Positions 1 through 64,000 of a stretch of 64,000 bases of DNA are shown piece by piece. The stretch comes from Promethearchaeia archaeon (GTDB taxonomy: Archaea; Asgardarchaeota; Lokiarchaeia; Sigyniarchaeales; SOKP01): assembly GCA_029856045.1 (NCBI GenBank), contig JAHQWG010000047.1:64001-128000 (forward strand). The letters are read 5' to 3'. The position numbers and the translations under genes are program-made. Position 1 is the first letter of the stretch; each line of letters begins with the position of its first letter. Under the pieces are notes generated by a model that was not told the origin of the DNA, made no database searches, and saw nothing but the letters and a program-made list of their open reading frames with translations.

Positions 1-176
1 TTTCGCGTAAAAGTAGATATATCTGCAAATGAAGGATCCATTCGCTCCCACAATCCTGTGCCGGGACTGCGAAAATCTGGAATACCGCTTTCTGTGGACA
101 TCCCCGCTCCAGTAAGCGCTAATATATTTTCTGATTCAAGTATTAATTCAGCAAATTTTTGAAATTTTTCTTTCAT
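1..176 (-). CDS. Sir2-family NAD-dependent deacylase (sirtuin), 5' part only
   Basis: The gene starts with ATG at 174-176 on the minus strand and runs off the left edge after 58 codons, so only the N-terminus is visible. The translation contains ALTGAGMSTESGIPDF followed by RSPGTGLW, the NAD-binding GAGxS and GIPDFR motifs of sirtuins. Family knowledge: sirtuins remove acyl groups from lysine using NAD+. In archaea the substrates include chromatin and metabolic proteins, and a histone gene lies elsewhere in this window. The GH38-like gene ends 84 bp upstream on the same strand. The catalytic His and zinc cysteines would lie outside the window, so activity cannot be judged. Confidence 0.93.
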   Translation of the reverse strand, partial: MKEKFQKFAELILESENILALTGAGMSTESGIPDFRSPGTGLWERMDPSFADISTFTR

Positions 177-259
177 TTCTTTTCAATACAATTCTTTTGG
201 AATTTAATTTTATTATATTTGTTAATATCTTAAATAAATATTGATATAATGAATAAGGT

Positions 260-2749
260 TTAAATTTTAAAAGTTCGAATTTTCCATGGATTAATTTTAT
301 CTATTCGATTTTTTTTAGATTTTATTTCATTGTAATTAAAATTGATTTCTCTTAGTTGTTTTCTAACTAATGCTCCTTCAAATTGGATATTATTTTGTTT
401 ATCACTGGGATTAAATATACGTAAATAGGAATTATTTTTCCGTCTCCATAAGTTAATAAGTTTAACCGGTTGGTTTATTGTAAGAAATGACATAGATTTC
501 TTTTCAAATTTATAATTATTATTAATTCTTATCCCCAATAATCTAAATTGAAATGAATTTGTATAGTTTAAGGCAGAATGTAATTCATCCCCATTAGTAA
601 TTGATAAAGCAAATTCAAATCTTCCCTTAGAAGTTAAAAAATTACGTATTTTGAAATTATGACGGTCAATATGGAATTTCTGACTATTTTTTTGCATGAA
701 AATAATGCCTTCATTTTTTCCTTTTAACCATAGAAAGTCAAGCGCCTTAATATTTGTTCTTTTTGTCTCTTCGATACCAAATGGATAATTAATAAAAACT
801 TTTGAAATCTTAATTTTGGGAATAAGTATTATTTCTCTTAATAAATTAGAATCCAAATTGAATTCAAGTCTATTCACACCGTTATATTGAATAAGTTCAA
901 TTTGGAAAGTTTTTTCATCCAATTCTCCGGTCAATATGAATTTTTCTTCAATGTTATCTTTATAATGCTTCTTTATTGATAGGTTGTAATCAAATTTTGA
1001 TTGAAATTTCAATTCACATACATTTTTATCCTTATATTTTATCTCAATTGTTTTATGATCTTCCAGAATTTTCACTATATAAGAATAAACTGTATTTGGT
1101 TTAGAGATTTTAGCATTTTGTTGAGTTAATGAATATATCTTGAAACCTATTCCTGGGATTTCAGCCATAAATTTTAAGGTAGAATTTTGATATTGAAAGG
1201 GAATTTCTTCATTATCTTCAATAAGTCTCATTTTGGAAGGATTTTCTAACCATAATTGAATTGAAAAGGCATCTCGTCTCGGAATTGCCGTCGGGTTGAA
1301 TATTAGAAAACTGATATTATTGTTTTTAATAACTTTAGTTTTTGAGCCCAATTTTTCTGCTAATTTAGAAAGAGCCTCACGAGAATAATCTCTACATCGA
1401 TTTTGGATTTCATTCTGTAATTTAAGACTTAATTCAGAAATTGAAATTTTATCATATTCTATCTCCAATTTATGTAATTCTTCACGACTCAATTGTTGCG
1501 CAGAATAGTCTCCTGATCGTATAAATGGAACCGCATAATTATCATGGGCTTGAGTAAGTAATAGTTTCTTCCACAAATCATCAAAAAAAAAATCACTTGA
1601 TGTTTCATTATATAACCCCAAAATGCAATTTAAAATCTCGGCAGATAATAAACTAATCTCACATTTTTTATTATTAAGGAATAGTTCATTTGAAACAAAG
1701 ATACTATCTGCTAATACGAAATTATCCCGGAGAAATTTGAACTCTCCATCCTTTTCAATTTTTTGAAAAAATTCAGAACATGAAATAAATTTTCCAAATA
1801 TCTCAGAAAATCTCGAAATCCTCCAAATCTCTTCTTGATAAGGTTGTGGCATAATAAAATCCTCAATGGAAGAATATACAATGGAATTCATGAATGGACG
1901 AGAAACAGATTGAAATAAAAGATTTGGGATTTCTTTAAAAAATGTTCCATGCCAATATTCTCCATTAAAAACTCCAGACTGCTCTGTGATTGTATTTATT
2001 TTAGTATTGTCTAAACCAATCCAATCGATATTTCCAGAGGGGGTAGTAGGATTTAATCCAATAAGCCGCGTCCTTAAAGAACCAAATTCAATTTCAAATC
2101 CTTTTAAAATTTGAGGGATTTGAGGATATATCGAACTTTCTGAACAATAATAAATCTTGCAATCTAATCCCAATTGTTTTAATACATTTAATCCGTATTC
2201 GAATTGCTTAATATTCGACTCCGCACCAATGATTAAACTGTATGGTTGTGAAAAAGTAGGATTAATTATCTCAAACCTACCGAGTTTAAATAATCTTAAA
2301 AATTCTGAGATTTTTTCGGGATATTTTTTATTCAACCATTCCAAACAACTTATTGCAATTTCAATATGATAGGGCATATTGGTCTTAATTGCGAGTTCCA
2401 TTTTTTCTAACAAGCGATTTATTGCAAATTTTGGAGAGTCAAATTCACAAAAACCAAGATCATTGATTATTACACCTCCATGACCTCCAATAATGAAAAA
2501 TAATTCTGGATGGAATTCTCGCTTGACAATTAACTTTAATTTTCTTAAAATGATTTTAAATAAATTATATTTCGATTCATTATCTTTATCTTTTAAACAT
2601 TTTAATTGATTTACTTTTTCTTTAATATTCTTAAAATTAATTTTATACTTCTTAATTGGATTCTTATTGGAAAAATCTTTAATTAAATTAATAACTCTGT
2701 CAAGGGCTAAAATATCTTCAATATCTATTTTTGAATTGTTACTTTTCAT
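260..2749 (-). CDS. Glycoside hydrolase family 38-like protein with altered metal-site motifs
   Basis: 829 aa, no signal peptide. The fold assignment rests on a GH38-style stretch at about residues 130-215: a helix ending in LGRFEI, then a segment ending in Q-x-E-YGLNVL, then a YPQIPQILKGFE-like block. A QAHDNYAV motif at about 400-407 stands where alpha-mannosidases have HHDAITGT. The usual N-terminal His-x-Asp zinc motif reads GGHGG (88-92), and the position of the nucleophile Asp reads CSESS (202-206). The C-terminal half is beta-rich, as in GH38. Substrate unknown; it may be a divergent hydrolase or a non-catalytic relative. It precedes the sirtuin gene on the same strand. Confidence 0.62.
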   Translation of the reverse strand: MKSNNSKIDIEDILALDRVINLIKDFSNKNPIKKYKINFKNIKEKVNQLKCLKDKDNESKYNLFKIILRKLKLIVKREFHPELFFIIGGHGGVIINDLGFCEFDSPKFAINRLLEKMELAIKTNMPYHIEIAISCLEWLNKKYPEKISEFLRLFKLGRFEIINPTFSQPYSLIIGAESNIKQFEYGLNVLKQLGLDCKIYYCSESSIYPQIPQILKGFEIEFGSLRTRLIGLNPTTPSGNIDWIGLDNTKINTITEQSGVFNGEYWHGTFFKEIPNLLFQSVSRPFMNSIVYSSIEDFIMPQPYQEEIWRISRFSEIFGKFISCSEFFQKIEKDGEFKFLRDNFVLADSIFVSNELFLNNKKCEISLLSAEILNCILGLYNETSSDFFFDDLWKKLLLTQAHDNYAVPFIRSGDYSAQQLSREELHKLEIEYDKISISELSLKLQNEIQNRCRDYSREALSKLAEKLGSKTKVIKNNNISFLIFNPTAIPRRDAFSIQLWLENPSKMRLIEDNEEIPFQYQNSTLKFMAEIPGIGFKIYSLTQQNAKISKPNTVYSYIVKILEDHKTIEIKYKDKNVCELKFQSKFDYNLSIKKHYKDNIEEKFILTGELDEKTFQIELIQYNGVNRLEFNLDSNLLREIILIPKIKISKVFINYPFGIEETKRTNIKALDFLWLKGKNEGIIFMQKNSQKFHIDRHNFKIRNFLTSKGRFEFALSITNGDELHSALNYTNSFQFRLLGIRINNNYKFEKKSMSFLTINQPVKLINLWRRKNNSYLRIFNPSDKQNNIQFEGALVRKQLREINFNYNEIKSKKNRIDKINPWKIRTFKI

Positions 2750-2820
2750 TAGATAATAATAGAGAAATCAATTTTAAAAAACTTGATAATAAAAAAATAG
2801 GAGGAGGGGAAAAAAAAATA

Positions 2821-3264
2821 TCAGATTTCATATTCAAGAGGTATAATTGCATGTTCTGGGCAAAGTGTTTCGCATTTTAAACAACCCTTACACTTACCAA
2901 CCACTTTATAATTAAATTTTATTATTTCAGTTTCATTACCATTAACTTTTGCCTTTCCAAGATAAAATAAGTTATTAGGACAAAATGAGCCATCATCTTT
3001 TAAGCATTCCTTACACATTGTGCATTTATGATGATCTATTTTAATAGTAAGTACTTGGTTGGACGTTGTTACAGAAGTGATAACAATTGCATTCCTTGGA
3101 CAAACTTGAACACATGTTAAACAACCTTTGCACTTAGTATAATCTATGTGTCTTAGGCTATTTTCAAAATAAATAGCATTATTTTTGCAAGCTCTCAAAC
3201 ATCGTTCGCATCTTATGCATAAATCGGGATCAATTTGAACAGGGATAAACTTCTCTTTAAACAT
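2821..3264 (-). CDS. Polyferredoxin, four Cys clusters
   Basis: About 147 aa made almost entirely of ferredoxin repeats. Three are near-canonical C-x2-C-x2-C-x3-C motifs (CIRCERCLRAC, CKGCLTCVQVC, CKGCLKCETLC). The third of the four repeats is irregular (CTMCKEC, then C after a longer loop). It probably carries several [4Fe-4S] clusters and moves electrons in the cytoplasm. I prefer the ATG at 3264; a TTG at 3276 in the same frame would overlap the upstream HTH gene by 8 nt. The group HTH regulator / polyferredoxin / thioredoxin on one strand suggests a redox operon, although the physiological partner is not visible. Confidence 0.85.
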   Translation of the reverse strand: MFKEKFIPVQIDPDLCIRCERCLRACKNNAIYFENSLRHIDYTKCKGCLTCVQVCPRNAIVITSVTTSNQVLTIKIDHHKCTMCKECLKDDGSFCPNNLFYLGKAKVNGNETEIIKFNYKVVGKCKGCLKCETLCPEHAIIPLEYEI

Positions 3265-3268
3265 TTCC

Positions 3269-3664
3269 TTAATCAACCTTGAAATTCTGAATAAACCGTT
3301 TCATTTGGCTATACCACTCTTCTAAAAGGGTATTAAATCTTTTCTTAATCTGTTTTTTATCGATGGTATCATAAAGATATAAATAACCACTTTTCCTATT
3401 ATTTTTCTTCGATTTTTTATTTAATTCTTTAATAGAAATTGGTTCACGTAGAATTAATTCCAAATTTATAAGGTTTTGTAAAGCCCTTTGAATTGTACTT
3501 CTATCTTTCTTTAGGTTTTGAGCTATTTCTAATGTTTCTGAGGCATGATTTTCAATTAGATAATATAAAACCTCAATCTCAACCTGATTTAAACCTAATG
3601 TGCATTTGAATAAATCTTTATTTGAAAAATTTCCACGTTTTAGAAGTTGGTTTAAATTTTCCAA
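3269..3664 (-). CDS. TrmB/MarR-like winged-helix transcriptional regulator
   Basis: 131 aa. Residues about 22-75 form a winged helix: a helix with VEIEVLYYLIENH, a recognition region KKDRSTIQRALQNL and a wing. This resembles archaeal regulators that read 'one gene, one promoter' redox operons. The rest is charged and helical with no obvious ligand domain. The start is TTG at 3664, supported by GAGGAG eight nucleotides upstream, one of the better Shine-Dalgarno sites in the window. It sits between thioredoxin (21 bp upstream) and polyferredoxin (immediately downstream), so it most likely controls this small operon. Confidence 0.75.
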   Translation of the reverse strand: MENLNQLLKRGNFSNKDLFKCTLGLNQVEIEVLYYLIENHASETLEIAQNLKKDRSTIQRALQNLINLELILREPISIKELNKKSKKNNRKSGYLYLYDTIDKKQIKKRFNTLLEEWYSQMKRFIQNFKVD

Positions 3665-3685
3665 AATCTTATCTCCTCAGATTTT

Positions 3686-4093
3686 TTATGATTTAAACCT
3701 CAGAAGGAGTTCTTTCATTTTTTCATAAGGTAATGCTCCTTTTAATTGATTAATCATTTTTCCACCTTTTAAGAAAACTGTCGTAGGAACCACGGCAATA
3801 GCAAATTGCATAGCAATATCCCGAGCTTCATCAACATCAACATTGGCAAAAATAAAATCGTTTCCTAATTCTGTTTGAAGTTTTTCGAAAATAGGAGAAA
3901 ACCATTGGCATGGACCGCACCAAACTGCCGAACAATCTATTATTATAACTGTATTAGGATATTTATTTGCTAAGTTTTCCAATTCAGAGGAGTTTTTAAG
4001 ATGTAGAACATCTCGTGGCATTTGCGGCATAATAAGCATTTCTTTTAATAATTTTTCCTTTTTTCTACGAATATCAATCAAATTTTCATCCAT
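3686..4093 (-). CDS. Thioredoxin
   Basis: 135 aa with a complete thioredoxin fold: the WCGPC active site at about residues 58-62 in the context SAVWCGPCQWF, and a cis-proline loop VVPTTVFLKGG. An extra helical stretch of about 30 residues precedes the domain. There is no signal peptide, so it acts as a cytoplasmic dithiol-disulfide oxidoreductase. It is the first gene of the thioredoxin / HTH / polyferredoxin group on the minus strand; the 21-bp spacing to the HTH gene supports co-transcription. Confidence 0.93.
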   Translation of the reverse strand: MDENLIDIRRKKEKLLKEMLIMPQMPRDVLHLKNSSELENLANKYPNTVIIIDCSAVWCGPCQWFSPIFEKLQTELGNDFIFANVDVDEARDIAMQFAIAVVPTTVFLKGGKMINQLKGALPYEKMKELLLRFKS

Positions 4094-4505
4094 TTTATAT
4101 CATCTTAATAATTTTATTTTTAATTGTGGTAATTATGCGAACAATATACATAATTTAATTTTTATTCTTATAAATTATAAAAAATTAATACTTAAAATTT
4201 AACCAAAAAAATTTTCATGCCATCATTTAATTTAAGATTTTTCAAATTTTATAATGCAAGCAAGGCAATACATTTTATATAATGATTTTTCTCCTTTTTT
4301 TTACTTTTGTAATGATTTTAATACCTCTATCGTCTTGCATTCTTCTAAAAACCGATAAAATTTCACCTCAAATATAAGAATCAAATTTTACTTCTTATAA
4401 TTTAATTAAAACAGGAATTGATTCTATATTATATAACGATAATTGTTTGTAAGGCTTAAAAATTAATAGTAAGATTTAAAGTGTAATCTAGCCCATATTT
4501 ATATT
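4094..4505. other. 412-bp intergenic region between divergent genes
   Basis: AT-rich spacer between the thioredoxin operon (minus) and the GYD gene (plus). It must hold both promoters. No ORF of useful length, tRNA or clear palindrome was seen. A TATA-like ATTTAAAG lies around 4475-4483, about 25-30 bp before the GYD start codon, which would suit a transcript with a very short leader. Confidence 0.5.
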
Positions 4506-4799
4506 ATGCCTATATATATACTTGCAACCAAACTTCAACATCCTGACCTAGTTAAGAAAAGGAAAGAACAGGGTGAAAAGTGGTTAAAGCTAGTCAGAGA
4601 AAAAGTTCCAGATATTAAATGGATCGCACATTATGCTATATTAGGTCCTTATGACTTTCTTGATATTTTTGAAGTGATAGATGAAAAAGAAGCTGCAAAA
4701 GTTTCGCTACTTTCCCGTTCTGCGGGGGCTACTTTCGCAGAAAGTTGGACGGCTATTGCATACAGAGAATTTCTTGAATTAGCTGAGGACTTGAAATAA
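4506..4799 (+). CDS. GYD domain protein
   Basis: 97 aa, a single compact ferredoxin-like alpha/beta domain. The segment HYAILGPYDFLDIFEVIDE at about residues 42-60 corresponds to the G-[YP]-[YF]-D core that names the GYD family, and the C-terminal part ends with the usual TAIAYREFLEL-type strand and helix. The family is widespread in archaea and bacteria; the function is unknown, and members are small dimeric alpha-beta barrel proteins. It stands alone ahead of the ZIP transporter gene (79 bp gap) on the same strand. Confidence 0.85.
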   Translation: MPIYILATKLQHPDLVKKRKEQGEKWLKLVREKVPDIKWIAHYAILGPYDFLDIFEVIDEKEAAKVSLLSRSAGATFAESWTAIAYREFLELAEDLK

Positions 4800-4878
4800 A
4801 AAAACATTAATAGCGCGAATGTGTTTAGTAATAAAGGTAATCTTATTTTGAAACAATTAAAGCGAGTTTGTTTGTAAT

Positions 4879-5643
4879 ATGGAAAATTTCATATTTGCTC
4901 TAATATTAACGACTATTGCTGGTTTATCAACCACAATTGGTAGTGTAATTGCGATTTTTTTTAAGGAACCCGGTCCAAAATTTATTACAATCTCTATGGG
5001 CTTTTCCGCTGGAGTAATGATTCTCGTATCTTTTGTTGAACTATTACAGCAAGGTATAGATTCCTTAGGATTTTTTAATGGACATCTATGGTTTTTTATT
5101 GGAATGATAGCTATGTTTGCAATTGATTTGGGGATTTCACATAAATATGAATTTGAAGATTCTTATAAAAAAGAGGAAATTGAAAAAAGAGAACCTAAAT
5201 TAGAAAAAACCTCACTATTAGTTTGCCTTGGTATTTTTATCCATAACTTTCCAGAAGGAATGGCTACATTTGCGGGTACATTAAAAGATGTTGAAATAGG
5301 GATTTTATTGGCGGTCGCTATTGCACTTCATAATATTCCGGAAGGAATAGCAGTGGCAGTTCCTGTTTATCAATCAACAAAAAGCAGTAAAAAAGCTTTT
5401 TTATGGTCCTTTTTCTCTGGAGTTAGTGAACCTATAGGTGCTCTAATTGCAGGATTAATACTTTTGCCTTTTTTGAATGATTTCATATTAGGAGTAATGT
5501 TATCTATTGTTGGAGGATTTATGGTGTTTATTTCATTGGATGAATTACTACCCGTTTCTCGTTCGTTTGGTAAAGAACATCTCTCAATTTTAGGAATTAT
5601 TGCAGGAATGATTGTAATGGCATTGAGTTTATCATTATTATAG
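4879..5643 (+). CDS. ZIP family divalent metal transporter
   Basis: 254 aa with about eight hydrophobic segments and a charged cytoplasmic loop at about residues 90-110. Two metal-site helices carry HNFPEGMA (about 131-138) and LHNIPEGIAV (about 155-164), the paired HNxPEG motifs of ZupT/ZIP importers. Family knowledge: uptake of Zn2+ and sometimes Fe2+ or Mn2+ across the cytoplasmic membrane. ATG start. It is convergent with the DEAD-box helicase gene, with 44 bp between the stops. No metal-dependent operator was recognised upstream. Confidence 0.93.
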   Translation: MENFIFALILTTIAGLSTTIGSVIAIFFKEPGPKFITISMGFSAGVMILVSFVELLQQGIDSLGFFNGHLWFFIGMIAMFAIDLGISHKYEFEDSYKKEEIEKREPKLEKTSLLVCLGIFIHNFPEGMATFAGTLKDVEIGILLAVAIALHNIPEGIAVAVPVYQSTKSSKKAFLWSFFSGVSEPIGALIAGLILLPFLNDFILGVMLSIVGGFMVFISLDELLPVSRSFGKEHLSILGIIAGMIVMALSLSLL

Positions 5644-5687
5644 GGGGAAAAAGTAGTAATTTAATATGAAAACATATTGGAATGAAT

Positions 5688-6836
5688 TTAATAAAAAGGG
5701 AATGCATTTCTTGCTTGTGCCTGATCTTTTAGATATTTTCGTTTAATTTCTTTATTAATAAGCCCTTCAATTTTACATAAATACTCATATTCATCCTTTA
5801 AACAGAGGGTAATTGCTGTTCCTTTTTTACTCATGCGAGATGTTCTTCCTATCCGATGTACATAGTTTTCCGAGTACTTTGGTAAATCATAATTTATAAC
5901 ATGAGAAATATTTTCAATATCTAAACCTCTTGCAGCCACATCAGTAGCGATGAGCATATTAATCTTATGAGATTTAAATTCTTTTAAGATTTTTTCTCGC
6001 TGAAATTGGGATAAATCACCGGATAATAATCCGATTTTATACCATGTTTTCTTTCTATTTAATTTATTAAACAGCCAAGATGCTGTTTTTTTTGTATTGA
6101 CAAATAAAAGAACATTTTTGGGGTTTTCTTTTTTTAAAATTTGAAGAAAAGTGCTAAATTTTTGTTCAAATAAATCAATTAAATAAAAAAATTGTCTGGT
6201 ACTTCTTACAGTTAGGTCATCTCTACTTAAATTAAGAAATGTAAATTTATTTCTTGTATATTTTTTAACTAACTCTCTTATATCATAATCTAATGTGGCT
6301 GAGAATAACATAAATTGATATTTAGTTTTAATTAAGCTTAAGATGTATTTAATGTCCGGTGCAAATCCCATATCCCAGAGCCTGTCTCCTTCATCTAAAA
6401 CCACAAATTTAATATTATTAAAATTTATTTTACCTCTTTTGTAGAGATCAATGAGTCTTCCGGGTGTTGCAATGATTATATGGATACCTTGCTCCAATTT
6501 TCTTATCTGATTAGTAATTGAAACTCCACCATATATAGGTAAAGATTTTACTCTATTATCTCTCAAATCATTTATTACTTCATAAACTTGTTTTGCAAGT
6601 TCGCGTGTGGGTACTAAAATTAGACATTCATTATTATGAAACTTTAATTTTTCCACAATTGGAATAACATATGCTAAGGTCTTTCCCGTTCCAGTCTTGG
6701 CTTGAGCCATTATATTATGATTCTCTAGAATTAAAGGAATAGCTTTTTCTTGAACTGGTGTTGGTGATGTAATATTCATATTGCTTTTTAAAGCATTAAT
6801 ACGTTCTACGCTAATATCTAATTCTTCGAAATTCAC
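5688..6836 (-). CDS. DEAD-box-type RNA helicase
   Basis: 382 aa, the helicase core with almost no extensions. Motifs in order: Q motif region (TPVQEKAIP), motif I AKTGTGKT, Ia PTRELA, TPGR, motif II DEGD (one change from DEAD), SAT, then the second RecA domain with ATDVAARGLD and HRIGRTSR. It should be an ATP-dependent RNA remodelling enzyme, perhaps for ribosome assembly or cold adaptation. The start is GTG at 6836. It is monocistronic; the ZIP gene converges on it. Confidence 0.92.
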   Translation of the reverse strand: MNFEELDISVERINALKSNMNITSPTPVQEKAIPLILENHNIMAQAKTGTGKTLAYVIPIVEKLKFHNNECLILVPTRELAKQVYEVINDLRDNRVKSLPIYGGVSITNQIRKLEQGIHIIIATPGRLIDLYKRGKINFNNIKFVVLDEGDRLWDMGFAPDIKYILSLIKTKYQFMLFSATLDYDIRELVKKYTRNKFTFLNLSRDDLTVRSTRQFFYLIDLFEQKFSTFLQILKKENPKNVLLFVNTKKTASWLFNKLNRKKTWYKIGLLSGDLSQFQREKILKEFKSHKINMLIATDVAARGLDIENISHVINYDLPKYSENYVHRIGRTSRMSKKGTAITLCLKDEYEYLCKIEGLINKEIKRKYLKDQAQARNAFPFY

Positions 6837-7066
6837 TGAAATTCACTTTCAAAGTTTGCTTTTTTCATCATTTGTTAAATAAAAAAATATTTCATAATTA
6901 TTAAACTCTTGCAAATTCAATTTTAGAGATACTTCAGGAAATATTTGCAACGCTAATTGAATTTTCTAATTTTTAAAAATTATTTTTTTTTCTCGCTATT
7001 AAGTAAATAAAATTTAATTTAATTTACAAGGATAAAAACAAGGTTTCTATAAAAAAATTGAATTAA

Positions 7067-8221
7067 TTAATCAGTAAAATATAAATGTTCATCAAATCCT
7101 GTTTCAGCAGTTAGATCTTGCCCTAACTTCTGGATTCGCTCTTTTGTTGGATTTGCAAGAAGCCTATTCATAATTTTTATAACTTTTTCTAATTTTCTTT
7201 CAGAAAATTCTTCTACAATTCTGTCATACCGACCGAATGGAATTCCCGCAGTATACACTCCTGCTTGGGACCTTGTTGCTTGGGAGGAAACTTGCCAATG
7301 TTCTACTTTTACATCAATATTTTCTAAATAGTAGGATAATTTAAACCATTCCAACAATAAATTGAATCTTTTACTCTTTCGATTAAAATTTTTTAAAATA
7401 TTATTAATTCGATTTAATCTATCTGGATGGATTTCGTGAAAAATTGATTCTTGATCTTCTGTAAGTGAATCTTTAGCTTTTTCTTTAATTAATTTCATTA
7501 TTTCCTCAACTTTTTTTGCTCGCTCCTCAGTAATTTCGGGAACTTGCCTTCGTAGATCTTGAGGGGAAAATTCTAATGTGTCATCAGCCCCTCCTACACC
7601 TTCAGATAGACCTTGTCCTATCGTTTCACCTGGAGATGTTCTTTGAGGTTGCGAAGGTTGAGAATAAATAGTTTTTTCTGGTAATGAAAATAATGTATCC
7701 AAGTTTTTTGGATCTTCACCTGCTTCTTTAATTCTTTGTTCTATTTCTTCATGTGGGTATCCCATTTCTCTAAGATAAAATCGAATATTTTGTAGTGTAT
7801 TATCAAAAGAAATCTGTTGCTGATTAAGAGAACCTCCAAATTCTTTCTCCAAGAATTCATCTGCAATTTGATTTATTTTTTCAGAAACAATATCTTCCAT
7901 TTTTAAAATCTCAATTTTTTCAAGAATGTATTTGACTTGTTCTTCGGTTAAATATGATAATTCACCTAATGGCCCTACAAGATAAGAAATTTTATTTAAT
8001 TTATTTAAAAAATTAACAAAATCTTGGTTTGATATCCCTTTTAATTTATGAAAAAAGAATTCTAAAAATTTTTTATCAAAACCTACAATATGTTCTAATG
8101 TATCAAGGGGAAGTATGGTCAAATATTTTTCAAGATTCTCCCCTTGTAGATGATCTGGTAATTGAATACCTAGAACCAATACATTATCTTTTATCATATA
8201 AATATAATCGGATTTTTCCAT
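7067..8221 (-). CDS. Unknown helical protein with a UBA-like motif
   Basis: 384 aa from the ATG at 8221 (a TTG lies nine bases earlier). I do not recognise the whole protein. The first 140 residues are mixed alpha/beta and helical. Residues about 142-180 read like a ubiquitin-associated three-helix bundle: a helix, an MGY loop, a second helix, a loop with a Pro, then a third helix with hydrophobic spacing like UBA domains. A Ser/Pro/Gly-rich linker follows (about 183-215), then a charged helical C-terminal half. No membrane segment or signal peptide. Assigning UBA is inference from a short motif, but the window also holds RING, JAMM and proteasome genes. Confidence 0.6.
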   Translation of the reverse strand: MEKSDYIYMIKDNVLVLGIQLPDHLQGENLEKYLTILPLDTLEHIVGFDKKFLEFFFHKLKGISNQDFVNFLNKLNKISYLVGPLGELSYLTEEQVKYILEKIEILKMEDIVSEKINQIADEFLEKEFGGSLNQQQISFDNTLQNIRFYLREMGYPHEEIEQRIKEAGEDPKNLDTLFSLPEKTIYSQPSQPQRTSPGETIGQGLSEGVGGADDTLEFSPQDLRRQVPEITEERAKKVEEIMKLIKEKAKDSLTEDQESIFHEIHPDRLNRINNILKNFNRKSKRFNLLLEWFKLSYYLENIDVKVEHWQVSSQATRSQAGVYTAGIPFGRYDRIVEEFSERKLEKVIKIMNRLLANPTKERIQKLGQDLTAETGFDEHLYFTD

Positions 8222-8341
8222 ATTAAACAAAAAAATTAATTTACGATTGGTTTAGTTACAATAGTAATTTGTTTTCAAAATTAAAATTTTCACTACTCAA
8301 TTCCCATTTATAAATTCTTCAAATATAAAAGAATAGTAAGA

Positions 8342-8824
8342 GTGAAAAATACTGTGAGAAAAAAAAAGAAATTAACAACATATGACACACGAAAATATCC
8401 TGTTAGACCTCATATTGGCGTAGGTATTCTCTTAGTTAGGGATGATAATTTATTATTAGTTAAAAGAAAATTTGATCCTGATGCAGGATATTGGAGTATT
8501 CCAGGGGGTCATTTGGAGCTAGGAGAGAGGACTCAGCATGCAGCAGAAAGGGAAGGTTTTGAAGAAACTGGTTTTAAGGTTAAAGTAACAAAATTAGCTG
8601 GAATAATTGATAAAATAATGTATGATGAGAATAACAGAATAGAATATCATTATGTACTAATCAATTATTTTGTCGAACAAGTTGAGGGAGATTTTTCTCA
8701 ACCTCCAAAAGCATCTTCTGACGCTTTAGAAGCTAAATTTGTTCCATTTGAGGAATTGAATAAATATCAATTGACTGATTCTTTAATCGAACTTTTAAAA
8801 CAGTTAAAAATTGGGTTCGACTAA
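8342..8824 (+). CDS. NUDIX hydrolase
   Basis: 160 aa. The NUDIX box is complete: GGHLELGER at about residues 60-68, continuing to REGFEETGF, matching GX5EX7REUXEEXGU. It therefore binds Mg2+ and cleaves a nucleoside diphosphate linked to another moiety. The substrate cannot be read; the SIPGGH-type entry and RPHIGVG strand are typical of ADP-ribose or general house-cleaning NUDIX enzymes. The start is GTG at 8342 and the first residues are lysine-rich. It is divergent from the UBA-like protein gene. Confidence 0.92.
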   Translation: MKNTVRKKKKLTTYDTRKYPVRPHIGVGILLVRDDNLLLVKRKFDPDAGYWSIPGGHLELGERTQHAAEREGFEETGFKVKVTKLAGIIDKIMYDENNRIEYHYVLINYFVEQVEGDFSQPPKASSDALEAKFVPFEELNKYQLTDSLIELLKQLKIGFD

Positions 8825-9028
8825 GTAAGTTATGTGGAAAAAAAAGATTAAGTATAATATTTTTGAAATAGAGAATACTTCTTTTTTGGAAAATTTCTTC
8901 TGATTTTTATTTGAAAGCTATAATTCTTTTTATAAATATGTAAAAATTTAAATACGAAAATATCGAATTATCGATCTGGTAGAATCTAAATTATTAAAAA
9001 AAAAAACTATTAAATGAGGTTTAAGAAA

Positions 9029-9349
9029 ATGCCAATTGTTATTACAACTTTTGCATATCCGAGTCACAAACAAAATGAAATTGTGAAAAGATATCTTCAA
9101 GTAAGAAAAAAATATCCCTTGGATGAATCTCTCGGAGAAAACGTTGCATCGCCTGTAAAAGTAACTACAGATGGAATAAGAGTTTTAAACATTATAATTG
9201 TAAAAGAAGGGAAACTTGAAGAAGTTTTAAAAAATCGACAAAAGGATAACCAACAGTACATGGACATAGAGGGATTTGAATTTTCATTTGAAGTTTGGAG
9301 TACATTCGAAGAAGCCTTAGGAATAGTAGGATTAGAAATACCAGAGTAG
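9029..9349 (+). CDS. Small conserved-looking protein of unknown function
   Basis: 106 aa from the ATG at 9029. An in-frame ATG at 9014 exists, but a GAGGT Shine-Dalgarno (9016-9020) lies eight bases before the second ATG, which decides the start and gives the N-terminus MPIVITTFAYP. The protein is alpha/beta with alternating strands and helices (VKVTTDGIRVLNIIIVKEGKLEEV) and could adopt a small dimeric alpha-beta barrel like the GYD protein nearby, but I cannot assign a family. It is followed by a run of 12 T that probably ends the transcript. Confidence 0.7.
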   Translation: MPIVITTFAYPSHKQNEIVKRYLQVRKKYPLDESLGENVASPVKVTTDGIRVLNIIIVKEGKLEEVLKNRQKDNQQYMDIEGFEFSFEVWSTFEEALGIVGLEIPE

Positions 9350-9700
9350 TCAAAAAACAACAAAAATCTTTCAAATTCTTTTTTTTTTTTGTCTGGTTTA
9401 ATTTGATTTTTTTTGCAACTATTCTTATGCGATTCTTCAAAAGAAGATAAAGAACTTTATAGATGGATAAGTTGAATTTCTGTTTTAACTGCAACTTAAC
9501 ATATTATTTTGAAAATAAAAATTCCAATTATTAAAAAACTTAAAAATACTCAAATAGAGATTATTTTTTTTATAAAAATTGAAAAAGGAATTACATTTTA
9601 ATAAAAAATAAGAATAATAATCAAATATCCATATTTATATTTATATTCTTAAGAATTGTTTAATTTATTACATTATAATAGCACTCTTTAAAGATTTTTT
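9350..9700. other. 351-bp region upstream of thiC; no riboswitch seen
   Basis: It holds the terminator of the preceding gene and the thiC promoter. I looked for the TPP-riboswitch core (CTGAGA and ACCTGA elements) and did not find it. A TATA-like run around 9630-9645 and the AT-rich stretch near 9665-9680 are promoter candidates. No convincing short ORF. Confidence 0.5.
9379..9390 (+). terminator. Poly-T archaeal terminator
   Basis: Twelve consecutive T, 30 bp after the stop codon of the gene ending at 9349. Archaeal RNA polymerase terminates at U-runs without a hairpin. Confidence 0.6.
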
Positions 9701-11014
9701 ATGACAACGCAAGTTGATATAGCAAAGCAAGGAAAAATTTCAGAAGAAATGAAAATAGTTGCTCAGAAAGAAGGTGTAGATGCTGAATTTGTTAGAAAAG
9801 GATTAGAAGCCGGCAGGATTATCATACCAAAATCTAACATACGTGATTATGAACCAATTGGTATTGGAAAGGGTTTGTTAGTCAAGATAAATGCCAATAT
9901 TGGATCAAGCATGACTATTTGTAATATTGAGGAAGAATTAGAAAAAGCAAAAATTGCGGTGAAATTTGGCGCTGATACTGTTATGGATTTAAGCACTGGT
10001 GTAACTGAACAAAATTTAATTAATATTAGGAAAAATATTCTAAAAGAAGTAAAAGTCCCCCTCGGAACGGTTCCGATATATCAAGTAGGTCTAAGGAGTT
10101 TGGAAAGAGATGGAGCCATCATAGATATGACCGAAGATGATATGTTTAAGATTGTAGAGGAACAAGCCAAAGAAGGTGTAGATTTTTTTACAATTCATGC
10201 AGGCGTAACTAAAGAGATTATTAATTACCTGAAAGATCATCCTAGAATGATGGGCGTAGTTTCAAGAGGAGGGACTTTTTTGGCTGCTTGGATAATTCAT
10301 CATGATTTAGAAAATCCTTATTATAAAAATTTTGATTACCTTCTCGAAATGGCAAGAGAGTATGATTTTTCACTCTCTTTAGGAGATGGAATGCGCCCAG
10401 GAGGGATTTTTGATTCAACAGATTATGTGCAAATCCAAGAATTATTAACGATATCAAAATTAGTAAAAAGATGTTGGAAAAAAAATATACAAGTTATGGT
10501 TGAAGGTCCGGGACACATTCCAGCTCATGAGATTGAACGGAATGTAAAACTCCAAAAATCAATATGTAATGATGCCCCTTTTTATGTTTTGGGTCCTTTA
10601 GTTACTGATATTGCAAGTGGTTATGATGAAATTGTAAGTGCAATTGGTGGAACAATTGCAGGGTTAGCCGGAGCTGACTTTTTATGTTATGTTACTCCAT
10701 CGGAACATTTAAGCCTTCCTAATATCGAAGAAGTAAAACGAGGGGTAATTGCAACGAAAATAGCAGCACATGCTGTAAATATTTCAAAATACGGAGAACG
10801 TGCTTCAAATTGGGATCGAAAAATGAATATTGCACGCAATAATTTAAATTGGAAAGAAATGATAAAGTTATCAATAGATCCCGAAACAGCGAGAAGCATA
10901 CATAATAGAAGTGGAGAATCTATGGATATGGAGCCTTGCTCTATGTGCGGAGACTTCTGCGCAATTAAAATACTGAAGGAAGCTTTAAGCAGATCTAAAA
11001 AGAAAAAAGGCTAA
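9701..11014 (+). CDS. thiC: Phosphomethylpyrimidine synthase ThiC
   Basis: 437 aa, the usual archaeal length. ThiC is a radical SAM enzyme that rearranges aminoimidazole ribotide into HMP-P for thiamine. The sequence shows the N-terminal INANIGSS motif, the TIHAGVT and MSRGG-like (VVSRGGTF) active-site segments, EGPGHIP, GPLVTDIA and a C-terminal CSMCGDFC cluster motif (C-x2-C-x3-C, the archaeal spacing) near residue 412. The N-terminal bacterial extension is absent. Its stop overlaps by 4 nt the stop of the convergent cupin gene. The next thiamine gene, thiD-thiN, is 3.6 kb downstream on the other strand. Confidence 0.97.
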   Translation: MTTQVDIAKQGKISEEMKIVAQKEGVDAEFVRKGLEAGRIIIPKSNIRDYEPIGIGKGLLVKINANIGSSMTICNIEEELEKAKIAVKFGADTVMDLSTGVTEQNLINIRKNILKEVKVPLGTVPIYQVGLRSLERDGAIIDMTEDDMFKIVEEQAKEGVDFFTIHAGVTKEIINYLKDHPRMMGVVSRGGTFLAAWIIHHDLENPYYKNFDYLLEMAREYDFSLSLGDGMRPGGIFDSTDYVQIQELLTISKLVKRCWKKNIQVMVEGPGHIPAHEIERNVKLQKSICNDAPFYVLGPLVTDIASGYDEIVSAIGGTIAGLAGADFLCYVTPSEHLSLPNIEEVKRGVIATKIAAHAVNISKYGERASNWDRKMNIARNNLNWKEMIKLSIDPETARSIHNRSGESMDMEPCSMCGDFCAIKILKEALSRSKKKKG

Positions 11015-11364
11015 CTTTTATTTCTGATAATTGGAACAATACAAATAAAAATTAAATCATTTTGGCCTAAATTTTTTATTCCATGTTTTTCATTGGGAGG
11101 AATATATAATACGTCTCCTTCATTTACTATTTCCTCTTGTCCAGCGTCATTATAAAAGCTTGCATTACCTCTTAAAATATAGATTTCATGATCTTCGGAG
11201 TGTTCATGAAGAGGAATACTACCTTTTGGTTTTACTTCAAATCGTCTCATAGCATAGTATTTAGCTCCATCACTTTCATCAATCAGCCACCTTACATAAG
11301 CATCTTTGGTATTCTCTAAAGCTACGGGAATACTATCTACGTCTTTATAATTTTTTTTTAACAT
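11011..11364 (-). CDS. Cupin-domain protein
   Basis: 117 aa, one small cupin barrel. Metal-site motif 1 is HEHSEDHEIYILRG at about residues 53-66 and motif 2 ends in PPNEKHGIKN at about 90-99, giving His/His/Glu/His ligands. Such proteins bind Fe, Mn or Zn and act as small-molecule binders, isomerases or dioxygenases; the substrate is not readable. ATG start. The last four bases are shared with the end of thiC (CTAA), a tail-to-tail overlap that leaves no room for a conventional terminator. Confidence 0.9.
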   Translation of the reverse strand: MLKKNYKDVDSIPVALENTKDAYVRWLIDESDGAKYYAMRRFEVKPKGSIPLHEHSEDHEIYILRGNASFYNDAGQEEIVNEGDVLYIPPNEKHGIKNLGQNDLIFICIVPIIRNKS

Positions 11365-11554
11365 AATAATTTAAAGTAATTTTTTCACATTAAATAATTT
11401 TAATTTAATTTAAATTGAAATCCTAATGAGTTTTTTTAAGTCATAAATGAACTTCATTACAAACTCAAACAAGGCATATCCATTTTTATAAAAATTAATA
11501 TATTATAAAAATAAATTTTGGATATAAAACTATATCAGAAATAGTGTTATAATA

Positions 11555-11941
11555 ATGTTAGAAAATTTACCTATAGGTTTGATAGAGAAAATTATAGATA
11601 GTTTACCTGTTGAAATATCTTTTATTGACGCGGAAGATACGGTTAGGTATTATAGTAAGGGGGATAAAAGAATATTCAAGCGAAGTCCTGCTGTAATTGG
11701 AAGAAAAGTTCAAAAATGTCATCCACCTAAAAGTATTGATAAAGTAGAAGCTATTTTAAATGATTTTAAACAGAATAAGAGAGATGTTGCGCAATTTTGG
11801 ATACATTTGGGAGATCTATTTGTATATATTCGATATTTTGCAGTGCGTGATAAGGAGGGAAATTATTTAGGAACTTTAGAAGTATCTCAAGAAATTACTG
11901 ATATACAAAATCTAAAGGGAGAAAAAAGGCTTTTAGATTAG
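11555..11941 (+). CDS. Stand-alone PAS domain protein (DUF438-type PAS)
   Basis: 128 aa, essentially a single PAS fold. It contains ISFIDAEDTVRYYSKG (about residues 21-36) and the diagnostic IGRKVQKCHPPKS (about 48-60), which matches PAS domains found in DUF438 proteins, and ends with a LEVSQEIT strand. There is no output domain, so it would act by binding a partner; similar PAS domains may bind a cofactor, with Cys/His in the KCHPP motif as possible ligands. ATG start. Convergent with the phosphodiesterase gene. Confidence 0.85.
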   Translation: MLENLPIGLIEKIIDSLPVEISFIDAEDTVRYYSKGDKRIFKRSPAVIGRKVQKCHPPKSIDKVEAILNDFKQNKRDVAQFWIHLGDLFVYIRYFAVRDKEGNYLGTLEVSQEITDIQNLKGEKRLLD

Positions 11942-11964
11942 AGAAAAATCTTAAAAACTAAATC

Positions 11965-13491
11965 TCACTTATAATTCAACAGGGATTTTCCTACAACACT
12001 CCAATGCGGTTTAATACCCAACAAATCTAATAAGGTTGGAACTACATCCGTAGTTTTACAATAAGGAATCTCGAGAGATGGAATTTCAAGAGAGCCTCCT
12101 ATAATCAACGGGACGGTCATTGATTTTTTAATAGCAATGTCGTGAGAATATGGATAAGTAGCAACTGTCTTACCGTGTTCGTATCCAAAACCATATTCAC
12201 CAATTGTAGAGATCATAATATCACATGCCCTTGGATTTTTGAAATATCGTGGAAGTTGGTCTATGAAGATAGGATAATCGATTTGGTTAGTTGCTATTAA
12301 CCATTCATCAATACTGTGTGCTTTATAATCTAAAAACCTTTTTGCATCCTCATGATTCTCGTACCCAAATAAATCCTGACTATCAAAAGTGTATTTTGTT
12401 TTTTGGTTTTTTCCATGTCCATCATATTCAATCCTACCTTTCAAAATTTTTCCCGTCTTTTTATCCCGTCGCTCAAGATGGATTATACCTCGATCTGGTG
12501 TATTGTTATCATCACGATAATACATTAATTTTACACCTGGAATTTCCCATAAGGTTTCGAATAAATCCAATTTTTTACTCCCTATTCCACTTGGTTCAAA
12601 ATTTCGCATTTGTTTAATAGTAGGATGATGATGCCAAGTATCTCCTCGGAAATTGAAAAATCCGATAGAGCCGAATGCTGCGTCAAAATCGCCAACTTCT
12701 TTTTTAGGGATATAAGGGATTAATCCTTTTTTCTGGAAGAAAGGCTCTAGGTCATACATATTTTGTGCTTTATAATTACCATGATCTGAAATAATACAAA
12801 TTGCTGTATCCTCATAATATCCTGTATCTTTAAGTGTGCTAAGTAAAGACCCAATATACTCATCACAACTTAAGACTTCATTAATATAATCTGGATGGTC
12901 AAATCCTTTATGGTGCATAAGATCATCCGTTTTTGGTATATATCCTACAGTGATTTTTGGAACTTCCTTAATAGAAAAGAATTTTTCTGGTTCTTGGTAA
13001 GCCTCCTCAATAGTTTTTAATGTTGTTTCTGTTTCAAATTTTTTAGGAGTCTGAAAAAGTGAACCACGAAATATTACGTTTAATGCGCTTAGAAAGTTTC
13101 CTTCACCAGCTTGTTCGAAAATTGTTTGAACATTAGGTCCCAGATCTTTACTAATTTTCCATACTTGCCGTCCATCTCCGTAATTGCGAATAAAAGGAAG
13201 CTTTTTACCTTCTGATGTGGGGGGGTCTGTTCGATTAACCCAATGATAAGTCGGAATACCACTTCCTTCTTTAGGGTAATAACCTGAATAAGCGCCAGTT
13301 ATAATATTGCAATAACAAGGATAAGTGATGCTCGGAAAAGTTGTAATACAATTCTGGCACGAGATTCCATTTTTAGCAAGTTGTGCCATGTTTGGAAGTT
13401 TTCCTCGGTTAATCCATCCATAAAGATGCGAAGCCCTAACATCATCAATAACAATTAAAATTACTTGATTGACTTTAGCAGTTCGATTCAT
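11965..13491 (-). CDS. Alkaline phosphatase superfamily / NPP-type phosphodiesterase
   Basis: 508 aa. The N-terminus gives the first metal ligands (LIVIDDVRAS, residues about 12-21), then a catalytic Thr or Ser region TTFPSITYPCYCNIITG, then further ligands in KTDDLMHHKGFDH and ISDHGNYK. This order is that of type I phosphodiesterase/nucleotide pyrophosphatases, two-metal enzymes. The substrate could be nucleotides, phosphonates or sugar phosphates. No signal peptide or membrane anchor is evident, so it is probably cytoplasmic. ATG start. Confidence 0.87.
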   Translation of the reverse strand: MNRTAKVNQVILIVIDDVRASHLYGWINRGKLPNMAQLAKNGISCQNCITTFPSITYPCYCNIITGAYSGYYPKEGSGIPTYHWVNRTDPPTSEGKKLPFIRNYGDGRQVWKISKDLGPNVQTIFEQAGEGNFLSALNVIFRGSLFQTPKKFETETTLKTIEEAYQEPEKFFSIKEVPKITVGYIPKTDDLMHHKGFDHPDYINEVLSCDEYIGSLLSTLKDTGYYEDTAICIISDHGNYKAQNMYDLEPFFQKKGLIPYIPKKEVGDFDAAFGSIGFFNFRGDTWHHHPTIKQMRNFEPSGIGSKKLDLFETLWEIPGVKLMYYRDDNNTPDRGIIHLERRDKKTGKILKGRIEYDGHGKNQKTKYTFDSQDLFGYENHEDAKRFLDYKAHSIDEWLIATNQIDYPIFIDQLPRYFKNPRACDIMISTIGEYGFGYEHGKTVATYPYSHDIAIKKSMTVPLIIGGSLEIPSLEIPYCKTTDVVPTLLDLLGIKPHWSVVGKSLLNYK

Positions 13492-13620
13492 AATTAATTC
13501 TATTTTTTATAAGTTATAAGTTTAAATTTAAAATAAAAGAACGATTATGATTTGAATATAAAAATTTGTATAAGTAATAGAAGTTAATTTTTGGTAGCAT
13601 AAACCAAAATAAAATATTAT

Positions 13621-14493
13621 TTAAACGATAACATAAGAAAGTTTAATTCCTACATCTTCTTTAAGATTTAATGTTCTTCTAATGGCATTTCTAACTAATA
13701 TGCCCCCTATATGAAGGATTGTATCCTTTAATATATTATCTTGATCCATAGAGGCATTACAAGGATATGAGTGATGGGCTTTACTAATATATTCATTTAA
13801 GGAAAGCTCTTTATCGTTAATCTCTTTTGATTTCAATTGCTGGGCAATATAATAAGTAGAACCGCATGGAGCGGATTGTATTACGCATGTATCTTCAATT
13901 GTTTTTCTATCTTTACTTATTAAAAAAGAAATAATCGGCTCTCCAATCTTAAAATAATCAATAAACTCATCAATATTAGAACTTTCTTGTGTTATATTAA
14001 AGCCGGGTTTATTTAGTTCATTTATTTCTTTACTCAGGGAACAAAATGGTTTTGGAAATGCTGCTTGAATTCCGAATTTTTCAAATTCTTCTAATACTTG
14101 TTGTTGAAGTCCTGGAGATACCCATTTTGGATCTTCGATTGGAATAATAACTGCCTTTATATTTTGATCTTTTAAATATTCCGGAAGTCCAGTTAATAGG
14201 TCTGGATGAATTCCAACTACTAAAAGGAAATCCACTTCAGGAAGATTTTTAGGAAAAAAATTCAGCGGTTCTTCAACAAATTCAGGAAGATTTTCGCCAA
14301 TTTGCTCATAAAAAAAAATGATATCAGCATAGCTTTTCAAATGTTCTCTGCAATGATCACATTTTATTTTAACTACCATTTCCTCGCAAGCTTCACAAAA
14401 TTTGTCATCGTTAATCAAATTACCTACAAATCTTTGAGTTAACATCTCTGTGTCTGAGTCGGTTCCATAGAATATTCCCAGTTTATATACCAA
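13621..14493 (-). CDS. DUF166 family protein
   Basis: 290 aa. It matches the archaeal DUF166/COG1810 pattern: an N-terminal IFYGTDSDTEMLTQRFVGNL, a Cys-rich segment (CEACEEM, KCDHCREH) at about residues 33-55, a VVGIHPDLL strand, a IPIEDPKWVSPGL turn, and a C-terminal APCGSTYYIAQ with a YPCNASMDQD segment. The conserved cysteines suggest metal or cluster binding. Function unknown. The start is probably TTG at 14493, as no ATG or GTG fits. It lies between the phosphodiesterase and thiD-thiN genes, with spacers over 120 bp, so an operon is not obvious. Confidence 0.8.
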   Translation of the reverse strand: MVYKLGIFYGTDSDTEMLTQRFVGNLINDDKFCEACEEMVVKIKCDHCREHLKSYADIIFFYEQIGENLPEFVEEPLNFFPKNLPEVDFLLVVGIHPDLLTGLPEYLKDQNIKAVIIPIEDPKWVSPGLQQQVLEEFEKFGIQAAFPKPFCSLSKEINELNKPGFNITQESSNIDEFIDYFKIGEPIISFLISKDRKTIEDTCVIQSAPCGSTYYIAQQLKSKEINDKELSLNEYISKAHHSYPCNASMDQDNILKDTILHIGGILVRNAIRRTLNLKEDVGIKLSYVIV

Positions 14494-14630
14494 AGATTAT
14501 CCCTAACAATTATTTATTTAATTCTTAAAATTAATTTATATTGTTCATTTTATTAAGATTGAAACGCAAATTTCAAAATTGTGATTATTTTTTATAAGAA
14601 AATACAATTTAAAACGATTAACGAACATGT

Positions 14631-16043
14631 TCAATTAGATTTTTCTAAATAATTTAATATTTTTTCAATTTTCATAATCATTTCCTCTGCGTTTTTTGCA
14701 AAAACTCTCATAATTGGCTCTTTACCAATTTCACCTTTATCCCATATAATATCTGGAATTGTTCCATGTTGTTCAAAAATTTTCTTTATTATCCACTGCA
14801 TTGTTGATTCCTCTTTTAAGCTTATATTTTCAGGTTGTTTGCTTCTATCTATTTCCGCAATCTTAAAGAATGAGTCGTTTTCTAATTTTTGTATTAAATC
14901 CGGAACATATTTCATATTCATGACAATGTTTAGTGAATTATCAAATTTTTTAGCGGTTAATATCAGTCTTGCAGTATGATCAGATACACCGAATTTTATT
15001 TTTCCTATAGCCTTAGGATACCCATTAATGATACTAATTCGCCCTTCAATCGCAGCAACCTCAATTGTCGATTGCGCATTAGGTAAAGATACAGAGATAT
15101 TAGTTCTAACTTCTGGAATTAATCTTGAGAAATTTTTTGAACTTGAAATAAAGTTATAAATTTCTTTTACTTGATTTAATACTGCTTTTTTTTCTGGTGA
15201 ATAATCCAATGCTAGAATATATGCTCTATCGCTAATTTTCGTGATATTTTCAAAATTTTTATCAAAAAATTCTTCTGCATTTTGTATTGCAAAATTTAAA
15301 TCCTTTTTAATGGCTAATGCAGCTGTTAAAGCAGCTGAAAAAACACATCCAGTGCCATGAACGTTTTGTTCAATTGGTTTCTGATCTTTTAAGAATTTTA
15401 AGAAATATTGTTTTTTTTTCTTGTTTTCAAAATCAGATATTAATGCTATGTCAGCTATTTTGTTTTTTTCAGGATGACCCCCTTTAATAATAACTGCCTT
15501 AGATTTATGCTCAATTCTTTCATTAGTCATCATAGATAAAATTTCTAAGGCTGCCTTTCTCATTAATTCAATATCATCAAATTCTTGTGTTTTAATATTA
15601 ATACCGGAGAAATACTCTGCTTCTTTAAGATTAGGAGTAATAATTTGTGCACTTGGGAAGAGAGTTTTTTTAAGCTCTGATTCAGTACCTTCTTCTGCTA
15701 GTCTCACTCCAACGCTAGAAACAGTTACTGGATCAACAACGTAATGTACTTGATATTTATTTAAATATTCTGCGATAATTTTTACAGATTCTTTTGTTGG
15801 AATCATACCAGTTTTTGCATATTTTATGGGGTATTTTTCAAATAATATTTTTAATTGTTCCTCTAAAGACTTAATTGGAATCGGAAAATACCCTGAAAAT
15901 GAATCTGCCGTTTGATATGTAACAGCAGTAATAACGGAAAAAGGATAGACTTCAAATTTCTCAAAAGTTCTAATATCAGCCTGAATTCCGGCACCACAGC
16001 TTGGGTCGGTTCCTGCAATTGTTAAACAAAATATTTTTTCCAT
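14631..16043 (-). CDS. thiDN: Bifunctional HMP/HMP-P kinase - thiamine-phosphate synthase (ThiD-ThiN)
   Basis: 470 aa fusion. Residues 1 to about 275 are ThiD: TIAGTDPSCGAGIQAD at the N-terminus, TAVTYQT, the VDPVTVSSVG substrate loop and the anion-hole HGTGCVFSAALTA. Residues about 295-465 are ThiN, the archaeal replacement for ThiE, recognised by RTNISVSLPNAQ, GRISIINGYPKAIG and FGVSDHTAR. The enzyme phosphorylates HMP-P to HMP-PP and couples it to the thiazole phosphate. It is 24 bp downstream of the RING-TPR gene on the same strand, so the two may share a transcript. Confidence 0.96.
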   Translation of the reverse strand: MEKIFCLTIAGTDPSCGAGIQADIRTFEKFEVYPFSVITAVTYQTADSFSGYFPIPIKSLEEQLKILFEKYPIKYAKTGMIPTKESVKIIAEYLNKYQVHYVVDPVTVSSVGVRLAEEGTESELKKTLFPSAQIITPNLKEAEYFSGINIKTQEFDDIELMRKAALEILSMMTNERIEHKSKAVIIKGGHPEKNKIADIALISDFENKKKKQYFLKFLKDQKPIEQNVHGTGCVFSAALTAALAIKKDLNFAIQNAEEFFDKNFENITKISDRAYILALDYSPEKKAVLNQVKEIYNFISSSKNFSRLIPEVRTNISVSLPNAQSTIEVAAIEGRISIINGYPKAIGKIKFGVSDHTARLILTAKKFDNSLNIVMNMKYVPDLIQKLENDSFFKIAEIDRSKQPENISLKEESTMQWIIKKIFEQHGTIPDIIWDKGEIGKEPIMRVFAKNAEEMIMKIEKILNYLEKSN

Positions 16044-16067
16044 GAAAATACTTCTTTTGCTTTAAAA

Positions 16068-16661
16068 TTAGGACTTTGATTCTTCAGAAGGAACTCGATC
16101 AAATGCCCATTTTGCTTTGTCATCAAGACCCAAGGCTTGGTATGTTTTTCCTAAATAATAAAAACCTTGAGGATATTTAAAATCTTTTTTTACTAGTTTC
16201 ATTAAATGATTTACAGCTAATGCAAATTGTTTATCTAAATAAAACGCTTTTCCTATTAAAAATAAAACATCTAAATTTTGGCCGTTATCATCTATCAAAA
16301 CAAATAACTTTTCTAATGCCTTTTTAAACTCCTTTTGTTTGATTAATTTCCGTGGAAGTTCCAATTTTTCTAAAAGAATAATATCATCCGCAATACTACT
16401 AAAAACTTTCTCTAGTTCTATATCAACTTTTATCTGTTTTTCTTGCTCTTTTTGTGCTTCTATTTTATTAAAATAGTCTGTAAATTCTGAAATTGTATTT
16501 GAGTCATATTTTTCAGTGCATAATGGACAAACTTGAGAATGAACTAACCATTCTTCTAAACATTTTCTATGAACTTGATGTCCGTTTGGGCAAGTGTAGC
16601 TTTTAATGTTAGAACCTTCTTCTATTTCAATTTTTTCATGGCAAATTATACAAGTAGGCAT
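16068..16661 (-). CDS. RING-H2 zinc finger protein with TPR-like repeats
   Basis: 197 aa. Residues 4-48 fit the RING-H2 ligand pattern: C4-x2-C7, C24-x3-H28, H31-x2-C34 and C45-x2-C48. An acidic helical linker follows (about 55-110). The C-terminal part (about 115-192) has two or three TPR-like helical hairpins (for example LFLIGKAFYLDKQFALAV and FYYLGKTYQALGLDDKA). RING domains recruit E2 enzymes in ubiquitin transfer and TPRs bind partners, so a small E3 ligase is the leading idea. It is divergent from the Roadblock-GTPase gene (137 bp between starts) and 24 bp upstream of thiD-thiN. Confidence 0.85.
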   Translation of the reverse strand: MPTCIICHEKIEIEEGSNIKSYTCPNGHQVHRKCLEEWLVHSQVCPLCTEKYDSNTISEFTDYFNKIEAQKEQEKQIKVDIELEKVFSSIADDIILLEKLELPRKLIKQKEFKKALEKLFVLIDDNGQNLDVLFLIGKAFYLDKQFALAVNHLMKLVKKDFKYPQGFYYLGKTYQALGLDDKAKWAFDRVPSEESKS

Positions 16662-16798
16662 TTTGCACCAAATTCAATAAAGCTTCTACACTATAAGAGT
16701 GATTAGATATTAAAAAATTTATTTTTTTCTTAATTAATTTCATTAAAATATACAAAAGATATATTAATATTTTTTTGTATTTTCATTTTGAGCATCTT

Positions 16799-18346
16799 AT
16801 GTCAAAATTAGAATTATTTAATGGTTTGCTAAAAAATTTTATAAGTGTTGTACCTGATGTTGAAGCGGTAATTGTTTCTGACGATGAAGGGTTGATAATT
16901 GCTGCGAAATTAGATAAATCTCTTGAGGAAAAAACGGATTCTATATCTGTACTTTCTTCTCTTGTAAACCCAATTTTAGAAAGAATTAGGTACGAATTTT
17001 CTTTTAAAAAATTTGGAACTGCTAGTTTTGAAACTGAAGATTCTAGAATTTTATTTGTATCTGTAAAAGATAATGCTACTGTAAGTATTATATTAAACAC
17101 ACTTGCTTCTATTGATAAAACTGCTCCCTATGCCTACTTCTTAGCTGAAAAATGTGCCCAAATATTGACAGAGGATAACATAAATCGGATTCAGATATAT
17201 ATTCCAAATTTTGAATATGACGAAAGACAAGAGTTTGATAGGTTAAAAAATCAAATTTATCAAATGAGACTCGCCAAGGGACAATATAAATTTAAATTTA
17301 TTATTGTTGGTGACCACACGGTTGGTAAGACATCAATCGTAATGAGATTTGTTGAAAACAGATTTTCAACCGATTATCGTGCCACTATTGGTTTAAATAT
17401 TTTAACACATAACTATAAATTCTTAAATACAGTGATTAATTTAATGATTTGGGATATTGGAGCCCAAAAATTCTTCCAAAGAGTTCGAAAGACTTATTAT
17501 CAAGGAGCTCATTCAGCATTTTTAGTATTCGATCTTACAAATAGATCTTCTTTTGAGAATCTTGAAAATTGGTATAATGAATTAAAGGGTTTTATTAGTA
17601 TAGATATTCCGGTTGTTGTTGTGGGGAATAAAACCGATTTAAGTAAGGAAAGAAAAATATCTTATCAAGAGGGTGTTTCATTAGCAAATAAGCTAAGAGC
17701 TTCTTATATAGAAACTAGTGCAAAAACAGGGGAAAATGTAGAAGATGCGTTCTCTTTAATCTCCTATCACTATATAGTAAAATCACAACTTGAAGAGGAA
17801 AAAATAGTAAAAGAGAATCTAATTTCAGAAATTAATAGAATAATTGATGTTAAAGGTAAATTAATTTTATCATTTATTGGTTTAAATAAATACTGGAATC
17901 CTGCTCTACAATTGTTTACTGAATTTCGAGATTGGGGTGAAATGAAGACATTGAAAAATGAAGAATTAGAAAAAATTTATTCATTTAATGATAAAGTTAT
18001 TGTTCAAAATTATATAAATCATATTGGAGAGATTAGAGAATCTGATGGAGTTTTATTTATATTTGATGCTAGAAATAAAAAATCCATTGATTTAGAATGG
18101 CGAAATTTAGTAATTAACGGTTTAGATAAGATGAATGAAAATACGAGTGTATTAATTGGCTTAAGAACTTCCGAAGACCATACTCAAACAGGAGTTTGGT
18201 CTAGACTCATCGAAGAATTTAACTTAAATGAATATCTTGAAAAAAAGATGATTTCCATATTATTCTTTAAAATAACTACTGAATATCGATTGGAATTTTT
18301 GGATCAATTCAATACTTGGATTAGTACAATAAGCTCTTTCTTATAA
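16799..18346 (+). CDS. Roadblock/LC7 - Ras-like GTPase fusion with a C-terminal pseudo-GTPase-like domain
   Basis: 515 aa from the ATG at 16799 (a TTG 24 bases earlier is less likely). Residues 1 to about 118 are Roadblock/LC7 (VEAVIVSDDEGLIIAA). Residues about 160-330 are a Ras/Rab-like GTPase: G1 GDHTVGKT (171-178), switch I Thr in RATIG, G3 WDIGAQ, G4 NKTD (277-280), G5 ETSAKTG. In G3, the Gly of DxxG is Ala. Residues about 354-515 show Ras-like strand/helix order (LILSFIGL; DGVLFIFDARNKKS; SVLIGLRTS) but no P-loop and no NKxD, suggesting a degenerate second GTPase fold. No membrane anchor. Roadblock proteins regulate or scaffold small GTPases, so this may be a self-contained switch. Confidence 0.88.
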   Translation: MSKLELFNGLLKNFISVVPDVEAVIVSDDEGLIIAAKLDKSLEEKTDSISVLSSLVNPILERIRYEFSFKKFGTASFETEDSRILFVSVKDNATVSIILNTLASIDKTAPYAYFLAEKCAQILTEDNINRIQIYIPNFEYDERQEFDRLKNQIYQMRLAKGQYKFKFIIVGDHTVGKTSIVMRFVENRFSTDYRATIGLNILTHNYKFLNTVINLMIWDIGAQKFFQRVRKTYYQGAHSAFLVFDLTNRSSFENLENWYNELKGFISIDIPVVVVGNKTDLSKERKISYQEGVSLANKLRASYIETSAKTGENVEDAFSLISYHYIVKSQLEEEKIVKENLISEINRIIDVKGKLILSFIGLNKYWNPALQLFTEFRDWGEMKTLKNEELEKIYSFNDKVIVQNYINHIGEIRESDGVLFIFDARNKKSIDLEWRNLVINGLDKMNENTSVLIGLRTSEDHTQTGVWSRLIEEFNLNEYLEKKMISILFFKITTEYRLEFLDQFNTWISTISSFL

Positions 18347-18574
18347 AATAAGTAATTCTAATAAATGTTTGTTTATTCAAATTTTTTAAATATTTCAAAT
18401 GAATAATTAATTATTGGTTTATTCTTCATTCATTGATAACTATATCGTCTTCCTTTAAAATAGAAAAATTTTTGAGAAAACAGATTTTAGTGAGAATGAT
18501 TTATTTACTAAAGCTCGTTAAAAAGACTAAGAATTCGTAAATTTAACCTATAAATTCAAATAGAGTTGAAATAT

Positions 18575-19900
18575 ATGAATAAAAAAATAGTACTTATAGG
18601 GGCTGGTAGTGCAATGTTTGGACCACCTACTTTGACTGATATCTTCCTGAGTAAGGTATTAAGCGATTCAACAATAGTTTTGCATGATATTAATGAAGAA
18701 AAATTAGAAATGATTTATGATTTAGTTGTAGTTGAGAATGAAAGAACTGGAAATAAATTTAAAATAGAAAAAACTATAAGCAGAACTACAGCACTTAAGA
18801 ATGCAGATTTTATATTATGTTCTATTGAAAAAGGTGATAGATTCAAGTTGCGTTGGCAAGATAATACATTCCCAAGAAAACATGGCTCGACTGAAATGAT
18901 GGCTGAAAATGGTGGTCCAGGAGGTTTTTTCCATTCAGCTCGACAAATTCCAGAAATTGTGAAGATTGTAAAGGATGTTGAAAAAATATGCCCTGATGCT
19001 TTATTTATCAATTATTCAAATCCTATGTCTCGAATTTGTTTAGCAATTAAAAGAGTTGCTCCAGATTTGAAGTGTATCGGCCTTTGTCATCAAATAGAGC
19101 TTTTGACAAATTATCATCTATCTAGAATGCTAAATCGGAAGTTAGAAGATATGCAAATAACTACAGGAGGATTAAATCACTTTGCTTTTATCCTTGGAAT
19201 AAAAGATTTAACAACAGGAATAGATTTAATGCCAGAATTTAATTCAAAATGTATTGAATATTTTAAGGACAAATGGGATCGATTTGAGTTTGCAGATTTA
19301 ACTTTTGAAATATTTTCTCGTTTTGGATATTTCCCGTATGTAGGTGATAATCACATATGTGAATATGTCCAATGGTCATCTAATTATATTAAAATCGAAG
19401 ATATCCGAGATTGGATAAAATTAATGGAAGGATCAGGAAAAGTGATAAATGACAAAGTCTTTCGATATCATAAAAGACTTAGAAACGGAAGATATCCAAG
19501 AAAAGGTATGTTTCTTAAAAACCCTTCAGGAGAAAGGGCAATCCCTGTTATTGAAGCAATTATTGAAGATAAAAACTCCCATGAAACAGCTGTAAATATT
19601 CCCAACGATAATATTATCGAAAACCTACCCAAAGATTTATTTATTGAATGTTCTGCCATTGTTAATAAGGATGGTGTTCATGGAAAAAAAATTGGAATAA
19701 TACCTAAAAATATTGCTGCCATTTTGAGGATTGAAGCTTCAATTCAAGATTTATGTGTTGAAGCAATTCTAAAAGAATCTAAGGATCTCGCAATTGCTTG
19801 CTTGGCAATTGACACAAATTGTGGAAGTTTTAAAATGGCTGAAAATATATATAACGAGATGATTGAGATTCAGAAGGATTATTTACCTAAGTTTAAATAA
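18575..19900 (+). CDS. Glycoside hydrolase family 4 (alpha-galactosidase/6-phospho-glycosidase type)
   Basis: 441 aa from the ATG at 18575. The N-terminal Rossmann motif VLIGAGSAMFGPP binds NAD; GH4 enzymes use NAD+ and Mn2+ and cleave by oxidation-elimination. The metal-site residues are visible in GLCHQIE (Cys, His; about residue 170) and GGLNHFAF (His; about 200). The NxSNPM-type motif (NYSNPMSR) and the FFHSARQIPEI segment also fit. The exact sugar, and whether it is phosphorylated, cannot be read. Cytoplasmic. No transporter is adjacent; the leuB remnant lies just downstream on the opposite strand. Confidence 0.93.
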   Translation: MNKKIVLIGAGSAMFGPPTLTDIFLSKVLSDSTIVLHDINEEKLEMIYDLVVVENERTGNKFKIEKTISRTTALKNADFILCSIEKGDRFKLRWQDNTFPRKHGSTEMMAENGGPGGFFHSARQIPEIVKIVKDVEKICPDALFINYSNPMSRICLAIKRVAPDLKCIGLCHQIELLTNYHLSRMLNRKLEDMQITTGGLNHFAFILGIKDLTTGIDLMPEFNSKCIEYFKDKWDRFEFADLTFEIFSRFGYFPYVGDNHICEYVQWSSNYIKIEDIRDWIKLMEGSGKVINDKVFRYHKRLRNGRYPRKGMFLKNPSGERAIPVIEAIIEDKNSHETAVNIPNDNIIENLPKDLFIECSAIVNKDGVHGKKIGIIPKNIAAILRIEASIQDLCVEAILKESKDLAIACLAIDTNCGSFKMAENIYNEMIEIQKDYLPKFK

Positions 19901-19924
19901 AATATCTTTTCAAGAACATGTAAT

Positions 19925-20087
19925 ATTTACTTTTTCAACCTTTCTTTTAATTTATTAGTAATTAGATTGCCCATATCAACTGTAGAAAGAATTTTTAATT
20001 TATCTGATTTAATATCCACAGTTCTACCTTCACCTAAGGCCTGTTCTATACAATTCTCAATATCATTTCCTATATCATATTTCTGAA
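19925..20087 (-). repeat. Direct repeat, copy 1 (leuB 3' end)
   Basis: About 160 bp similar to 22359-22521, strongest over the first 140 bp. It includes the stop codon and two bases beyond it. Confidence 0.85.
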
Positions 20088-20133
20088 TCTCTACTAATGC
20101 AAGAGATTGAGATAATATTATTTTAACGTACAT
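19927..20133 (-). pseudogene. Remnant of the 3' end of a leuB/icd-like dehydrogenase gene
   Basis: A 68-codon open frame whose last 41 residues (from DIENCIEQALGEGRT onward) match the C-terminus of the intact dehydrogenase at 22361-23431 almost exactly, including the ending ITNKLKERLKK. The preceding 25 or so residues align weakly with the same protein. No catalytic region remains. The remnant and the intact gene are in the same orientation, 2.4 kb apart, and bracket two exported-protein genes. It is probably a leftover of a tandem duplication; differences between the copies are largely at third codon positions, so the copy was coding for some time after duplication. Confidence 0.85.
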
Positions 20134-20196
20134 CTTATTTAAAACGAATAAATGCTGAAAATTGACTAGATCCTTAAAAGCTGTAGAAAGTTGGGA

Positions 20197-21075
20197 TTAT
20201 TCATTTAGATTTATCTTTTTTTGTTTTCTTCTTTTCTGAATCAGTATATAAGCGAAAATTCCAGCAAAGGAACCAATTATTATTATAATCAGAACAAAAA
20301 ACCAAGTGAAATCTAAACCTTCGGGAATAGGTTCACAATAAATCACAATTTCTATATCTTCGGATGTTACCGTAACAATTTTTTGTCCGATTAAAACAGC
20401 TTCTTGATATACTTCAAGTTTATATATGCCAGCTGCTACCAAGAAAAAACCACTTCCATTATGGGTAAACTCAGATGTATATTCTAAATAGTTATTCGTA
20501 TCCATCAAACGATGTATTACAACTTCCACATTTGGAATTATCTCATCAGTTATATTATTTTTCACAATAAAGGTTATTTTACGAGTTTCTAAAATTTCAA
20601 ACAAGATGTTAATTTTTGCGGATGTTACTACTGGGTTTCCAGCCTGTTCTCCGCTTAATCCTAAAATATTAATACTGCTGATTCCTGTTATGGCGGGGTC
20701 TGTTATATTAATCGAGAAATCAACTGCTTGATTAGTTCCTTTCTCGAGAAGGAAATTATTTTGATTAGGAGAAAAAGTTATTCCACTCTTTTGAAAGCCA
20801 ATAGAGATGATGAGATCCTCATCACCAGTATTATAAATTCTAATCGTATTTTGGCTACCGTTAATAAATTGACCTTGGCAAACGACAAGATGTTCTATTT
20901 CTGGGGAATATGATATACCTATGCCTGTATTAGCAGTATGCGGAGAAAAAATTTGATTTATGTATTGAATTCTATTAATTGGATGCGAAGTTGAAAATAT
21001 TATTAAATTAATTATAACGGAATATAATAATAAAAAAGAAAAAAAAGATTTTATTTTTGCTTTTACAAATTTCAA
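20197..21075 (-). CDS. Membrane-anchored extracellular beta-sandwich protein
   Basis: 292 aa. The N-terminus has a signal-anchor helix (about residues 10-28), a beta-rich Ig-like ectodomain follows, and a C-terminal membrane helix (about 257-279) ends in a Lys/Arg-rich cytoplasmic tail. Two domains can be guessed: one at about 50-145 with an ENT-like NTIRIYNTGDEDLIISI pattern found in bacterial and archaeal surface proteins, and one at about 150-245 resembling a carboxypeptidase-regulatory-like or Big fold (IYKLEVYQEAVLIGQKI). Several N-x-S/T sites allow N-glycosylation. It follows the secreted 300-aa protein by 20 bp and is probably its membrane partner. Confidence 0.7.
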   Translation of the reverse strand: MKFVKAKIKSFFSFLLLYSVIINLIIFSTSHPINRIQYINQIFSPHTANTGIGISYSPEIEHLVVCQGQFINGSQNTIRIYNTGDEDLIISIGFQKSGITFSPNQNNFLLEKGTNQAVDFSINITDPAITGISSINILGLSGEQAGNPVVTSAKINILFEILETRKITFIVKNNITDEIIPNVEVVIHRLMDTNNYLEYTSEFTHNGSGFFLVAAGIYKLEVYQEAVLIGQKIVTVTSEDIEIVIYCEPIPEGLDFTWFFVLIIIIIGSFAGIFAYILIQKRRKQKKINLNE

Positions 21076-21095
21076 CCATTATTCACATACTAGTT

Positions 21096-21995
21096 TTATA
21101 CCGAAGCTATAGTTGCAGTAAGAGTAAATGTATATGTTGTATCGGGAACGCCCGTATCAACATCGAGGAATAGAGATAATTGGTGCGTTGTGCCAGCTTC
21201 TGCTGAAGGTGCATCTTGGTTCGTCTTCCAATCAGCTGCATTTGTTGTTATTTCAGTTCCACCACCCGAATCACGAGTTATTTCGAATTTTGAATCGAGA
21301 GAACTCCAAGAGCTCCTACTCAATTGCATTGTGTAATTATAATTCGCAATAGCCGTAATAGTTAAGTAACCAGAAACAGGATCTGCGATCACATTATCAT
21401 CTGTTCCAGGATTAACGCTACCAAAATTAAAATTCGCCTCGCTGATGTCAAGTGAGAAATACTTATTAACTGTAAAAGCAGTAGAAGTCATAGTACCTTC
21501 ATTACCATCATTATCAGTTGCTTTTACTCTAACATACCAATAAGCCCCAACAGCTTGCGATACTGTTGAGAATTTGAAATATGCTTTATAGTCTCCACTT
21601 ACTACAGTTTTATCACTAGGTTCTATAGAATTAGCAGAATCTACATAACCAGAAGGAGAAGATGTCCAAGTATCAGTAGAATTTACATATGTGAGTGTAA
21701 AATGATCAGTGACATTATCCGTTCCATCCCAAGCAGAATAATTAGAGTTATAAATGTAGAAAGTTAGATTATCAATATCATTCAAAGTATTATCATCACT
21801 AATAGTTGCATTAATGTAAAAATATGTATTTACATCTGTAGAAGATGGCAATGCAATTGCTGTAACAGACGGGCTTGTTGAATTTATGATAACAGAACCA
21901 TTTGAAGTATCAGATAGAGCATTAGGAATGAATATACAAAACAAAATGATAAGAAGAGCACTAAATGATAATTTGGTTAATTTTTTATATTTCAT
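21096..21995 (-). CDS. Secreted surface protein with Ig-like domains
   Basis: 299 aa from the ATG at 21995 (a GTG 12 bases earlier is in frame). There is a clear signal peptide (positive start, hydrophobic core, ALS-type cleavage region near residue 28). The mature protein is Asn/Ser/Thr/Asp-rich with many N-x-S/T sequons. Residues about 40-180 resemble an Ig-like domain with DDN and KATDNDGNEG motifs, and the C-terminal part starts with FNFGSVNPGT, a motif common at the beginning of secreted beta-sandwich domains. There is no membrane anchor. Paired with the downstream anchored protein, it may be a surface-layer or fibre component; I cannot name a family. Confidence 0.7.
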   Translation of the reverse strand: MKYKKLTKLSFSALLIILFCIFIPNALSDTSNGSVIINSTSPSVTAIALPSSTDVNTYFYINATISDDNTLNDIDNLTFYIYNSNYSAWDGTDNVTDHFTLTYVNSTDTWTSSPSGYVDSANSIEPSDKTVVSGDYKAYFKFSTVSQAVGAYWYVRVKATDNDGNEGTMTSTAFTVNKYFSLDISEANFNFGSVNPGTDDNVIADPVSGYLTITAIANYNYTMQLSRSSWSSLDSKFEITRDSGGGTEITTNAADWKTNQDAPSAEAGTTHQLSLFLDVDTGVPDTTYTFTLTATIASV

Positions 21996-22007
21996 ATAAA
22001 TTTTCAC

Positions 22008-22360
22008 ATTCTTGTCTTTTTATAGTTTTGTTAGCAAAATTGTATATAATTTTTAATATATTTAAATTTATCGTAATAAATGCTATTTCATCTCCTACTT
22101 AGATCTAGTTTTGTGTGTGTAAGGAGAGAGTTGTGTGTAAATAAGAATAGTAAAGTACTAAATTCAACTATTTACTCACCTTGAAAATACCCATTGAATC
22201 TTATATATAATCACCCAGCGTGTGAATTGAACGTATAAGTTCAGATACAAAAATTGTACTGTACAAATCGAAAAAAAGGGCAAGGAATAGAATTTAAAAC
22301 AAACAATTTTTTGAAATATTTATTTAAATTTTTTTTCAAACACTATCATAACTAAATTAT
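22008..22360. other. Intergenic region upstream of the surface-protein operon
   Basis: 353 bp between the stop of the dehydrogenase gene and the surface-protein start, both on the minus strand. A TATA-like TAAATATATT (complement near 22055-22070) could be the promoter of the surface operon. A short imperfect direct repeat, TTGTGTGT followed by AA, occurs at 22111-22122 and again at 22131-22140. No ORF or RNA gene was recognised. Confidence 0.4.
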
Positions 22361-22521
22361 TTACTTTTTCAACCTTTCTTTTAATTTATTAGTAATTAAA
22401 TTACCCATGTCAATTGTTGATAGAATTTTTAAGTTATCTGATTTAATGTCCATGGTTCTACCTTCACCTAAGGCCTGTTCTACACAATTCTCAATATCTT
22501 TACCTAAATCTTTCCGTTGAA
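22359..22521 (-). repeat. Direct repeat, copy 2 (leuB 3' end)
   Basis: This copy is the real 3' end of the dehydrogenase gene; copy 1 is at 19925-20087 in the same orientation. Confidence 0.85.
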
Positions 22522-23431
22522 AAGATTCTTCAACCATCAATTTTACACTTAATATTGTTCCCACAGGGTTTGCAATTCCTTGACCCGCAATATCGGGAGC
22601 AGCGCCATGAATTGGTTCGTACATTGATAGATTCCCAGGATTAATATTACCGCTCGGTGCCATGCCCAGACTTCCTAAAAGATAAGCAGCCTCGTCGCTA
22701 ATAATATCTCCAAATAAGTTACCAGTAACTACAGTTTGACATGTATATGGTTTGCGAATTATCCATTGACAAAACGAATCAATTAAGAAGTTCTCTTTAT
22801 CGATATTGGGATATTTCATACCTATTTCTTCAAATATCTTTCTCCACAATTGACTGCATGCTAAGACATTAGCTTTATCAACTGAAGTGATTTTTTTATG
22901 ATTCCTTTTTTTTGTATATTCAAAAGCATATTTGATAACTCTCTCGCATCCTTTACGGGTATAAAGCATAATATTTGTAGCAATTTCATCTCTTAAGATT
23001 CCCCCAATTTTTGCATATAAGCCCTCAGTATTCTCTCGAACGATAGTCATATCAATACCATCTCCTATATATTCATCTTTCAACGGACAACAATCTCTTA
23101 TCGTATCAAATAATTTAACAGGTCTTAGGTTTATATATAAATCAAAATTTTGTCTTATTTTTAAGATAGCAAGCTCAGCAACACCAGGTGGTAAATCAGG
23201 TAATCCTATCGCACCAAAAAGAATTGCATCCGACTTTTTTATAATATTTAACGATTTTTCTGGGAGGCTTTCCCCGTAAGTTTTATAGATAGATCCACCA
23301 GCAGGAGCCTCAATATATTCCATACTTAAATCTGAATACTCATTAATAATCTTAAGAATTTTTAATCCTTCATTTACCACTTCGGGACCTACTCCATCCC
23401 CCTTTATAATCGCAATTTTTTTTGTTTCCAT
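22361..23431 (-). CDS. Isopropylmalate/isocitrate dehydrogenase family enzyme
   Basis: 356 aa, full length for the beta-decarboxylating dehydrogenase family. Visible motifs: IIKGDGVGPEV at the N-terminus, LRPVKLF (substrate arginines), ENTEGLY, TSVDKANVL (catalytic Lys), GDIISDEAAYLLGSLGMAPSGN (metal-binding Asp) and EPIHGAAPDIAGQGIANP (cofactor loop). The HGAAPDI loop, without the charged NADP signature, favours NAD+. The family includes LeuB, tartrate and homoisocitrate dehydrogenases, and the substrate is not safe to call, so no symbol is given. No leucine genes are adjacent. A diverged copy of its 3' end lies at 19927-20133. Confidence 0.9.
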   Translation of the reverse strand: METKKIAIIKGDGVGPEVVNEGLKILKIINEYSDLSMEYIEAPAGGSIYKTYGESLPEKSLNIIKKSDAILFGAIGLPDLPPGVAELAILKIRQNFDLYINLRPVKLFDTIRDCCPLKDEYIGDGIDMTIVRENTEGLYAKIGGILRDEIATNIMLYTRKGCERVIKYAFEYTKKRNHKKITSVDKANVLACSQLWRKIFEEIGMKYPNIDKENFLIDSFCQWIIRKPYTCQTVVTGNLFGDIISDEAAYLLGSLGMAPSGNINPGNLSMYEPIHGAAPDIAGQGIANPVGTILSVKLMVEESFQRKDLGKDIENCVEQALGEGRTMDIKSDNLKILSTIDMGNLITNKLKERLKK

Positions 23432-23599
23432 ATTAATTCAGACACCTAATAATAATATTTTAGAACATTATTTAAAAAATAAGTATATTAGAACAATTAA
23501 AAATGCAAATAACTCAATTTTTTATTGATAAAAATTGGCTCATAGAAGATTTAAAAATAATTAAATAAATTATTATCAAAAATAAAAGGAGAAAACTTT

Positions 23600-24067
23600 A
23601 TGGATGAAATAAAAACTAGATTAGAATATCGAGAAGCAGTTATTGGATCATGCACAGCTTTTATTATTGTTATAATTGTCATGATCATGCTCACGATAAC
23701 TATTTTCAGAGTGTGGCAGTTTTGGATGTGGTTTCCTGTTTTTGGAGTGTTAATTGCTGTTCTTGTTACCACGATTCAATATTTTACTGAGGGGAATATA
23801 AAAATTTGCCCAAAATGTGGAAAAAGGCTTGAAGGGACATCTCAATTTTGTAATAATTGTGGAATGAAAATCCTATCTAGATGTCATTCTTGTGGTGCGA
23901 AAGTTAATGGAGAAGTCAAATTCTGTGAACAATGCGGGCAAAAATTAGGAGATGTGATTACACCGAATGCAACCACAAAAATGGAAAATAGTAAATTCTG
24001 TCCCGAATGTGGCATTGAATTTAACCCCAATGCAAAATTCTGCTTCCGTTGCGGCACTCAATTATAA
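23600..24067 (+). CDS. Membrane protein with tandem zinc ribbons
   Basis: 155 aa. Residues about 13-58 hold two membrane helices. The soluble part has zinc-ribbon half-sites: CPKCGKRL...FCNNCG, CHSCGAKV...FCEQCG and CPECGIEF...FCFRCG, that is three C-x2-C pairs of pairs (12 cysteines). Such double-TM zinc-ribbon proteins are common in archaea and of unknown function; the ribbons probably bind a partner protein or nucleic acid at the inner face of the membrane. ATG start with GGAGAA about nine bases upstream. It is followed by a T-run. Confidence 0.8.
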   Translation: MDEIKTRLEYREAVIGSCTAFIIVIIVMIMLTITIFRVWQFWMWFPVFGVLIAVLVTTIQYFTEGNIKICPKCGKRLEGTSQFCNNCGMKILSRCHSCGAKVNGEVKFCEQCGQKLGDVITPNATTKMENSKFCPECGIEFNPNAKFCFRCGTQL

Positions 24068-24630
24068 TTTTTTTTATATCTCTTTTTTTTTTCAAATTTT
24101 AAGGAAAATTAAAACTTTAAAAAAAGAAGCATATAACTAATGACTTGTTTGAATTAATTAACTACTAAATCTCAAGATTTAATAAACTAATTTATCTACA
24201 ATAAATAATCTAAAAACTAATTTTAATTAGAATATTAGCAAATAATTTTAATCATGGATTATCAGAGCATTAATAATTTTAGAGATTTAAAATCTTTTTT
24301 CTTAGGCTATTTTCGTGAAGATTTGTAATAATAATTTATGAATTTTTAAATTTCTTTAACGATTAGTTAGGGTTTATGGCATTATTTTTTTTAGTCGATT
24401 TTCATATTCTCAATTTTCTAATTTTAGTTTGAGATCTCTGATTTAATGGCTCAGAGATGTTTCCAGCATCATACTTATAGAAAATCAATATTTTTGTCGA
24501 AGCATCAAAAATTTTAACCAAACTACTATTTATCGCAACATTTATTAATGAGAAAGAAGAAATGATAAATATACACCTTAAAATTAAAAATTAAAAAATT
24601 TTAAAAATAAAAAATTGGAGGAAATAAATT
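24068..24630. other. 563-bp intergenic region upstream of the histone gene
   Basis: It contains a run of ten T at 24083-24092, a probable terminator for the zinc-ribbon gene, and the histone promoter; a candidate TATA element AAATATACA lies near 24565-24575. The rest is AT-rich with no ORF over 20 codons that I would defend. The length suggests regulation or an unrecognised RNA. Confidence 0.45.
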
Positions 24631-24843
24631 ATGGTCAAAAAAGTATTTGCATGGAGCCCAATCCGCTCACTTATGAAAAATAATGGTGCTGAAATGGTTG
24701 CAAAAGATGCAGTAGACGCATTAATTGGATATCTTGAAAAATTAGCAAAAAATGTCACTTGTAAAGCTCTAGAATTTTGCCGACACGCTGGTAGAAAGAA
24801 ATTAACCTTATCGGATATGACTCTAGCAATCAGTACATTATAA
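24631..24843 (+). CDS. Archaeal histone
   Basis: 70 aa, one histone fold of the HMf/HMfB type without tails. It begins with the SPIRSLMKNNGAEMVAKDA region (helix 1 and loop), has a central long helix, and ends with HAGRKKLTLSDMTLAIS, the loop-2 and helix-3 signature. Histones of this type form dimers and larger hypernucleosome-like stacks that wrap DNA. Translation should be strong: GGAGGA at 24617-24622, nine nucleotides before the ATG. A 13-T terminator follows at 24881-24893, within a repeat also found after the response regulator. The sirtuin at the left edge is a possible modifier, but that link is speculative. Confidence 0.97.
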   Translation: MVKKVFAWSPIRSLMKNNGAEMVAKDAVDALIGYLEKLAKNVTCKALEFCRHAGRKKLTLSDMTLAISTL

Positions 24844-24852
24844 ATTTAGTTT

Positions 24853-24945
24853 AAAAAAATTCAAATTTTTTAACTTTTTCTTTTTTTTTTTTTCCAATTT
24901 ATGTAATAATCTTAGATTTCTATCGTTGATTCTGAAATTAAAATT
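24853..24945 (+). repeat. Terminator-containing direct repeat, copy A
   Basis: The first 27 bases (24853-24879) are identical to 27539-27565; similarity continues, with gaps around the T-run, to 24945. It lies just after the histone stop codon and contains its probable poly-T terminator (24881-24893). Copy B is 2.7 kb downstream, after the response regulator. Confidence 0.8.
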
Positions 24946-25113
24946 ATTAAAAGATAATAAAAGTAGTTCTTAGAAACTTAACAAGTTAATAAATGAATAT
25001 TTATTTATTTTAGTTGAGAAGAATTAATTATTATAGACAGAATAAAAAAAATTATCTTTGATTTTATCGATATTAATGAATTAGAAGCAATTTTGTGATC
25101 AATTTTGAATGAC

Positions 25114-27141
25114 ATGAATATAAATTTAGAGGAAAAAAGATTTCAGAAATATCTTGATTTTGCAGGTGTTTTAATTGTAGTTATTGAAGCTGATCAAAGA
25201 GTTAGCTTTATCAATAAAAAGGGTTGTGAACTTTTAGGTTATAATAAGGAAGATGTTATTGGTAAAAATTGGTTCGATAATTTTATTCCAGAAACAATGA
25301 AAAATAAAGTAAAATCAGTATTTGATGAATTAATGGCTGGAAAAATCGAACCTATTGAATTTTTTGAGAATCCAATCATAACAAAGAAAGGTAAGGAAAG
25401 AATTATTGAATGGCACAATACAATATTAAAGGATGAGCAAGGTAAGATTTACGCAACATTAAGTTCTGGATTGGATATCACCGAGCGCAAGAAGGCGGAA
25501 GAGAAGATAAAACATCTAAATTTAGTGTTGCGAGCCATTAGGAATGTTAATCAACTTATTACAACAGAAAAGAGTTGTGAAAAATTACTTCAAGGTATTT
25601 GTGATAACCTTACAGAAACTCGTGGCTATTTTAATGCTTGGGTCGCCTTATTAGATAATTCCCACAATGTTATTATGACCGCTGAATCTGGTTTGGGTGA
25701 AGATTTTTTACCTATAGTTGAAACGTTAAAAAAAGGAGAGTTTACTAAATGCGGCCAGACAGCACTAACTCAATCCGAAGTATTAATAATTGAAGAGCCC
25801 CGTTTGACTTGCCTTGACTGTTCTTTATCAAAAAAATATGAAGGTAGAGCTGCAATGGTCGTTCGGTTGGAACGTGGAGAAAAAATTTTCGGTTGGTTAT
25901 CTTTATCCATTCCTAGAAATGTAGTTAAGGATGAAGATGAGCAAAAATTATTTAAAGAAGTCGCGAATGATATTGCTTTTGCACTTTATAGCATTGAACT
26001 TGAGGAAGAACGTGAGAAGGTGGAAAAAGCTTTAAAAGAGAGAATGAAGGAACTCGAAGCTTTTTATGAACTTTCTAAAATTGTAGAGGAACCTAATATT
26101 AAGGAAGAAATCTTAATACAAAAAATTATCAATATGATTCCAAAATCCATGCAATATCCTGAAATAACCTGTGCTAGAATTAAATTAAAGGGTCAAGAAT
26201 TTAGAACAGAGAATTTTGAAGAAACAAAATGGGTTTTAAAAAGTGATATAAAGATACTTGGAGAATTAGAGGGAACATTTGAAATTTATTATCTAAAAGA
26301 AAAACCTGAAATTGACGAAGGACCATTTATGAAAGAGGAGAAGGCTTTAATAGACGCATTAACCGAAAGGTTGGGAAGGATTATACAACGTATGGAAGTT
26401 GAGCAAAAATTAAAAGAATCCGAGGAAAAATATCGTGTGGCTTATAATCGGGCAGAATTTTATAAGGATATTTTTACTCATGATATTAATAATATACTTC
26501 AAAATATGAAATCCTCCATGGAGCTTCTTTCAACTTTTAAAAATATGTTAGAAAAATCGGATGAAGTTAACGAATTAACTAATATTATTGAAGAACAAAT
26601 CGTAAGGGGTTCAAAATTAGCTTGGAATATTCGGAAGCTGTCTCAAATTGAGGAAACCGAGAGCTCATTGGAACCTGTAGAAATATTTCAGGTTTTAAAA
26701 GAAGCTATTAATTTTATTCAAAAAAGTTATCATAATAAAGAGATAGATATTCAAATTGATTCTCAAATCAAACAGGGTTTTGTTCAAGCAAATGAATTAC
26801 TATTAGATTTGTTTGAAAACATCCTATTCAATGCAGTAAAACACAATGAAAATCCGAAAATTGAGATTTCAGTTAAAATATCTAAAGTGGATAAAGATAG
26901 GAAAAAATATGTGAAATTTGAATTTTTAGATAATGGAATTGGTGTTCCAGATGCATTGAAAAAACATCTTTTCAAGGATATTTTAAGTATAAAAAGGAAA
27001 ACTAAAGGAATGGGCTTAGGCTTATTACTTGTGAGCAAAATTCTTTCTATTTATGAAGGACAAATTTCGGTTGAGGATAAAATTAAAGGAGACCCCTCTA
27101 AAGGAAGTAATTTTATCATTTTACTTTCGGAGGTGATATAA
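25114..27141 (+). CDS. PAS-GAF sensor histidine kinase
   Basis: 675 aa from the ATG at 25114 (TTG at 25105 is in frame). Domains: PAS at about residues 8-130 (FAGVLIVVIEADQRVSFINKK; ending DITERK), GAF at about 140-295, a coiled coil, a second GAF-like region at about 320-440, a HisKA-like helix with THDINNILQN (phospho-acceptor His near residue 457), and HATPase_c with N-box ENILFNAVKHNE, G1 DNGIGVP and G2 GMGLGL. No membrane segment, so it is a cytoplasmic sensor; the ligand is unknown. The response-regulator gene follows at once and is the obvious phosphotransfer partner. Confidence 0.93.
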   Translation: MNINLEEKRFQKYLDFAGVLIVVIEADQRVSFINKKGCELLGYNKEDVIGKNWFDNFIPETMKNKVKSVFDELMAGKIEPIEFFENPIITKKGKERIIEWHNTILKDEQGKIYATLSSGLDITERKKAEEKIKHLNLVLRAIRNVNQLITTEKSCEKLLQGICDNLTETRGYFNAWVALLDNSHNVIMTAESGLGEDFLPIVETLKKGEFTKCGQTALTQSEVLIIEEPRLTCLDCSLSKKYEGRAAMVVRLERGEKIFGWLSLSIPRNVVKDEDEQKLFKEVANDIAFALYSIELEEEREKVEKALKERMKELEAFYELSKIVEEPNIKEEILIQKIINMIPKSMQYPEITCARIKLKGQEFRTENFEETKWVLKSDIKILGELEGTFEIYYLKEKPEIDEGPFMKEEKALIDALTERLGRIIQRMEVEQKLKESEEKYRVAYNRAEFYKDIFTHDINNILQNMKSSMELLSTFKNMLEKSDEVNELTNIIEEQIVRGSKLAWNIRKLSQIEETESSLEPVEIFQVLKEAINFIQKSYHNKEIDIQIDSQIKQGFVQANELLLDLFENILFNAVKHNENPKIEISVKISKVDKDRKKYVKFEFLDNGIGVPDALKKHLFKDILSIKRKTKGMGLGLLLVSKILSIYEGQISVEDKIKGDPSKGSNFIILLSEVI

Positions 27142-27155
27142 AAATAGCAACAATA

Positions 27156-27539
27156 ATGATTGTGGAAGACGAGTTATCAATCCAAAAAATATATAAGATA
27201 TTGTTAACTTCCTCTGGATTTGATATTATTGGGATGGCAAAAAATGGAGAGGAAGCAGTAAATATGTATAAATCATTTTTAAAAAAACCTGATATTATAA
27301 TAATGGATCATCGAATGCCTGTAAAAGATGGCATTGAAGCTACAAAGGAAATCCAACAGATTGATAAACATGCTAAGATTATTTTTGCTAGTGCAGATAT
27401 AACTACAGAAAAATTAGCTATGTCATTAGGAGCACTATCCTTTAAGATTAAACCTTTCGATAATGAAAGGTTAATTAATAATATTAAAGAAAAGTTAGGA
27501 ATAGAGCCTTTTTCTAAAAAGGTTAAAAATTTAATTTAA
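27156..27539 (+). CDS. Single-domain response regulator (REC)
   Basis: 127 aa, a receiver domain only. Acidic pocket Glu-Asp-Glu in MIVEDE, phospho-acceptor Asp in IIMDHRMP, Thr/Ser in FASAD and Lys in FKIKPF are all present. With no output domain it acts by protein contact, like CheY or Spo0F. The ATG at 27156 leaves the first beta strand short; the in-frame codons before it (KIATI) complete the strand, and the GGAGGTGAT at 27129-27137 is placed for an AUA at 27144 rather than for the ATG, so the true start may be AUA. It follows the kinase stop by 2 or 14 nt. Confidence 0.93.
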   Translation: MIVEDELSIQKIYKILLTSSGFDIIGMAKNGEEAVNMYKSFLKKPDIIIMDHRMPVKDGIEATKEIQQIDKHAKIIFASADITTEKLAMSLGALSFKIKPFDNERLINNIKEKLGIEPFSKKVKNLI

Positions 27540-27635
27540 AAAAAATTCAAATTTTTTAACTTTTTTTTTTCCCCCCAATTTATTTAGTTTAAGTAATTAT
27601 CATAGATTTTTATCGCTGATTCTAAAATTACAATT
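27539..27635 (+). repeat. Terminator-containing direct repeat, copy B
   Basis: Copy of 24853-24945. It starts at the response-regulator stop codon and contains T10C6 at 27561-27576, a likely terminator, then CATAGATTTTTATCG and ATTCTAAAATTA, which parallel copy A. The two copies bracket the kinase/regulator pair. Confidence 0.8.
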
Positions 27636-27838
27636 AAATATAATAAATTTTTTATTATAAGCTATTAAATATAATTGATAAGAATATTAATTGGTTTATC
27701 AGTAGGAACTTCTAATTTTGCCTTAGATACAAAAATTAGATCTTTTTATATTGACTGAAAATAAAAAGATATTTATAAAAAAGTTTAAATAAATCTAAAT
27801 GAAAAAATAAATATTACAAAAAAAGAAGATTCAATATT

Positions 27839-28537
27839 ATGGCTTCAACTATTTGTTGGTTAGATGGTATTACTGCAGTAGGAGTTGTGATTTTTGGTAT
27901 TGTAGTTGGAATTTTTTCTTATTATAAATCAAGAAAATTGGAACAAAAACTCCTTAAGTATTTTGGAATAATGATTGTTTGCGTTGGACTCCTGTATCTC
28001 GGTCCCTCCATAGATTTTTTATCAATCTTTTTTACAGGGAATAATATGGATAATTCTTTTGGATTGTACGGTATATTATGTTATATGTGGGTGGCGCCAG
28101 GCTTAATTTTTGCAATGTATCTTGGTGCAGTTCTTATCGCTCCAGAGAAGAAAACATATATTCTAATATTTTATATGATTTTAGGTATTATTTTTGAGAT
28201 ATTTTTATTTTTAGATACAGAAGGAACCTTTACATATGATTATCCCGCTATTCCTGGTGAAGATCTTATTAAATCTCACTTAAATTTAACAAGTCCAGCA
28301 TTCATATTAATAGTAATATTTCTTTTATCTGTCCTTTTTTTTAATGGATTTGGAGCATTATATAGAGCAATTCAATCAACGGGTGAATTGAGGAAAAAAT
28401 TTTTATATATTTCTTTTGGGTTCTTTTTATTTTGCATTTGTTCGATTTTTAACGCGTTTTTAGAAGATGTTTTATTTTTTGTAGTGAATATGGGAATGAT
28501 AATATATACCGTGTTATTGTATATTGGTGTAAAATAG
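27839..28537 (+). CDS. Seven-helix membrane protein of unknown function
   Basis: 232 aa with about seven hydrophobic segments (residues about 12-30, 40-62, 73-97, 104-122, 150-170, 187-207, 210-230) and short polar loops. The layout recalls the 7TM sensor modules that precede histidine kinases in archaea, but no output domain is attached. It lies 300 bp after the kinase/response-regulator pair, so a signalling role is possible but unproven. ATG start at 27839. No recognisable transport motif or catalytic residue. Confidence 0.7.
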   Translation: MASTICWLDGITAVGVVIFGIVVGIFSYYKSRKLEQKLLKYFGIMIVCVGLLYLGPSIDFLSIFFTGNNMDNSFGLYGILCYMWVAPGLIFAMYLGAVLIAPEKKTYILIFYMILGIIFEIFLFLDTEGTFTYDYPAIPGEDLIKSHLNLTSPAFILIVIFLLSVLFFNGFGALYRAIQSTGELRKKFLYISFGFFLFCICSIFNAFLEDVLFFVVNMGMIIYTVLLYIGVK

Positions 28538-29014
28538 ATAAATTAAATGCAAATATTTTATATTAAAAATTTTTTTTTTCGAAAAAAGATATAGAAATCA
28601 AATAATAATAAAAGTGAAACCTTAAAACTAGTCCTTGTTATTATTTTAGATCAACTAATTGACTAGTAGGCAATTATTGAGTAACATAAAGACACTTTGG
28701 CATATTATTAATATTATTATGGATAATATTATGATTTAATCCTCGAATTTTATTTTTAATTAGACTTAGTTAATTTTAAGGAATAGAAATTATAAAAAAT
28801 GGAAAAAATTGGACTACAAAAATATTTTAATAAAGTAAATTTTAATTTTTTTTATAAAAATTTCATTTTTTTATCGAAATTTAAAATGAATAGATACTCT
28901 CATAATTTTGAAGATATTATTTTTTAGCAATATTATTATCGAGATAAAAGGAATTGCAAGAAGTGATTAACTGGAATCTTTAACGTTAATTTAAATGCAA
29001 TTGGTGGTTAATAA
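28538..29014. other. 477-bp intergenic region
   Basis: AT-rich spacer upstream of the methyltransferase gene. It holds a 21-base sequence at 28865-28885, a T-run followed by ATCGAAATTTAAA, that recurs exactly at 35376-35396; the CGAAATTTAAA part looks like a BRE-TATA promoter core. A 42-codon frame at 28799-28927 was considered and not accepted. Confidence 0.45.
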
Positions 29015-29629
29015 ATGAAAATGACTAAAATAGAAAAGAAGTTTGTTAATAGTAAAGGGCATGCTCAAAAGAATATAGAACTTATTGATCAATTGTTTAG
29101 TAAAGTCGATTTAAGTAATGTTAATAAAGTATTGGAAATCGGATGCGGAGTCGGAGTAGTTTCCGCACATTTGAATAAGAATTATAAGATGGATGTTGTT
29201 GGAACAGATTTAGATCAAGAGCAGATTAAAATAGCAAAAATATATAATAAAATGAATGAAAATTTAAAATTTATTAAAGCAGATGCTATAAAACTTCCAT
29301 TTGAGAATAATAAATTTGAGATTATCTTATCACTATGGGTTATGCATCATATAAATGATTGGGGTAGGGCGTTGAAAGAAATTAATCGAGTTTTAAAGCC
29401 AAAAGGTTTTCTTATTTTCTCTGACCTCGCATATTCAAAGATATTGCTGAGTGTCGGTAATATGGTAAATTCTATTAGAATTTTTAATCCCATTGTGAAG
29501 AATTATGGTTTTTATACAATTAATGATATAATCCATTTTTTGAAGAAAAATAACTTTGAAATTATTTATAAAGAGAAGCCTAAAGGAGTAATATTTAAAA
29601 ATCATACTATAGTGTTTCAGAAAAACTAA
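29015..29629 (+). CDS. Class I SAM-dependent methyltransferase
   Basis: 204 aa. Motif I is VLEIGCGVGVVSAHL (residues about 37-51), the acidic end of strand 2 is VVGTDLDQ, motif II ADAIKLPFENNKFEIIL and post-motif ALKEINRVLKPKGF. This is the Methyltransf_11 type of small-molecule methylase; the substrate is unknown. ATG start. A 6-bp inverted repeat (ATGGTG/CACCAT at 29644-29664) lies 15 bp after the stop. The next gene codes for a membrane methyltransferase-like protein, but no shared pathway can be read. Confidence 0.9.
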   Translation: MKMTKIEKKFVNSKGHAQKNIELIDQLFSKVDLSNVNKVLEIGCGVGVVSAHLNKNYKMDVVGTDLDQEQIKIAKIYNKMNENLKFIKADAIKLPFENNKFEIILSLWVMHHINDWGRALKEINRVLKPKGFLIFSDLAYSKILLSVGNMVNSIRIFNPIVKNYGFYTINDIIHFLKKNNFEIIYKEKPKGVIFKNHTIVFQKN

Positions 29630-29797
29630 AATGAAACTTCAATATGGTGTATGTAACTCACCATGATCATATGAATTCCTAACTTTACAATTGATTATTA
29701 TGGTAATTGAATTAAGAGTAAAATGGATAGGGAATATGATATAGACATTTAAAAAAAATACATATTATTAGTTTTATTAAATATTATATGGAATTAG

Positions 29798-29805
29798 TAT
29801 ATAAA
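29798..29805 (+). promoter_or_regulatory. Candidate TATA box for the leader ORF and ICMT-like gene
   Basis: TATATAAA, about 56 bp before the leader ORF. Transcription would begin near 29825-29832, which places the GGAGGG Shine-Dalgarno (29841-29846) just inside the transcript. Confidence 0.5.
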
Positions 29806-29853
29806 CGAGTTGTATAAAATTATCCTTAGCATTATAAAAAGGAGGGCCATTTA

Positions 29854-29892
29854 GTGACTCCCGCTGAAGTATGGGGAAGGTTAAAATTATGA
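29854..29892 (+). CDS. 12-codon leader ORF overlapping the ICMT-like gene
   Basis: GTG-started short frame encoding MTPAEVWGRLKL and ending in TGA. A strong GGAGGG at 29841-29846 lies seven bases before the GTG. Its stop overlaps the ATG of the following gene (ATGA at 29889-29892), the classic arrangement for translational coupling. It could be a leader peptide that controls the downstream gene, or the remains of an N-terminus separated by a frameshift. Expression is not proven. Confidence 0.45.
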   Translation: MTPAEVWGRLKL

Positions 29893-30416
29893 AGAGAATA
29901 ATGATCAGTGCAAAGAGATTGGGAACTATTGCACATTACATTGGAGTGATTTGTGAGTATCTCTTTGTAATCTTTTTGGCAGTATGGCTTAATAATGTTT
30001 TGAAATTACCAAATTTGTTTAATTTTCTAATCAGGATATTTGGTCTTTTATTGTCTGCTTTTGGGTTGTTTCTTATCTTTTGGAGTAGCTGGCTTCAGTT
30101 TAAGATAGGGCAAGGAACTACTGGGTTTTCTGAGCCTACTAAGAGGTTGGTCACTTATGGGCCATATGGACATGTAAGGAACCCTATGATGGAGGGTCAA
30201 TTTCTTTTTTTTGCAGGTTTTGGATTTCTTCTGGATCTTTTAGCAATGTTTATTATACTACCAATTTTAATTCTTGCAATACATGGATTTATCGTTTATA
30301 GTGAGGAACCTAATTTAAAAAGACGATTTGGACAAGATTGGGTAAGTTATACCGAGAGAGTGGCTAGATGGTTTCCTAGAATTTATAGGACTCACAACAA
30401 CACATATACAAAGTAA
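29889..30416 (+). CDS. ICMT-like integral membrane methyltransferase
   Basis: 175 aa from the ATG at 29889 (an in-frame ATG at 29871 is possible). Four or five membrane helices are followed by the ICMT/PEMT signature: a YGPYGHVRNPMMEGQ segment (SAM-binding, HxRNP) and a C-terminal SEEPNLKRRFGQDWVSYTERV with the conserved E-x2-L-x3-G-x2-Y-style pattern. Eukaryotic ICMT methylates prenylated cysteines; prokaryotic relatives methylate small isoprenoids, lipids or thiols. A second such gene is at 61645-62199. The start overlaps the stop of a 12-codon leader ORF. Confidence 0.85.
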   Translation: MKRIMISAKRLGTIAHYIGVICEYLFVIFLAVWLNNVLKLPNLFNFLIRIFGLLLSAFGLFLIFWSSWLQFKIGQGTTGFSEPTKRLVTYGPYGHVRNPMMEGQFLFFAGFGFLLDLLAMFIILPILILAIHGFIVYSEEPNLKRRFGQDWVSYTERVARWFPRIYRTHNNTYTK

Positions 30417-30549
30417 TAATAAAATACAGAATTTAGGCGGGGTGAGATTGAGAATTTGCCAGTTGCAAATAATTCAGTAGATGTAATTATAATATGAAAA
30501 ATCTAATTAAGTATTTCAATAATTGAAATAAATAAAAAATTTTACAAGA

Positions 30550-31437
30550 TTAAGTAATTTCTTGCTTTGAAGGTTGTGGAGCCTTTTCAGTTAGTTTTCG
30601 CTCAGAAATATCTTGAACTATAACTTGAATTTGGATTTCATTTTGTAATTTAACTAAAGTATTTATAACATTCACCCAAATTAATTCACCATCTTTGGTA
30701 TAAATTTGAATCTCAATAGGATTTAACTTTTCTCCTCTACACAACTTTTTATAAGCATTCTCAATCTTAGTATATGCTTTTGAAGGAAATGCTGCCAATT
30801 CTAGAAAATTTCTGCCAATTAATTCATCTTTTTTTAGGTTAAATAATCTTTCAGCAACAGAATTGCAGTCTATAATTATACCTAGAAATTTTAGTAGAAA
30901 TATCGCAAATGGAGATGTTTCAAATAAATGACGAAATTTTTTTTCTGATTCTTTAAAATCTATTGTTGTTTCTGAAACTTTTTGTTCTAACTTTTTGCAT
31001 AATTCTTTATACTTTTCTTGGGATTCTTTTATTTTTTGTTCTGCTTTTTTTTGTTTGGTAATATCTCTAATAACTGCAATGAATTTGGTATTTCCATTAT
31101 CCTTATATATTCCTCCTCTCGCTTGAACAGGAATATAATGACCATTTTTATGGCGTGTTCTATATATAACTTCTACAATATCTCCTGAATAAATTGCTTT
31201 ATTCATTTTTTTTGCAATTTCTGGCAAATCTTCTGGATGGACGAAACTGAATGCATTCATTCCAATAATTTCCTCCAGTTGATACCCAAACAAATCAAAA
31301 GATCGCGGATTTACGAATGTAAATGTCCCATTTGAATCCAATTCTATAATAGCATCTATTATACTATTAATAAGTGTGCGGTATTTTTCCTCGGAATTTC
31401 TTATTTTTTCAATAGATTTTCTTTTTTTTGATCCCAT
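30550..31437 (-). CDS. Two-PAS sensory protein without an output domain
   Basis: 295 aa. PAS 1 spans about residues 12-130 (LINSIIDAIIELDSNGTFTFVN; ending IAVIRDITKQKKAEQ), then a coiled coil, then PAS 2 at about 165-285 (LFETSPFAIFLLKFLGIIIDCNS; ending VIVQDISERK). No kinase or other effector domain follows, and the stop is clean after a polar tail, so it is either a free-standing adaptor or a kinase that lost its catalytic part. ATG start. Convergent with the ICMT-like gene. Confidence 0.88.
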   Translation of the reverse strand: MGSKKRKSIEKIRNSEEKYRTLINSIIDAIIELDSNGTFTFVNPRSFDLFGYQLEEIIGMNAFSFVHPEDLPEIAKKMNKAIYSGDIVEVIYRTRHKNGHYIPVQARGGIYKDNGNTKFIAVIRDITKQKKAEQKIKESQEKYKELCKKLEQKVSETTIDFKESEKKFRHLFETSPFAIFLLKFLGIIIDCNSVAERLFNLKKDELIGRNFLELAAFPSKAYTKIENAYKKLCRGEKLNPIEIQIYTKDGELIWVNVINTLVKLQNEIQIQVIVQDISERKLTEKAPQPSKQEIT

Positions 31438-31776
31438 AAAAATTTACACCTATATGGAATATCTCTTTTTAAAATTCACTCGATTTTAAATTTTTTTTTA
31501 CTAATAATGTATTCCCTTACAACTACATCTTTTTTAAACAGAAATTAATTGTTCAAAGAAATTTAATATTCTTTAACTATATAATATTTTCTATCTAATA
31601 TTACAACCATTTTCTAAAAAATAAAAAATTTGTATTAAAAAAAAAAATTAAAAAAAAAATCTAGGTTTTTTTTGACAATCTTAATCATTTAATTCTGAGA
31701 TTTAGTTAAATAAATTGTTAAATAATAATAAGTGTAAAATTATAATATATTTTTAAAACTTTAGATTTGTGCTAAT
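31438..31776. other. 339-bp intergenic region between divergent genes
   Basis: Low-complexity AT sequence, including long A-runs at 31639-31661. It must hold promoters for the PAS gene (minus) and the 31777 gene (plus). No conserved element or ORF was recognised. Confidence 0.4.
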
Positions 31777-32934
31777 ATGAATATTAAAGAAGTAAATGAA
31801 CTCATTTCTCATATTTCTGAAATTATAGATTACCAAGTTAAGAAAAGAGGTCTTTTGGAATCACAACTGTTTCCAGTAACTGCTTATGTTTGTGTTTCTT
31901 TTTATAATGCCTATGATATGCTTTATGATATTTTAAAAAAAATATCTGAAAAAACCACACCAGAGCGTATGGGGAAAGAGAGTAGAAAGATTCTCTCAGA
32001 ACTCCATGCATTATCTCTGTTCTATATTCCGTTATATTATATGATTGGCAGGATGGGAGAAATCCAGAGAAATAATGGGGATCCAAAAAGTGAAACTAGA
32101 GAGAAGAGGGAACAAACTATGTTTATTCTTGATTTCTGGAAATGTTTAGCTTCTTCATATTTCCTTGATAAAAAACTGACTGTTTATGATTCAAATAAGA
32201 TAAATATTGCTTTAAATCAACCTGATATAGAATGGTCGATAAATCAAATCATGGACGTAACTAGTGAAAAGGCTGTAGAGATTAAGAAAATAATGGGGAA
32301 TCTTGAAGTTGTCTCATTTCTTGATGAATGTGAAGCAAGAGCAAAAATATGTGACCACGGACCTTATAGAATCAGTGAGAATGAAATTATGATCTTCAGA
32401 GAAATTATGCATCTATATGACGGTAAAAAACCACACTTTCCATGGTCGGCTACTGAAGCAAAGGCACCTTATAGTAATATCGCTTTTGCATTTAGATTAA
32501 AAGATGTAGATGCAAAATTTGATGACTTCGCAACAATGACTACTACTCCTCTCAATTTCTCAGAAAATATAACAGGTGTTGCTTTATTTACACGAGATGG
32601 AAACACTGTGAAACCTATTGAGTTTGATGTCATAGATGCATTTAGTGATTATGCAGTAAAAGCTAATAAAGAATTATTTCTAAAATTCTCAAAATGGGAT
32701 AGGAAACAGCGTTTAATCGCGGGAGCATTTGCCTATTGCTATGGATATGCGAGGTATACTAATTTTGTGGGTATTACAGACCAAATAAACTGGGAACTCA
32801 CAGAACGAACGATGAATAAATACATTCCAATCTTCATGGAAAGCGATTTTGATCCTGGCATACCTAGATTATTCAGAAGTAAGCGACAAGTAGCTAAGGA
32901 AGGACCCTCCTTATATCTCCTACCTGAGGATTAA
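31777..32934 (+). CDS. Unknown soluble protein, partner of the CrtC/AttH-like gene
   Basis: 385 aa. I do not recognise the family. The N-terminal half is helical with aromatic and Met-rich segments (for example ALSLFYIPLYYMIGRMGE at about 92-109) but no clean membrane span. The C-terminal half is mixed alpha/beta, with several YGYARYTNF-like aromatic patches. No catalytic motif stands out. The ATG is at 31777 and its stop lies 5 bp before the next gene, so the pair is surely co-transcribed and may form one functional unit. Confidence 0.75.
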   Translation: MNIKEVNELISHISEIIDYQVKKRGLLESQLFPVTAYVCVSFYNAYDMLYDILKKISEKTTPERMGKESRKILSELHALSLFYIPLYYMIGRMGEIQRNNGDPKSETREKREQTMFILDFWKCLASSYFLDKKLTVYDSNKINIALNQPDIEWSINQIMDVTSEKAVEIKKIMGNLEVVSFLDECEARAKICDHGPYRISENEIMIFREIMHLYDGKKPHFPWSATEAKAPYSNIAFAFRLKDVDAKFDDFATMTTTPLNFSENITGVALFTRDGNTVKPIEFDVIDAFSDYAVKANKELFLKFSKWDRKQRLIAGAFAYCYGYARYTNFVGITDQINWELTERTMNKYIPIFMESDFDPGIPRLFRSKRQVAKEGPSLYLLPED

Positions 32935-32939
32935 TTAAA

Positions 32940-33860
32940 ATGACTCCAGAAGAAAGGGATCATACATTATCAGAAGATTTTGAACTATTCCACAAACCTA
33001 ATAACGATTTAAAATGGAGAGAATCTTATTATTTCAATTGGGCGGACCTAAAAAACAAGATTTCAGGTTTTTCTACAATTGGAATATTACCTAACGATAA
33101 AAAAAGAGAACTCGTTTTTGTTCTTTTCTTGGACAACAAAATGGAAGTTTATTATAAGGAACCTTTTTTAGAAAACTACGTGAATGACATTAATATCATG
33201 TTAAGAGATAATAAATTAACCTATAAAATGATTAAACCCCTTCAAACATGGGAGATAGATTATAAGTGTAGGAAATTTGAATTTAACTTGACTTTTAAAA
33301 CGAGATTTTCACCTTTTAATTTTGGACAAGATTCCTCTAGGTCTTGGCATCGACATTTTGAAGCGTCAGGAATAGTTAAAGGTGTAATAAAGTTCAAAGA
33401 TAATAGTATTAGGACGATTCATGGTTTTGGTGAACGAGATAAAAGTTGGGGGTATAGAGATTGGCATCAATTTGACAAATGGTTCGCTGGTCATTTCCAA
33501 TTCAAAAAATGGTCATGCGCATTCCGAAAAGATTATGAAAAGAATAAAATTAACCTTTCAGGGTATATTGCAAATGAAAAAGGTAATACTCCACTTGCTC
33601 AGCTTGATATCAAAACTATTAATGATACTGATCAATTTCAAAGTCCTCTTACGTCAATGTATATTATCACTGATATCGAAGGTAAGTCATATACTATCAA
33701 GTCAAAACGAATGGAACAAAATAGTTATATACGGTTTGCAAGAGAGTTTCCAGGAGGGTATACTGAATTATTTGAACAGATGGTCATTATGGAATCTATT
33801 GACACAGGTGAAATTGGAACGGGCATGACAGAGTATTTACGCACTATAAAATCGGATTAA
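32940..33860 (+). CDS. CrtC/AttH-like two-domain lipocalin-fold protein
   Basis: 306 aa. It is beta-rich throughout, with the HGFGERDKSWGYRDW motif at about residues 160-174, which is the hallmark of the CrtC/AttH (hydroxyneurosporene synthase-like, Svf1-like) superfamily of paired lipocalin folds. Members bind or modify long-chain isoprenoids or lipids. The first 40 residues are charged and the protein has no signal peptide. The Trp/Arg/Asp-rich motif suggests a binding pocket rather than a clear catalytic site. It forms a tight operon with the unknown 385-aa gene (5-bp gap). Ligand unknown. Confidence 0.72.
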   Translation: MTPEERDHTLSEDFELFHKPNNDLKWRESYYFNWADLKNKISGFSTIGILPNDKKRELVFVLFLDNKMEVYYKEPFLENYVNDINIMLRDNKLTYKMIKPLQTWEIDYKCRKFEFNLTFKTRFSPFNFGQDSSRSWHRHFEASGIVKGVIKFKDNSIRTIHGFGERDKSWGYRDWHQFDKWFAGHFQFKKWSCAFRKDYEKNKINLSGYIANEKGNTPLAQLDIKTINDTDQFQSPLTSMYIITDIEGKSYTIKSKRMEQNSYIRFAREFPGGYTELFEQMVIMESIDTGEIGTGMTEYLRTIKSD

Positions 33861-34092
33861 CTAATTTTTTCAATTCTTAATTGCTCTCTATTCGTAATAA
33901 TAATCTTATAGAGAATTTTCTTTTCTACAAAAAATATTTTATTATATTTAGGAAACTTTGTAGTAATATTATCTTAATTTAACTTCATTGGTTTAATTTT
34001 TAGAAATCTTTATATAGACTAAAATTGATGTAATAACAATTAAATTAACAATACTCGTTAATTTTTTAAAAATAAATGGAGCTTTTTTAATT

Positions 34093-34962
34093 TTGTGTGA
34101 TTGGTGTTTAAAACATGGTAATGGGAAAAAGTGGTATATGAATGCTAAAAATTACTCTAATGAGCTTGCTAAGGATTTAGATTTGGAAGATTATTTAACA
34201 GAACAGTGGATGAATTTTGAAACTGTTTTTATTAGAAAAATTATGGGTATTTCTTCCAAAGGTCTGGGATACAAACTCAAGATGCCTATTATTGGGAGGG
34301 TATTACGTTGGCTAGCTGAGAGGATGATTCATAGTGAAAGTAAAAATAGAAACCCTATGAGAGCTGATGGCCATTTTGGACAAGTTTTACCTTTGGAGGA
34401 CGCACAGATTATTCTCTCTGAGTTAGCTGCTGAACCAATAATGGAAAACTACTGTATGTGCCGATGGATGCAGAAAGGAAAAAAAGAAGCTTGTTGCATC
34501 AATTTTGGTGTATTATCTGGAGTTATAGAGAAACTTCCAAGATTTATTCCAAAAGACAGAGTTGTAATGTTAGATCGAGAACAAGCAATGGAGAGATTGG
34601 AAGAACATAATAAAAAAGGCTATATAGCTTCTGTCTGGTTTCAACCAGTACCGTATATATGCGCTATATGTTCATGTGAAACTCCTGAATGTGGCGGACT
34701 TCGTTTAAGAAATGATTTCAATTTGAAAGCTGTATATAAGGCAGAATATATTATTCAATTAGATCATGATAAATGTGAAGGATGTAAGGCATGTGTATCT
34801 ATGTGTCAATTCAGCGCTATAAGATTTATACCCTCAATAAATAGAGTCATGATAGATTATGATAAATGTTTTGGGTGCGGGGTCTGCCGTCATGCATGTA
34901 AATTTGATGCATTACACCTCATTCCAAGAGAAGAATATCCAGGATTTGATGGAAAATACTAG
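34093..34962 (+). CDS. Multi-cluster iron-sulfur protein with N-terminal CxxC and C-terminal 2[4Fe-4S] ferredoxin
   Basis: 289 aa with a TTG start (34093), chosen because the N-terminal CDWCLKHG must be included; GGAG lies about 11 bases upstream. The middle part carries YCMCRW...ACC (about 116-131) and CAICSCETPEC (about 195-205), a set known from ferredoxin-type proteins with a CxCR/CCxC-like extra cluster. The C-terminal third has two canonical C-x2-C-x2-C-x3-C motifs (CEGCKACVSMC, CFGCGVCRHAC). It is probably a soluble electron-transfer hub. The small ferredoxin gene follows 8 bp later. Confidence 0.82.
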   Translation: MCDWCLKHGNGKKWYMNAKNYSNELAKDLDLEDYLTEQWMNFETVFIRKIMGISSKGLGYKLKMPIIGRVLRWLAERMIHSESKNRNPMRADGHFGQVLPLEDAQIILSELAAEPIMENYCMCRWMQKGKKEACCINFGVLSGVIEKLPRFIPKDRVVMLDREQAMERLEEHNKKGYIASVWFQPVPYICAICSCETPECGGLRLRNDFNLKAVYKAEYIIQLDHDKCEGCKACVSMCQFSAIRFIPSINRVMIDYDKCFGCGVCRHACKFDALHLIPREEYPGFDGKY

Positions 34963-34970
34963 GTGATTAT

Positions 34971-35225
34971 ATGAGTAAAACAAAAATAAGAATAGATTAT
35001 TCAAAATGTGGAGAGAATGGGAAGGTCGACCCCAGAGATTGCCGTAAATGTCTTGAAGTATGTGATCCATGTGTCTTTTTAATGCACGAAGCGTTAGGTT
35101 ATAAAGAAGAGGACCCATATAATCCACAACATTGGCGAATCACACCAGTATGGCCCTCTGTTTGTACACGCTGTTTCTATTGTGTTAAAGCATGCCCTGA
35201 AAAAGCAATAAAGATATCTTGGTAA
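34971..35225 (+). CDS. Small ferredoxin-like protein
   Basis: 84 aa. One half-cluster is irregular (CGENGKVDPRDCRKCLEVC followed by DPC), the other canonical (CTRCFYCVKACPEKAI). The spacing in the first half suggests a modified [4Fe-4S] or a [3Fe-4S] site. The gene begins 8 bp after the multi-cluster protein and is the likely second subunit of the same redox unit. ATG start with GGTGAT at 34961-34966. Confidence 0.83.
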   Translation: MSKTKIRIDYSKCGENGKVDPRDCRKCLEVCDPCVFLMHEALGYKEEDPYNPQHWRITPVWPSVCTRCFYCVKACPEKAIKISW

Positions 35226-35375
35226 TTATTTAAGCTCTTTTCTTTTACCTTATTTAATAAATTGTATGTCCAATATTTCTTCCTTCTAAATAAATATTTT
35301 AAAAATATGGACAAGAATTGGAATACATTAATTTTAATAGAAAATTAGAGTTCCAATTTTATAAAAAAAAATCTT

Positions 35376-35396
35376 ATTTTTTTATCGAAATTTAAA
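35376..35396 (+). promoter_or_regulatory. BRE-TATA-like element
   Basis: A T-run followed by ATCGAAATTTAAA, identical over 21 bases to 28865-28885. CGAAA plus TTTAAA fits BRE plus TATA. It would start transcription about 25 bp downstream (near 35418-35422), which supports the start at 35440 for the next gene. Confidence 0.45.
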
Positions 35397-35439
35397 TGGG
35401 AGAATTATGATAGGGTTTAGAAGAGGTATACAATTAAAA

Positions 35440-35763
35440 ATGAGTGATTTTGATAATTTCTCGGAGATTGATTATTATGATAAAATCCTTCAATTTTTTT
35501 CTTCGAAAAATAGAAACGCAGAAGAAACAGAGAGATGGAAGGAATCAATGATAATTGAACTTATGAAATTATTTAAGAAGAAAGAAAAATCAAGTAATTT
35601 AATTGAAATTAAGAATTTAATTCAAAATGCAATAATTCTAATTCTTTCACTTTCAGAAAATATACCTCTCGATTATTACGATACAATGGGTAAAGATTCA
35701 AAAAATCTTTCTTTAACTGAAAAAAAAGAATTAAAAAATAAATTATGCAAATTAATTGCATAA
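35440..35763 (+). CDS. Small helical protein of unknown function
   Basis: 107 aa from the ATG at 35440; an in-frame ATG at 35407 would add 11 residues but lies only 10 bp after the TATA-like element. GAGGT at 35423-35427 also favours the later start. The protein is predicted all-helical, charged and Lys/Glu-rich, with no motif I recognise. It stands alone between the ferredoxin pair and a membrane protein. It could be a DNA- or protein-binding adaptor, but nothing in the sequence says so. Confidence 0.55.
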   Translation: MSDFDNFSEIDYYDKILQFFSSKNRNAEETERWKESMIIELMKLFKKKEKSSNLIEIKNLIQNAIILILSLSENIPLDYYDTMGKDSKNLSLTEKKELKNKLCKLIA

Positions 35764-35895
35764 AAAAAATTAATCTACACTAAGGTAGAATTCGCTAATT
35801 TTTTAATTAATATTAATTGCAAAAAGCCTATCGAATAATTTTATATATTATTAGTACAAATTAGTTATTAAATAAAAATTAGATTTTTGATAAAT

Positions 35896-36552
35896 ATGAG
35901 TACAGAAGCTTCGCTACAGGCGCTGGAGGGGCTTAGAGATCTTTCAACGCTTAAATGGTATGTAATCCCCCTCCTTGCAATTGTTTTATATATCTATACA
36001 ATCGAGATCAAGAAAGCCCGTGAATCTGGTAATTGGAATGTTATTTATTCTGGTTTGACTCTTTTTGGCATGGATTTTATTAATGAAACTTGGAATGGTT
36101 GGGTATATCATCTTACACAACATTCAGCGTTTTGGACTACACCCGGCCAAACTGCGTTGCGGGTGATGATGGGTTGGAATGTTGAGATTATTTTCATGTT
36201 CTTAATAGCAGGCATCGTTTTCGCAAATGCACTTCCAGAAGATAAGAATGCAAAAATTTTGGGGATTCCGAATCGCTGGGCTTTAGCTATAGGATTTTCA
36301 GTTTTTTGTGTTTTCATAGAAGTCCTTTTGAATATTGGAGGTCTTCTAGTTTGGGAATATCCCTTTTGGAACGCCTCTATCACTGGGATTTGGTTGATTT
36401 TCTTTCTTGGATACTTTCACTTCTATGTAGTTACATTTTGGGTACATGACATGAGAGATAATAAGAATAAACTCAAAGTTTTAGGAATTATTTATGGATT
36501 TGCGATTTTGGCTAATATAATATTTCTCGGATTCCTTGGTTGGGTATATTAA
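35896..36552 (+). CDS. Six-helix membrane protein of unknown function
   Basis: 218 aa from the ATG at 35896. Hydrophobic segments lie at about residues 20-37, 50-70, 88-108, 125-150, 155-178 and 190-214. Polar residues inside segments (FGMDFINETWNGWVYHLTQH; HFYVVTFWVHDM) put several His, Glu and Asp near the membrane surface, suggesting a metal or pigment site, though I know no family match. It is flanked by ferredoxin and flavodoxin-ferredoxin genes, so a membrane redox function is conceivable. Confidence 0.7.
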   Translation: MSTEASLQALEGLRDLSTLKWYVIPLLAIVLYIYTIEIKKARESGNWNVIYSGLTLFGMDFINETWNGWVYHLTQHSAFWTTPGQTALRVMMGWNVEIIFMFLIAGIVFANALPEDKNAKILGIPNRWALAIGFSVFCVFIEVLLNIGGLLVWEYPFWNASITGIWLIFFLGYFHFYVVTFWVHDMRDNKNKLKVLGIIYGFAILANIIFLGFLGWVY

Positions 36553-36630
36553 AAAAAAATCTATATAGGCGAATATCGTTTAATCGCTAAATTTTTTTTT
36601 TTCTAAAAACTATAAAATAATTAGATAATA

Positions 36631-37470
36631 ATGAAAATTCCAATTATCTATTTCTCATCTTCTGGTAATACAAAATACATAGCTCAATTAATTAGTGAAG
36701 GGTTAAAATTCGCTAATTTCAAAACTGAATTGATTCCATTTAATTCTTTAAAGGAAAAGAATTTAGATTTTAATAGAATTAATGTATTTGGAATTGGAGC
36801 CCCAATTTATGCCATGTCTTTCACTCCCAATATAAGAGATTGGGTTAAAAAAATTCCAAGCGTTAATAGAAAAATAAAATTCTTTTTATTCGATACGAAT
36901 GCTGGACTGCCCGGACCATCAATTAAAAATATAAGGAAAATCCTAGGAAAAAAAAAATTTGAATTTATAGGAGCACTTGAAATAATAGTTCCAACAAGGG
37001 ATTCAGTTTTTGAGATGAAATTTTTTAAATACGTTAAGTGGTCAAGAAGGAATATTGAAAAATCTTTTCAATTTGGGATTAAACTTGGCAAAATAATTAG
37101 ATTGGGAAAAGGCACTTTGGATTTGTCATCACTTCCTATACCTTTTGGTAGAGTAATTTATGCCTACTTTAAAATATTAGAAAGACCATCTTATAACCTT
37201 TTAAGTCGTTTATTTGGATTTAACTCAAAAAAATGCATTAAATGTAAAACTTGTGAGAAAGAATGCCCTACTAAAGCTATAATTTTTAAAAATGGCCCTA
37301 TAATTGACCATAATAGGTGCATACTCTGTTTTAAATGTACCCGAAATTGCCCTACAAGTGCTCTTTTTTTCAAATTAATTCCCAAAGCAACATATTTTAA
37401 AGGTCCTAAAAATATTCGAGGATATATATCTCCGGATCAGTTATTAGAAGAATATAAAAGAAGAGTTTGA
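36631..37470 (+). CDS. EFR1-type flavodoxin-ferredoxin fusion
   Basis: 279 aa. The N-terminal part is flavodoxin-like with the FMN phosphate loop YFSSSGNTKYIA (residues about 6-17) and GIGAPIYAM at about 54-62. The C-terminal part has two [4Fe-4S] motifs (CIKCKTCEKEC, CILCFKCTRNC) at about 205-245. This is the EFR1 family layout, which joins a two-electron flavin to one-electron clusters. It may serve as the electron entry or exit for the ferredoxin genes 1.5 kb upstream. ATG start. Confidence 0.92.
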   Translation: MKIPIIYFSSSGNTKYIAQLISEGLKFANFKTELIPFNSLKEKNLDFNRINVFGIGAPIYAMSFTPNIRDWVKKIPSVNRKIKFFLFDTNAGLPGPSIKNIRKILGKKKFEFIGALEIIVPTRDSVFEMKFFKYVKWSRRNIEKSFQFGIKLGKIIRLGKGTLDLSSLPIPFGRVIYAYFKILERPSYNLLSRLFGFNSKKCIKCKTCEKECPTKAIIFKNGPIIDHNRCILCFKCTRNCPTSALFFKLIPKATYFKGPKNIRGYISPDQLLEEYKRRV

Positions 37471-37540
37471 ACCAAGGTTAATTAAAATAGATAAAATAAA
37501 GTTAATAAACATTAGATATCTTATTTTTTTGATACTTAAA

Positions 37541-39487
37541 ATGAAAAATGTTTATCGATTTCTTCTAATAATCTTAATTACTTCTTTCAGTATTTATAGT
37601 GTTTTTTATATGATTTGCCTTCCCATTTATTCTGATTCCTCACAAGAGAAAATTCTAATTTCTGAAAGTGTTCCTACAGAGAATTTAAAGTTACCCAAAA
37701 TGGCTTCAATTGAGGGAAATTTCTCAAGTTATAATCTATCTGTTATATTGGATGAGGCCAGTTCAATTATTCAAGGAAATTTGAGTGTTGATTTTTATAA
37801 TAATGATCCTGTAAGTTTTATTAAACTTCCTTTTCATCTCTATTTATCCGGAATGGAGTTTGAAAGTAGAAGAGGTAATATTGAAATTGTAAATGTGACA
37901 AAAGCAGATAACCCCGATATTGGTCTCGCATTTGAAGTAGATTCAGAAGAGCAAATTATGTGGGTAACTTTAGACACCACTTTAGAATCATTTCAGCGGG
38001 TTTCATTCATTATTAGTTTTACTGCTACTCTACCAGATGGGGGTATTGATAGAGCAAATTCACACGGAGATGATATTAACCAATCTCGAATTTATAAAGT
38101 TTCAGGTTTTTATCCCATGCCGTGTGTTTATGATAAGTATGATGGTTGGAATACAGATCCGTATCTGAAAATAGGGGATCCATTCTATTTTGATATGGCT
38201 TACTATCACTTGTTCGTTGAAGTCCCTAATGAAATGGTTATAGCAGCAACAGGAAATTTAACTGAAAGAATAAATAATAGCAACTATACAATTTATCATT
38301 TTGATACGATTTATCCTGTTCGAGAGGTCACATTTTCAGCTTCAAAATATTTTATGGTTGATTCCAAGAGAGTAAATGGTGTCAATATTTCGACTTATTA
38401 CTTACCAAAATCCGAATCTATTTGGAAAAATAATGCATTAAATTATGGTATTAATGCTATTACCCTATATAATGAAACATTTGGCTTATATCCTTATCCC
38501 ACATTTAACATTGTTGAGGAATACACAAACTATGGGGGAATGGAATATCCAAATCAAGTTTATATAACAGAATCTATTGATTATTGGGATTATCCTCAAT
38601 GGTTTCTCGAGAAAATTATCGCACATGAAACTAGTCATCAATGGTGGTATAATCTTGTGGGAAATGATGAAGTAGATTGGGGTTTTTTAGATGAGATGCT
38701 CGCATGTTGGTCTACAGATTATTATGCTGAGATATATCATTCTGATTGGAAATATTTTCAATATGAACTATATATCAACGAAGTGAGGACTTATTTCGAA
38801 GAATTAGTACTACCAAATAGAATAAACCAATCGATATATGAGTGTAATACAAGTTATACTGATTATTGGTATGTCGCATATAAAAAAGCTCCCTTGATTT
38901 TAGAAAAATTTCGTAATAGCATCGGTGATGTGAATTTTTTCTCAGGATTAAAACTCTACTTTGAGCGATATCAATATAAAATTGCTTTATTATCAGATTT
39001 ACAGCATTGTTTTGAAGATACCATTGGGACATCATTGGATTGGTTCTTTTTGCCTTGGTTTGATAATCCATATCTTCCCAGCTACGTTTTTACGAGTGTT
39101 ATTTACGAATTGTATGAGAACATACTATATATTACTGTTGAAGACCTCAATGAAGCAAATAATAACTATCCTTATTCTCAACAAATTCCACTTCAGGTAT
39201 ATGACGCGAATGGACAAATTTTATTCAATGAAATTGTTTGGATAAATAGTACTACGACTTTTTCCATACCAATGACAACTAATCCAACTGAAGTGAGTTT
39301 AATATACAATGAAAATGTTTTAGTTCAATTAAGTTCTGTTGATATTGAATCATTAAAGGCAGGTGTTGAAAACCCAGTTATTGCGTTTATTATAATTATA
39401 ATAATTATTGCATGCAGTGTCCCAGTGGGGTTGTTGATAATTTTTAAGATACTACGAAAACGCAAAAAAATTTTAATGGAAAACTAA
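37541..39487 (+). CDS. Membrane-bound M1 family metallopeptidase, extracellular
   Basis: 648 aa from the ATG at 37541. There is an N-terminal signal or anchor helix (about residues 4-25), a large ectodomain, and a C-terminal membrane helix (about 613-635) with a Lys/Arg tail. The catalytic zinc motif is complete: HETSHQWW followed after 18 residues by the Glu in FLDEML. The GAMEN exopeptidase motif reads GGMEYP. A downstream Tyr in WYVAYKKAP may be the transition-state residue. It should trim N-terminal residues from peptides outside the cell and would feed the downstream transporter genes. Confidence 0.9.
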   Translation: MKNVYRFLLIILITSFSIYSVFYMICLPIYSDSSQEKILISESVPTENLKLPKMASIEGNFSSYNLSVILDEASSIIQGNLSVDFYNNDPVSFIKLPFHLYLSGMEFESRRGNIEIVNVTKADNPDIGLAFEVDSEEQIMWVTLDTTLESFQRVSFIISFTATLPDGGIDRANSHGDDINQSRIYKVSGFYPMPCVYDKYDGWNTDPYLKIGDPFYFDMAYYHLFVEVPNEMVIAATGNLTERINNSNYTIYHFDTIYPVREVTFSASKYFMVDSKRVNGVNISTYYLPKSESIWKNNALNYGINAITLYNETFGLYPYPTFNIVEEYTNYGGMEYPNQVYITESIDYWDYPQWFLEKIIAHETSHQWWYNLVGNDEVDWGFLDEMLACWSTDYYAEIYHSDWKYFQYELYINEVRTYFEELVLPNRINQSIYECNTSYTDYWYVAYKKAPLILEKFRNSIGDVNFFSGLKLYFERYQYKIALLSDLQHCFEDTIGTSLDWFFLPWFDNPYLPSYVFTSVIYELYENILYITVEDLNEANNNYPYSQQIPLQVYDANGQILFNEIVWINSTTTFSIPMTTNPTEVSLIYNENVLVQLSSVDIESLKAGVENPVIAFIIIIIIIACSVPVGLLIIFKILRKRKKILMEN

Positions 39488-39586
39488 TATTTAGAATTTT
39501 TTTTAAAATTTTTCTCCTTGATAATTATTAAATAGTTCAAAATGGAATAAGAAATATTAATTTAAAAAATAAATATTTGATAATTA

Positions 39587-40978
39587 ATGGAAAATAACAA
39601 ATCCGAGAAACTCACCAATAAACAAATGCTAGGATATTCATTTGGTGGCATTCCTATGGCATTATTAGCGTTTGTTTTCACACTATATTATGTAGAATTT
39701 TTCTTTGATGATTTACAACTGTTACCCATATATTTTATCGTTGGTCAAATAATATATGCTATTGTTAATGCAATTAACGATCCTCTACTTGGTCAACTTT
39801 CTGACCGAACAGATCGAAAAAAGTGGGGAGGTCGAAGATTACCTTATATTAAATGGGGTGCTCCGATCTGGGGTATAAGTCTTATATTTACATTTTTTCC
39901 ATTTGTAGGTCCTGAAAATCAAATATTACTTTTCATTCATTTTGTAGTGAGTATTTGTGCATATGATACGATGTTAACCCTCGTAGTTCTCTGTTGGATG
40001 GCTCTTATGCCAGAAATGACCACTGATATCGATGAACGTAATAAAATTAATTTTTTTGTTTTAATTTGGGCTGTAATTGGCGTATTACCTTTTTTTTTCA
40101 TTTTGCCAATTTTTAAAGCAGCAGGATTTCCATGGTTTCAAATCTTAAATACAATTATTGCAATTGTTTCAATTATTTGTTATTGGATTGTTGTAAAAAC
40201 GTCTGAAGAAAAGCCAGAATTTCAAAAAGACGAAGTTTTTCCTCTATGGAAATCCATCAAGGAAACAGTTAAATTAAAATCATTCTTGGTTTTTATCGGA
40301 TATAATTTTTGCAGTGTATTTAATAGCTCTATTGGATTTAGTTACCTTTTTACATATATTTTTATACTTGGTATTGATCCAGGTTTAGCAATAGCTTTAT
40401 TTTTTTGCGTTTTTCTATTTATTGGCTATGGTTCAAATTATCTTTGTATGAAATTGAGATCTAAATGGAGCATGAAAAAAATTATTTTGCGATTTGGAAT
40501 ATTAAAAGTTATAGGAGCTTTCATTACATTTATTTTAATTTTAAATCCGATAACAGAATCATTAATTTGGTTCGGTTTTATCTGGACAACGTTTTTTGGA
40601 GGATATGGTGTGTTTACTGTACCGATCATGAGTCTGAGCATGGATGAAGATGAAGTAAATCAAGGTACTCGCAGAGAAGGGATGTTTCTTGGTATGAATG
40701 CTTTTTTTACTAAGCCAGCACAAAGTCTTGGGCCAATAGTTGCCACAATAATATTAACTACCTATGGTTATGCACAAAATGAAATAATTCAGACCCCTGA
40801 AGCATTATTTGGAATTAAAATATTGTTTCTTTTAGTGCCGGCTGTTGCTTCATTAATCAGCTTAATTGTTATATATTTTTATCCATTATATGGAGATAGA
40901 TTAAAAGATCTTCAAGTAAGATTAGAAGAAATTCATCAGCAAAAAAGGGAACGACTCACTTCTGCTCTTAAAAATTAA
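39587..40978 (+). CDS. GPH-family (MelB-like) cation symporter
   Basis: 463 aa with about twelve membrane helices. The first loop carries NDPLLGQLSDRTD followed by GGRRLPYI, the signature of glycoside-pentoside-hexuronide:cation symporters. Family substrates are sugars and glycosides, sometimes other organic anions, with H+ or Na+. It sits 99 bp after the M1 peptidase on the same strand, so in this context a peptide- or amino-sugar-type substrate should also be considered. ATG start. Confidence 0.9.
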   Translation: MENNKSEKLTNKQMLGYSFGGIPMALLAFVFTLYYVEFFFDDLQLLPIYFIVGQIIYAIVNAINDPLLGQLSDRTDRKKWGGRRLPYIKWGAPIWGISLIFTFFPFVGPENQILLFIHFVVSICAYDTMLTLVVLCWMALMPEMTTDIDERNKINFFVLIWAVIGVLPFFFILPIFKAAGFPWFQILNTIIAIVSIICYWIVVKTSEEKPEFQKDEVFPLWKSIKETVKLKSFLVFIGYNFCSVFNSSIGFSYLFTYIFILGIDPGLAIALFFCVFLFIGYGSNYLCMKLRSKWSMKKIILRFGILKVIGAFITFILILNPITESLIWFGFIWTTFFGGYGVFTVPIMSLSMDEDEVNQGTRREGMFLGMNAFFTKPAQSLGPIVATIILTTYGYAQNEIIQTPEALFGIKILFLLVPAVASLISLIVIYFYPLYGDRLKDLQVRLEEIHQQKRERLTSALKN

Positions 40979-41022
40979 TAAAATTAAAATTTTTTTATTG
41001 GGTAATATATATTTCTTATAGT

Positions 41023-41056
41023 TCATCTCTGGGTAATCTTTCATTCACCGGTAAGA
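41023..41056 (-). repeat. Direct repeat / coding remnant, copy 1
   Basis: 34 bp, 29 identical to 46350-46383. Read on the minus strand both copies give LPVNE-x-LP-x-DE and then a stop shortly after; three of the five differences are silent. It is probably the tail of a lost coding sequence. Confidence 0.6.
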
Positions 41057-41193
41057 GTTAATTAAATTTTTTATGGGTTCTGTTTGATACCAGAACGCAG
41101 TTGAGAAATAATCGTTTATTCTGCAATCTAAATGTCCGTGTTCAAACTTTTACAATTTCTCTCTTTTATTAAGACAATTTATTATTATAATTA

Positions 41194-41547
41194 TCAATAA
41201 TCAGGAATATCTTTCAATCGAGTTAAATCTCCAGCAATAAATTCTTCCAAAAGATCAACAGTATTATCCCAAATGTTATTTATAATCGCTCTAATTTTAT
41301 TTAAATCTTCTTTAGTTTGAAATTTTATATTAATCTTTTGAGCTTTATTGTCAATGTTTATCTCCATAGGAATTTCTTCTTTTAATCCACCTAACATTTG
41401 AATCATCGTTATAACTTCATCTGGTTCTGCTAAAGGTCCTTTTACTTCTTTTTTAACAATTAAAGTAATTTTTAAGTTATTTTCATCAACTTTATGTTCA
41501 ATGGTTTGTTTTAACATATTTCTTAAAGAAGGAATTATTTCTTCCAT
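41194..41547 (-). CDS. Unknown small protein
   Basis: 117 aa, alternating strands and helices (LKITLIVKKE; MEINIDNKAQKINIKF; EDLNKIRAIINNIW) that could form a small alpha/beta sandwich. No signal peptide, no cysteines, no recognised motif. The ATG at 41547 lies 31 bp downstream of the CocE-like hydrolase stop on the same strand, so it is probably the second gene of that transcript. I do not assign a function. Confidence 0.65.
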   Translation of the reverse strand: MEEIIPSLRNMLKQTIEHKVDENNLKITLIVKKEVKGPLAEPDEVITMIQMLGGLKEEIPMEINIDNKAQKINIKFQTKEDLNKIRAIINNIWDNTVDLLEEFIAGDLTRLKDIPDY

Positions 41548-41578
41548 TTTTTTATCACTTCATTTGATTATTATATTA

Positions 41579-43405
41579 TTAAATTTCTTTTTTAATTATA
41601 GGAAGATCAATATAGGAAGCAAACTTCTCATTTCTTTCAATTTTAATTGTTGGTCTACCTTTTGAGGGATAACGATAAAAAGTATCTTTATCATGACCAG
41701 CTATAGCAATTCTAATTCTGTGGTTTTTACGAATAACAACAGAAGTTGCATGTAGTCCAAATTTTAATTCTGCAATCTCACTAGGAGTAAGTGGTTGAGC
41801 ATCTTCCTCATTATATGTATGATATGGTATGAATATTTTATATGGTGGTTTATCTGTTGAAATTTTTCGATGGATAACGCGAAGTTGACCATCAGTAATG
41901 TAAGTTACATTACCTTTTTCATCAATATCTTCTAAATATACATATACAGCATTATCTTCATGAGTTGAAGAAAAATATATGCTAACAATACAATGTCCAG
42001 TAATTTCCAAATCCTCTTCTAATGGTACGCTTGTATAAGTAAGCAATTTTTCATCCATTTTTATTCTATTTTCATAGATTATTGGTAAGCCTAATAAAGT
42101 CCACCAACGATTATTTCTCCCTGTAGTAGCGCTGAAATTTATTTTATAGGAATCTGCACCAGATTTGATTCGAGGTAAAGTTCTTGATAAAGAATTGTTT
42201 TCCGAAAGGTACCATCTTTGCATTTTTTGTCCCTTTGGTGGCCATATAATAGTTTTTTTCCATTTTTCTTCCACCATAGTATAATAATAAAGTGTTTTTC
42301 CTTGTACACTATTACCTTTCACACATTTATCAAAAAAATTAATCCAAGCATTAATACGTTCTCTTGGAGAAGGAGTTACTTTCACTCTTTCAGGAAAAAA
42401 TTGATTTGCGGGATAACCAGCTCCATGATTCCAATCACCTAAAATTGCGATCTGGGGATTATCTAAATTAGCAAATCGATGTATAATTACATCTACATAA
42501 CCAGAATCAAGCCATGAACACCAAGCAAGAATAGGAACTCTTGTTTTTTCAAGCTCTTCTTTATGTGGATAAATACAAGTATCAATGATTTTAGTACCAT
42601 CAGGGAGAGGGTCATCTCTATAGTTTTTATCAAGCGTCATTTCATAAACATATCTATTAGATTTATGTTGATTCAAAGCCCCAATTAAAATTTTTAGGTC
42701 TTTATCCGAATCAACAGGTTTAACTCCTTTTGCAATCAACCAAACTGCAGGAAGTAATTGCTTGAAAACTTTAGGATTATTTTTATCCAAATTTTTTCCT
42801 AAGAAAGACCATATTTCCATAAATTTCCAATCATAACACCCTCCAGGAAAAGCGAGATCTATATATGCATCCCACATAGCATGCCCCGGCATAATAGCCT
42901 TAACAGCAGGATGATTATTTAAAGCAAAAAATTCTGAGCAAATGCCAGGATATGATATTCCATTAGAAACTACATTTCCATCTGACCATGGTTGAGAAAT
43001 AATCCAATCAACAACATCAGCTCCATCTTTGATTTCATCAATATACCAAGGATGTGGTCTTGTACCTTCTGATGCACCAGTTCCTCTCACATCTGTATAA
43101 ACTATTGCATAACCTCGACTTGTATAAATTTCCGGATTAGGTGTAGAGGATATTACATCATCCAAAATCCATCTAAAAGGAATTCGAAGTTCCATTGCTC
43201 TCCAATACCGTGTTTGCACCAATAAGGTAGGTAATTTTTCACTAGAAGACAAACCTTTAGGAAGGCAAATGGTGGCTGCAATTTTTATTCCGTCTCTCAT
43301 TGGGATATAAGTTGAGCTAATTTTATAACCATCGTGATATTTTTTCTCTGGAATTTCACCTAATTCCTTAAAAGGATTATTTTCAATAGCATTAGGATCT
43401 GTCAT
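41579..43405 (-). CDS. CocE/NonD-type S15 family serine hydrolase
   Basis: 608 aa with no signal peptide. Nucleophile elbow GISYPG (Ser about residue 150) after a TDVRGTGASEGTRP segment, and a likely catalytic His in DWNHGAGYP. The C-terminal beta-sandwich contains RIRIAIAGHDKDTF, typical of X-Pro dipeptidyl-peptidase C-terminal domains. Family members cleave X-Pro dipeptides, cocaine-like esters or beta-lactam side chains. In this cluster an acyl-peptide or proline-peptide substrate is likely. It is cytoplasmic and probably co-transcribed with the small gene at 41194. Confidence 0.88.
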   Translation of the reverse strand: MTDPNAIENNPFKELGEIPEKKYHDGYKISSTYIPMRDGIKIAATICLPKGLSSSEKLPTLLVQTRYWRAMELRIPFRWILDDVISSTPNPEIYTSRGYAIVYTDVRGTGASEGTRPHPWYIDEIKDGADVVDWIISQPWSDGNVVSNGISYPGICSEFFALNNHPAVKAIMPGHAMWDAYIDLAFPGGCYDWKFMEIWSFLGKNLDKNNPKVFKQLLPAVWLIAKGVKPVDSDKDLKILIGALNQHKSNRYVYEMTLDKNYRDDPLPDGTKIIDTCIYPHKEELEKTRVPILAWCSWLDSGYVDVIIHRFANLDNPQIAILGDWNHGAGYPANQFFPERVKVTPSPRERINAWINFFDKCVKGNSVQGKTLYYYTMVEEKWKKTIIWPPKGQKMQRWYLSENNSLSRTLPRIKSGADSYKINFSATTGRNNRWWTLLGLPIIYENRIKMDEKLLTYTSVPLEEDLEITGHCIVSIYFSSTHEDNAVYVYLEDIDEKGNVTYITDGQLRVIHRKISTDKPPYKIFIPYHTYNEEDAQPLTPSEIAELKFGLHATSVVIRKNHRIRIAIAGHDKDTFYRYPSKGRPTIKIERNEKFASYIDLPIIKKEI

Positions 43406-43679
43406 TTTTATACCATTTGTTTGATTATAATTTTTTTAATTTTGGTATAATCTTATTCTGTTTTTTAAAAAATATAAATAATTCATAAGAATCATAGTTA
43501 TTAAGTAAATTATCAAAAAACTTAAAATTATTAAAGAAATTTCTGAAATTAATAAATTTTCTCAAATTATAATCACAAAATCAAGAAAATCCTAAGTGAT
43601 ATTTGATTTAAATTTAATAGATTTCTTAACTTTTTTTGATTTTAATTAATCTACTAGTAAATATAAGATAAATTATCCA

Positions 43680-44807
43680 TTAAATTGTTGTTTTCTCTAA
43701 ATTTTTAAGAAATTCTTCTTTAATATCTGCTCCATGACCAGGAGAATCAGGAATAATAATTCTACCATTATCTTTTTCAATATATTCAATTCCCCCTATA
43801 ACAGGGTCCTCTTTATGCATTAAAGCAGAATCTAAGTCAACAAAAATTACATTAGGATTAGCGCTTACAAAGTGAGCCGCTGCAGTTAACCCCAATCGAG
43901 ATTCACCAAAACATCCGATCATACATTTCATTCCACAGCTTTCTGCAATAGTATTTATTTTTAATGCCGTAGAAATTCCTCCCGATTTTCCCAGTTTGAT
44001 ATTTAAATAATCACAAGCTCCCATAGAAGCCAATTTAAATGCATCATGGTGATCGAATACAGATTCATCTGCACAAATTGGAGCTATTTCCATATCTCTT
44101 AATCGACGCATATTTTCATAATCCCAGTATGCAAGAGGTTGCTCAGCATATTCTAGGTTATAAGGTTTCATTGCTTTAAGAACCTCTATAGCCGTTGTTA
44201 AATCCCAACCTTGGTTTGTATCAATTCGAATTGAAATATCTTTACTTATTTCTTCTCTTATTTTCTTAATTAGTTCTATATCCATCCTTTTATTTAATCC
44301 TACTTTCAACTTTATTGCTGAAAAACCCATATCAATAACATTTTTTACTTCATTTATGGCAGTCTCCAGATTTTCTTGAATGCCGATTGTGTAATCTGTG
44401 AAGATATCTCTTTTTTCGCCACCTAATATAACATAAAGAGGAACTCCTGTAGCTTTACCTAAAATATCATAAAGCGCAATATTAAATGCTGATTTAATTT
44501 GAGTTTGTTTAACAACAGTTTGATTAATTTCTTTCATGCGGGTACCTATTGCTAATGGATCTTTACCCTTAATAACTTTAGCTATCAATATTCCTGCTTC
44601 ATAAGCAGTGTTTTGAGTATCACCAGTAATTCTTAATGAGGAACATGCTTCCCCAAGTCCATAAATATCCTTATTTGTATTAATTCGAACCAGCAAATTA
44701 TTTGCTTCATAAATCGTACCTAATGAGATTTTGAACGGAAATTTCATAGGAATATTGAATTTAAAGATTTCAACACTAGTTATTTTTAAAGAATTATTTG
44801 GATTCAT
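43680..44807 (-). CDS. Dipeptide epimerase (enolase superfamily)
   Basis: 375 aa from the ATG at 44807 (a TTG 51 bases earlier is in frame). The catalytic pair is KLK in SAIKLKVG and a second Lys in NIKLGKSGG; metal ligands appear in DTNQGW, AEQPL and CADES. The VDLDSAL segment near the C-terminus carries the D-x-D motif that binds the dipeptide amino group in L-Ala-D/L-Glu epimerases. It interconverts D- and L-residues in dipeptides, such as those released from bacterial peptidoglycan, an odd substrate for an archaeon. It is divergent from the beta-lactamase-fold gene. Confidence 0.88.
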   Translation of the reverse strand: MNPNNSLKITSVEIFKFNIPMKFPFKISLGTIYEANNLLVRINTNKDIYGLGEACSSLRITGDTQNTAYEAGILIAKVIKGKDPLAIGTRMKEINQTVVKQTQIKSAFNIALYDILGKATGVPLYVILGGEKRDIFTDYTIGIQENLETAINEVKNVIDMGFSAIKLKVGLNKRMDIELIKKIREEISKDISIRIDTNQGWDLTTAIEVLKAMKPYNLEYAEQPLAYWDYENMRRLRDMEIAPICADESVFDHHDAFKLASMGACDYLNIKLGKSGGISTALKINTIAESCGMKCMIGCFGESRLGLTAAAHFVSANPNVIFVDLDSALMHKEDPVIGGIEYIEKDNGRIIIPDSPGHGADIKEEFLKNLEKTTI

Positions 44808-44918
44808 TTTGAATAATAATTCTAGCAATAATTTAATTTTTTTTTCTATCAAAATCAAATAATAAAAAAATATTCCCGACTTACTATTATGTAGGTTATT
44901 TTTTCAAATGTGAGAAAT

Positions 44919-46319
44919 ATGAACGAAAATCAATTTGAGGAATTTGAAGGAAGAATAGTCGAGATAATGAGGGAATTTAAAATTCCTGGTCTTTCCATTG
45001 GAGTTGTAAAAGATGGAAAATCCATATATATTAAAGGATTTGGTGCAAGAAATTTAGAAAAAAACCTTCCTTTTACTCCAGATACTCTGTTTGGAATTGG
45101 GTCCATTTCAAAATCTTTTACGACTTTAGCAGTAATGCAACTCTATGAACAAGAGAAAATTAATATACAAGATCCTGTAGGTATGTATTTAAATTTCAAA
45201 TTAGGAAAAAAGGACAATCCAATAAAGATTTATCATATGTTTTCACATTCTACAGGAATCCCTGAACTTGATGGTAATGAAGTTGCATTATTACGACATT
45301 TAGGAATTTTAGAGCCAATCATTCCTATGAGCAGTTGGGATGACTTTTTGCTTCACATGAATAGTGCAAATACAGAAATATTCGGTTCGCCAGAAAAATA
45401 CTTCTTCTATAATAATGATATGTTTACATGCCTTGGATTGATTGTTGAAAAAATTACAAATATGAAATTCGAAGATTATATGAAAGAAAATATTCTAAAA
45501 CCGCTTGAAATGAATAGATCAACCTATTTAAAGCAGGATTTTGAAAAAGATGATGATGTTTTAACTGGATACCTCCCCTCTAATGAAAAGAAACTCGTTA
45601 AAGATGCTATGCATCCATTTGATAAGATTGTATATGCACCCGGAGGGTTATTAAGCTCAGTAAGTGAAATGCAAAATTATATTATTGCTCTAATTAATGG
45701 CGGAAAGTTTAACCAATCACAAATCATTCAAAAGTCTTCATTAGAGAAAATGTGGACTCCTTATATAAAAATCCCAGAAGAAACTAGTTATAGCATGGGA
45801 GATTCTTGGTATGGCTATGGTTGGATTATAGAAAAAAACTTTCTTGGACATAAATTATTACAACATGGCGGAAATGTAGGAACATCTACTGCATTTTTAG
45901 CTATCATTCCAAACCAAAAGATTGGTGTTATTATAGGAGCGAATAGTGATGCATCAATTGTTCTAGGATCAATTGCTCGTATTTTTCTTGCAATTCTTTT
46001 AGATAAAGATTTTGATGAAGCTGCTCCATTAATAAAAATTCATAATAAATTAAAATCATTAACAGGAAAATATAAAATCTACAAAGAATTGCAAACTATG
46101 GATATTTCACTTGATAATGGTGTTCTTTTTGCAAAAATTAAAAATCCTATTGAACCTAAACCAAGAAATTTACCTTTAGCTCCTGAGAATTTAGAAGAAT
46201 TAAAATTTTACGTTCCAATTGCATATCCAAATCGAAAAATAAAGGTTCAATTTTTTATTGATGAAGAAACAGATGAGATACACCTAACATTTGATAGGTA
46301 TTATTTTCATAAAATATGA
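44919..46319 (+). CDS. Beta-lactamase-fold serine hydrolase (S12-like)
   Basis: 466 aa from the ATG at 44919 (a GTG nine bases earlier is in frame). The motifs of class C beta-lactamase and D-peptidases are all present: SISK (catalytic Ser and Lys, about residue 65), YNN (about 163) and HGG (about 314). A C-terminal beta domain of about 110 residues follows. No signal peptide is obvious, so it is cytoplasmic. Family activities include D-aminopeptidase, DD-peptidase and esterase; the neighbouring dipeptide epimerase supports a D-residue peptide substrate. Confidence 0.9.
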   Translation: MNENQFEEFEGRIVEIMREFKIPGLSIGVVKDGKSIYIKGFGARNLEKNLPFTPDTLFGIGSISKSFTTLAVMQLYEQEKINIQDPVGMYLNFKLGKKDNPIKIYHMFSHSTGIPELDGNEVALLRHLGILEPIIPMSSWDDFLLHMNSANTEIFGSPEKYFFYNNDMFTCLGLIVEKITNMKFEDYMKENILKPLEMNRSTYLKQDFEKDDDVLTGYLPSNEKKLVKDAMHPFDKIVYAPGGLLSSVSEMQNYIIALINGGKFNQSQIIQKSSLEKMWTPYIKIPEETSYSMGDSWYGYGWIIEKNFLGHKLLQHGGNVGTSTAFLAIIPNQKIGVIIGANSDASIVLGSIARIFLAILLDKDFDEAAPLIKIHNKLKSLTGKYKIYKELQTMDISLDNGVLFAKIKNPIEPKPRNLPLAPENLEELKFYVPIAYPNRKIKVQFFIDEETDEIHLTFDRYYFHKI

Positions 46320-46349
46320 AGGTATAATGATTATTATAACTCTTTTGAC

Positions 46350-46383
46350 TCATCTTTAGGTAAACTTTCATTTACTGGTAAGA
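46350..46383 (-). repeat. Direct repeat / coding remnant, copy 2
   Basis: Partner of 41023-41056. On the minus strand the open frame here is about 27 codons, ending in a double stop near 46334, and has no start codon other than a TTG. The two copies bracket the CocE / epimerase / beta-lactamase block. Confidence 0.6.
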
Positions 46384-46451
46384 TAATTTCCAATATTATA
46401 TTAGAAATTGGAAATTGTTATAATTGATAAATTAAAAAGATTAAGTTCAAT

Positions 46452-47765
46452 CTAAATTGGAATTGAGCCCTTATGTCCATTGGGAGTTCCAATACCAAAT
46501 GAGTTAAAAGTCATAAAACTAATGGTTCCCATAGAAAAAAACCCATTTTCATCACGACATATTATGGGTTTATCTCCTAAAATTTTAATCAACTCCTCTT
46601 CTGTTAATTTATTGTCTTCATAAGATTCTAATAGTAATGCCTCTGCATATGATTGCCTTTCTTTTGAATATTGAGGATCCAATAGTGTATCTTGCCAAAA
46701 TGGGTTTAAAAAGGTATTAGTAAATACAATTCTATTAGCTGCATATGTCTTAGTTTGATTATAAGGAAGGGCCTGTACTGCGAGTATTGAACTACTATTT
46801 GCGATTATGTAATTATGACTATATGAGCTTGAATTATTTGGAAAAAGGGTATTATATAACCCCTCTATACTTTTTTCTTTTACCAGACCCTCCCGAACTA
46901 AAACAAAAGTTGGAATCGTATAGGGAGCAACTTCTTTTGTTTGCACCAAATTAACGGTTAATACTAATCCATATTCGTTTTTTCCCATGGGTGAAGTTAG
47001 ACCCCCCCCTAAACGATGGGTAAAAACCAATGGGTCGTTTCCTAACTTATGTAATACAAAAGATTGGAATGAACCCATAGGTTTGATAAGATCCATATTC
47101 TGACCCACAAGAACGCTTCCATCGTTATTTATAGCTCCAAGTGCTGTGCAACCGAAATCAGACATAATTGATAATTCAGCAGGAATGTGTCTACCATATA
47201 AAGCTTCAATAAATACTGATTGAACTAATATATCCGCATAAGAAATCAAAAATCCACCCCCTGCAGTAGCCCCCTCACTCATCCCTAATATTTCTTGTTT
47301 ATAATTTTCCGGGATATAAGAATTATACTCGTTGCATATTTTTTCAATATCAAAATAAGACAATCCAAAAGAACTTGAACATATTAACAATAGAGCTTTC
47401 ATAGCTAAGATTTTATCTGAAAGAGCATAACCTGTTTGATAACCCAAATCATAATGATTGTTTGCTTCTACATACAGATATTTTTGTCCGTTTGAATCAC
47501 ACCATTCCGAATGACCAGAAATGCCTATTCTTAAGAAAGCAAGGCGATTACTAATATTATGAGAAGAAAAAATTATACTTGCACCAATAAATATAATTAA
47601 AACAATTGCTAAAATTTTTTTTACCTTTGCAAATTTTCTTGTAAATTTTAATTCCGCACAAATACCTCTCTTGCTAATTTTACACAATTTTTTGCGAAAT
47701 AAATATATTAGAAAGAATATAACTCCACTTAAAATAAATGTTATTATAATACTAAGCCCCAACAT
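46452..47765 (-). CDS. Membrane-anchored C45-type autoproteolytic acyltransferase/hydrolase
   Basis: 437 aa. Two N-terminal membrane helices (about residues 4-24 and 49-67) tether the domain. The catalytic part shows GCTALGAINNDGSVLVGQNMDL at about 205-226, in which the Cys would become the N-terminal nucleophile after self-cleavage, as in acyl-CoA:6-APA acyltransferases and related C45 enzymes. They hydrolyse or transfer amide-linked acyl groups, for example from beta-lactams, carnosine-like or lipopeptide substrates. It probably faces the outside. It completes the peptide-amide hydrolysis cluster. Confidence 0.85.
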   Translation of the reverse strand: MLGLSIIITFILSGVIFFLIYLFRKKLCKISKRGICAELKFTRKFAKVKKILAIVLIIFIGASIIFSSHNISNRLAFLRIGISGHSEWCDSNGQKYLYVEANNHYDLGYQTGYALSDKILAMKALLLICSSSFGLSYFDIEKICNEYNSYIPENYKQEILGMSEGATAGGGFLISYADILVQSVFIEALYGRHIPAELSIMSDFGCTALGAINNDGSVLVGQNMDLIKPMGSFQSFVLHKLGNDPLVFTHRLGGGLTSPMGKNEYGLVLTVNLVQTKEVAPYTIPTFVLVREGLVKEKSIEGLYNTLFPNNSSSYSHNYIIANSSSILAVQALPYNQTKTYAANRIVFTNTFLNPFWQDTLLDPQYSKERQSYAEALLLESYEDNKLTEEELIKILGDKPIICRDENGFFSMGTISFMTFNSFGIGTPNGHKGSIPI

Positions 47766-47994
47766 TTATTATACTCCTTTTTGATTTGATTCGATTTTTT
47801 AACTAGCTTATTTATTTTTAAATTCGATTCCCACTGAAATTTCAATAATATGGGTGTTTTCTTTTTATTTACAAGTAATTATAAAAATAGCAATGAAATC
47901 TCCAATTTTTTTCACATAAAGAATTATGAAAAGAAAAAAAGATAATTTGAATTTTTTAAAAATTGGATTTTTTAAGGTATATCATATCTTAGAT

Positions 47995-48297
47995 TTAGGA
48001 AGATTTTACTTTAGTAATTTTTAATTTTATACATGCCTCTGCTTTAACATCCGCTTTTGCAATGATTATTGATAATTTTCCTGATGCGCTAATAGTTAGA
48101 CTTAATTCAATTTCGCTTAATTCATATTTTTCTGATTCAATTTTTAATTTTTTAATAATTTTTTGAATTGTACTTCTTGCTTTCTCAACCGATTCATCAT
48201 CGATTTCAAGGGGTGGTTCTGGTGTTCCTTTAATTGCTAACATTTCTGAAATTTGTTCAGGCCTAATGGCATAAACTTCCCATTTATCACTGCTCAT
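47995..48297 (-). CDS. Small protein resembling trypsin-co-occurring (Trypco) domains
   Basis: 100 aa. After a variable N-terminus and a helix, it ends in two strands with an IELSLTISASGKLSIIIAK pattern followed by a short KADVKAEACIKLKITKV strand. This order resembles the Trypco modules known from bacterial conflict systems, but the evidence is short and I rate the match weak. There is no adjacent peptidase; the C45 gene 230 bp downstream may share the transcript. ATG start. Function unknown. Confidence 0.5.
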   Translation of the reverse strand: MSSDKWEVYAIRPEQISEMLAIKGTPEPPLEIDDESVEKARSTIQKIIKKLKIESEKYELSEIELSLTISASGKLSIIIAKADVKAEACIKLKITKVKSS

Positions 48298-48446
48298 TTC
48301 AAACCCTCTTCATTGTTTAATATTTTTATATTGTTTTTAAAGTAATATCAATGAAGAAATTTTTTTAAAATTATTCTTCAATAGTTAATTGCTAGTGAAC
48401 CTTCAATTCATGATTAATTTAAGAAATTTTAAGATAATATAAGAAA

Positions 48447-48521
48447 CGGACCCGGAGGGATTTGAACCCCCGTAAACCACCTTAGGAGGGTGGCGCGAGA
48501 TCCAGGCTTCGCGACGGGTCC
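48447..48521 (-). tRNA. tRNA-Arg (CCT anticodon)
   Basis: 75 nt on the minus strand. Acceptor GGACCCG pairs with CGGGTCC and is followed by discriminator G; the D-stem is GCGA/TCGC, the anticodon stem CCACC/GGTGG with loop CTCCTAA giving CCT, and the T-arm loop is TTCAAAT. No intron and no encoded CCA. A TATA-like TTAATATTA lies about 25-33 bp upstream. It decodes AGG. Confidence 0.95.
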
Positions 48522-48731
48522 TCTTCTATTCACCAAATAAACCTAATATTAATTTGGTATTGCTATAATTATTATAGAAGTTAATTTTTTCTATTAAAAC
48601 CTAATTTTATAACAATTCTTCTTTTTATATATTATTTAAGATCCGTAAATTTACAAAAGGTTTTAATTAGTATAATTTTAAAATAAAATAAGATTAAAAA
48701 TTTTTCTTAAAGAGATAGGTATTTAAAAAGG

Positions 48732-48992
48732 ATGCACAGCCGCCAACAACAGAAACCCCTTGATTTTTTAAGAGGTAGTATTGATAAAGTTATACTAATA
48801 AAGGTTAAAAAAAATAGACTTTTTCGTGCAAAATTGAAGGGTTATGATGAGCACTTAAACCTTTTTTTAGAGGAAGCAACTCAGATATTTGAGTATCAGG
48901 ATGATGATGGGAATATAAGAGAAGAGAATGAAAATCTTGGCCGGATTGTAATAAGAGGAGATAATATCGTATTTTTAAATCTGGCTCAGTAA
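48732..48992 (+). CDS. LSm/Sm-like archaeal protein
   Basis: 86 aa, one Sm fold. Sm1 spans about residues 14-48 with a YDEHLNLFLEEA motif (the Asp and Asn bind uridine), and Sm2 spans about 66-80 with LGRIVIRGDNIVFL (RGD-type turn). Archaeal Sm proteins form heptameric rings that bind U-rich RNA and act in RNA processing. An acidic DDDGN loop between the motifs is longer than usual. ATG at 48732. It lies 210 bp from the divergent tRNA-Arg. Confidence 0.95.
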   Translation: MHSRQQQKPLDFLRGSIDKVILIKVKKNRLFRAKLKGYDEHLNLFLEEATQIFEYQDDDGNIREENENLGRIVIRGDNIVFLNLAQ

Positions 48993-49024
48993 ATTTAAAA
49001 AATATTTTCTGGTTTTAGAAATAG

Positions 49025-50329
49025 ATGAAAATAAGAGCTATTACTATTGGATTACAATTTCCCTTTTATCAGCCTTCAGGAAGTAAAAATTTAGAATCAG
49101 TTTTAGATGTTCAATTTCAATCTTTTAAAGAATTATTAGATGAATTAAAAGAGAGATTTGAAAAAATTGGAATAGAAATACAAACTACAAGGGTTTGTAC
49201 TCAACCATTATATCAAAAAGAAGGAAATCCCTTTTTGAAAGAGAGCTCAAATTTTAATGAGAATTTGAACAATCTTAGAAAAGGAATAGAATTATTAATT
49301 TCCTATTGTAAAAAGGCCAATATTGACTATGTCGCTTGTCTAACTATTTTGGCTGATGAATTTGAGAATTATAATTTAACAGAGCAAAAATTTCTTAAAA
49401 AAGTTCCAAAGATTCTTGAAGACTATGAAAATCTTTTTACTTCTATTCAAGTTGCTTCTCAAAAATATGGAATTAACCTTCTTTCAATAAAAGATTGTGC
49501 GAAAATAATAAAGCAAATACCGCTTAATAAACCATTTAATTCACATAAATTCTGCGTGAATGTTAATGTACCAGAAGATACACCATTTTTCCCTGCTTCT
49601 TATCACTTATCAGATAAACCAAAATTCTCAATAGCATTAGAAATGGCCGATGAAGTTGTATCAACAATAAAACAATCAGATAGCTTAAATGATTTTCAAA
49701 AAAATCTCAAATCTAAATTTGAAGAGATATTTAAGAATATTTCAAATATTTGTGAGAATTGTGAGAAAAAATTCAATATTCAATTTCATGGTATTGATTT
49801 TTCTCCTGCTCCATTTCCTGAAGATTTAAAAAGTATCGGTAAAGTGATCGAAGAAATGGGTATTGAATATTTTGGTGCCCAAGGAACATTTTTTGCCGTT
49901 TATATGATAATGAATATTATCAAATCTTTAAATATTAAAAAAATTGGTTTCTCGGGATTCATGCAGCCAATTCTTGAAGATTCTATTTTATCCAAAAGGT
50001 TGGATGAAGGAAAATATACAATTGATTCATTATTACTTTATTCTGCAACTTGTGGAACCGGACTTGATTGCGTACCATTACAAGGAGATGTAAGTGAGAG
50101 AGAGATTTTTTACATACTATTAGATCTTGCATCTTTAGGCTTATCTTTAGAAAAACCATTAACAGCAAGATTAATGGTAGTTCCTGGCAAAAAAGAGAAC
50201 GAAAAATCTGATTTTGAATCAATTTATTTTTGTAATTCTCAAATGATGAAATTAAAAAGATTAACAAAAGCTCCTTCAAATGATTTATTTGAAAATGCAG
50301 AAAAGATCAAATTCATAAGATTTTTATGA
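49025..50329 (+). CDS. DUF711 family protein
   Basis: 434 aa. The N-terminus KIRAITIGL, the central FHGIDFSPAPFPED segment and the SGFMQPILEDSIL block are typical of the DUF711/PFL family found in archaea and Firmicutes. The fold resembles glycyl-radical or pyruvate-formate-lyase-like barrels but lacks a glycyl loop; function unknown. ATG start 32 bp after the LSm gene on the same strand, so the two may be co-transcribed. Confidence 0.85.
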   Translation: MKIRAITIGLQFPFYQPSGSKNLESVLDVQFQSFKELLDELKERFEKIGIEIQTTRVCTQPLYQKEGNPFLKESSNFNENLNNLRKGIELLISYCKKANIDYVACLTILADEFENYNLTEQKFLKKVPKILEDYENLFTSIQVASQKYGINLLSIKDCAKIIKQIPLNKPFNSHKFCVNVNVPEDTPFFPASYHLSDKPKFSIALEMADEVVSTIKQSDSLNDFQKNLKSKFEEIFKNISNICENCEKKFNIQFHGIDFSPAPFPEDLKSIGKVIEEMGIEYFGAQGTFFAVYMIMNIIKSLNIKKIGFSGFMQPILEDSILSKRLDEGKYTIDSLLLYSATCGTGLDCVPLQGDVSEREIFYILLDLASLGLSLEKPLTARLMVVPGKKENEKSDFESIYFCNSQMMKLKRLTKAPSNDLFENAEKIKFIRFL

Positions 50330-50373
50330 AGGTTAAAAATACATATACTTTATAATTGTAGGTGGAAATTTCT

Positions 50374-51120
50374 ATGGAATCATTTGAGCAATTTTATGAC
50401 AGTCAAACATTAAAACCCAATTTTAAATATGCTCATTTAATTTTATCTCTATTTTTATTTAATGAATACCCAGGAGGGTTTGGTAGATACAGATTAGAAC
50501 AAGAACTATTAATCTCCTCGGGAATGGCAAAATCTATCTTTAATAAATTAAAAAAATTTGATATGATACAATCTAAATCTCAAAGGAAAGGGCATGAGCT
50601 AACCAAAAAAGGAAATGAGATCTTAAAGAAAATAAAGGAACAAATTGTTTGCATTAAGAAAGGAAGTAAAATTTTATCAAAAATGGCATTTGGTGAAAGT
50701 TTTTATATAGCTCAAATAAAGGATGTTTTCAATAAAATAACTGATGGAATGGCACAGAGAGACGCAACAATAAAAATTAAAGAAATAGTTGATGGTTTAA
50801 AAATTAAGATTGAAGATTATAATTTCACGATTAAAGTAAATAATATTGGAGCTACTTGTTTAATATATGAGAACAATCAAATTAAATTACCAGGATTCAA
50901 AGAGAAATCAAATTTCATCTATGATTTTTCTATCAATAAGGATATTCTAGATTATTTATATAAAGAATTAAACCTTCAGAATAAAGATACTATTGTTATT
51001 GGAGGAGCAAGCATAGAAATTAAAGAAAATAAGGGAAAAGAACAAAAAGAGATAATAGAAGAAAGAATTGCGAGATTAGTTGCAACAAATTCTGCATTAA
51101 GCTTTTTTAATATGGATTAA
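50374..51120 (+). CDS. DUF4443-type winged-helix regulator
   Basis: 248 aa from the ATG at 50374. AGGTGG at 50360-50365, eight bases before it, fixes the start (a GTG at 50362 is in frame but overlaps the Shine-Dalgarno). Residues about 15-85 are a winged helix (FKYAHLILSLFLFNEYPG; GMAKSIFNKLKKF; GHELTKKG). The C-terminal two thirds form an alpha/beta ligand-binding-like domain with a late VIGGASIEIKENK strand. Archaeal DUF4443 proteins are probable transcription regulators. It may control DUF711 and the JAMM gene on either side. Confidence 0.8.
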   Translation: MESFEQFYDSQTLKPNFKYAHLILSLFLFNEYPGGFGRYRLEQELLISSGMAKSIFNKLKKFDMIQSKSQRKGHELTKKGNEILKKIKEQIVCIKKGSKILSKMAFGESFYIAQIKDVFNKITDGMAQRDATIKIKEIVDGLKIKIEDYNFTIKVNNIGATCLIYENNQIKLPGFKEKSNFIYDFSINKDILDYLYKELNLQNKDTIVIGGASIEIKENKGKEQKEIIEERIARLVATNSALSFFNMD

Positions 51121-51145
51121 ATCACACTAAGATTATATAGATAAA

Positions 51146-51625
51146 ATGAAATTCGAAAAAAATATTGAAATAATTATTCCAGAGAACATTTTTTTTCAAT
51201 TACAGGAATGTTCAAGGAACGCTTCACCAAATGAAGCATGTGGTTTGATTTTTGGAGATATTCAAGAGTTAAAAAATAAAGAGGGATATCAATACATCTA
51301 TTCTGCGAAAAAATTTGAGTGTATAAAATCATCAAAACCTTCTCCAGTTGCTTTTTTAATGGATAATTTGGAAAAATTTAAAGAGATTTTTGAAAGAGCA
51401 TCAAAAAAATTTAGTTTGAGATTAATTAGCATTTTTCATTCTCATCCAGGTTCTGCAATGCCAAGTGGAGTTGATTATAATTATATGAGAATGCTTTATG
51501 ATTGGGGAGATCTAAGATTTAAACATCAAATTTGGACAATTATTGATGGAAAAAAGAAAAAATTGAATGGATTCTTATTTTTAAAAGAAGGTATAATTCA
51601 AATAGATGTAAAGATTCAAAAATAA
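51146..51625 (+). CDS. JAMM/MPN+ metalloprotease
   Basis: 159 aa. The conserved Glu is in NEACGLIFG (about residue 29), and the zinc motif HSHPGSAMPSGVD supplies His, His and Asp with Ser before it. The spacing is H-x-H-x6-S-x2-D, one residue shorter than the usual x7. JAMM proteins remove ubiquitin-like modifiers (Rpn11, AMSH) or act in sulfur transfer. Its stop codon ends at 51625 and the proteasome beta gene's stop begins at 51626 on the other strand, a suggestive pairing. ATG start 25 bp after DUF4443. Confidence 0.9.
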   Translation: MKFEKNIEIIIPENIFFQLQECSRNASPNEACGLIFGDIQELKNKEGYQYIYSAKKFECIKSSKPSPVAFLMDNLEKFKEIFERASKKFSLRLISIFHSHPGSAMPSGVDYNYMRMLYDWGDLRFKHQIWTIIDGKKKKLNGFLFLKEGIIQIDVKIQK

Positions 51626-52264
51626 TTATTTTTTTTGCTTAAACCCGTCTTTTGTTATAGTCGCTAATTGCAATTTAAAGCCTGAACCTGCATCTCTTGC
51701 TCGGGATGAATTTATAGCTTTTTCTACCAATTTTAATCCCTCTGGGGCAGTCATATTTTCTTTCCATTCCATTTCCAAAACTCCTAGAGAGTAGGGAGAA
51801 CCAGAACCAAAACTAAGGAACTTTTCTTCTTCATATAAAGTTCCAAGAAGGTCGATACCATAAAGCATTCCTTTGCCTTCTTTCTCAGAATATCCTGCAA
51901 TTATCATTAAGGTAAGAAAATATGAACGACCCTGATAAAGTAGATTCCTAACGGTATTAGCAATATATTTCGGTTCAGGGATCATTTCTTCTTCTACAGT
52001 CTTAAGATTAGATAAAGCAATGGCTTGATTCACAACATATTGACAATCAGCTACACCACCGCTAATCGTGGCAGCACAGAAATCGTTTATTTTGAACAAT
52101 TTCTGGGCTTGTTTTGTTGCAACAAAATATCCCGCTGTTGCTTGAGATTCAGTACCTACAACCACGCCATTACCTATCTTGAGTGCAACCGTAGTTGTAC
52201 CTGTTTTGATAATATTATCTAACGTCTGTGAATCAAATTTATTATTTAAAATGTGTTCGTTCAT
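51626..52264 (-). CDS. psmB: Proteasome beta subunit
   Basis: 212 aa from the ATG at 52264 (a GTG 12 bases earlier is in frame). A propeptide of about 22 residues ends in a Gly before Thr1 (TTTVALKIG). Thr1, Glu17 (TESQAT) and Lys33 (KQAQKLFKI) form the N-terminal nucleophile site, and SGSPYSLGV and RDAGSG segments carry the supporting residues. Glu at position 17 also occurs in Thermoplasma. It forms the inner ring of the 20S proteasome; no alpha-subunit gene is in the window. Tail-to-tail with the JAMM protease gene. Confidence 0.96.
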   Translation of the reverse strand: MNEHILNNKFDSQTLDNIIKTGTTTVALKIGNGVVVGTESQATAGYFVATKQAQKLFKINDFCAATISGGVADCQYVVNQAIALSNLKTVEEEMIPEPKYIANTVRNLLYQGRSYFLTLMIIAGYSEKEGKGMLYGIDLLGTLYEEEKFLSFGSGSPYSLGVLEMEWKENMTAPEGLKLVEKAINSSRARDAGSGFKLQLATITKDGFKQKK

Positions 52265-52381
52265 AATTGCTTGCACAATCTTTTATATAATTTAAGTAAT
52301 AATGAGTTCTTTAATATTTATTTTTTTTCTCTATATATCAAAAATGATAAAATTTTAAAGATTTTAAAAATTTAAAGAAAT

Positions 52382-52765
52382 ATGGCAAGGTCGCAAAAAA
52401 GAAGTAATAGAAAATATACTGGAAAAAAGTATAAACATTTTGGAAAAAAGAGAAAAAGGGAGATTGCAAGACCTCCAATCGAAACAACAATTGGAACTGA
52501 GAAAAAGAAAAAACAAAGAACTCTTGGTGGGAAATATAAATTAAAATTATTTTCAAGCTCCTTTTGCATTCTAACAGACCCTTTAAGTAAAAAAACTGAA
52601 AAGACGAAAATTCTCAGATTTGAAGAAAATCCCGCCTCAAAAGAGCTTTCTCGAAGACATATTATAACTAAAGGAGCAATAATTCATACTGAAAAGGGAT
52701 TAGCCAAAATAACAAGTCGCCCTGGTCAAGATGGCATGATCAATGCTGTTCTTATAAAAGAATAA
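52382..52765 (+). CDS. rps8e: Ribosomal protein S8e
   Basis: 127 aa, the archaeal length. It starts with ARSQKRSNRKYTGKKYKHFGKK, a basic stretch typical of S8e, and ends with KGAIIHTEKGLAKITSRPGQDG. It is a 30S subunit protein present in archaea and eukaryotes, not bacteria. The stop abuts the end of hypA on the other strand. Confidence 0.96.
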   Translation: MARSQKRSNRKYTGKKYKHFGKKRKREIARPPIETTIGTEKKKKQRTLGGKYKLKLFSSSFCILTDPLSKKTEKTKILRFEENPASKELSRRHIITKGAIIHTEKGLAKITSRPGQDGMINAVLIKE

Positions 52766-53140
52766 TCAGTCTGTTTCTATTTTTATATTTTTCACAGTTG
52801 CAGATCGTCCCTTAATAATTTTAGTATCAGTAGAATCACAAAATTTACATTTAAACAATAACAATCCCGTTAATGAATCTGTTTCTTTAAAACTAATTGA
52901 AGATATTTTACCGCATTTATTACATTGAATTTCTGCAGGTGTGACTTGCATGTTTAGTTTGGCTCCCTCTGCAATAGTTCCTGTTGTCGCTATTTTAAAT
53001 GATTGTTTTAAAAGTTCAGGAACAATAAGTGTCAATTCTCCGATTTCTAAAAATACTTCTGTAATTCTAATAGCATTATATTTTAAAGCTGTGTTTAAGG
53101 CAGTTTGATAAATTTGGGATGCAAAAGCGAACTCGTGTAT
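52766..53140 (-). CDS. hypA: HypA nickel metallochaperone with AUA start codon
   Basis: 125 aa when read from 53140. It delivers nickel for [NiFe]-hydrogenase maturation. The zinc site has two C-x2-C pairs (CNKCGK, CKFCDS), and the N-terminus reads (M)HEFAFASQIYQTAL, with the His2-Glu3 that binds nickel. The codon for residue 1 is ATA at 53138-53140. No in-frame ATG, GTG or TTG lies between the upstream TGA and this ATA, whereas GGGGAG sits eight bases before it. The first ATG/GTG/TTG-type start downstream, the TTG at 53035, would drop the first 35 residues including the nickel site. It is 20 bp after SRP19. No hydrogenase gene is nearby. Confidence 0.9.
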   Translation of the reverse strand: MHEFAFASQIYQTALNTALKYNAIRITEVFLEIGELTLIVPELLKQSFKIATTGTIAEGAKLNMQVTPAEIQCNKCGKISSISFKETDSLTGLLLFKCKFCDSTDTKIIKGRSATVKNIKIETD

Positions 53141-53160
53141 TTTTTTCTCTCCCCGATCAA

Positions 53161-53451
53161 TTAACTTTTTATTTTCCTTATTTGTTTTGCGATTTCAAAT
53201 AACATTTTTCTTTTCTTTTTGCCTTTAGAATCAATGAGAATACGCCCGGGGTTGTCCCACCATGTCTTTGGATACTTTGGAGTATTTTCAATCCTATATT
53301 CATAGCCTAACGCATTCACAGCTTTTTCTATATCTTCCAAAGTTATCTTTTCAATAGCAAGATTTTTAGGTAACCTCCGACCTTGACTGATTGTTCGATT
53401 TTTATCAAAATACTGGGGCCAAAAAATAAGATACGGCGTTCTCTTTCTCAT
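53161..53451 (-). CDS. srp19: Signal recognition particle protein SRP19
   Basis: 96 aa. It matches SRP19 with LIFWPQYFDKNRTISQGRRLPKNLAI at the N-terminus, ALGYEYRIENTPKYPKTWWDNPGRILI in the middle, and a lysine-rich end. It binds 7S RNA helices 6 and 8 and helps load SRP54. The stop TAA (53161-53163) is 20 bp before hypA, which reads on from it, so the two share a transcript although their functions are unrelated. Confidence 0.95.
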   Translation of the reverse strand: MRKRTPYLIFWPQYFDKNRTISQGRRLPKNLAIEKITLEDIEKAVNALGYEYRIENTPKYPKTWWDNPGRILIDSKGKKKRKMLFEIAKQIRKIKS

Positions 53452-53541
53452 TATTAAACTCTATTTTTTAAATTGATTAACACTTTAAATATTTTTTTTT
53501 GAAATTATTAACAATTTTATATTGTGTTTTACTAAGAGAAA

Positions 53542-53557
53542 TTATAGTATAATATTT
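53542..53557 (+). promoter_or_regulatory. Candidate promoter of tRNA-Pro
   Basis: TTATAGTATAATATTT lies 22-37 bp before the tRNA-Pro start, at the usual TATA distance, with a GAGAAA purine patch upstream that could serve as BRE. Confidence 0.5.
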
Positions 53558-53578
53558 GTAAAGTTACCCATATTATAT

Positions 53579-53678
53579 GGGCGGGTGGTCTAGCTTGGTA
53601 ATTATTAATTTGATTAAAAAACAAAATGATTCTCGGCTGGGGGCCGAGAGGTCGGGGATTCGAATTCCCCCTCGCCCA
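53579..53678 (+). tRNA. tRNA-Pro (GGG anticodon) interrupted by a D-loop intron
   Basis: 100 nt with a 26-nt insertion at about 53601-53626; the spliced form would be 74 nt. Acceptor GGGCGGG pairs with CTCGCCC, discriminator A73; anticodon stem CTCGG/CCGAG with loop CTGGGGG gives GGG; variable AGGTC; T-arm GGGGA-TTCGAAT-TCCCC. Without the insertion the D-arm matches other archaeal tRNA-Pro (GTCTAGCTTGGTATGAT). Confidence 0.93.
53601..53626 (+). other. Non-canonical tRNA intron (D-loop)
   Basis: 26 AT-rich bases in the D-loop of tRNA-Pro. The boundary is ambiguous by one A. Flanking bases can pair (53600-53606 with 53625-53631, with one U-G), but I could not confirm a full bulge-helix-bulge motif for the splicing endonuclease. 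Confidence 0.75.
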
Positions 53679-53761
53679 TTTTTTATTATTTTTTATTTAG
53701 AATTATCTTTTATCTTTATCCTTTAAATTATTAATTTATTATAAAATTTGGAATATATATT

Positions 53762-54610
53762 ATGAACTTATTTAATGAAATTGAAGAAAAATTTATAGAG
53801 ACTAATGGATTAAAACTTCATACAATTATTGCTGGTTCTGGAGAACCTCTCATATTGCTACATGGATTTCCAGATTTTTGGTATGGCTGGAAAAATGTGA
53901 TTTCAGGACTAAAGGATGAATTTAAATTAATCGTTCCTGATATGCGAGGGTATAATCTTTCAGAAAAACCAGAGGGAATTGAAAATTATACTTTAGACAT
54001 TTTAATAGAAGATATTAAAGGTTTAAGCGAGAAATTAGGCTTTAATGAATTTAATCTTGTAGGACATGATTGGGGAGGAATGGTATCGTGGGCCTTAGCC
54101 GAGAAATACCCTGAAATATTGAAAAAATTAATAGTATTGAATGCACCTCATCCAAAAATATTTAGAAAGTTAATTACAAAAGATAACGACCAAAAGAAAG
54201 CCAGTGGCTATATCGGCAGATTTTTAAAAGAAGGTGAAAATTTTCTCTTTGAAAATAATTTTCAAGCTTTACAATTATCTGTTTTTGGTACAGCAAAAAA
54301 CAAAAAAGCATTTAGTGAATTTGATAAAGAAAAATATATAGAAGCATGGTCCCAACCAGGTGCATTAACTGGAGGAGTAAATTATTACAGGGCAAATCGT
54401 CGTTATGAAGAATGGTCTGGAATAATTAATGTCCCGACTTTGGTTATCTTCGGTATGAAAGATATGTTTGTATTACCTAAAGTACTCGAAGGTTTAGAAG
54501 ATTTTATTAAAGATCTTAAAATTGTTAGAATTGAAAACGCTTCTCATTGGGTTATGCACGATGATCCTGAATTAGTTAATTCAAGTATACAATCATTCCT
54601 TAAAGGATAA
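53762..54610 (+). CDS. Alpha/beta hydrolase, epoxide hydrolase type
   Basis: 282 aa. The motif HGFPDFWYGW near residue 34 supplies the oxyanion hole, the nucleophile is Asp in GHDWGG (about 100), and the His lies in ASHWVMHDDPE near the C-terminus. An Asp nucleophile plus the lid region points to epoxide hydrolases or haloalkane dehalogenases rather than esterases. Two Tyr residues in the lid (NYYRANRRYEEW) could polarise an epoxide. It is probably detoxifying or catabolic. It starts 83 bp after tRNA-Pro and is convergent with GH13. Confidence 0.9.
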   Translation: MNLFNEIEEKFIETNGLKLHTIIAGSGEPLILLHGFPDFWYGWKNVISGLKDEFKLIVPDMRGYNLSEKPEGIENYTLDILIEDIKGLSEKLGFNEFNLVGHDWGGMVSWALAEKYPEILKKLIVLNAPHPKIFRKLITKDNDQKKASGYIGRFLKEGENFLFENNFQALQLSVFGTAKNKKAFSEFDKEKYIEAWSQPGALTGGVNYYRANRRYEEWSGIINVPTLVIFGMKDMFVLPKVLEGLEDFIKDLKIVRIENASHWVMHDDPELVNSSIQSFLKG

Positions 54611-54662
54611 TAAGATATAGATTAAATCATTCTATTTCCTATGGAACAATTCATTGAACAAT

Positions 54663-56156
54663 TTAATCAATTTGCTTTATATAAAATATGTGACCGCTCC
54701 ATGCAGAAAGATCGATATAAAGACCATTAGTATCAAGATCTTTGCCCTTATAGATAAATCTTTTTTGTGTTAGTAAATCAGTAAAACTCCAATTATAAGT
54801 ATCGTAATTTAATTCTTCAATTCTAACATGCCCTTGCGCAGGATTTGGACTATAATTTACAACTATAAGATGATGCTGTTCTCTGGACCTCCATTGATAA
54901 GAAATTAAATTAGTATATGTGTAATTTTCAGTATTTATCGGCTCAATCTTACAGAGAGCCCACTTACCTTTTGTTAATCCCTCTGCAGATACAATACTTA
55001 ATAGTTTTTGATAAAAATTTAGGAGATCTTGATTATCGTCTTCAACTGGACGCCTTCCTAATTGAACCGGTATTTTTACTTTATACCCCTTCATTTGTCC
55101 TTCATGGACTAATTTTGCACCAGGTAAAGGTAAACTGACAATTGCAGCGGCTTGAGAGCGTTCTTCACCAAATGCAGTTATTGCTCTTGACTCATCATGG
55201 TTTTCTATAAATCGTAAAAGCTTCCTTTGATAATCCCATTCTGCATGGAGATGGTCACGAATTGCTTCTGCACTATTATATAACATACGATCATATAGCC
55301 TTTTATCATAGCAAAAATGAAATCCTTGTTGCTGTAATTCCCATTCCATATTCCAATATACTTCTGCAATAAATAAAAAATCTGGAAATTTTTCCAAAAC
55401 CTCAGAGATTACTTCCCGCCAAAAGTCTTTCTCTGGTTGAATTCCTGCTCTTTCACCCCAAGTACGACTAAAAACATCATTAGTCATTAACATTGCCATA
55501 TCACAACGAACACCATCACATTGTTCAGCAATGTTGATTAAAATATTTACTGCTTTCTTTCGGGCTTCCGATGAAAATGCGTTTATTTGCACTGTATCTG
55601 TCCAAGGAGTAAAATAAGGATCTCTTCCATGAGCAAGAACCTTATTTCCCACAGTAAAAAATTCATTCGGGTATATATTCATATCTTTAATAGTTCCTTC
55701 AATGAAAATATTTGATTTTTCTAATGTCCAGTGATGATCAATTGCAACATGATTAGGTACATAATCTAATAATAATTGTATATTCCGTTCGGTTAATTGT
55801 TTACGGAAGTTTTTTAAACTATCTTCACCACCAAGATGAGGATCTACGTGATAGTCAAAGATGGAATAGGGCGAGCCTACAACATCTTCTGTCTTAAAAT
55901 CACTTAAAGCTTTATGATATTCCTGTTGTAACCCAGTGTGGTTAAGAGCAATTTCTCTACTTTGAGGACTGCGTTCCCAGACACCCATAAGCCAAATAAA
56001 ATCGAAAAATTTTAATTCCTGACTGAAAACCTCAGGAGGGATATTATTAAGCGTAATTTCGTGTTTATAAATATTTGATAAAGCTTGAAGCCAAGGCCAG
56101 GTGTTTATTTCATAAATTCTAGGTTGCTCCGGCCAATCCAAATTTTTTCTTCTCAT
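54663..56156 (-). CDS. GH13 alpha-amylase family enzyme
   Basis: 497 aa, cytoplasmic. The four GH13 regions can be seen: DYVPNH (I), GVRCDMAM with the nucleophile Asp (II), FIAEVYW with the acid Glu (III) and FIENHDESR (IV). Family members act on alpha-1,4 or alpha-1,6 glucans, or transfer glucosyl units. Missing N-terminal secretion signals suggest intracellular glycogen or trehalose metabolism. ATG start. Convergent with the epoxide-hydrolase-like gene. Confidence 0.92.
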   Translation of the reverse strand: MRRKNLDWPEQPRIYEINTWPWLQALSNIYKHEITLNNIPPEVFSQELKFFDFIWLMGVWERSPQSREIALNHTGLQQEYHKALSDFKTEDVVGSPYSIFDYHVDPHLGGEDSLKNFRKQLTERNIQLLLDYVPNHVAIDHHWTLEKSNIFIEGTIKDMNIYPNEFFTVGNKVLAHGRDPYFTPWTDTVQINAFSSEARKKAVNILINIAEQCDGVRCDMAMLMTNDVFSRTWGERAGIQPEKDFWREVISEVLEKFPDFLFIAEVYWNMEWELQQQGFHFCYDKRLYDRMLYNSAEAIRDHLHAEWDYQRKLLRFIENHDESRAITAFGEERSQAAAIVSLPLPGAKLVHEGQMKGYKVKIPVQLGRRPVEDDNQDLLNFYQKLLSIVSAEGLTKGKWALCKIEPINTENYTYTNLISYQWRSREQHHLIVVNYSPNPAQGHVRIEELNYDTYNWSFTDLLTQKRFIYKGKDLDTNGLYIDLSAWSGHIFYIKQID

Positions 56157-56377
56157 ATTAAAATCATCTTTTAAATAAAAGTCAAATATCCTTTATAACA
56201 TATCTCTTAGTTATAAAAATTATTAATCTGTTTTTATTTTAAAGAAAATAAGACAAAAATTGTTTGCGAAAACCAATAAGAAATTATAATAAATTTTAAT
56301 TAAAATGATTTCTTTAATGAATTATCCTATGATTAATGAAAATATTATTGTATATTTGAAGGAGGTTTTTTAAAAAA

Positions 56378-56746
56378 ATGAGTTATGTAAAAATTGAAAT
56401 ACCTGACAAATTAAAAAAAAAAGTAATTGATACAATTTCAAATATTTCGAGGACTTCTGAAACAAAAATTAAAAAGGGAATGAATGAAGTTACTAAATCT
56501 ATTGAAAGAGGAATCGCCCGTCTGGTTATCATTGCCGAAGATGTAGATCCACCAGAAGTTGTTTTCCATTTACCCTTGCTCTGTGATGAGAAGAATATTC
56601 CATATGTTTTTGTTAACACAAAAAAGAATTTGGGAAAAGCGGTGGGTTTAAAAATTGATACATCCTCCCTTGCGATAATTATGCCTGGAGAAGATAATGA
56701 AGCGGCAATTAAAGACATTATCAGCCAAGTTAATAAATTAAAGTAG
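56378..56746 (+). CDS. rpl7ae: Ribosomal protein L7Ae
   Basis: 122 aa. The K-turn-binding core GMNEVTKSIERGIARLVIIAEDVDP and the later LCDEKNIPYVFV segment are textbook. L7Ae is a 50S protein and a core subunit of box C/D and H/ACA RNPs and RNase P. GGAGG at 56361-56365, 12 bases before the ATG, is rather far. S28e follows 20 bp later, as in most archaea. Confidence 0.97.
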   Translation: MSYVKIEIPDKLKKKVIDTISNISRTSETKIKKGMNEVTKSIERGIARLVIIAEDVDPPEVVFHLPLLCDEKNIPYVFVNTKKNLGKAVGLKIDTSSLAIIMPGEDNEAAIKDIISQVNKLK

Positions 56747-56766
56747 AAACATCAAGTTGAGATTTA

Positions 56767-57003
56767 TTGAGTAAAAGAGAAAAGGGTAAAGAAGGATATG
56801 TAGATTGGTCTTATCCAGCTCAGGTCATTCAGGTTGTTGGAAAGACTGGGATGACAGGGGAGATAATGCAAGTCAAGGTCAGGATCTTAGAAGGGCCAGA
56901 TAAAAACAGAATTTTAACTCGCAACGTTAAGGGGCCAGTTCGTTTAGATGATATTGTTGTATTAAGGGAAGTTGAACGAGAAGCAAGAAAAATTAGAAGA
57001 TAA
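56767..57003 (+). CDS. rps28e: Ribosomal protein S28e
   Basis: 78 aa with a TTG start. S28e is recognised by [38 protein letters not shown] and the C-terminal [13 protein letters not shown]. No ATG or GTG fits; TTG gives the N-terminus [10 protein letters not shown]. The L7Ae-S28e pair is conserved, but the usual L24e and Ndk genes do not follow here. Confidence 0.95.
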
Positions 57004-57038
57004 AAAGATTTATTATTTGATTTAATTTTTTTAGTATC

Positions 57039-57047
57039 TTTTTTTTT
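57039..57047 (+). terminator. Poly-T terminator of the L7Ae-S28e transcript
   Basis: Nine T, 36 bp after the S28e stop. Confidence 0.5.
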
Positions 57048-57234
57048 GTGAGATTTTATTTTAAATTTAACAACTGTTTAATTAAATCTTAATATAAACT
57101 TGAAAAAAATATAAAAATAAAAAAAAATATTATTAATAGGGTGCTTCAGAATTATGAATTTTCAATTCTATCCCATTGAAGCGATAAATTATTAATTCTT
57201 AAGCGCTCCACTATTAATTTTATTAAAACTTCTA

Positions 57235-57780
57235 TTAATTGTTTCCTTCAGTATTTATGTCGATATTTTTTGCTGGCTTTTTTCCAATTTTTATTTCTAA
57301 AAGACCATTAGCCATTTTTGATTTAACCAGGTTTTCATCTGCATCAACTTGTAAGGGAATATCGAGATCTATATCCTTTTTACTCATCCATGAGAAAAAA
57401 TCCATAAAAAATGGTGCTCCATATACTCCATAAGATTTTTTACTCTCATCACTTACACTTTCTTTCTCATCAGATTTTAATCTTTTTGCAGTGACATTTA
57501 AATTTCTCCCAACAATTGAAACTTTAACATCGTCTTTAGTTAGTCCTGGCAAAGGAACAGTGATTAAATATTCATTCTCGTGTTCTTGTATATCGTAAGG
57601 TACCCAACCTTCAAACATTTTCATACCGTGTTTCATACCTTTAAAAACCATTCCCTTTAATGCGGCGATATCATGTGGAGAAGATCGAAAATGGCTATGC
57701 AGAAATCTTGGATTAAAGCTTCCTTCATAACACATACTTTTTTTTAACCTCTTTTTTATTTTTTTATTTATTAAATTCAT
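57235..57780 (-). CDS. Small heat-shock protein (Hsp20/alpha-crystallin)
   Basis: 181 aa. The alpha-crystallin domain spans about residues 75-170: VPYDIQEHENEYLITVPLPGLTKDDVKVSI at its start and the final NGLLEIKIGKK strand. The N-terminal 70 residues are basic and partly hydrophobic, as expected for oligomerisation. The usual C-terminal IxI anchor is replaced by an IDI triplet. An unusual acidic/basic insert (KSDEKESVSDESKKS) sits in the middle of the domain. It is the second gene after PadR (17 bp), so it is probably controlled by it. Confidence 0.9.
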   Translation of the reverse strand: MNLINKKIKKRLKKSMCYEGSFNPRFLHSHFRSSPHDIAALKGMVFKGMKHGMKMFEGWVPYDIQEHENEYLITVPLPGLTKDDVKVSIVGRNLNVTAKRLKSDEKESVSDESKKSYGVYGAPFFMDFFSWMSKKDIDLDIPLQVDADENLVKSKMANGLLEIKIGKKPAKNIDINTEGNN

Positions 57781-57797
57781 TTAATTTGCTTAAATTT

Positions 57798-58445
57798 CTA
57801 AAAATCTTCATCATCATCGATAATTGGAATAACTCTTGTATGTTTTTCTCGTTCATTCTTGAGTTTCTCGAGAATTGATTTATATTTCTCTAATCTATCA
57901 TCAAGCATGTTAATTCTTTCTGTAAAGTGCTTTTTTTTCTCTTCTAATTCCTGGACGATACTTTGAATTCGTTCTATATTATCTGAAGTATAATCAGATT
58001 CGTCAATTTTTTTAGTATGTCCTGGAAATTCTGGAAAAGCATAAGGAAAGCTACAAAACATTTGTTCAAAATGTTTTTTACTCGGTATAGCCTTTAGAAC
58101 AGTTTGAATATAATCACCAAGAGTATCTATATTTGGCTGGAGATTATTTTCTAACACTTCTTTTAATCCTTCAATACCCCTTTTAGTTAGTCTATAAATC
58201 TTTTTTAATCTATTATTTTCAGTTTTTTCCTCTATATCAACGAATTGCTTTTCTGCTAATCGATTTAAGAGTGGATAAATTGTACCAGTTGAAACTTTCC
58301 ATACATTTTTAAATTTTTTATTTATTTTCTGAATTATTTCATATCCAGAAATACCATCATTATTTTTAATCATAGATAAGACTAGAATTTCCAATCCTGA
58401 TGAATGACCCCCGTGATGTCCGCTGAATCTTTTGCCAAAAAACAT
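57798..58445 (-). CDS. PadR family transcriptional regulator
   Basis: 215 aa. The winged helix at about residues 18-95 carries the PadR signature STGTIYPLLNRLAEKQ and GYEIIQKINKKFKN, with a basic wing (EEKTENNRLKKIYRLT). The C-terminal 100 residues form a coiled coil for dimerisation (IQSIVQELEEKKKHFTERI). It probably represses itself and the hsp20 gene 17 bp downstream. The candidate operator is at 58551-58588, 106 bp before its start. ATG start. Confidence 0.92.
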   Translation of the reverse strand: MFFGKRFSGHHGGHSSGLEILVLSMIKNNDGISGYEIIQKINKKFKNVWKVSTGTIYPLLNRLAEKQFVDIEEKTENNRLKKIYRLTKRGIEGLKEVLENNLQPNIDTLGDYIQTVLKAIPSKKHFEQMFCSFPYAFPEFPGHTKKIDESDYTSDNIERIQSIVQELEEKKKHFTERINMLDDRLEKYKSILEKLKNEREKHTRVIPIIDDDEDF

Positions 58446-58550
58446 TTTTTTTAATTCACCAATTTAAACAAATTATTAATCTATTCAAAATAAATTTTTT
58501 TTATATATATCAATTTAGATATAGATAATTCATAGAAGGATAGATATTTA

Positions 58551-58588
58551 AATATATCGGAATTTGATATATTAGAAAATGATATATT
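58551..58588. promoter_or_regulatory. Candidate PadR operator: inverted repeat plus a third half-site
   Basis: AATATATC (58551-58558) and GATATATT (58566-58573) form an 8-bp inverted repeat with a 7-nt spacer; GATATATT recurs at 58581-58588. The site is between the padR-hsp20 start and the SDR start, so it could serve both. Confidence 0.5.
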
Positions 58589-58697
58589 GAAAATATGTAA
58601 TTTTTAAAAAAAATTAAAAAATAATTTATTGCCTAATAAAAAAATAATTTAAGCAATAAAACAGACATAATTAATAATAGAAAATGAGAGATTATTC

Positions 58698-59501
58698 ATG
58701 AATTTAGGATTAGAACAAAAGAATGCTTTAGTTTTAGCATCAAGTAAGGGGTTAGGGTTAGCTAGTGCTAAAGGTCTTTATGAAGAAGGAGTAAATGTCG
58801 TAATTTGTAGTAGATCAAAGGAGAATTTAATAAAAGCAAAAAAAGAAATCGAACAAATTAAATCCTTAACAAAAGAAAATAAAGTCATTTCGGTAGTTGC
58901 AGATTTATTGAAAGAGGGAGATATAAAGAATCTTGTTGATAAAGTTTTAGAAGAATTTGGGAAAATAGATATTTTAGTGCATAACGCTGGAGGTCCACCA
59001 TCGGGTTCAATAAATAAAATTACTAAAGAAGAGTGGTTAAATTCTATTGATTTAAATTTACTTTCTTTTATTTGGATTACTCGAATGATATTACCAATAA
59101 TGCAGAAGCGGAAATCAGGTAGGATAATAGCAATAACTTCAGTTTCAGTAAAACAGCCCTTAGAAAATTTGGTTTTATCAAATACAACTCGTCTTGGTAT
59201 TGTTGGATATGCAAAAACTCTTGCTAATGAGTATGCAAAAGATAATATTTTAGTAAATGTTGTATGTCCTGGACCAAATTTAACAGATAGAATGAAGGAA
59301 TTAATTAATAGAACTGTTAAAGAAACAGGAAAATCGGAAATAGAAGTTAAAAGAGCATGGACAAGCCAAATTCCCTTAGGTCGATTGGGAAAACCTGAAG
59401 AGTTTGCTAATTTAGTCGTATTTTTAGCTTCCGAAAAGGCTAGTTATATAACCGGAACGGTTATTCAAGTAGATGGAGGTTTCATAAAAGGACCTTTTTA
59501 A
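58698..59501 (+). CDS. Short-chain dehydrogenase/reductase, atypical active site
   Basis: 267 aa. NADP-binding-like start LVLASSKGLGLASAKGL, VLVHNAGGPPSG, and C-terminal YITGTVIQVDGG are classical SDR. After the catalytic Ser (TSVSVKQP), the usual Tyr-x3-Lys region reads SNTTRLGIVGYAK, so the Tyr is not where it should be. Several archaeal and bacterial 'SDR family' members share this change, so it may be a distinct subgroup. The substrate is unknown. ATG start; divergent from padR-hsp20. Confidence 0.9.
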   Translation: MNLGLEQKNALVLASSKGLGLASAKGLYEEGVNVVICSRSKENLIKAKKEIEQIKSLTKENKVISVVADLLKEGDIKNLVDKVLEEFGKIDILVHNAGGPPSGSINKITKEEWLNSIDLNLLSFIWITRMILPIMQKRKSGRIIAITSVSVKQPLENLVLSNTTRLGIVGYAKTLANEYAKDNILVNVVCPGPNLTDRMKELINRTVKETGKSEIEVKRAWTSQIPLGRLGKPEEFANLVVFLASEKASYITGTVIQVDGGFIKGPF

Positions 59502-59577
59502 AAGAGTTAAAATTAGGAAATTAGAACTTTTCTTATCAAATTGAATCTTTTTATGCAATTCTAATTAAATTAATAGT

Positions 59578-60903
59578 ATGAAAAATAATTCTAAAAAAAT
59601 TCCTATTTTATCAATAATTTTGTTTATAACGATCGTTACGTTAATTTCATCCATTTCAAATATGATTTCTCCAAATCTCCTCATTATTTCAAACTATTTT
59701 GGATTTGGAGGGAATACTACTCCATTAGGAGTACTCACATTTTCATTTACCATCTTAACAGGGATAGCAATGTTGATCTTTGGTATTTTAGCAGATAAAA
59801 TAATAAGAAAATGGATTGTCTTCATTGGAACGATAATTTTTTCAATATTTTCATTTCTCACGATCTTCATTCCATCAGGATTAACAGGATATTTTTTATT
59901 TTTTTTCTTAACAATCATAACAGGTATTGGATATGGCGCTTTGATTCCATGTATCTTCTCATTGATAGGTGATATTGTCTCTCAAGAGGATCGATCTAAG
60001 GGTTTCTCTTTCTTTTCAATATCGTCGCTAATAGGAATGGTCATCGGAACGGTTTTAGCAATAGTTCTAGGTACCATGGATTGGCGTATCTCTTATTCAG
60101 TTATAGGCATTGCCGGGTTTATTAGTGGTCTGCTCTTTATTTTTTTCCAAGAACCATCTCGAGCTGGCAGAGACTATTCATACATGCTTGAAAAAGATGC
60201 AGTGGAATATACATATAGGATAAATTTTTCTGACCTGAAAGTAATCTTTAAAAAGAAAGCCAATATTTGGTTAATCATCAATTTCGTCGATACAATTCCA
60301 ACTGGTATTATATTATTTTTGCTCTTTGCTTATATGGAAGACTATCATGGGATTTCTTCTGATGTAACTTTGATTTATTTAATATTCATTCTACTTGCCA
60401 CACTAATTGGGACTATAGTATTTGGTTTTATTGGAGATAAACAATTTAAAAAAGGCAGCAAAAAAGCACGTGTAAAACTTGCATTATTGGGAAATATAAT
60501 TCCTATTCCATTTATCTTCATTGCTTTAATAATTCCTTTCAGAGCTCCGGATTTAATTCCCGGAATTTTAATTTGGTTAATATTGTTCATGATTGGAATA
60601 TTTATAAATGGTGCTGTAAATGGTAATTGGTATGCAACGGTCGTTGATTTAAACCTTCCCGAACATCGTGGAACTGTGCTTGCAACCTCTAATTGCTTTG
60701 ATATTATTGGAAGAGCTATAGGTCCATTGATTGGATCAATTTTTGCAGATACATTTGGTTTTGTTTATGGAATGATGATTTCAATTTTCTTTTGGATTTT
60801 TATTCCATTCTTTTGGATTGGTGTACTTAAAAATATTGTTCCTGAAATGGAGGCGACAGAAAAAATATTTGCTGAAAGACTCGAATCATTGATTAAAAAA
60901 TAA
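59578..60903 (+). CDS. MFS transporter
   Basis: 441 aa with about twelve membrane helices. The loop 2-3 motif reads FGILADKIIRK, a form of the MFS motif A, and a duplicate FGFIGDKQFKKG occurs in the second half. The substrate is not readable; the family position resembles archaeal drug/metabolite or organic-acid exporters. It is 76 bp after the SDR gene and may be co-transcribed. ATG start. Confidence 0.88.
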   Translation: MKNNSKKIPILSIILFITIVTLISSISNMISPNLLIISNYFGFGGNTTPLGVLTFSFTILTGIAMLIFGILADKIIRKWIVFIGTIIFSIFSFLTIFIPSGLTGYFLFFFLTIITGIGYGALIPCIFSLIGDIVSQEDRSKGFSFFSISSLIGMVIGTVLAIVLGTMDWRISYSVIGIAGFISGLLFIFFQEPSRAGRDYSYMLEKDAVEYTYRINFSDLKVIFKKKANIWLIINFVDTIPTGIILFLLFAYMEDYHGISSDVTLIYLIFILLATLIGTIVFGFIGDKQFKKGSKKARVKLALLGNIIPIPFIFIALIIPFRAPDLIPGILIWLILFMIGIFINGAVNGNWYATVVDLNLPEHRGTVLATSNCFDIIGRAIGPLIGSIFADTFGFVYGMMISIFFWIFIPFFWIGVLKNIVPEMEATEKIFAERLESLIKK

Positions 60904-60960
60904 ATAATTAAAAATAAACAACTTTTTTTTATATATTTCATTTTTAAAATAAATTGAACT

Positions 60961-61656
60961 ATGAGCAGCATTAAAGAATTATTCGGAATTAATTTTAATT
61001 ATCTGTATGAAACAATAGCTGTAACTCTTGCAAAATTAGAGAAGGAAAAAAAAATTATTCCCAATTCTGCTTGTATGGGCGTTAAATTCCTTGATAATAA
61101 CACATTTCAAATGACTCCATATCTTGAGACAGATACATATAAGAATTTGATTAAAAGTCCATATGTTTCAATCAATTTTGTTGATAATATTTATTTTTAT
61201 GCACTTGCCGCTTTATTGGGTGAGAATTCAGGTCACACTGAAAGAGAATTTCCAGATTCCTATTATGATTCAAAAGATGAAATTCCTTACTTAAAGGAAT
61301 CGTGGGGGGTAATTTTTGGAGAGTTGGATGAGCATAAAATAATAACTAAAGCCACTCATCTTGGGGAAAATAATGTTCTTCAAGCTAATTTTAAATTTTT
61401 TGATTTCATTAAGAGAAGAGAATCATTTCATCTTAAAAATAGGGCTGAAAATCTTGCTCTTGAATCAATTATTCTCACAACGAGGTTAAGGATTGCAATT
61501 AAAAAAGAAAACAGAGAAATGTATGAAAAAATCTATGATAGGATCTTATATTACAGGGAACAAATTGATCAATTTTCTAAAAATAAAAATGCGTTAAAAA
61601 CCATGAATTTTATTATGGAATATATTGATAAAAACATTAATATCTTAAAAAAATAA
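60961..61656 (+). CDS. DUF447 family protein (FMN-binding-like split barrel)
   Basis: 231 aa. The N-terminal YETIAVTL, ACMGVKFLDN and SINFVDNIYFYALAAL segments follow the DUF447 pattern of archaeal flavin-reductase-like split barrels. The C-terminal part is helical. Function unknown; known relatives lie near tetrahydromethanopterin or folate genes, but none are here. It overlaps the tail of the convergent ICMT-like gene by 12 bp. Confidence 0.87.
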   Translation: MSSIKELFGINFNYLYETIAVTLAKLEKEKKIIPNSACMGVKFLDNNTFQMTPYLETDTYKNLIKSPYVSINFVDNIYFYALAALLGENSGHTEREFPDSYYDSKDEIPYLKESWGVIFGELDEHKIITKATHLGENNVLQANFKFFDFIKRRESFHLKNRAENLALESIILTTRLRIAIKKENREMYEKIYDRILYYREQIDQFSKNKNALKTMNFIMEYIDKNINILKK

Positions 61657-62199
61657 AAAATATCTGGGGGTTTTCTCCATATATATTCGATATTTTTCAC
61701 CATATTTTTCTAGACAATATCTTTCTTCTGCTAAAATTAATAGATGCAAAAATATTGCATATACTAATATTAATATAATCATAATCCAGGATAAAGAGGC
61801 AATTGCTATTCCAATAAATATAATGGAACTAGAAAAATACATTGGATTTCTTGATATTTTATAAACGCCCTCTATAACTGGTTCATCTGATGAGTGAGTG
61901 AAAAAATTTTTGTATGCAATAATCATAAAAATTATCGCTAGACAATATATAATTAGACCTATATAAAACCAGATTGTCTCCAGAGAGAGAGGAATCCAGA
62001 TACAATAAATCATAATGCCATAAAATAATATATTTGTTATTCCAGCGAATATTTTTTCCCTTTTTTTATAATATGATGTATCAGAGGCACGTTTTACAAA
62101 TTCTTTATAAAATAAATAGGGGAGAAAATTTAATAATAGAATAGGGATCACTAATATCCAGGCATTCAACAATCCAATTTCATGATTTGGAAGGTACAT
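61645..62199 (-). CDS. Second ICMT-like integral membrane methyltransferase
   Basis: 184 aa, five or six membrane helices. The signature ISRNPMYFSSSIIF and the closing EERYCLEKYGEKYRIYMEKTPRY match the ICMT/PEMT family. It is only distantly similar to the protein at 29889-30416. Substrate unknown: isoprenoid, lipid or protein cysteine are all possible. ATG start. It overlaps DUF447 tail to tail. Confidence 0.85.
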   Translation of the reverse strand: MYLPNHEIGLLNAWILVIPILLLNFLPYLFYKEFVKRASDTSYYKKREKIFAGITNILFYGIMIYCIWIPLSLETIWFYIGLIIYCLAIIFMIIAYKNFFTHSSDEPVIEGVYKISRNPMYFSSSIIFIGIAIASLSWIMIILILVYAIFLHLLILAEERYCLEKYGEKYRIYMEKTPRYFLFF

Positions 62200-62335
62200 A
62201 TTTAATATTATTCTCGTCTTTAGTATTTGTAGTTAAAAATTGGGAAAATTCTACAAAAATTGAAGATTCGATTCTTGAGAAAATTCAATAATCATAATAT
62301 ATTAATTATTAAAATAATTTAAACATAGAGTGATA

Positions 62336-63577
62336 ATGAGAAAAATTGAATTAATGTGCCCCGCAAAGAATTGGAAATCTCTTAAAGCAATGCTGGGCAA
62401 TGCTGATGCTGTTTATTTCGGAATCGAAATTTTAAACATGCGAATGATGGCAGACAATTTTAAATTGGAGGAATTGCCAAGGGTTGTAAAATTTTGCCAT
62501 GAAAATAATATTCAAACGTACTTAACAACTAATATAATTATTTACGAAAATGAAATAGAAAAACTTTCGCAGGTTTTAGATGAGGCTGCAACCGCAGAAA
62601 TTGACGCAGTTATTGTCCATGATGTAGGGGCAATCGAACTAGCAAAAGAAAGAAACCTTGATTTTCATATTTCAACACAAGCAAGTATATCAAATTCGAT
62701 GTCTGCAAAATATTATGAAAGTTTAGGGGCGAATAGGCTTATACTTGCTAGAGAACTTACTCTTGAACAAATTAAAGAAATAAAACAAAAATTAGAGAGA
62801 ACTGAAATCGAGGTTTTTGTGCATGGGGCACAATGCACTTCAATATCAGGAAGATGTTACTTCTCAGCCGATGTTTTAGAATCATCTGAGTTTTCAGCTA
62901 ATAGGGGAAAGTGTATACAACCTTGTAGAAGGAGTTGGATTGTTACTGATGATACAGGAAAGAGTTTTATTTATGATGGAGTCTATTTTTTGAATACAAA
63001 GGATTTATGCATGATTGAATACATCCCACAGCTTATTGAAGCGAATATAGATGCATTTAAAATTGAAGGAAGAATGCGGGACCCTATTTATGTGGAGATA
63101 ACTTCAAAATGTTATCGGGAAGCAATTGATTCATATTATAATGGGACCTACACAGAGGAAAAGGTTGAAGATTGGTTAAAAGAACTAAAAAAAGTATATA
63201 ATAGAGGATTTTCTACGGGTTTTTATTTCGGTCAGCCTCAAGCCACTGAAATTGAACGTGAAACATCTGGAAATGTTTCAGAGTTTAGAAAAAGAGAAGT
63301 TGGTCGAGTTCTTAGTTATTTTCGAAAGAAAAAAGCGGCGAAAATTTTACTTACTTGGGGTCAATTAAAAGTGGGAGATGAGATAATTATAATGGGAATA
63401 AAAACCGATACTTATCTTCGTCAAAAAATATCATCTCTTCAAATTAAGAAAAAGATTGTAACAGAAACACCGAAGGCATCTAAAGGAAATCATATAACCG
63501 TTGGAATTTTAGTTGATTCTCCAATTAAAGAAAATGATAGAATATACATATTGGATAGATACTCATCAAATAATTAA
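62336..63577 (+). CDS. U32 family peptidase-like protein (TrhP/RlhA type)
   Basis: 413 aa from the ATG at 62336 (GTG six bases earlier). The TIM-barrel part includes ELMCPAKNW, DAVYFGI, and the U32 signature EVFVHGAQCTSISGRCYFS, with later Cys residues in GKCIQPCRR that could bind a cluster. Bacterial U32 members TrhP and RlhA hydroxylate tRNA or rRNA pyrimidines, so 'peptidase' is likely a misnomer. A C-terminal beta domain with GRVLSYFRKK completes it. Confidence 0.9.
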   Translation: MRKIELMCPAKNWKSLKAMLGNADAVYFGIEILNMRMMADNFKLEELPRVVKFCHENNIQTYLTTNIIIYENEIEKLSQVLDEAATAEIDAVIVHDVGAIELAKERNLDFHISTQASISNSMSAKYYESLGANRLILARELTLEQIKEIKQKLERTEIEVFVHGAQCTSISGRCYFSADVLESSEFSANRGKCIQPCRRSWIVTDDTGKSFIYDGVYFLNTKDLCMIEYIPQLIEANIDAFKIEGRMRDPIYVEITSKCYREAIDSYYNGTYTEEKVEDWLKELKKVYNRGFSTGFYFGQPQATEIERETSGNVSEFRKREVGRVLSYFRKKKAAKILLTWGQLKVGDEIIIMGIKTDTYLRQKISSLQIKKKIVTETPKASKGNHITVGILVDSPIKENDRIYILDRYSSNN

Positions 63578-63672
63578 TAGAATTGAAGAAAATTCTATCA
63601 TATACCTATAGTATTTAATTTTTTGATTTGGAAATAAAAAGCATTATTAAATATTTGATTCTATTTGTATTT

Positions 63673-64000
63673 ATGAAAGATATTAAATATCTACTTAAAA
63701 TTATTTTTGGGACATTTTCATTAGTATCCACAGTCGGTTTGATATTCATTGGACTAATGGAGCTTTACCTTTTTAATTTGGATTTACCAGGTGCAGAAGA
63801 TGCCATTATCATCACTATGATAGGCTCGATAGTGGGATTTTTCTTAATGTGGTTTCTTGATAAAAATGAGAAATTTAAAAGCACATTTCAGCGAGTGGAA
63901 GGAAGATTCAATTTCCGATGGTTTATTATCTTGCCAATTGCATTTTCTATAAATATTATTTCGTTTCTTTATTTTTTTATCAATTCTAATATTTCACTTG
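63673..64000 (+). CDS. Membrane protein, 3' end beyond the window
   Basis: 109 codons are visible from the ATG at 63673 with no stop before the edge. Three hydrophobic segments (about residues 7-34, 46-62 and 84-105) are separated by charged loops. No family is recognised. It follows the U32 gene by 95 bp on the same strand. Confidence 0.7.
   Translation, partial: MKDIKYLLKIIFGTFSLVSTVGLIFIGLMELYLFNLDLPGAEDAIIITMIGSIVGFFLMWFLDKNEKFKSTFQRVEGRFNFRWFIILPIAFSINIISFLYFFINSNISL

Follow-up and report, generated by a model that had tools for sequence, protein, structure and literature searches.

Signalling through pseudo-GTPases and paired G domains is usually ascribed to eukaryotes, and the Lokiarchaeota are related to the ancestors from which complex cells arose. 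In the Rag/Gtr GTPases, the roadblock domain is C-terminal, and two separate chains each contribute a nucleotide-binding G domain; MglA/MglB comprises a bacterial polarity GTPase and a separate roadblock GAP.

Roadblock-GTPase (RB-GTPase) fusions are known in Asgard archaea from an AlphaFold2 survey of strain MK-D1 (Tran et al. 2024, PMC10933270). The main text of this survey describes no third, pseudo-GTPase domain, just unspecified '?' domains, and the word "pseudo" is absent from it (PMC10933270). Among eukaryotic proteins, pG1 and pG2 of p190RhoGAP as well as CENP-M are class i pseudo-GTPases (PMC5593906), and EhRabX3 of Entamoeba carries tandem Ras-superfamily G domains, one of which lacks multiple G motifs (PMC5593906, PMC8514894).

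Here we describe a gene within a 64,000-nucleotide stretch of Lokiarchaeal DNA, the window, whose product we read as a conserved Lokiarchaeal signalling protein in which an N-terminal LC7 domain and a Rab-like GTPase that binds nucleotide precede a pseudo-GTPase at the C-terminus; to this explanation as a whole, its proposed mechanism included, we assign a probability of roughly 0.6. That a single chain holds an LC7 domain, a live GTPase, and a dead domain of GTPase fold had been put forward from the letters of the window, and is borne out by the predicted fold, the motifs, and the conserved domain order.

The reading frame and its two N-terminal domains

The LC7, Ras/Rab-like GTPase, and pseudo-GTPase domains occupy one open reading frame of 515 aa (16799..18346, +, stop included), which runs intact from an ATG at 16799 to a TAA at 18344-18346. 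A TTG lies in frame 24 bp upstream of the ATG, yet the alignment of homologues begins at the ATG. In complete copies, the LC7, Ras, and C-terminal domains likewise form one frame in constant order, also in the sister families f3 and f4, and copies uncut by contig ends are usually 515-560 aa long.

The Roadblock/LC7 domain (residues 1-124; 16799..17170, +) is placed by the matches of its relatives and by the order of its modelled elements. The Robl_LC7 model (PF03259) matches 11 of 30 close relatives, with a best E of 6.4e-5, and gives no match for the window protein itself; the N-terminal secondary structure in the full-length model, H-E-E-H-E-E-E-H, is the roadblock pattern. The match of the N-terminus to a Roadblock/LC7 protein among PDB sequences is weak (E 0.12). 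A low-confidence linker (residues 139-156; 17213..17266, +; pLDDT < 50) lies between this domain and the Rab-like GTPase domain (residues 162-322; 17282..17764, +), in which Pfam Ras (PF00071) matches residues 166-321 at an E of 1e-48, and whose best Foldseek matches are Rab8, Rab3, Rab5, and a Thorarchaeota Rab (Thor-Rab), at a TM of about 0.92.

Three of the GTPase motifs are intact, namely, the G1/P-loop GDHTVGKT (residues 171-178; 17309..17332, +), which conforms to GxxxxGK[ST] in 90 of 90 copies, the G4 motif NKTD (residues 277-280; 17627..17638, +), which conforms to NKxD in the same 90, and the G5 motif ETSAK (residues 305-309; 17711..17725, +). From these, the live domain would be expected to bind GTP/GDP. 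The G3/switch II segment DIGAQ (residues 219-223; 17453..17467, +) conforms to D[IVL]GAQ in 82/90 copies, such that the position of Ras Gly60 is Ala, not Gly, in 82 of the 90 aligned copies; a few family members have Gly or Ser there. Gly60 is retained, as DLAGQ or DIGGQ, by the four two-domain LC7-Ras paralogues of the window genome, which are without the third domain. In H-Ras, the G60A substitution shifts the protein towards state 1 and leaves its intrinsic GTPase activity drastically impaired (PMC4867591). The original prediction had named an LC7 domain and a full GTPase core: the former is upheld by the relatives' Robl_LC7 matches and the roadblock order of elements, and the latter stands as regards G1, G4, and G5, but not as regards switch II, which is unusual.

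Fold and motifs of the C-terminal domain

The candidate pseudo-GTPase domain (residues 355-514; 17861..18340, +) is delineated by AlphaFold2, Foldseek, and a profile match to Rnd1. With a 72-sequence alignment as input, AlphaFold2 modelled residues 334-515 at a mean pLDDT of 90.1 and a pTM of 0.88, with its elements arranged as beta1-alpha1-(extra strand)-beta2-beta3-beta4-alpha3-beta5-alpha4-beta6-alpha5; this model has no switch II helix, and the remaining order of strands and helices is Ras-like. Foldseek returned 133 PDB matches for the model at E <= 0.001, the first 47 of which are all small GTPases (Arf, Sar, Rab, Rheb, EngB), headed by GDP-bound Arf/Sar proteins at an E of 6.6e-7 and a TM of about 0.6, in a set of matches whose TM-scores reach only 0.4-0.6. 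Independently, the 72-sequence profile finds Rnd1/Rho6 at an E of 1.1e-4, followed by RhoE and Arf1, and its matches to Rho and Arf GTPases fall in the expected beta4-alpha3-beta5 register. Because a confident fold, 47 GTPase structure matches, and a Rho profile match coincide, the pseudo-GTPase reading is supported, and on this predicted structure and sequence profile the C-terminal domain is best called a pseudo-GTPase.

Other comparisons were less productive. Taken as a single sequence, the C-terminus (residues 340-515) yielded nothing useful in Pfam, NCBIfam, or PDB. When the profile of the pseudo-domain was compared with those of the family's own GTPase and of 22 GTPases of the window's genome, no alignment resulted, and we therefore do not claim an origin by internal duplication. 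Relatives show weak Pfam matches to COBRA, dehydratase, Schlafen, and other models, which we regard as chance since they are scattered, fall below the cut-off, and involve different members. An HMM search of open reading frames outside the family placed two Asgard GTPases best, at E values of about 0.04-0.06; they were set aside because they were no better than a reversed-profile control. A viral fold library returned weak matches to a mix of Ras-like GTPases and terminases, which do not suggest a viral origin of the domain.

The nucleotide-binding motifs of this domain are missing throughout the family, with GxxxxGK[ST] found in 0/90 and NKxD in 0/90 aligned copies. As the loss extends to all 90, sequencing error and the decay of a single gene are excluded. 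At the position of the lost P-loop the window protein reads LNKYWNPALQ (residues 362-371; 17882..17911, +) against a family consensus of TENxxWSPGLQ, with the exact string WSPGLQ in 53 of 90 copies, and at that of the lost NKxD it reads GLRTS (residues 454-458; 18158..18172, +) against a consensus of GIRVS, which the family carries in that form or as close variants. Strand beta4 bears IFDAR. The lost nucleotide motifs are replaced by a conserved set, WSPGLQ/IFDAR/GIRVS/DWS, in which the Pro, the Trp, and D-A-R are invariant or nearly so, Pro368 being invariant in 72 sequences. Judged from the loss of P-loop and NKxD, the pseudo-GTPase most likely binds no nucleotide.

Both halves of what had been foreseen for this region accordingly hold. 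Its approximately 160 residues are without a P-loop and without NKxD in every one of the 90 aligned copies. A disordered C-terminus or a non-GTPase fold would have spoken against a pseudo-GTPase; structure prediction and structural search instead find it confidently folded (pLDDT 90) and GTPase-like, with small GTPases as its best structural matches and Rho GTPases as profile matches.

Distribution and gene neighbourhood

A search of Asgard genomes for the three-domain order, which the original prediction had proposed, reveals a conserved family in Lokiarchaeota. By profile search, the three-domain gene is present in 62 of 228 Asgard genomes; 57 of these are among the 65 sampled genomes of the window's family, and the other 5 belong to two sister families of the order. 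At E <= 1, a search with the C-terminal region by itself gives matches in 44 of 58 relatives, mostly strong ones and at 30-92% identity, and no complete copy without the third domain was found among the relatives. A domain that has no Pfam or NCBIfam model is carried by most genomes of one Lokiarchaeal family. Of the sampled loci, 56 have a full-length copy, and 33 of these contain two copies, mostly adjacent, a pattern that is suggestive only with respect to a Rag-like obligate heterodimer.

The divergent neighbour of the gene encodes a 197-aa RING finger (zf-RING_2) and TPR protein (16068..16661, -), a candidate partner whose homologues are found at 49 of 58 sampled family loci. This protein, with its RING-H2-like finger, is conserved through most of the order and may, from its sequence, be of E3 type; one locus (L148) encodes a 699-aa protein with two RING-TPR units. 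In the window, the RING-TPR gene is followed by thiD-thiN, and an isocitrate/isopropylmalate-type dehydrogenase lies at 22361-23431; across the 58 loci, this conserved block includes thiD-thiN in 42 and the dehydrogenase in 29. The adjacency of the RING-TPR gene is confounded by this larger block and by loss of the whole locus. The co-absence of the three-domain gene and the RING-TPR gene from some genomes is not independent evidence, because in those genomes the adjacent thiD-thiN is absent or broken as well. Furthermore, the RING-TPR gene is present in the related family f2, which is without the pseudo-GTPase, and the gene adjacency therefore arose later.

Other loci offer different hints. 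In genome G016, which gave no match to the RING-TPR gene, the gene is longer (L051:388-2853 and L103:42-2318), with copies near each other in frames of 837 and 897 aa; the copy examined, of 822 aa, carries C-terminal TPR repeats, a fusion from this one genome only. In family f4 (G039, G043, G041, G045; L155-L158), the gene sits within a mevalonate operon that comprises HMG-CoA reductase, GHMP kinase, AA_kinase/IPK, type 2 IPP isomerase, the three-domain gene, and GluRS, the gene lying between the last two enzymes named; in family f3 (G038, L154), the next genes encode a GluRS-like protein and a zinc-ribbon membrane protein. The type 2 IPP isomerase (IDI2) loci examined in other Asgard genomes are without such a gene; thus the mevalonate operon is rejected as the ancestral site, and the association is confined to a single sister family. 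These neighbourhood associations are leads to partners, not proof. Several observations stand apart from this argument. The mevalonate operon of L156 (f4) also contains an Rce1-like protease; several genomes of the window's family encode isopentenyl phosphate kinase and type 2 IPP isomerase in a single fused ORF (L185:7457, 636 aa; L186:7772, 630 aa), whereas the window's own genome (L170) keeps the two apart; and this last genome encodes another small GTPase (G000 C27:291472-292005, L007) with a long Pro/Glu-rich tail in a 484-residue open frame, the tail ending in a zinc-ribbon-like CxxC...CxxC motif.

Mechanism, rival readings, and relation to known systems

In the full-length model (pLDDT 80, pTM 0.59), a continuous predicted helix (residues 314-352; 17738..17854, +; block pLDDT 85-94) carries alpha5 of the GTPase directly on into beta1 of the pseudo-GTPase; given the pTM of 0.59, the mutual placement of the three domains, LC7 included, is not fixed by the model. 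We propose that LC7 would dimerize the chain, either with itself or, in two-copy loci, with the adjacent paralogue. The GTPase, on the strength of its G1, G4, and G5 motifs, would bind GTP/GDP and, to judge from H-Ras G60A, may switch in an unusual manner owing to its Gly60-to-Ala change. The conserved C-terminal fold would serve as a permanent protein-docking or regulatory surface, and the domain has probably been retained as a binding platform internal to the chain. Gene order and the single fusion point to a TPR protein as the likely partner, perhaps the adjacent RING-TPR protein. The output would be the nucleotide-gated assembly of a complex, with no enzymatic work by the third domain.

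A more elaborate version of this scheme, which we consider speculative and rather doubtful, envisages an LC7-dimerized, one-chain GTPase/pseudo-GTPase pair: a homodimer or a heterodimer of tandem paralogues would hold two live and two dead G domains together in a rigid assembly, an Asgard-specific counterpart of Rag-Ragulator, in which the dead domain replaces the nucleotide state of one partner and recruits TPR/RING (ubiquitin-type) or lipid-synthesis machinery. The main rival to a docking platform has the dead domain control the GTPase of its own chain: it would act as a GEF-, GAP-, GDI-like, or pseudo-partner regulator touching the live GTPase, each setting the state of the other, as in the Rag pair or EhRabX3. 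We hold this tentatively possible. One unbroken helix joins the G domains, at a spacing that hardly varies within the family, and a change that is impairing in H-Ras (PMC4867591) would make an internal regulator useful, consistent with the retention of Gly60 by the LC7-Ras paralogues that have no third domain; against this, the domain arrangement is left unfixed at a pTM of 0.59, and Rag identity is unsupported.

The remaining alternatives concern the nature of the C-terminal domain itself. That it still binds a nucleotide or another ligand, as a class ii pseudo-GTPase or through a new pocket, is unlikely: the rebuilt pocket (WSPGLQ, GIRVS) is conserved beyond the needs of a pure spacer, but the phosphate-binding P-loop and the base-binding NKxD are both absent in 90/90 copies. 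There is a slim chance that it is another Rossmann-like alpha/beta domain of flavodoxin or receiver type, folds that resemble G domains; a flavodoxin appears at Foldseek rank 48 (E 9.2e-5), and pairwise profile comparison with Asgard GTPases gave nothing. However, ranks 1-47 are exclusively small GTPases, the strands preceding beta4 in the model are antiparallel, like those of the beta2-beta3 hairpin in a G domain, and the sequence profile finds Rho and Arf GTPases and no flavodoxins. A functionless, decaying remnant is barely credible. The median dN/dS of the pseudo-GTPase is slightly above those of the LC7 (0.076) and GTPase (0.088) domains, but at about 0.12 still denotes purifying selection (pairs not being independent for any of the three values); the domain is intact in every complete copy, its motifs are conserved between taxonomic families, and no complete copy lacks it.

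How does this protein relate to systems already described? The original prediction likened it to a Rag- or MglA/MglB-like unit, a suggestion that is unsupported in that form: the live GTPase is Rab-like, no Rag/Gtr or MglA Pfam model matches (Gtr1_RagA is absent from the window protein's Pfam matches up to an E of 10), and the roadblock is N-terminal. Like Rag/Gtr with Ragulator/LAMTOR, it joins a roadblock to a small GTPase, and the two G domains of the Rags cooperate; it differs in its N-terminal roadblock, in its Rab-like live domain, and in matching no Rag model. In MglA/MglB, too, a roadblock protein acts with a small GTPase, but as separate proteins and with no pseudo-GTPase, whereas the GTPase here is fused and matches Rab structures. 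By the features tested, it is a member of neither system. The open-access literature searched yielded no account of this three-domain combination, nor of an Asgard pseudo-GTPase.

The Asgard RB-GTPases likewise place a roadblock before a GTPase in one chain, and the window genome has four of them. EhRabX3 also has two G domains per chain, but is a eukaryotic single protein without a roadblock. In p190RhoGAP, a pseudo-GTPase shares its chain with an N-terminal GTPase to which it has low identity, as here, but that protein is a metazoan GAP with other domains, and profile homology is highly significant there and weak here (PMC5593906). Roadblock-GTPase fusions in Asgard archaea and chains of GTPase and pseudo-GTPase in eukaryotes are thus already known. 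The present protein is compact and expressible, which makes nucleotide-gated assembly directly testable, and if our reading is true, regulation by dead G domains, as in these eukaryotic chains, exists in Asgard archaea as well.
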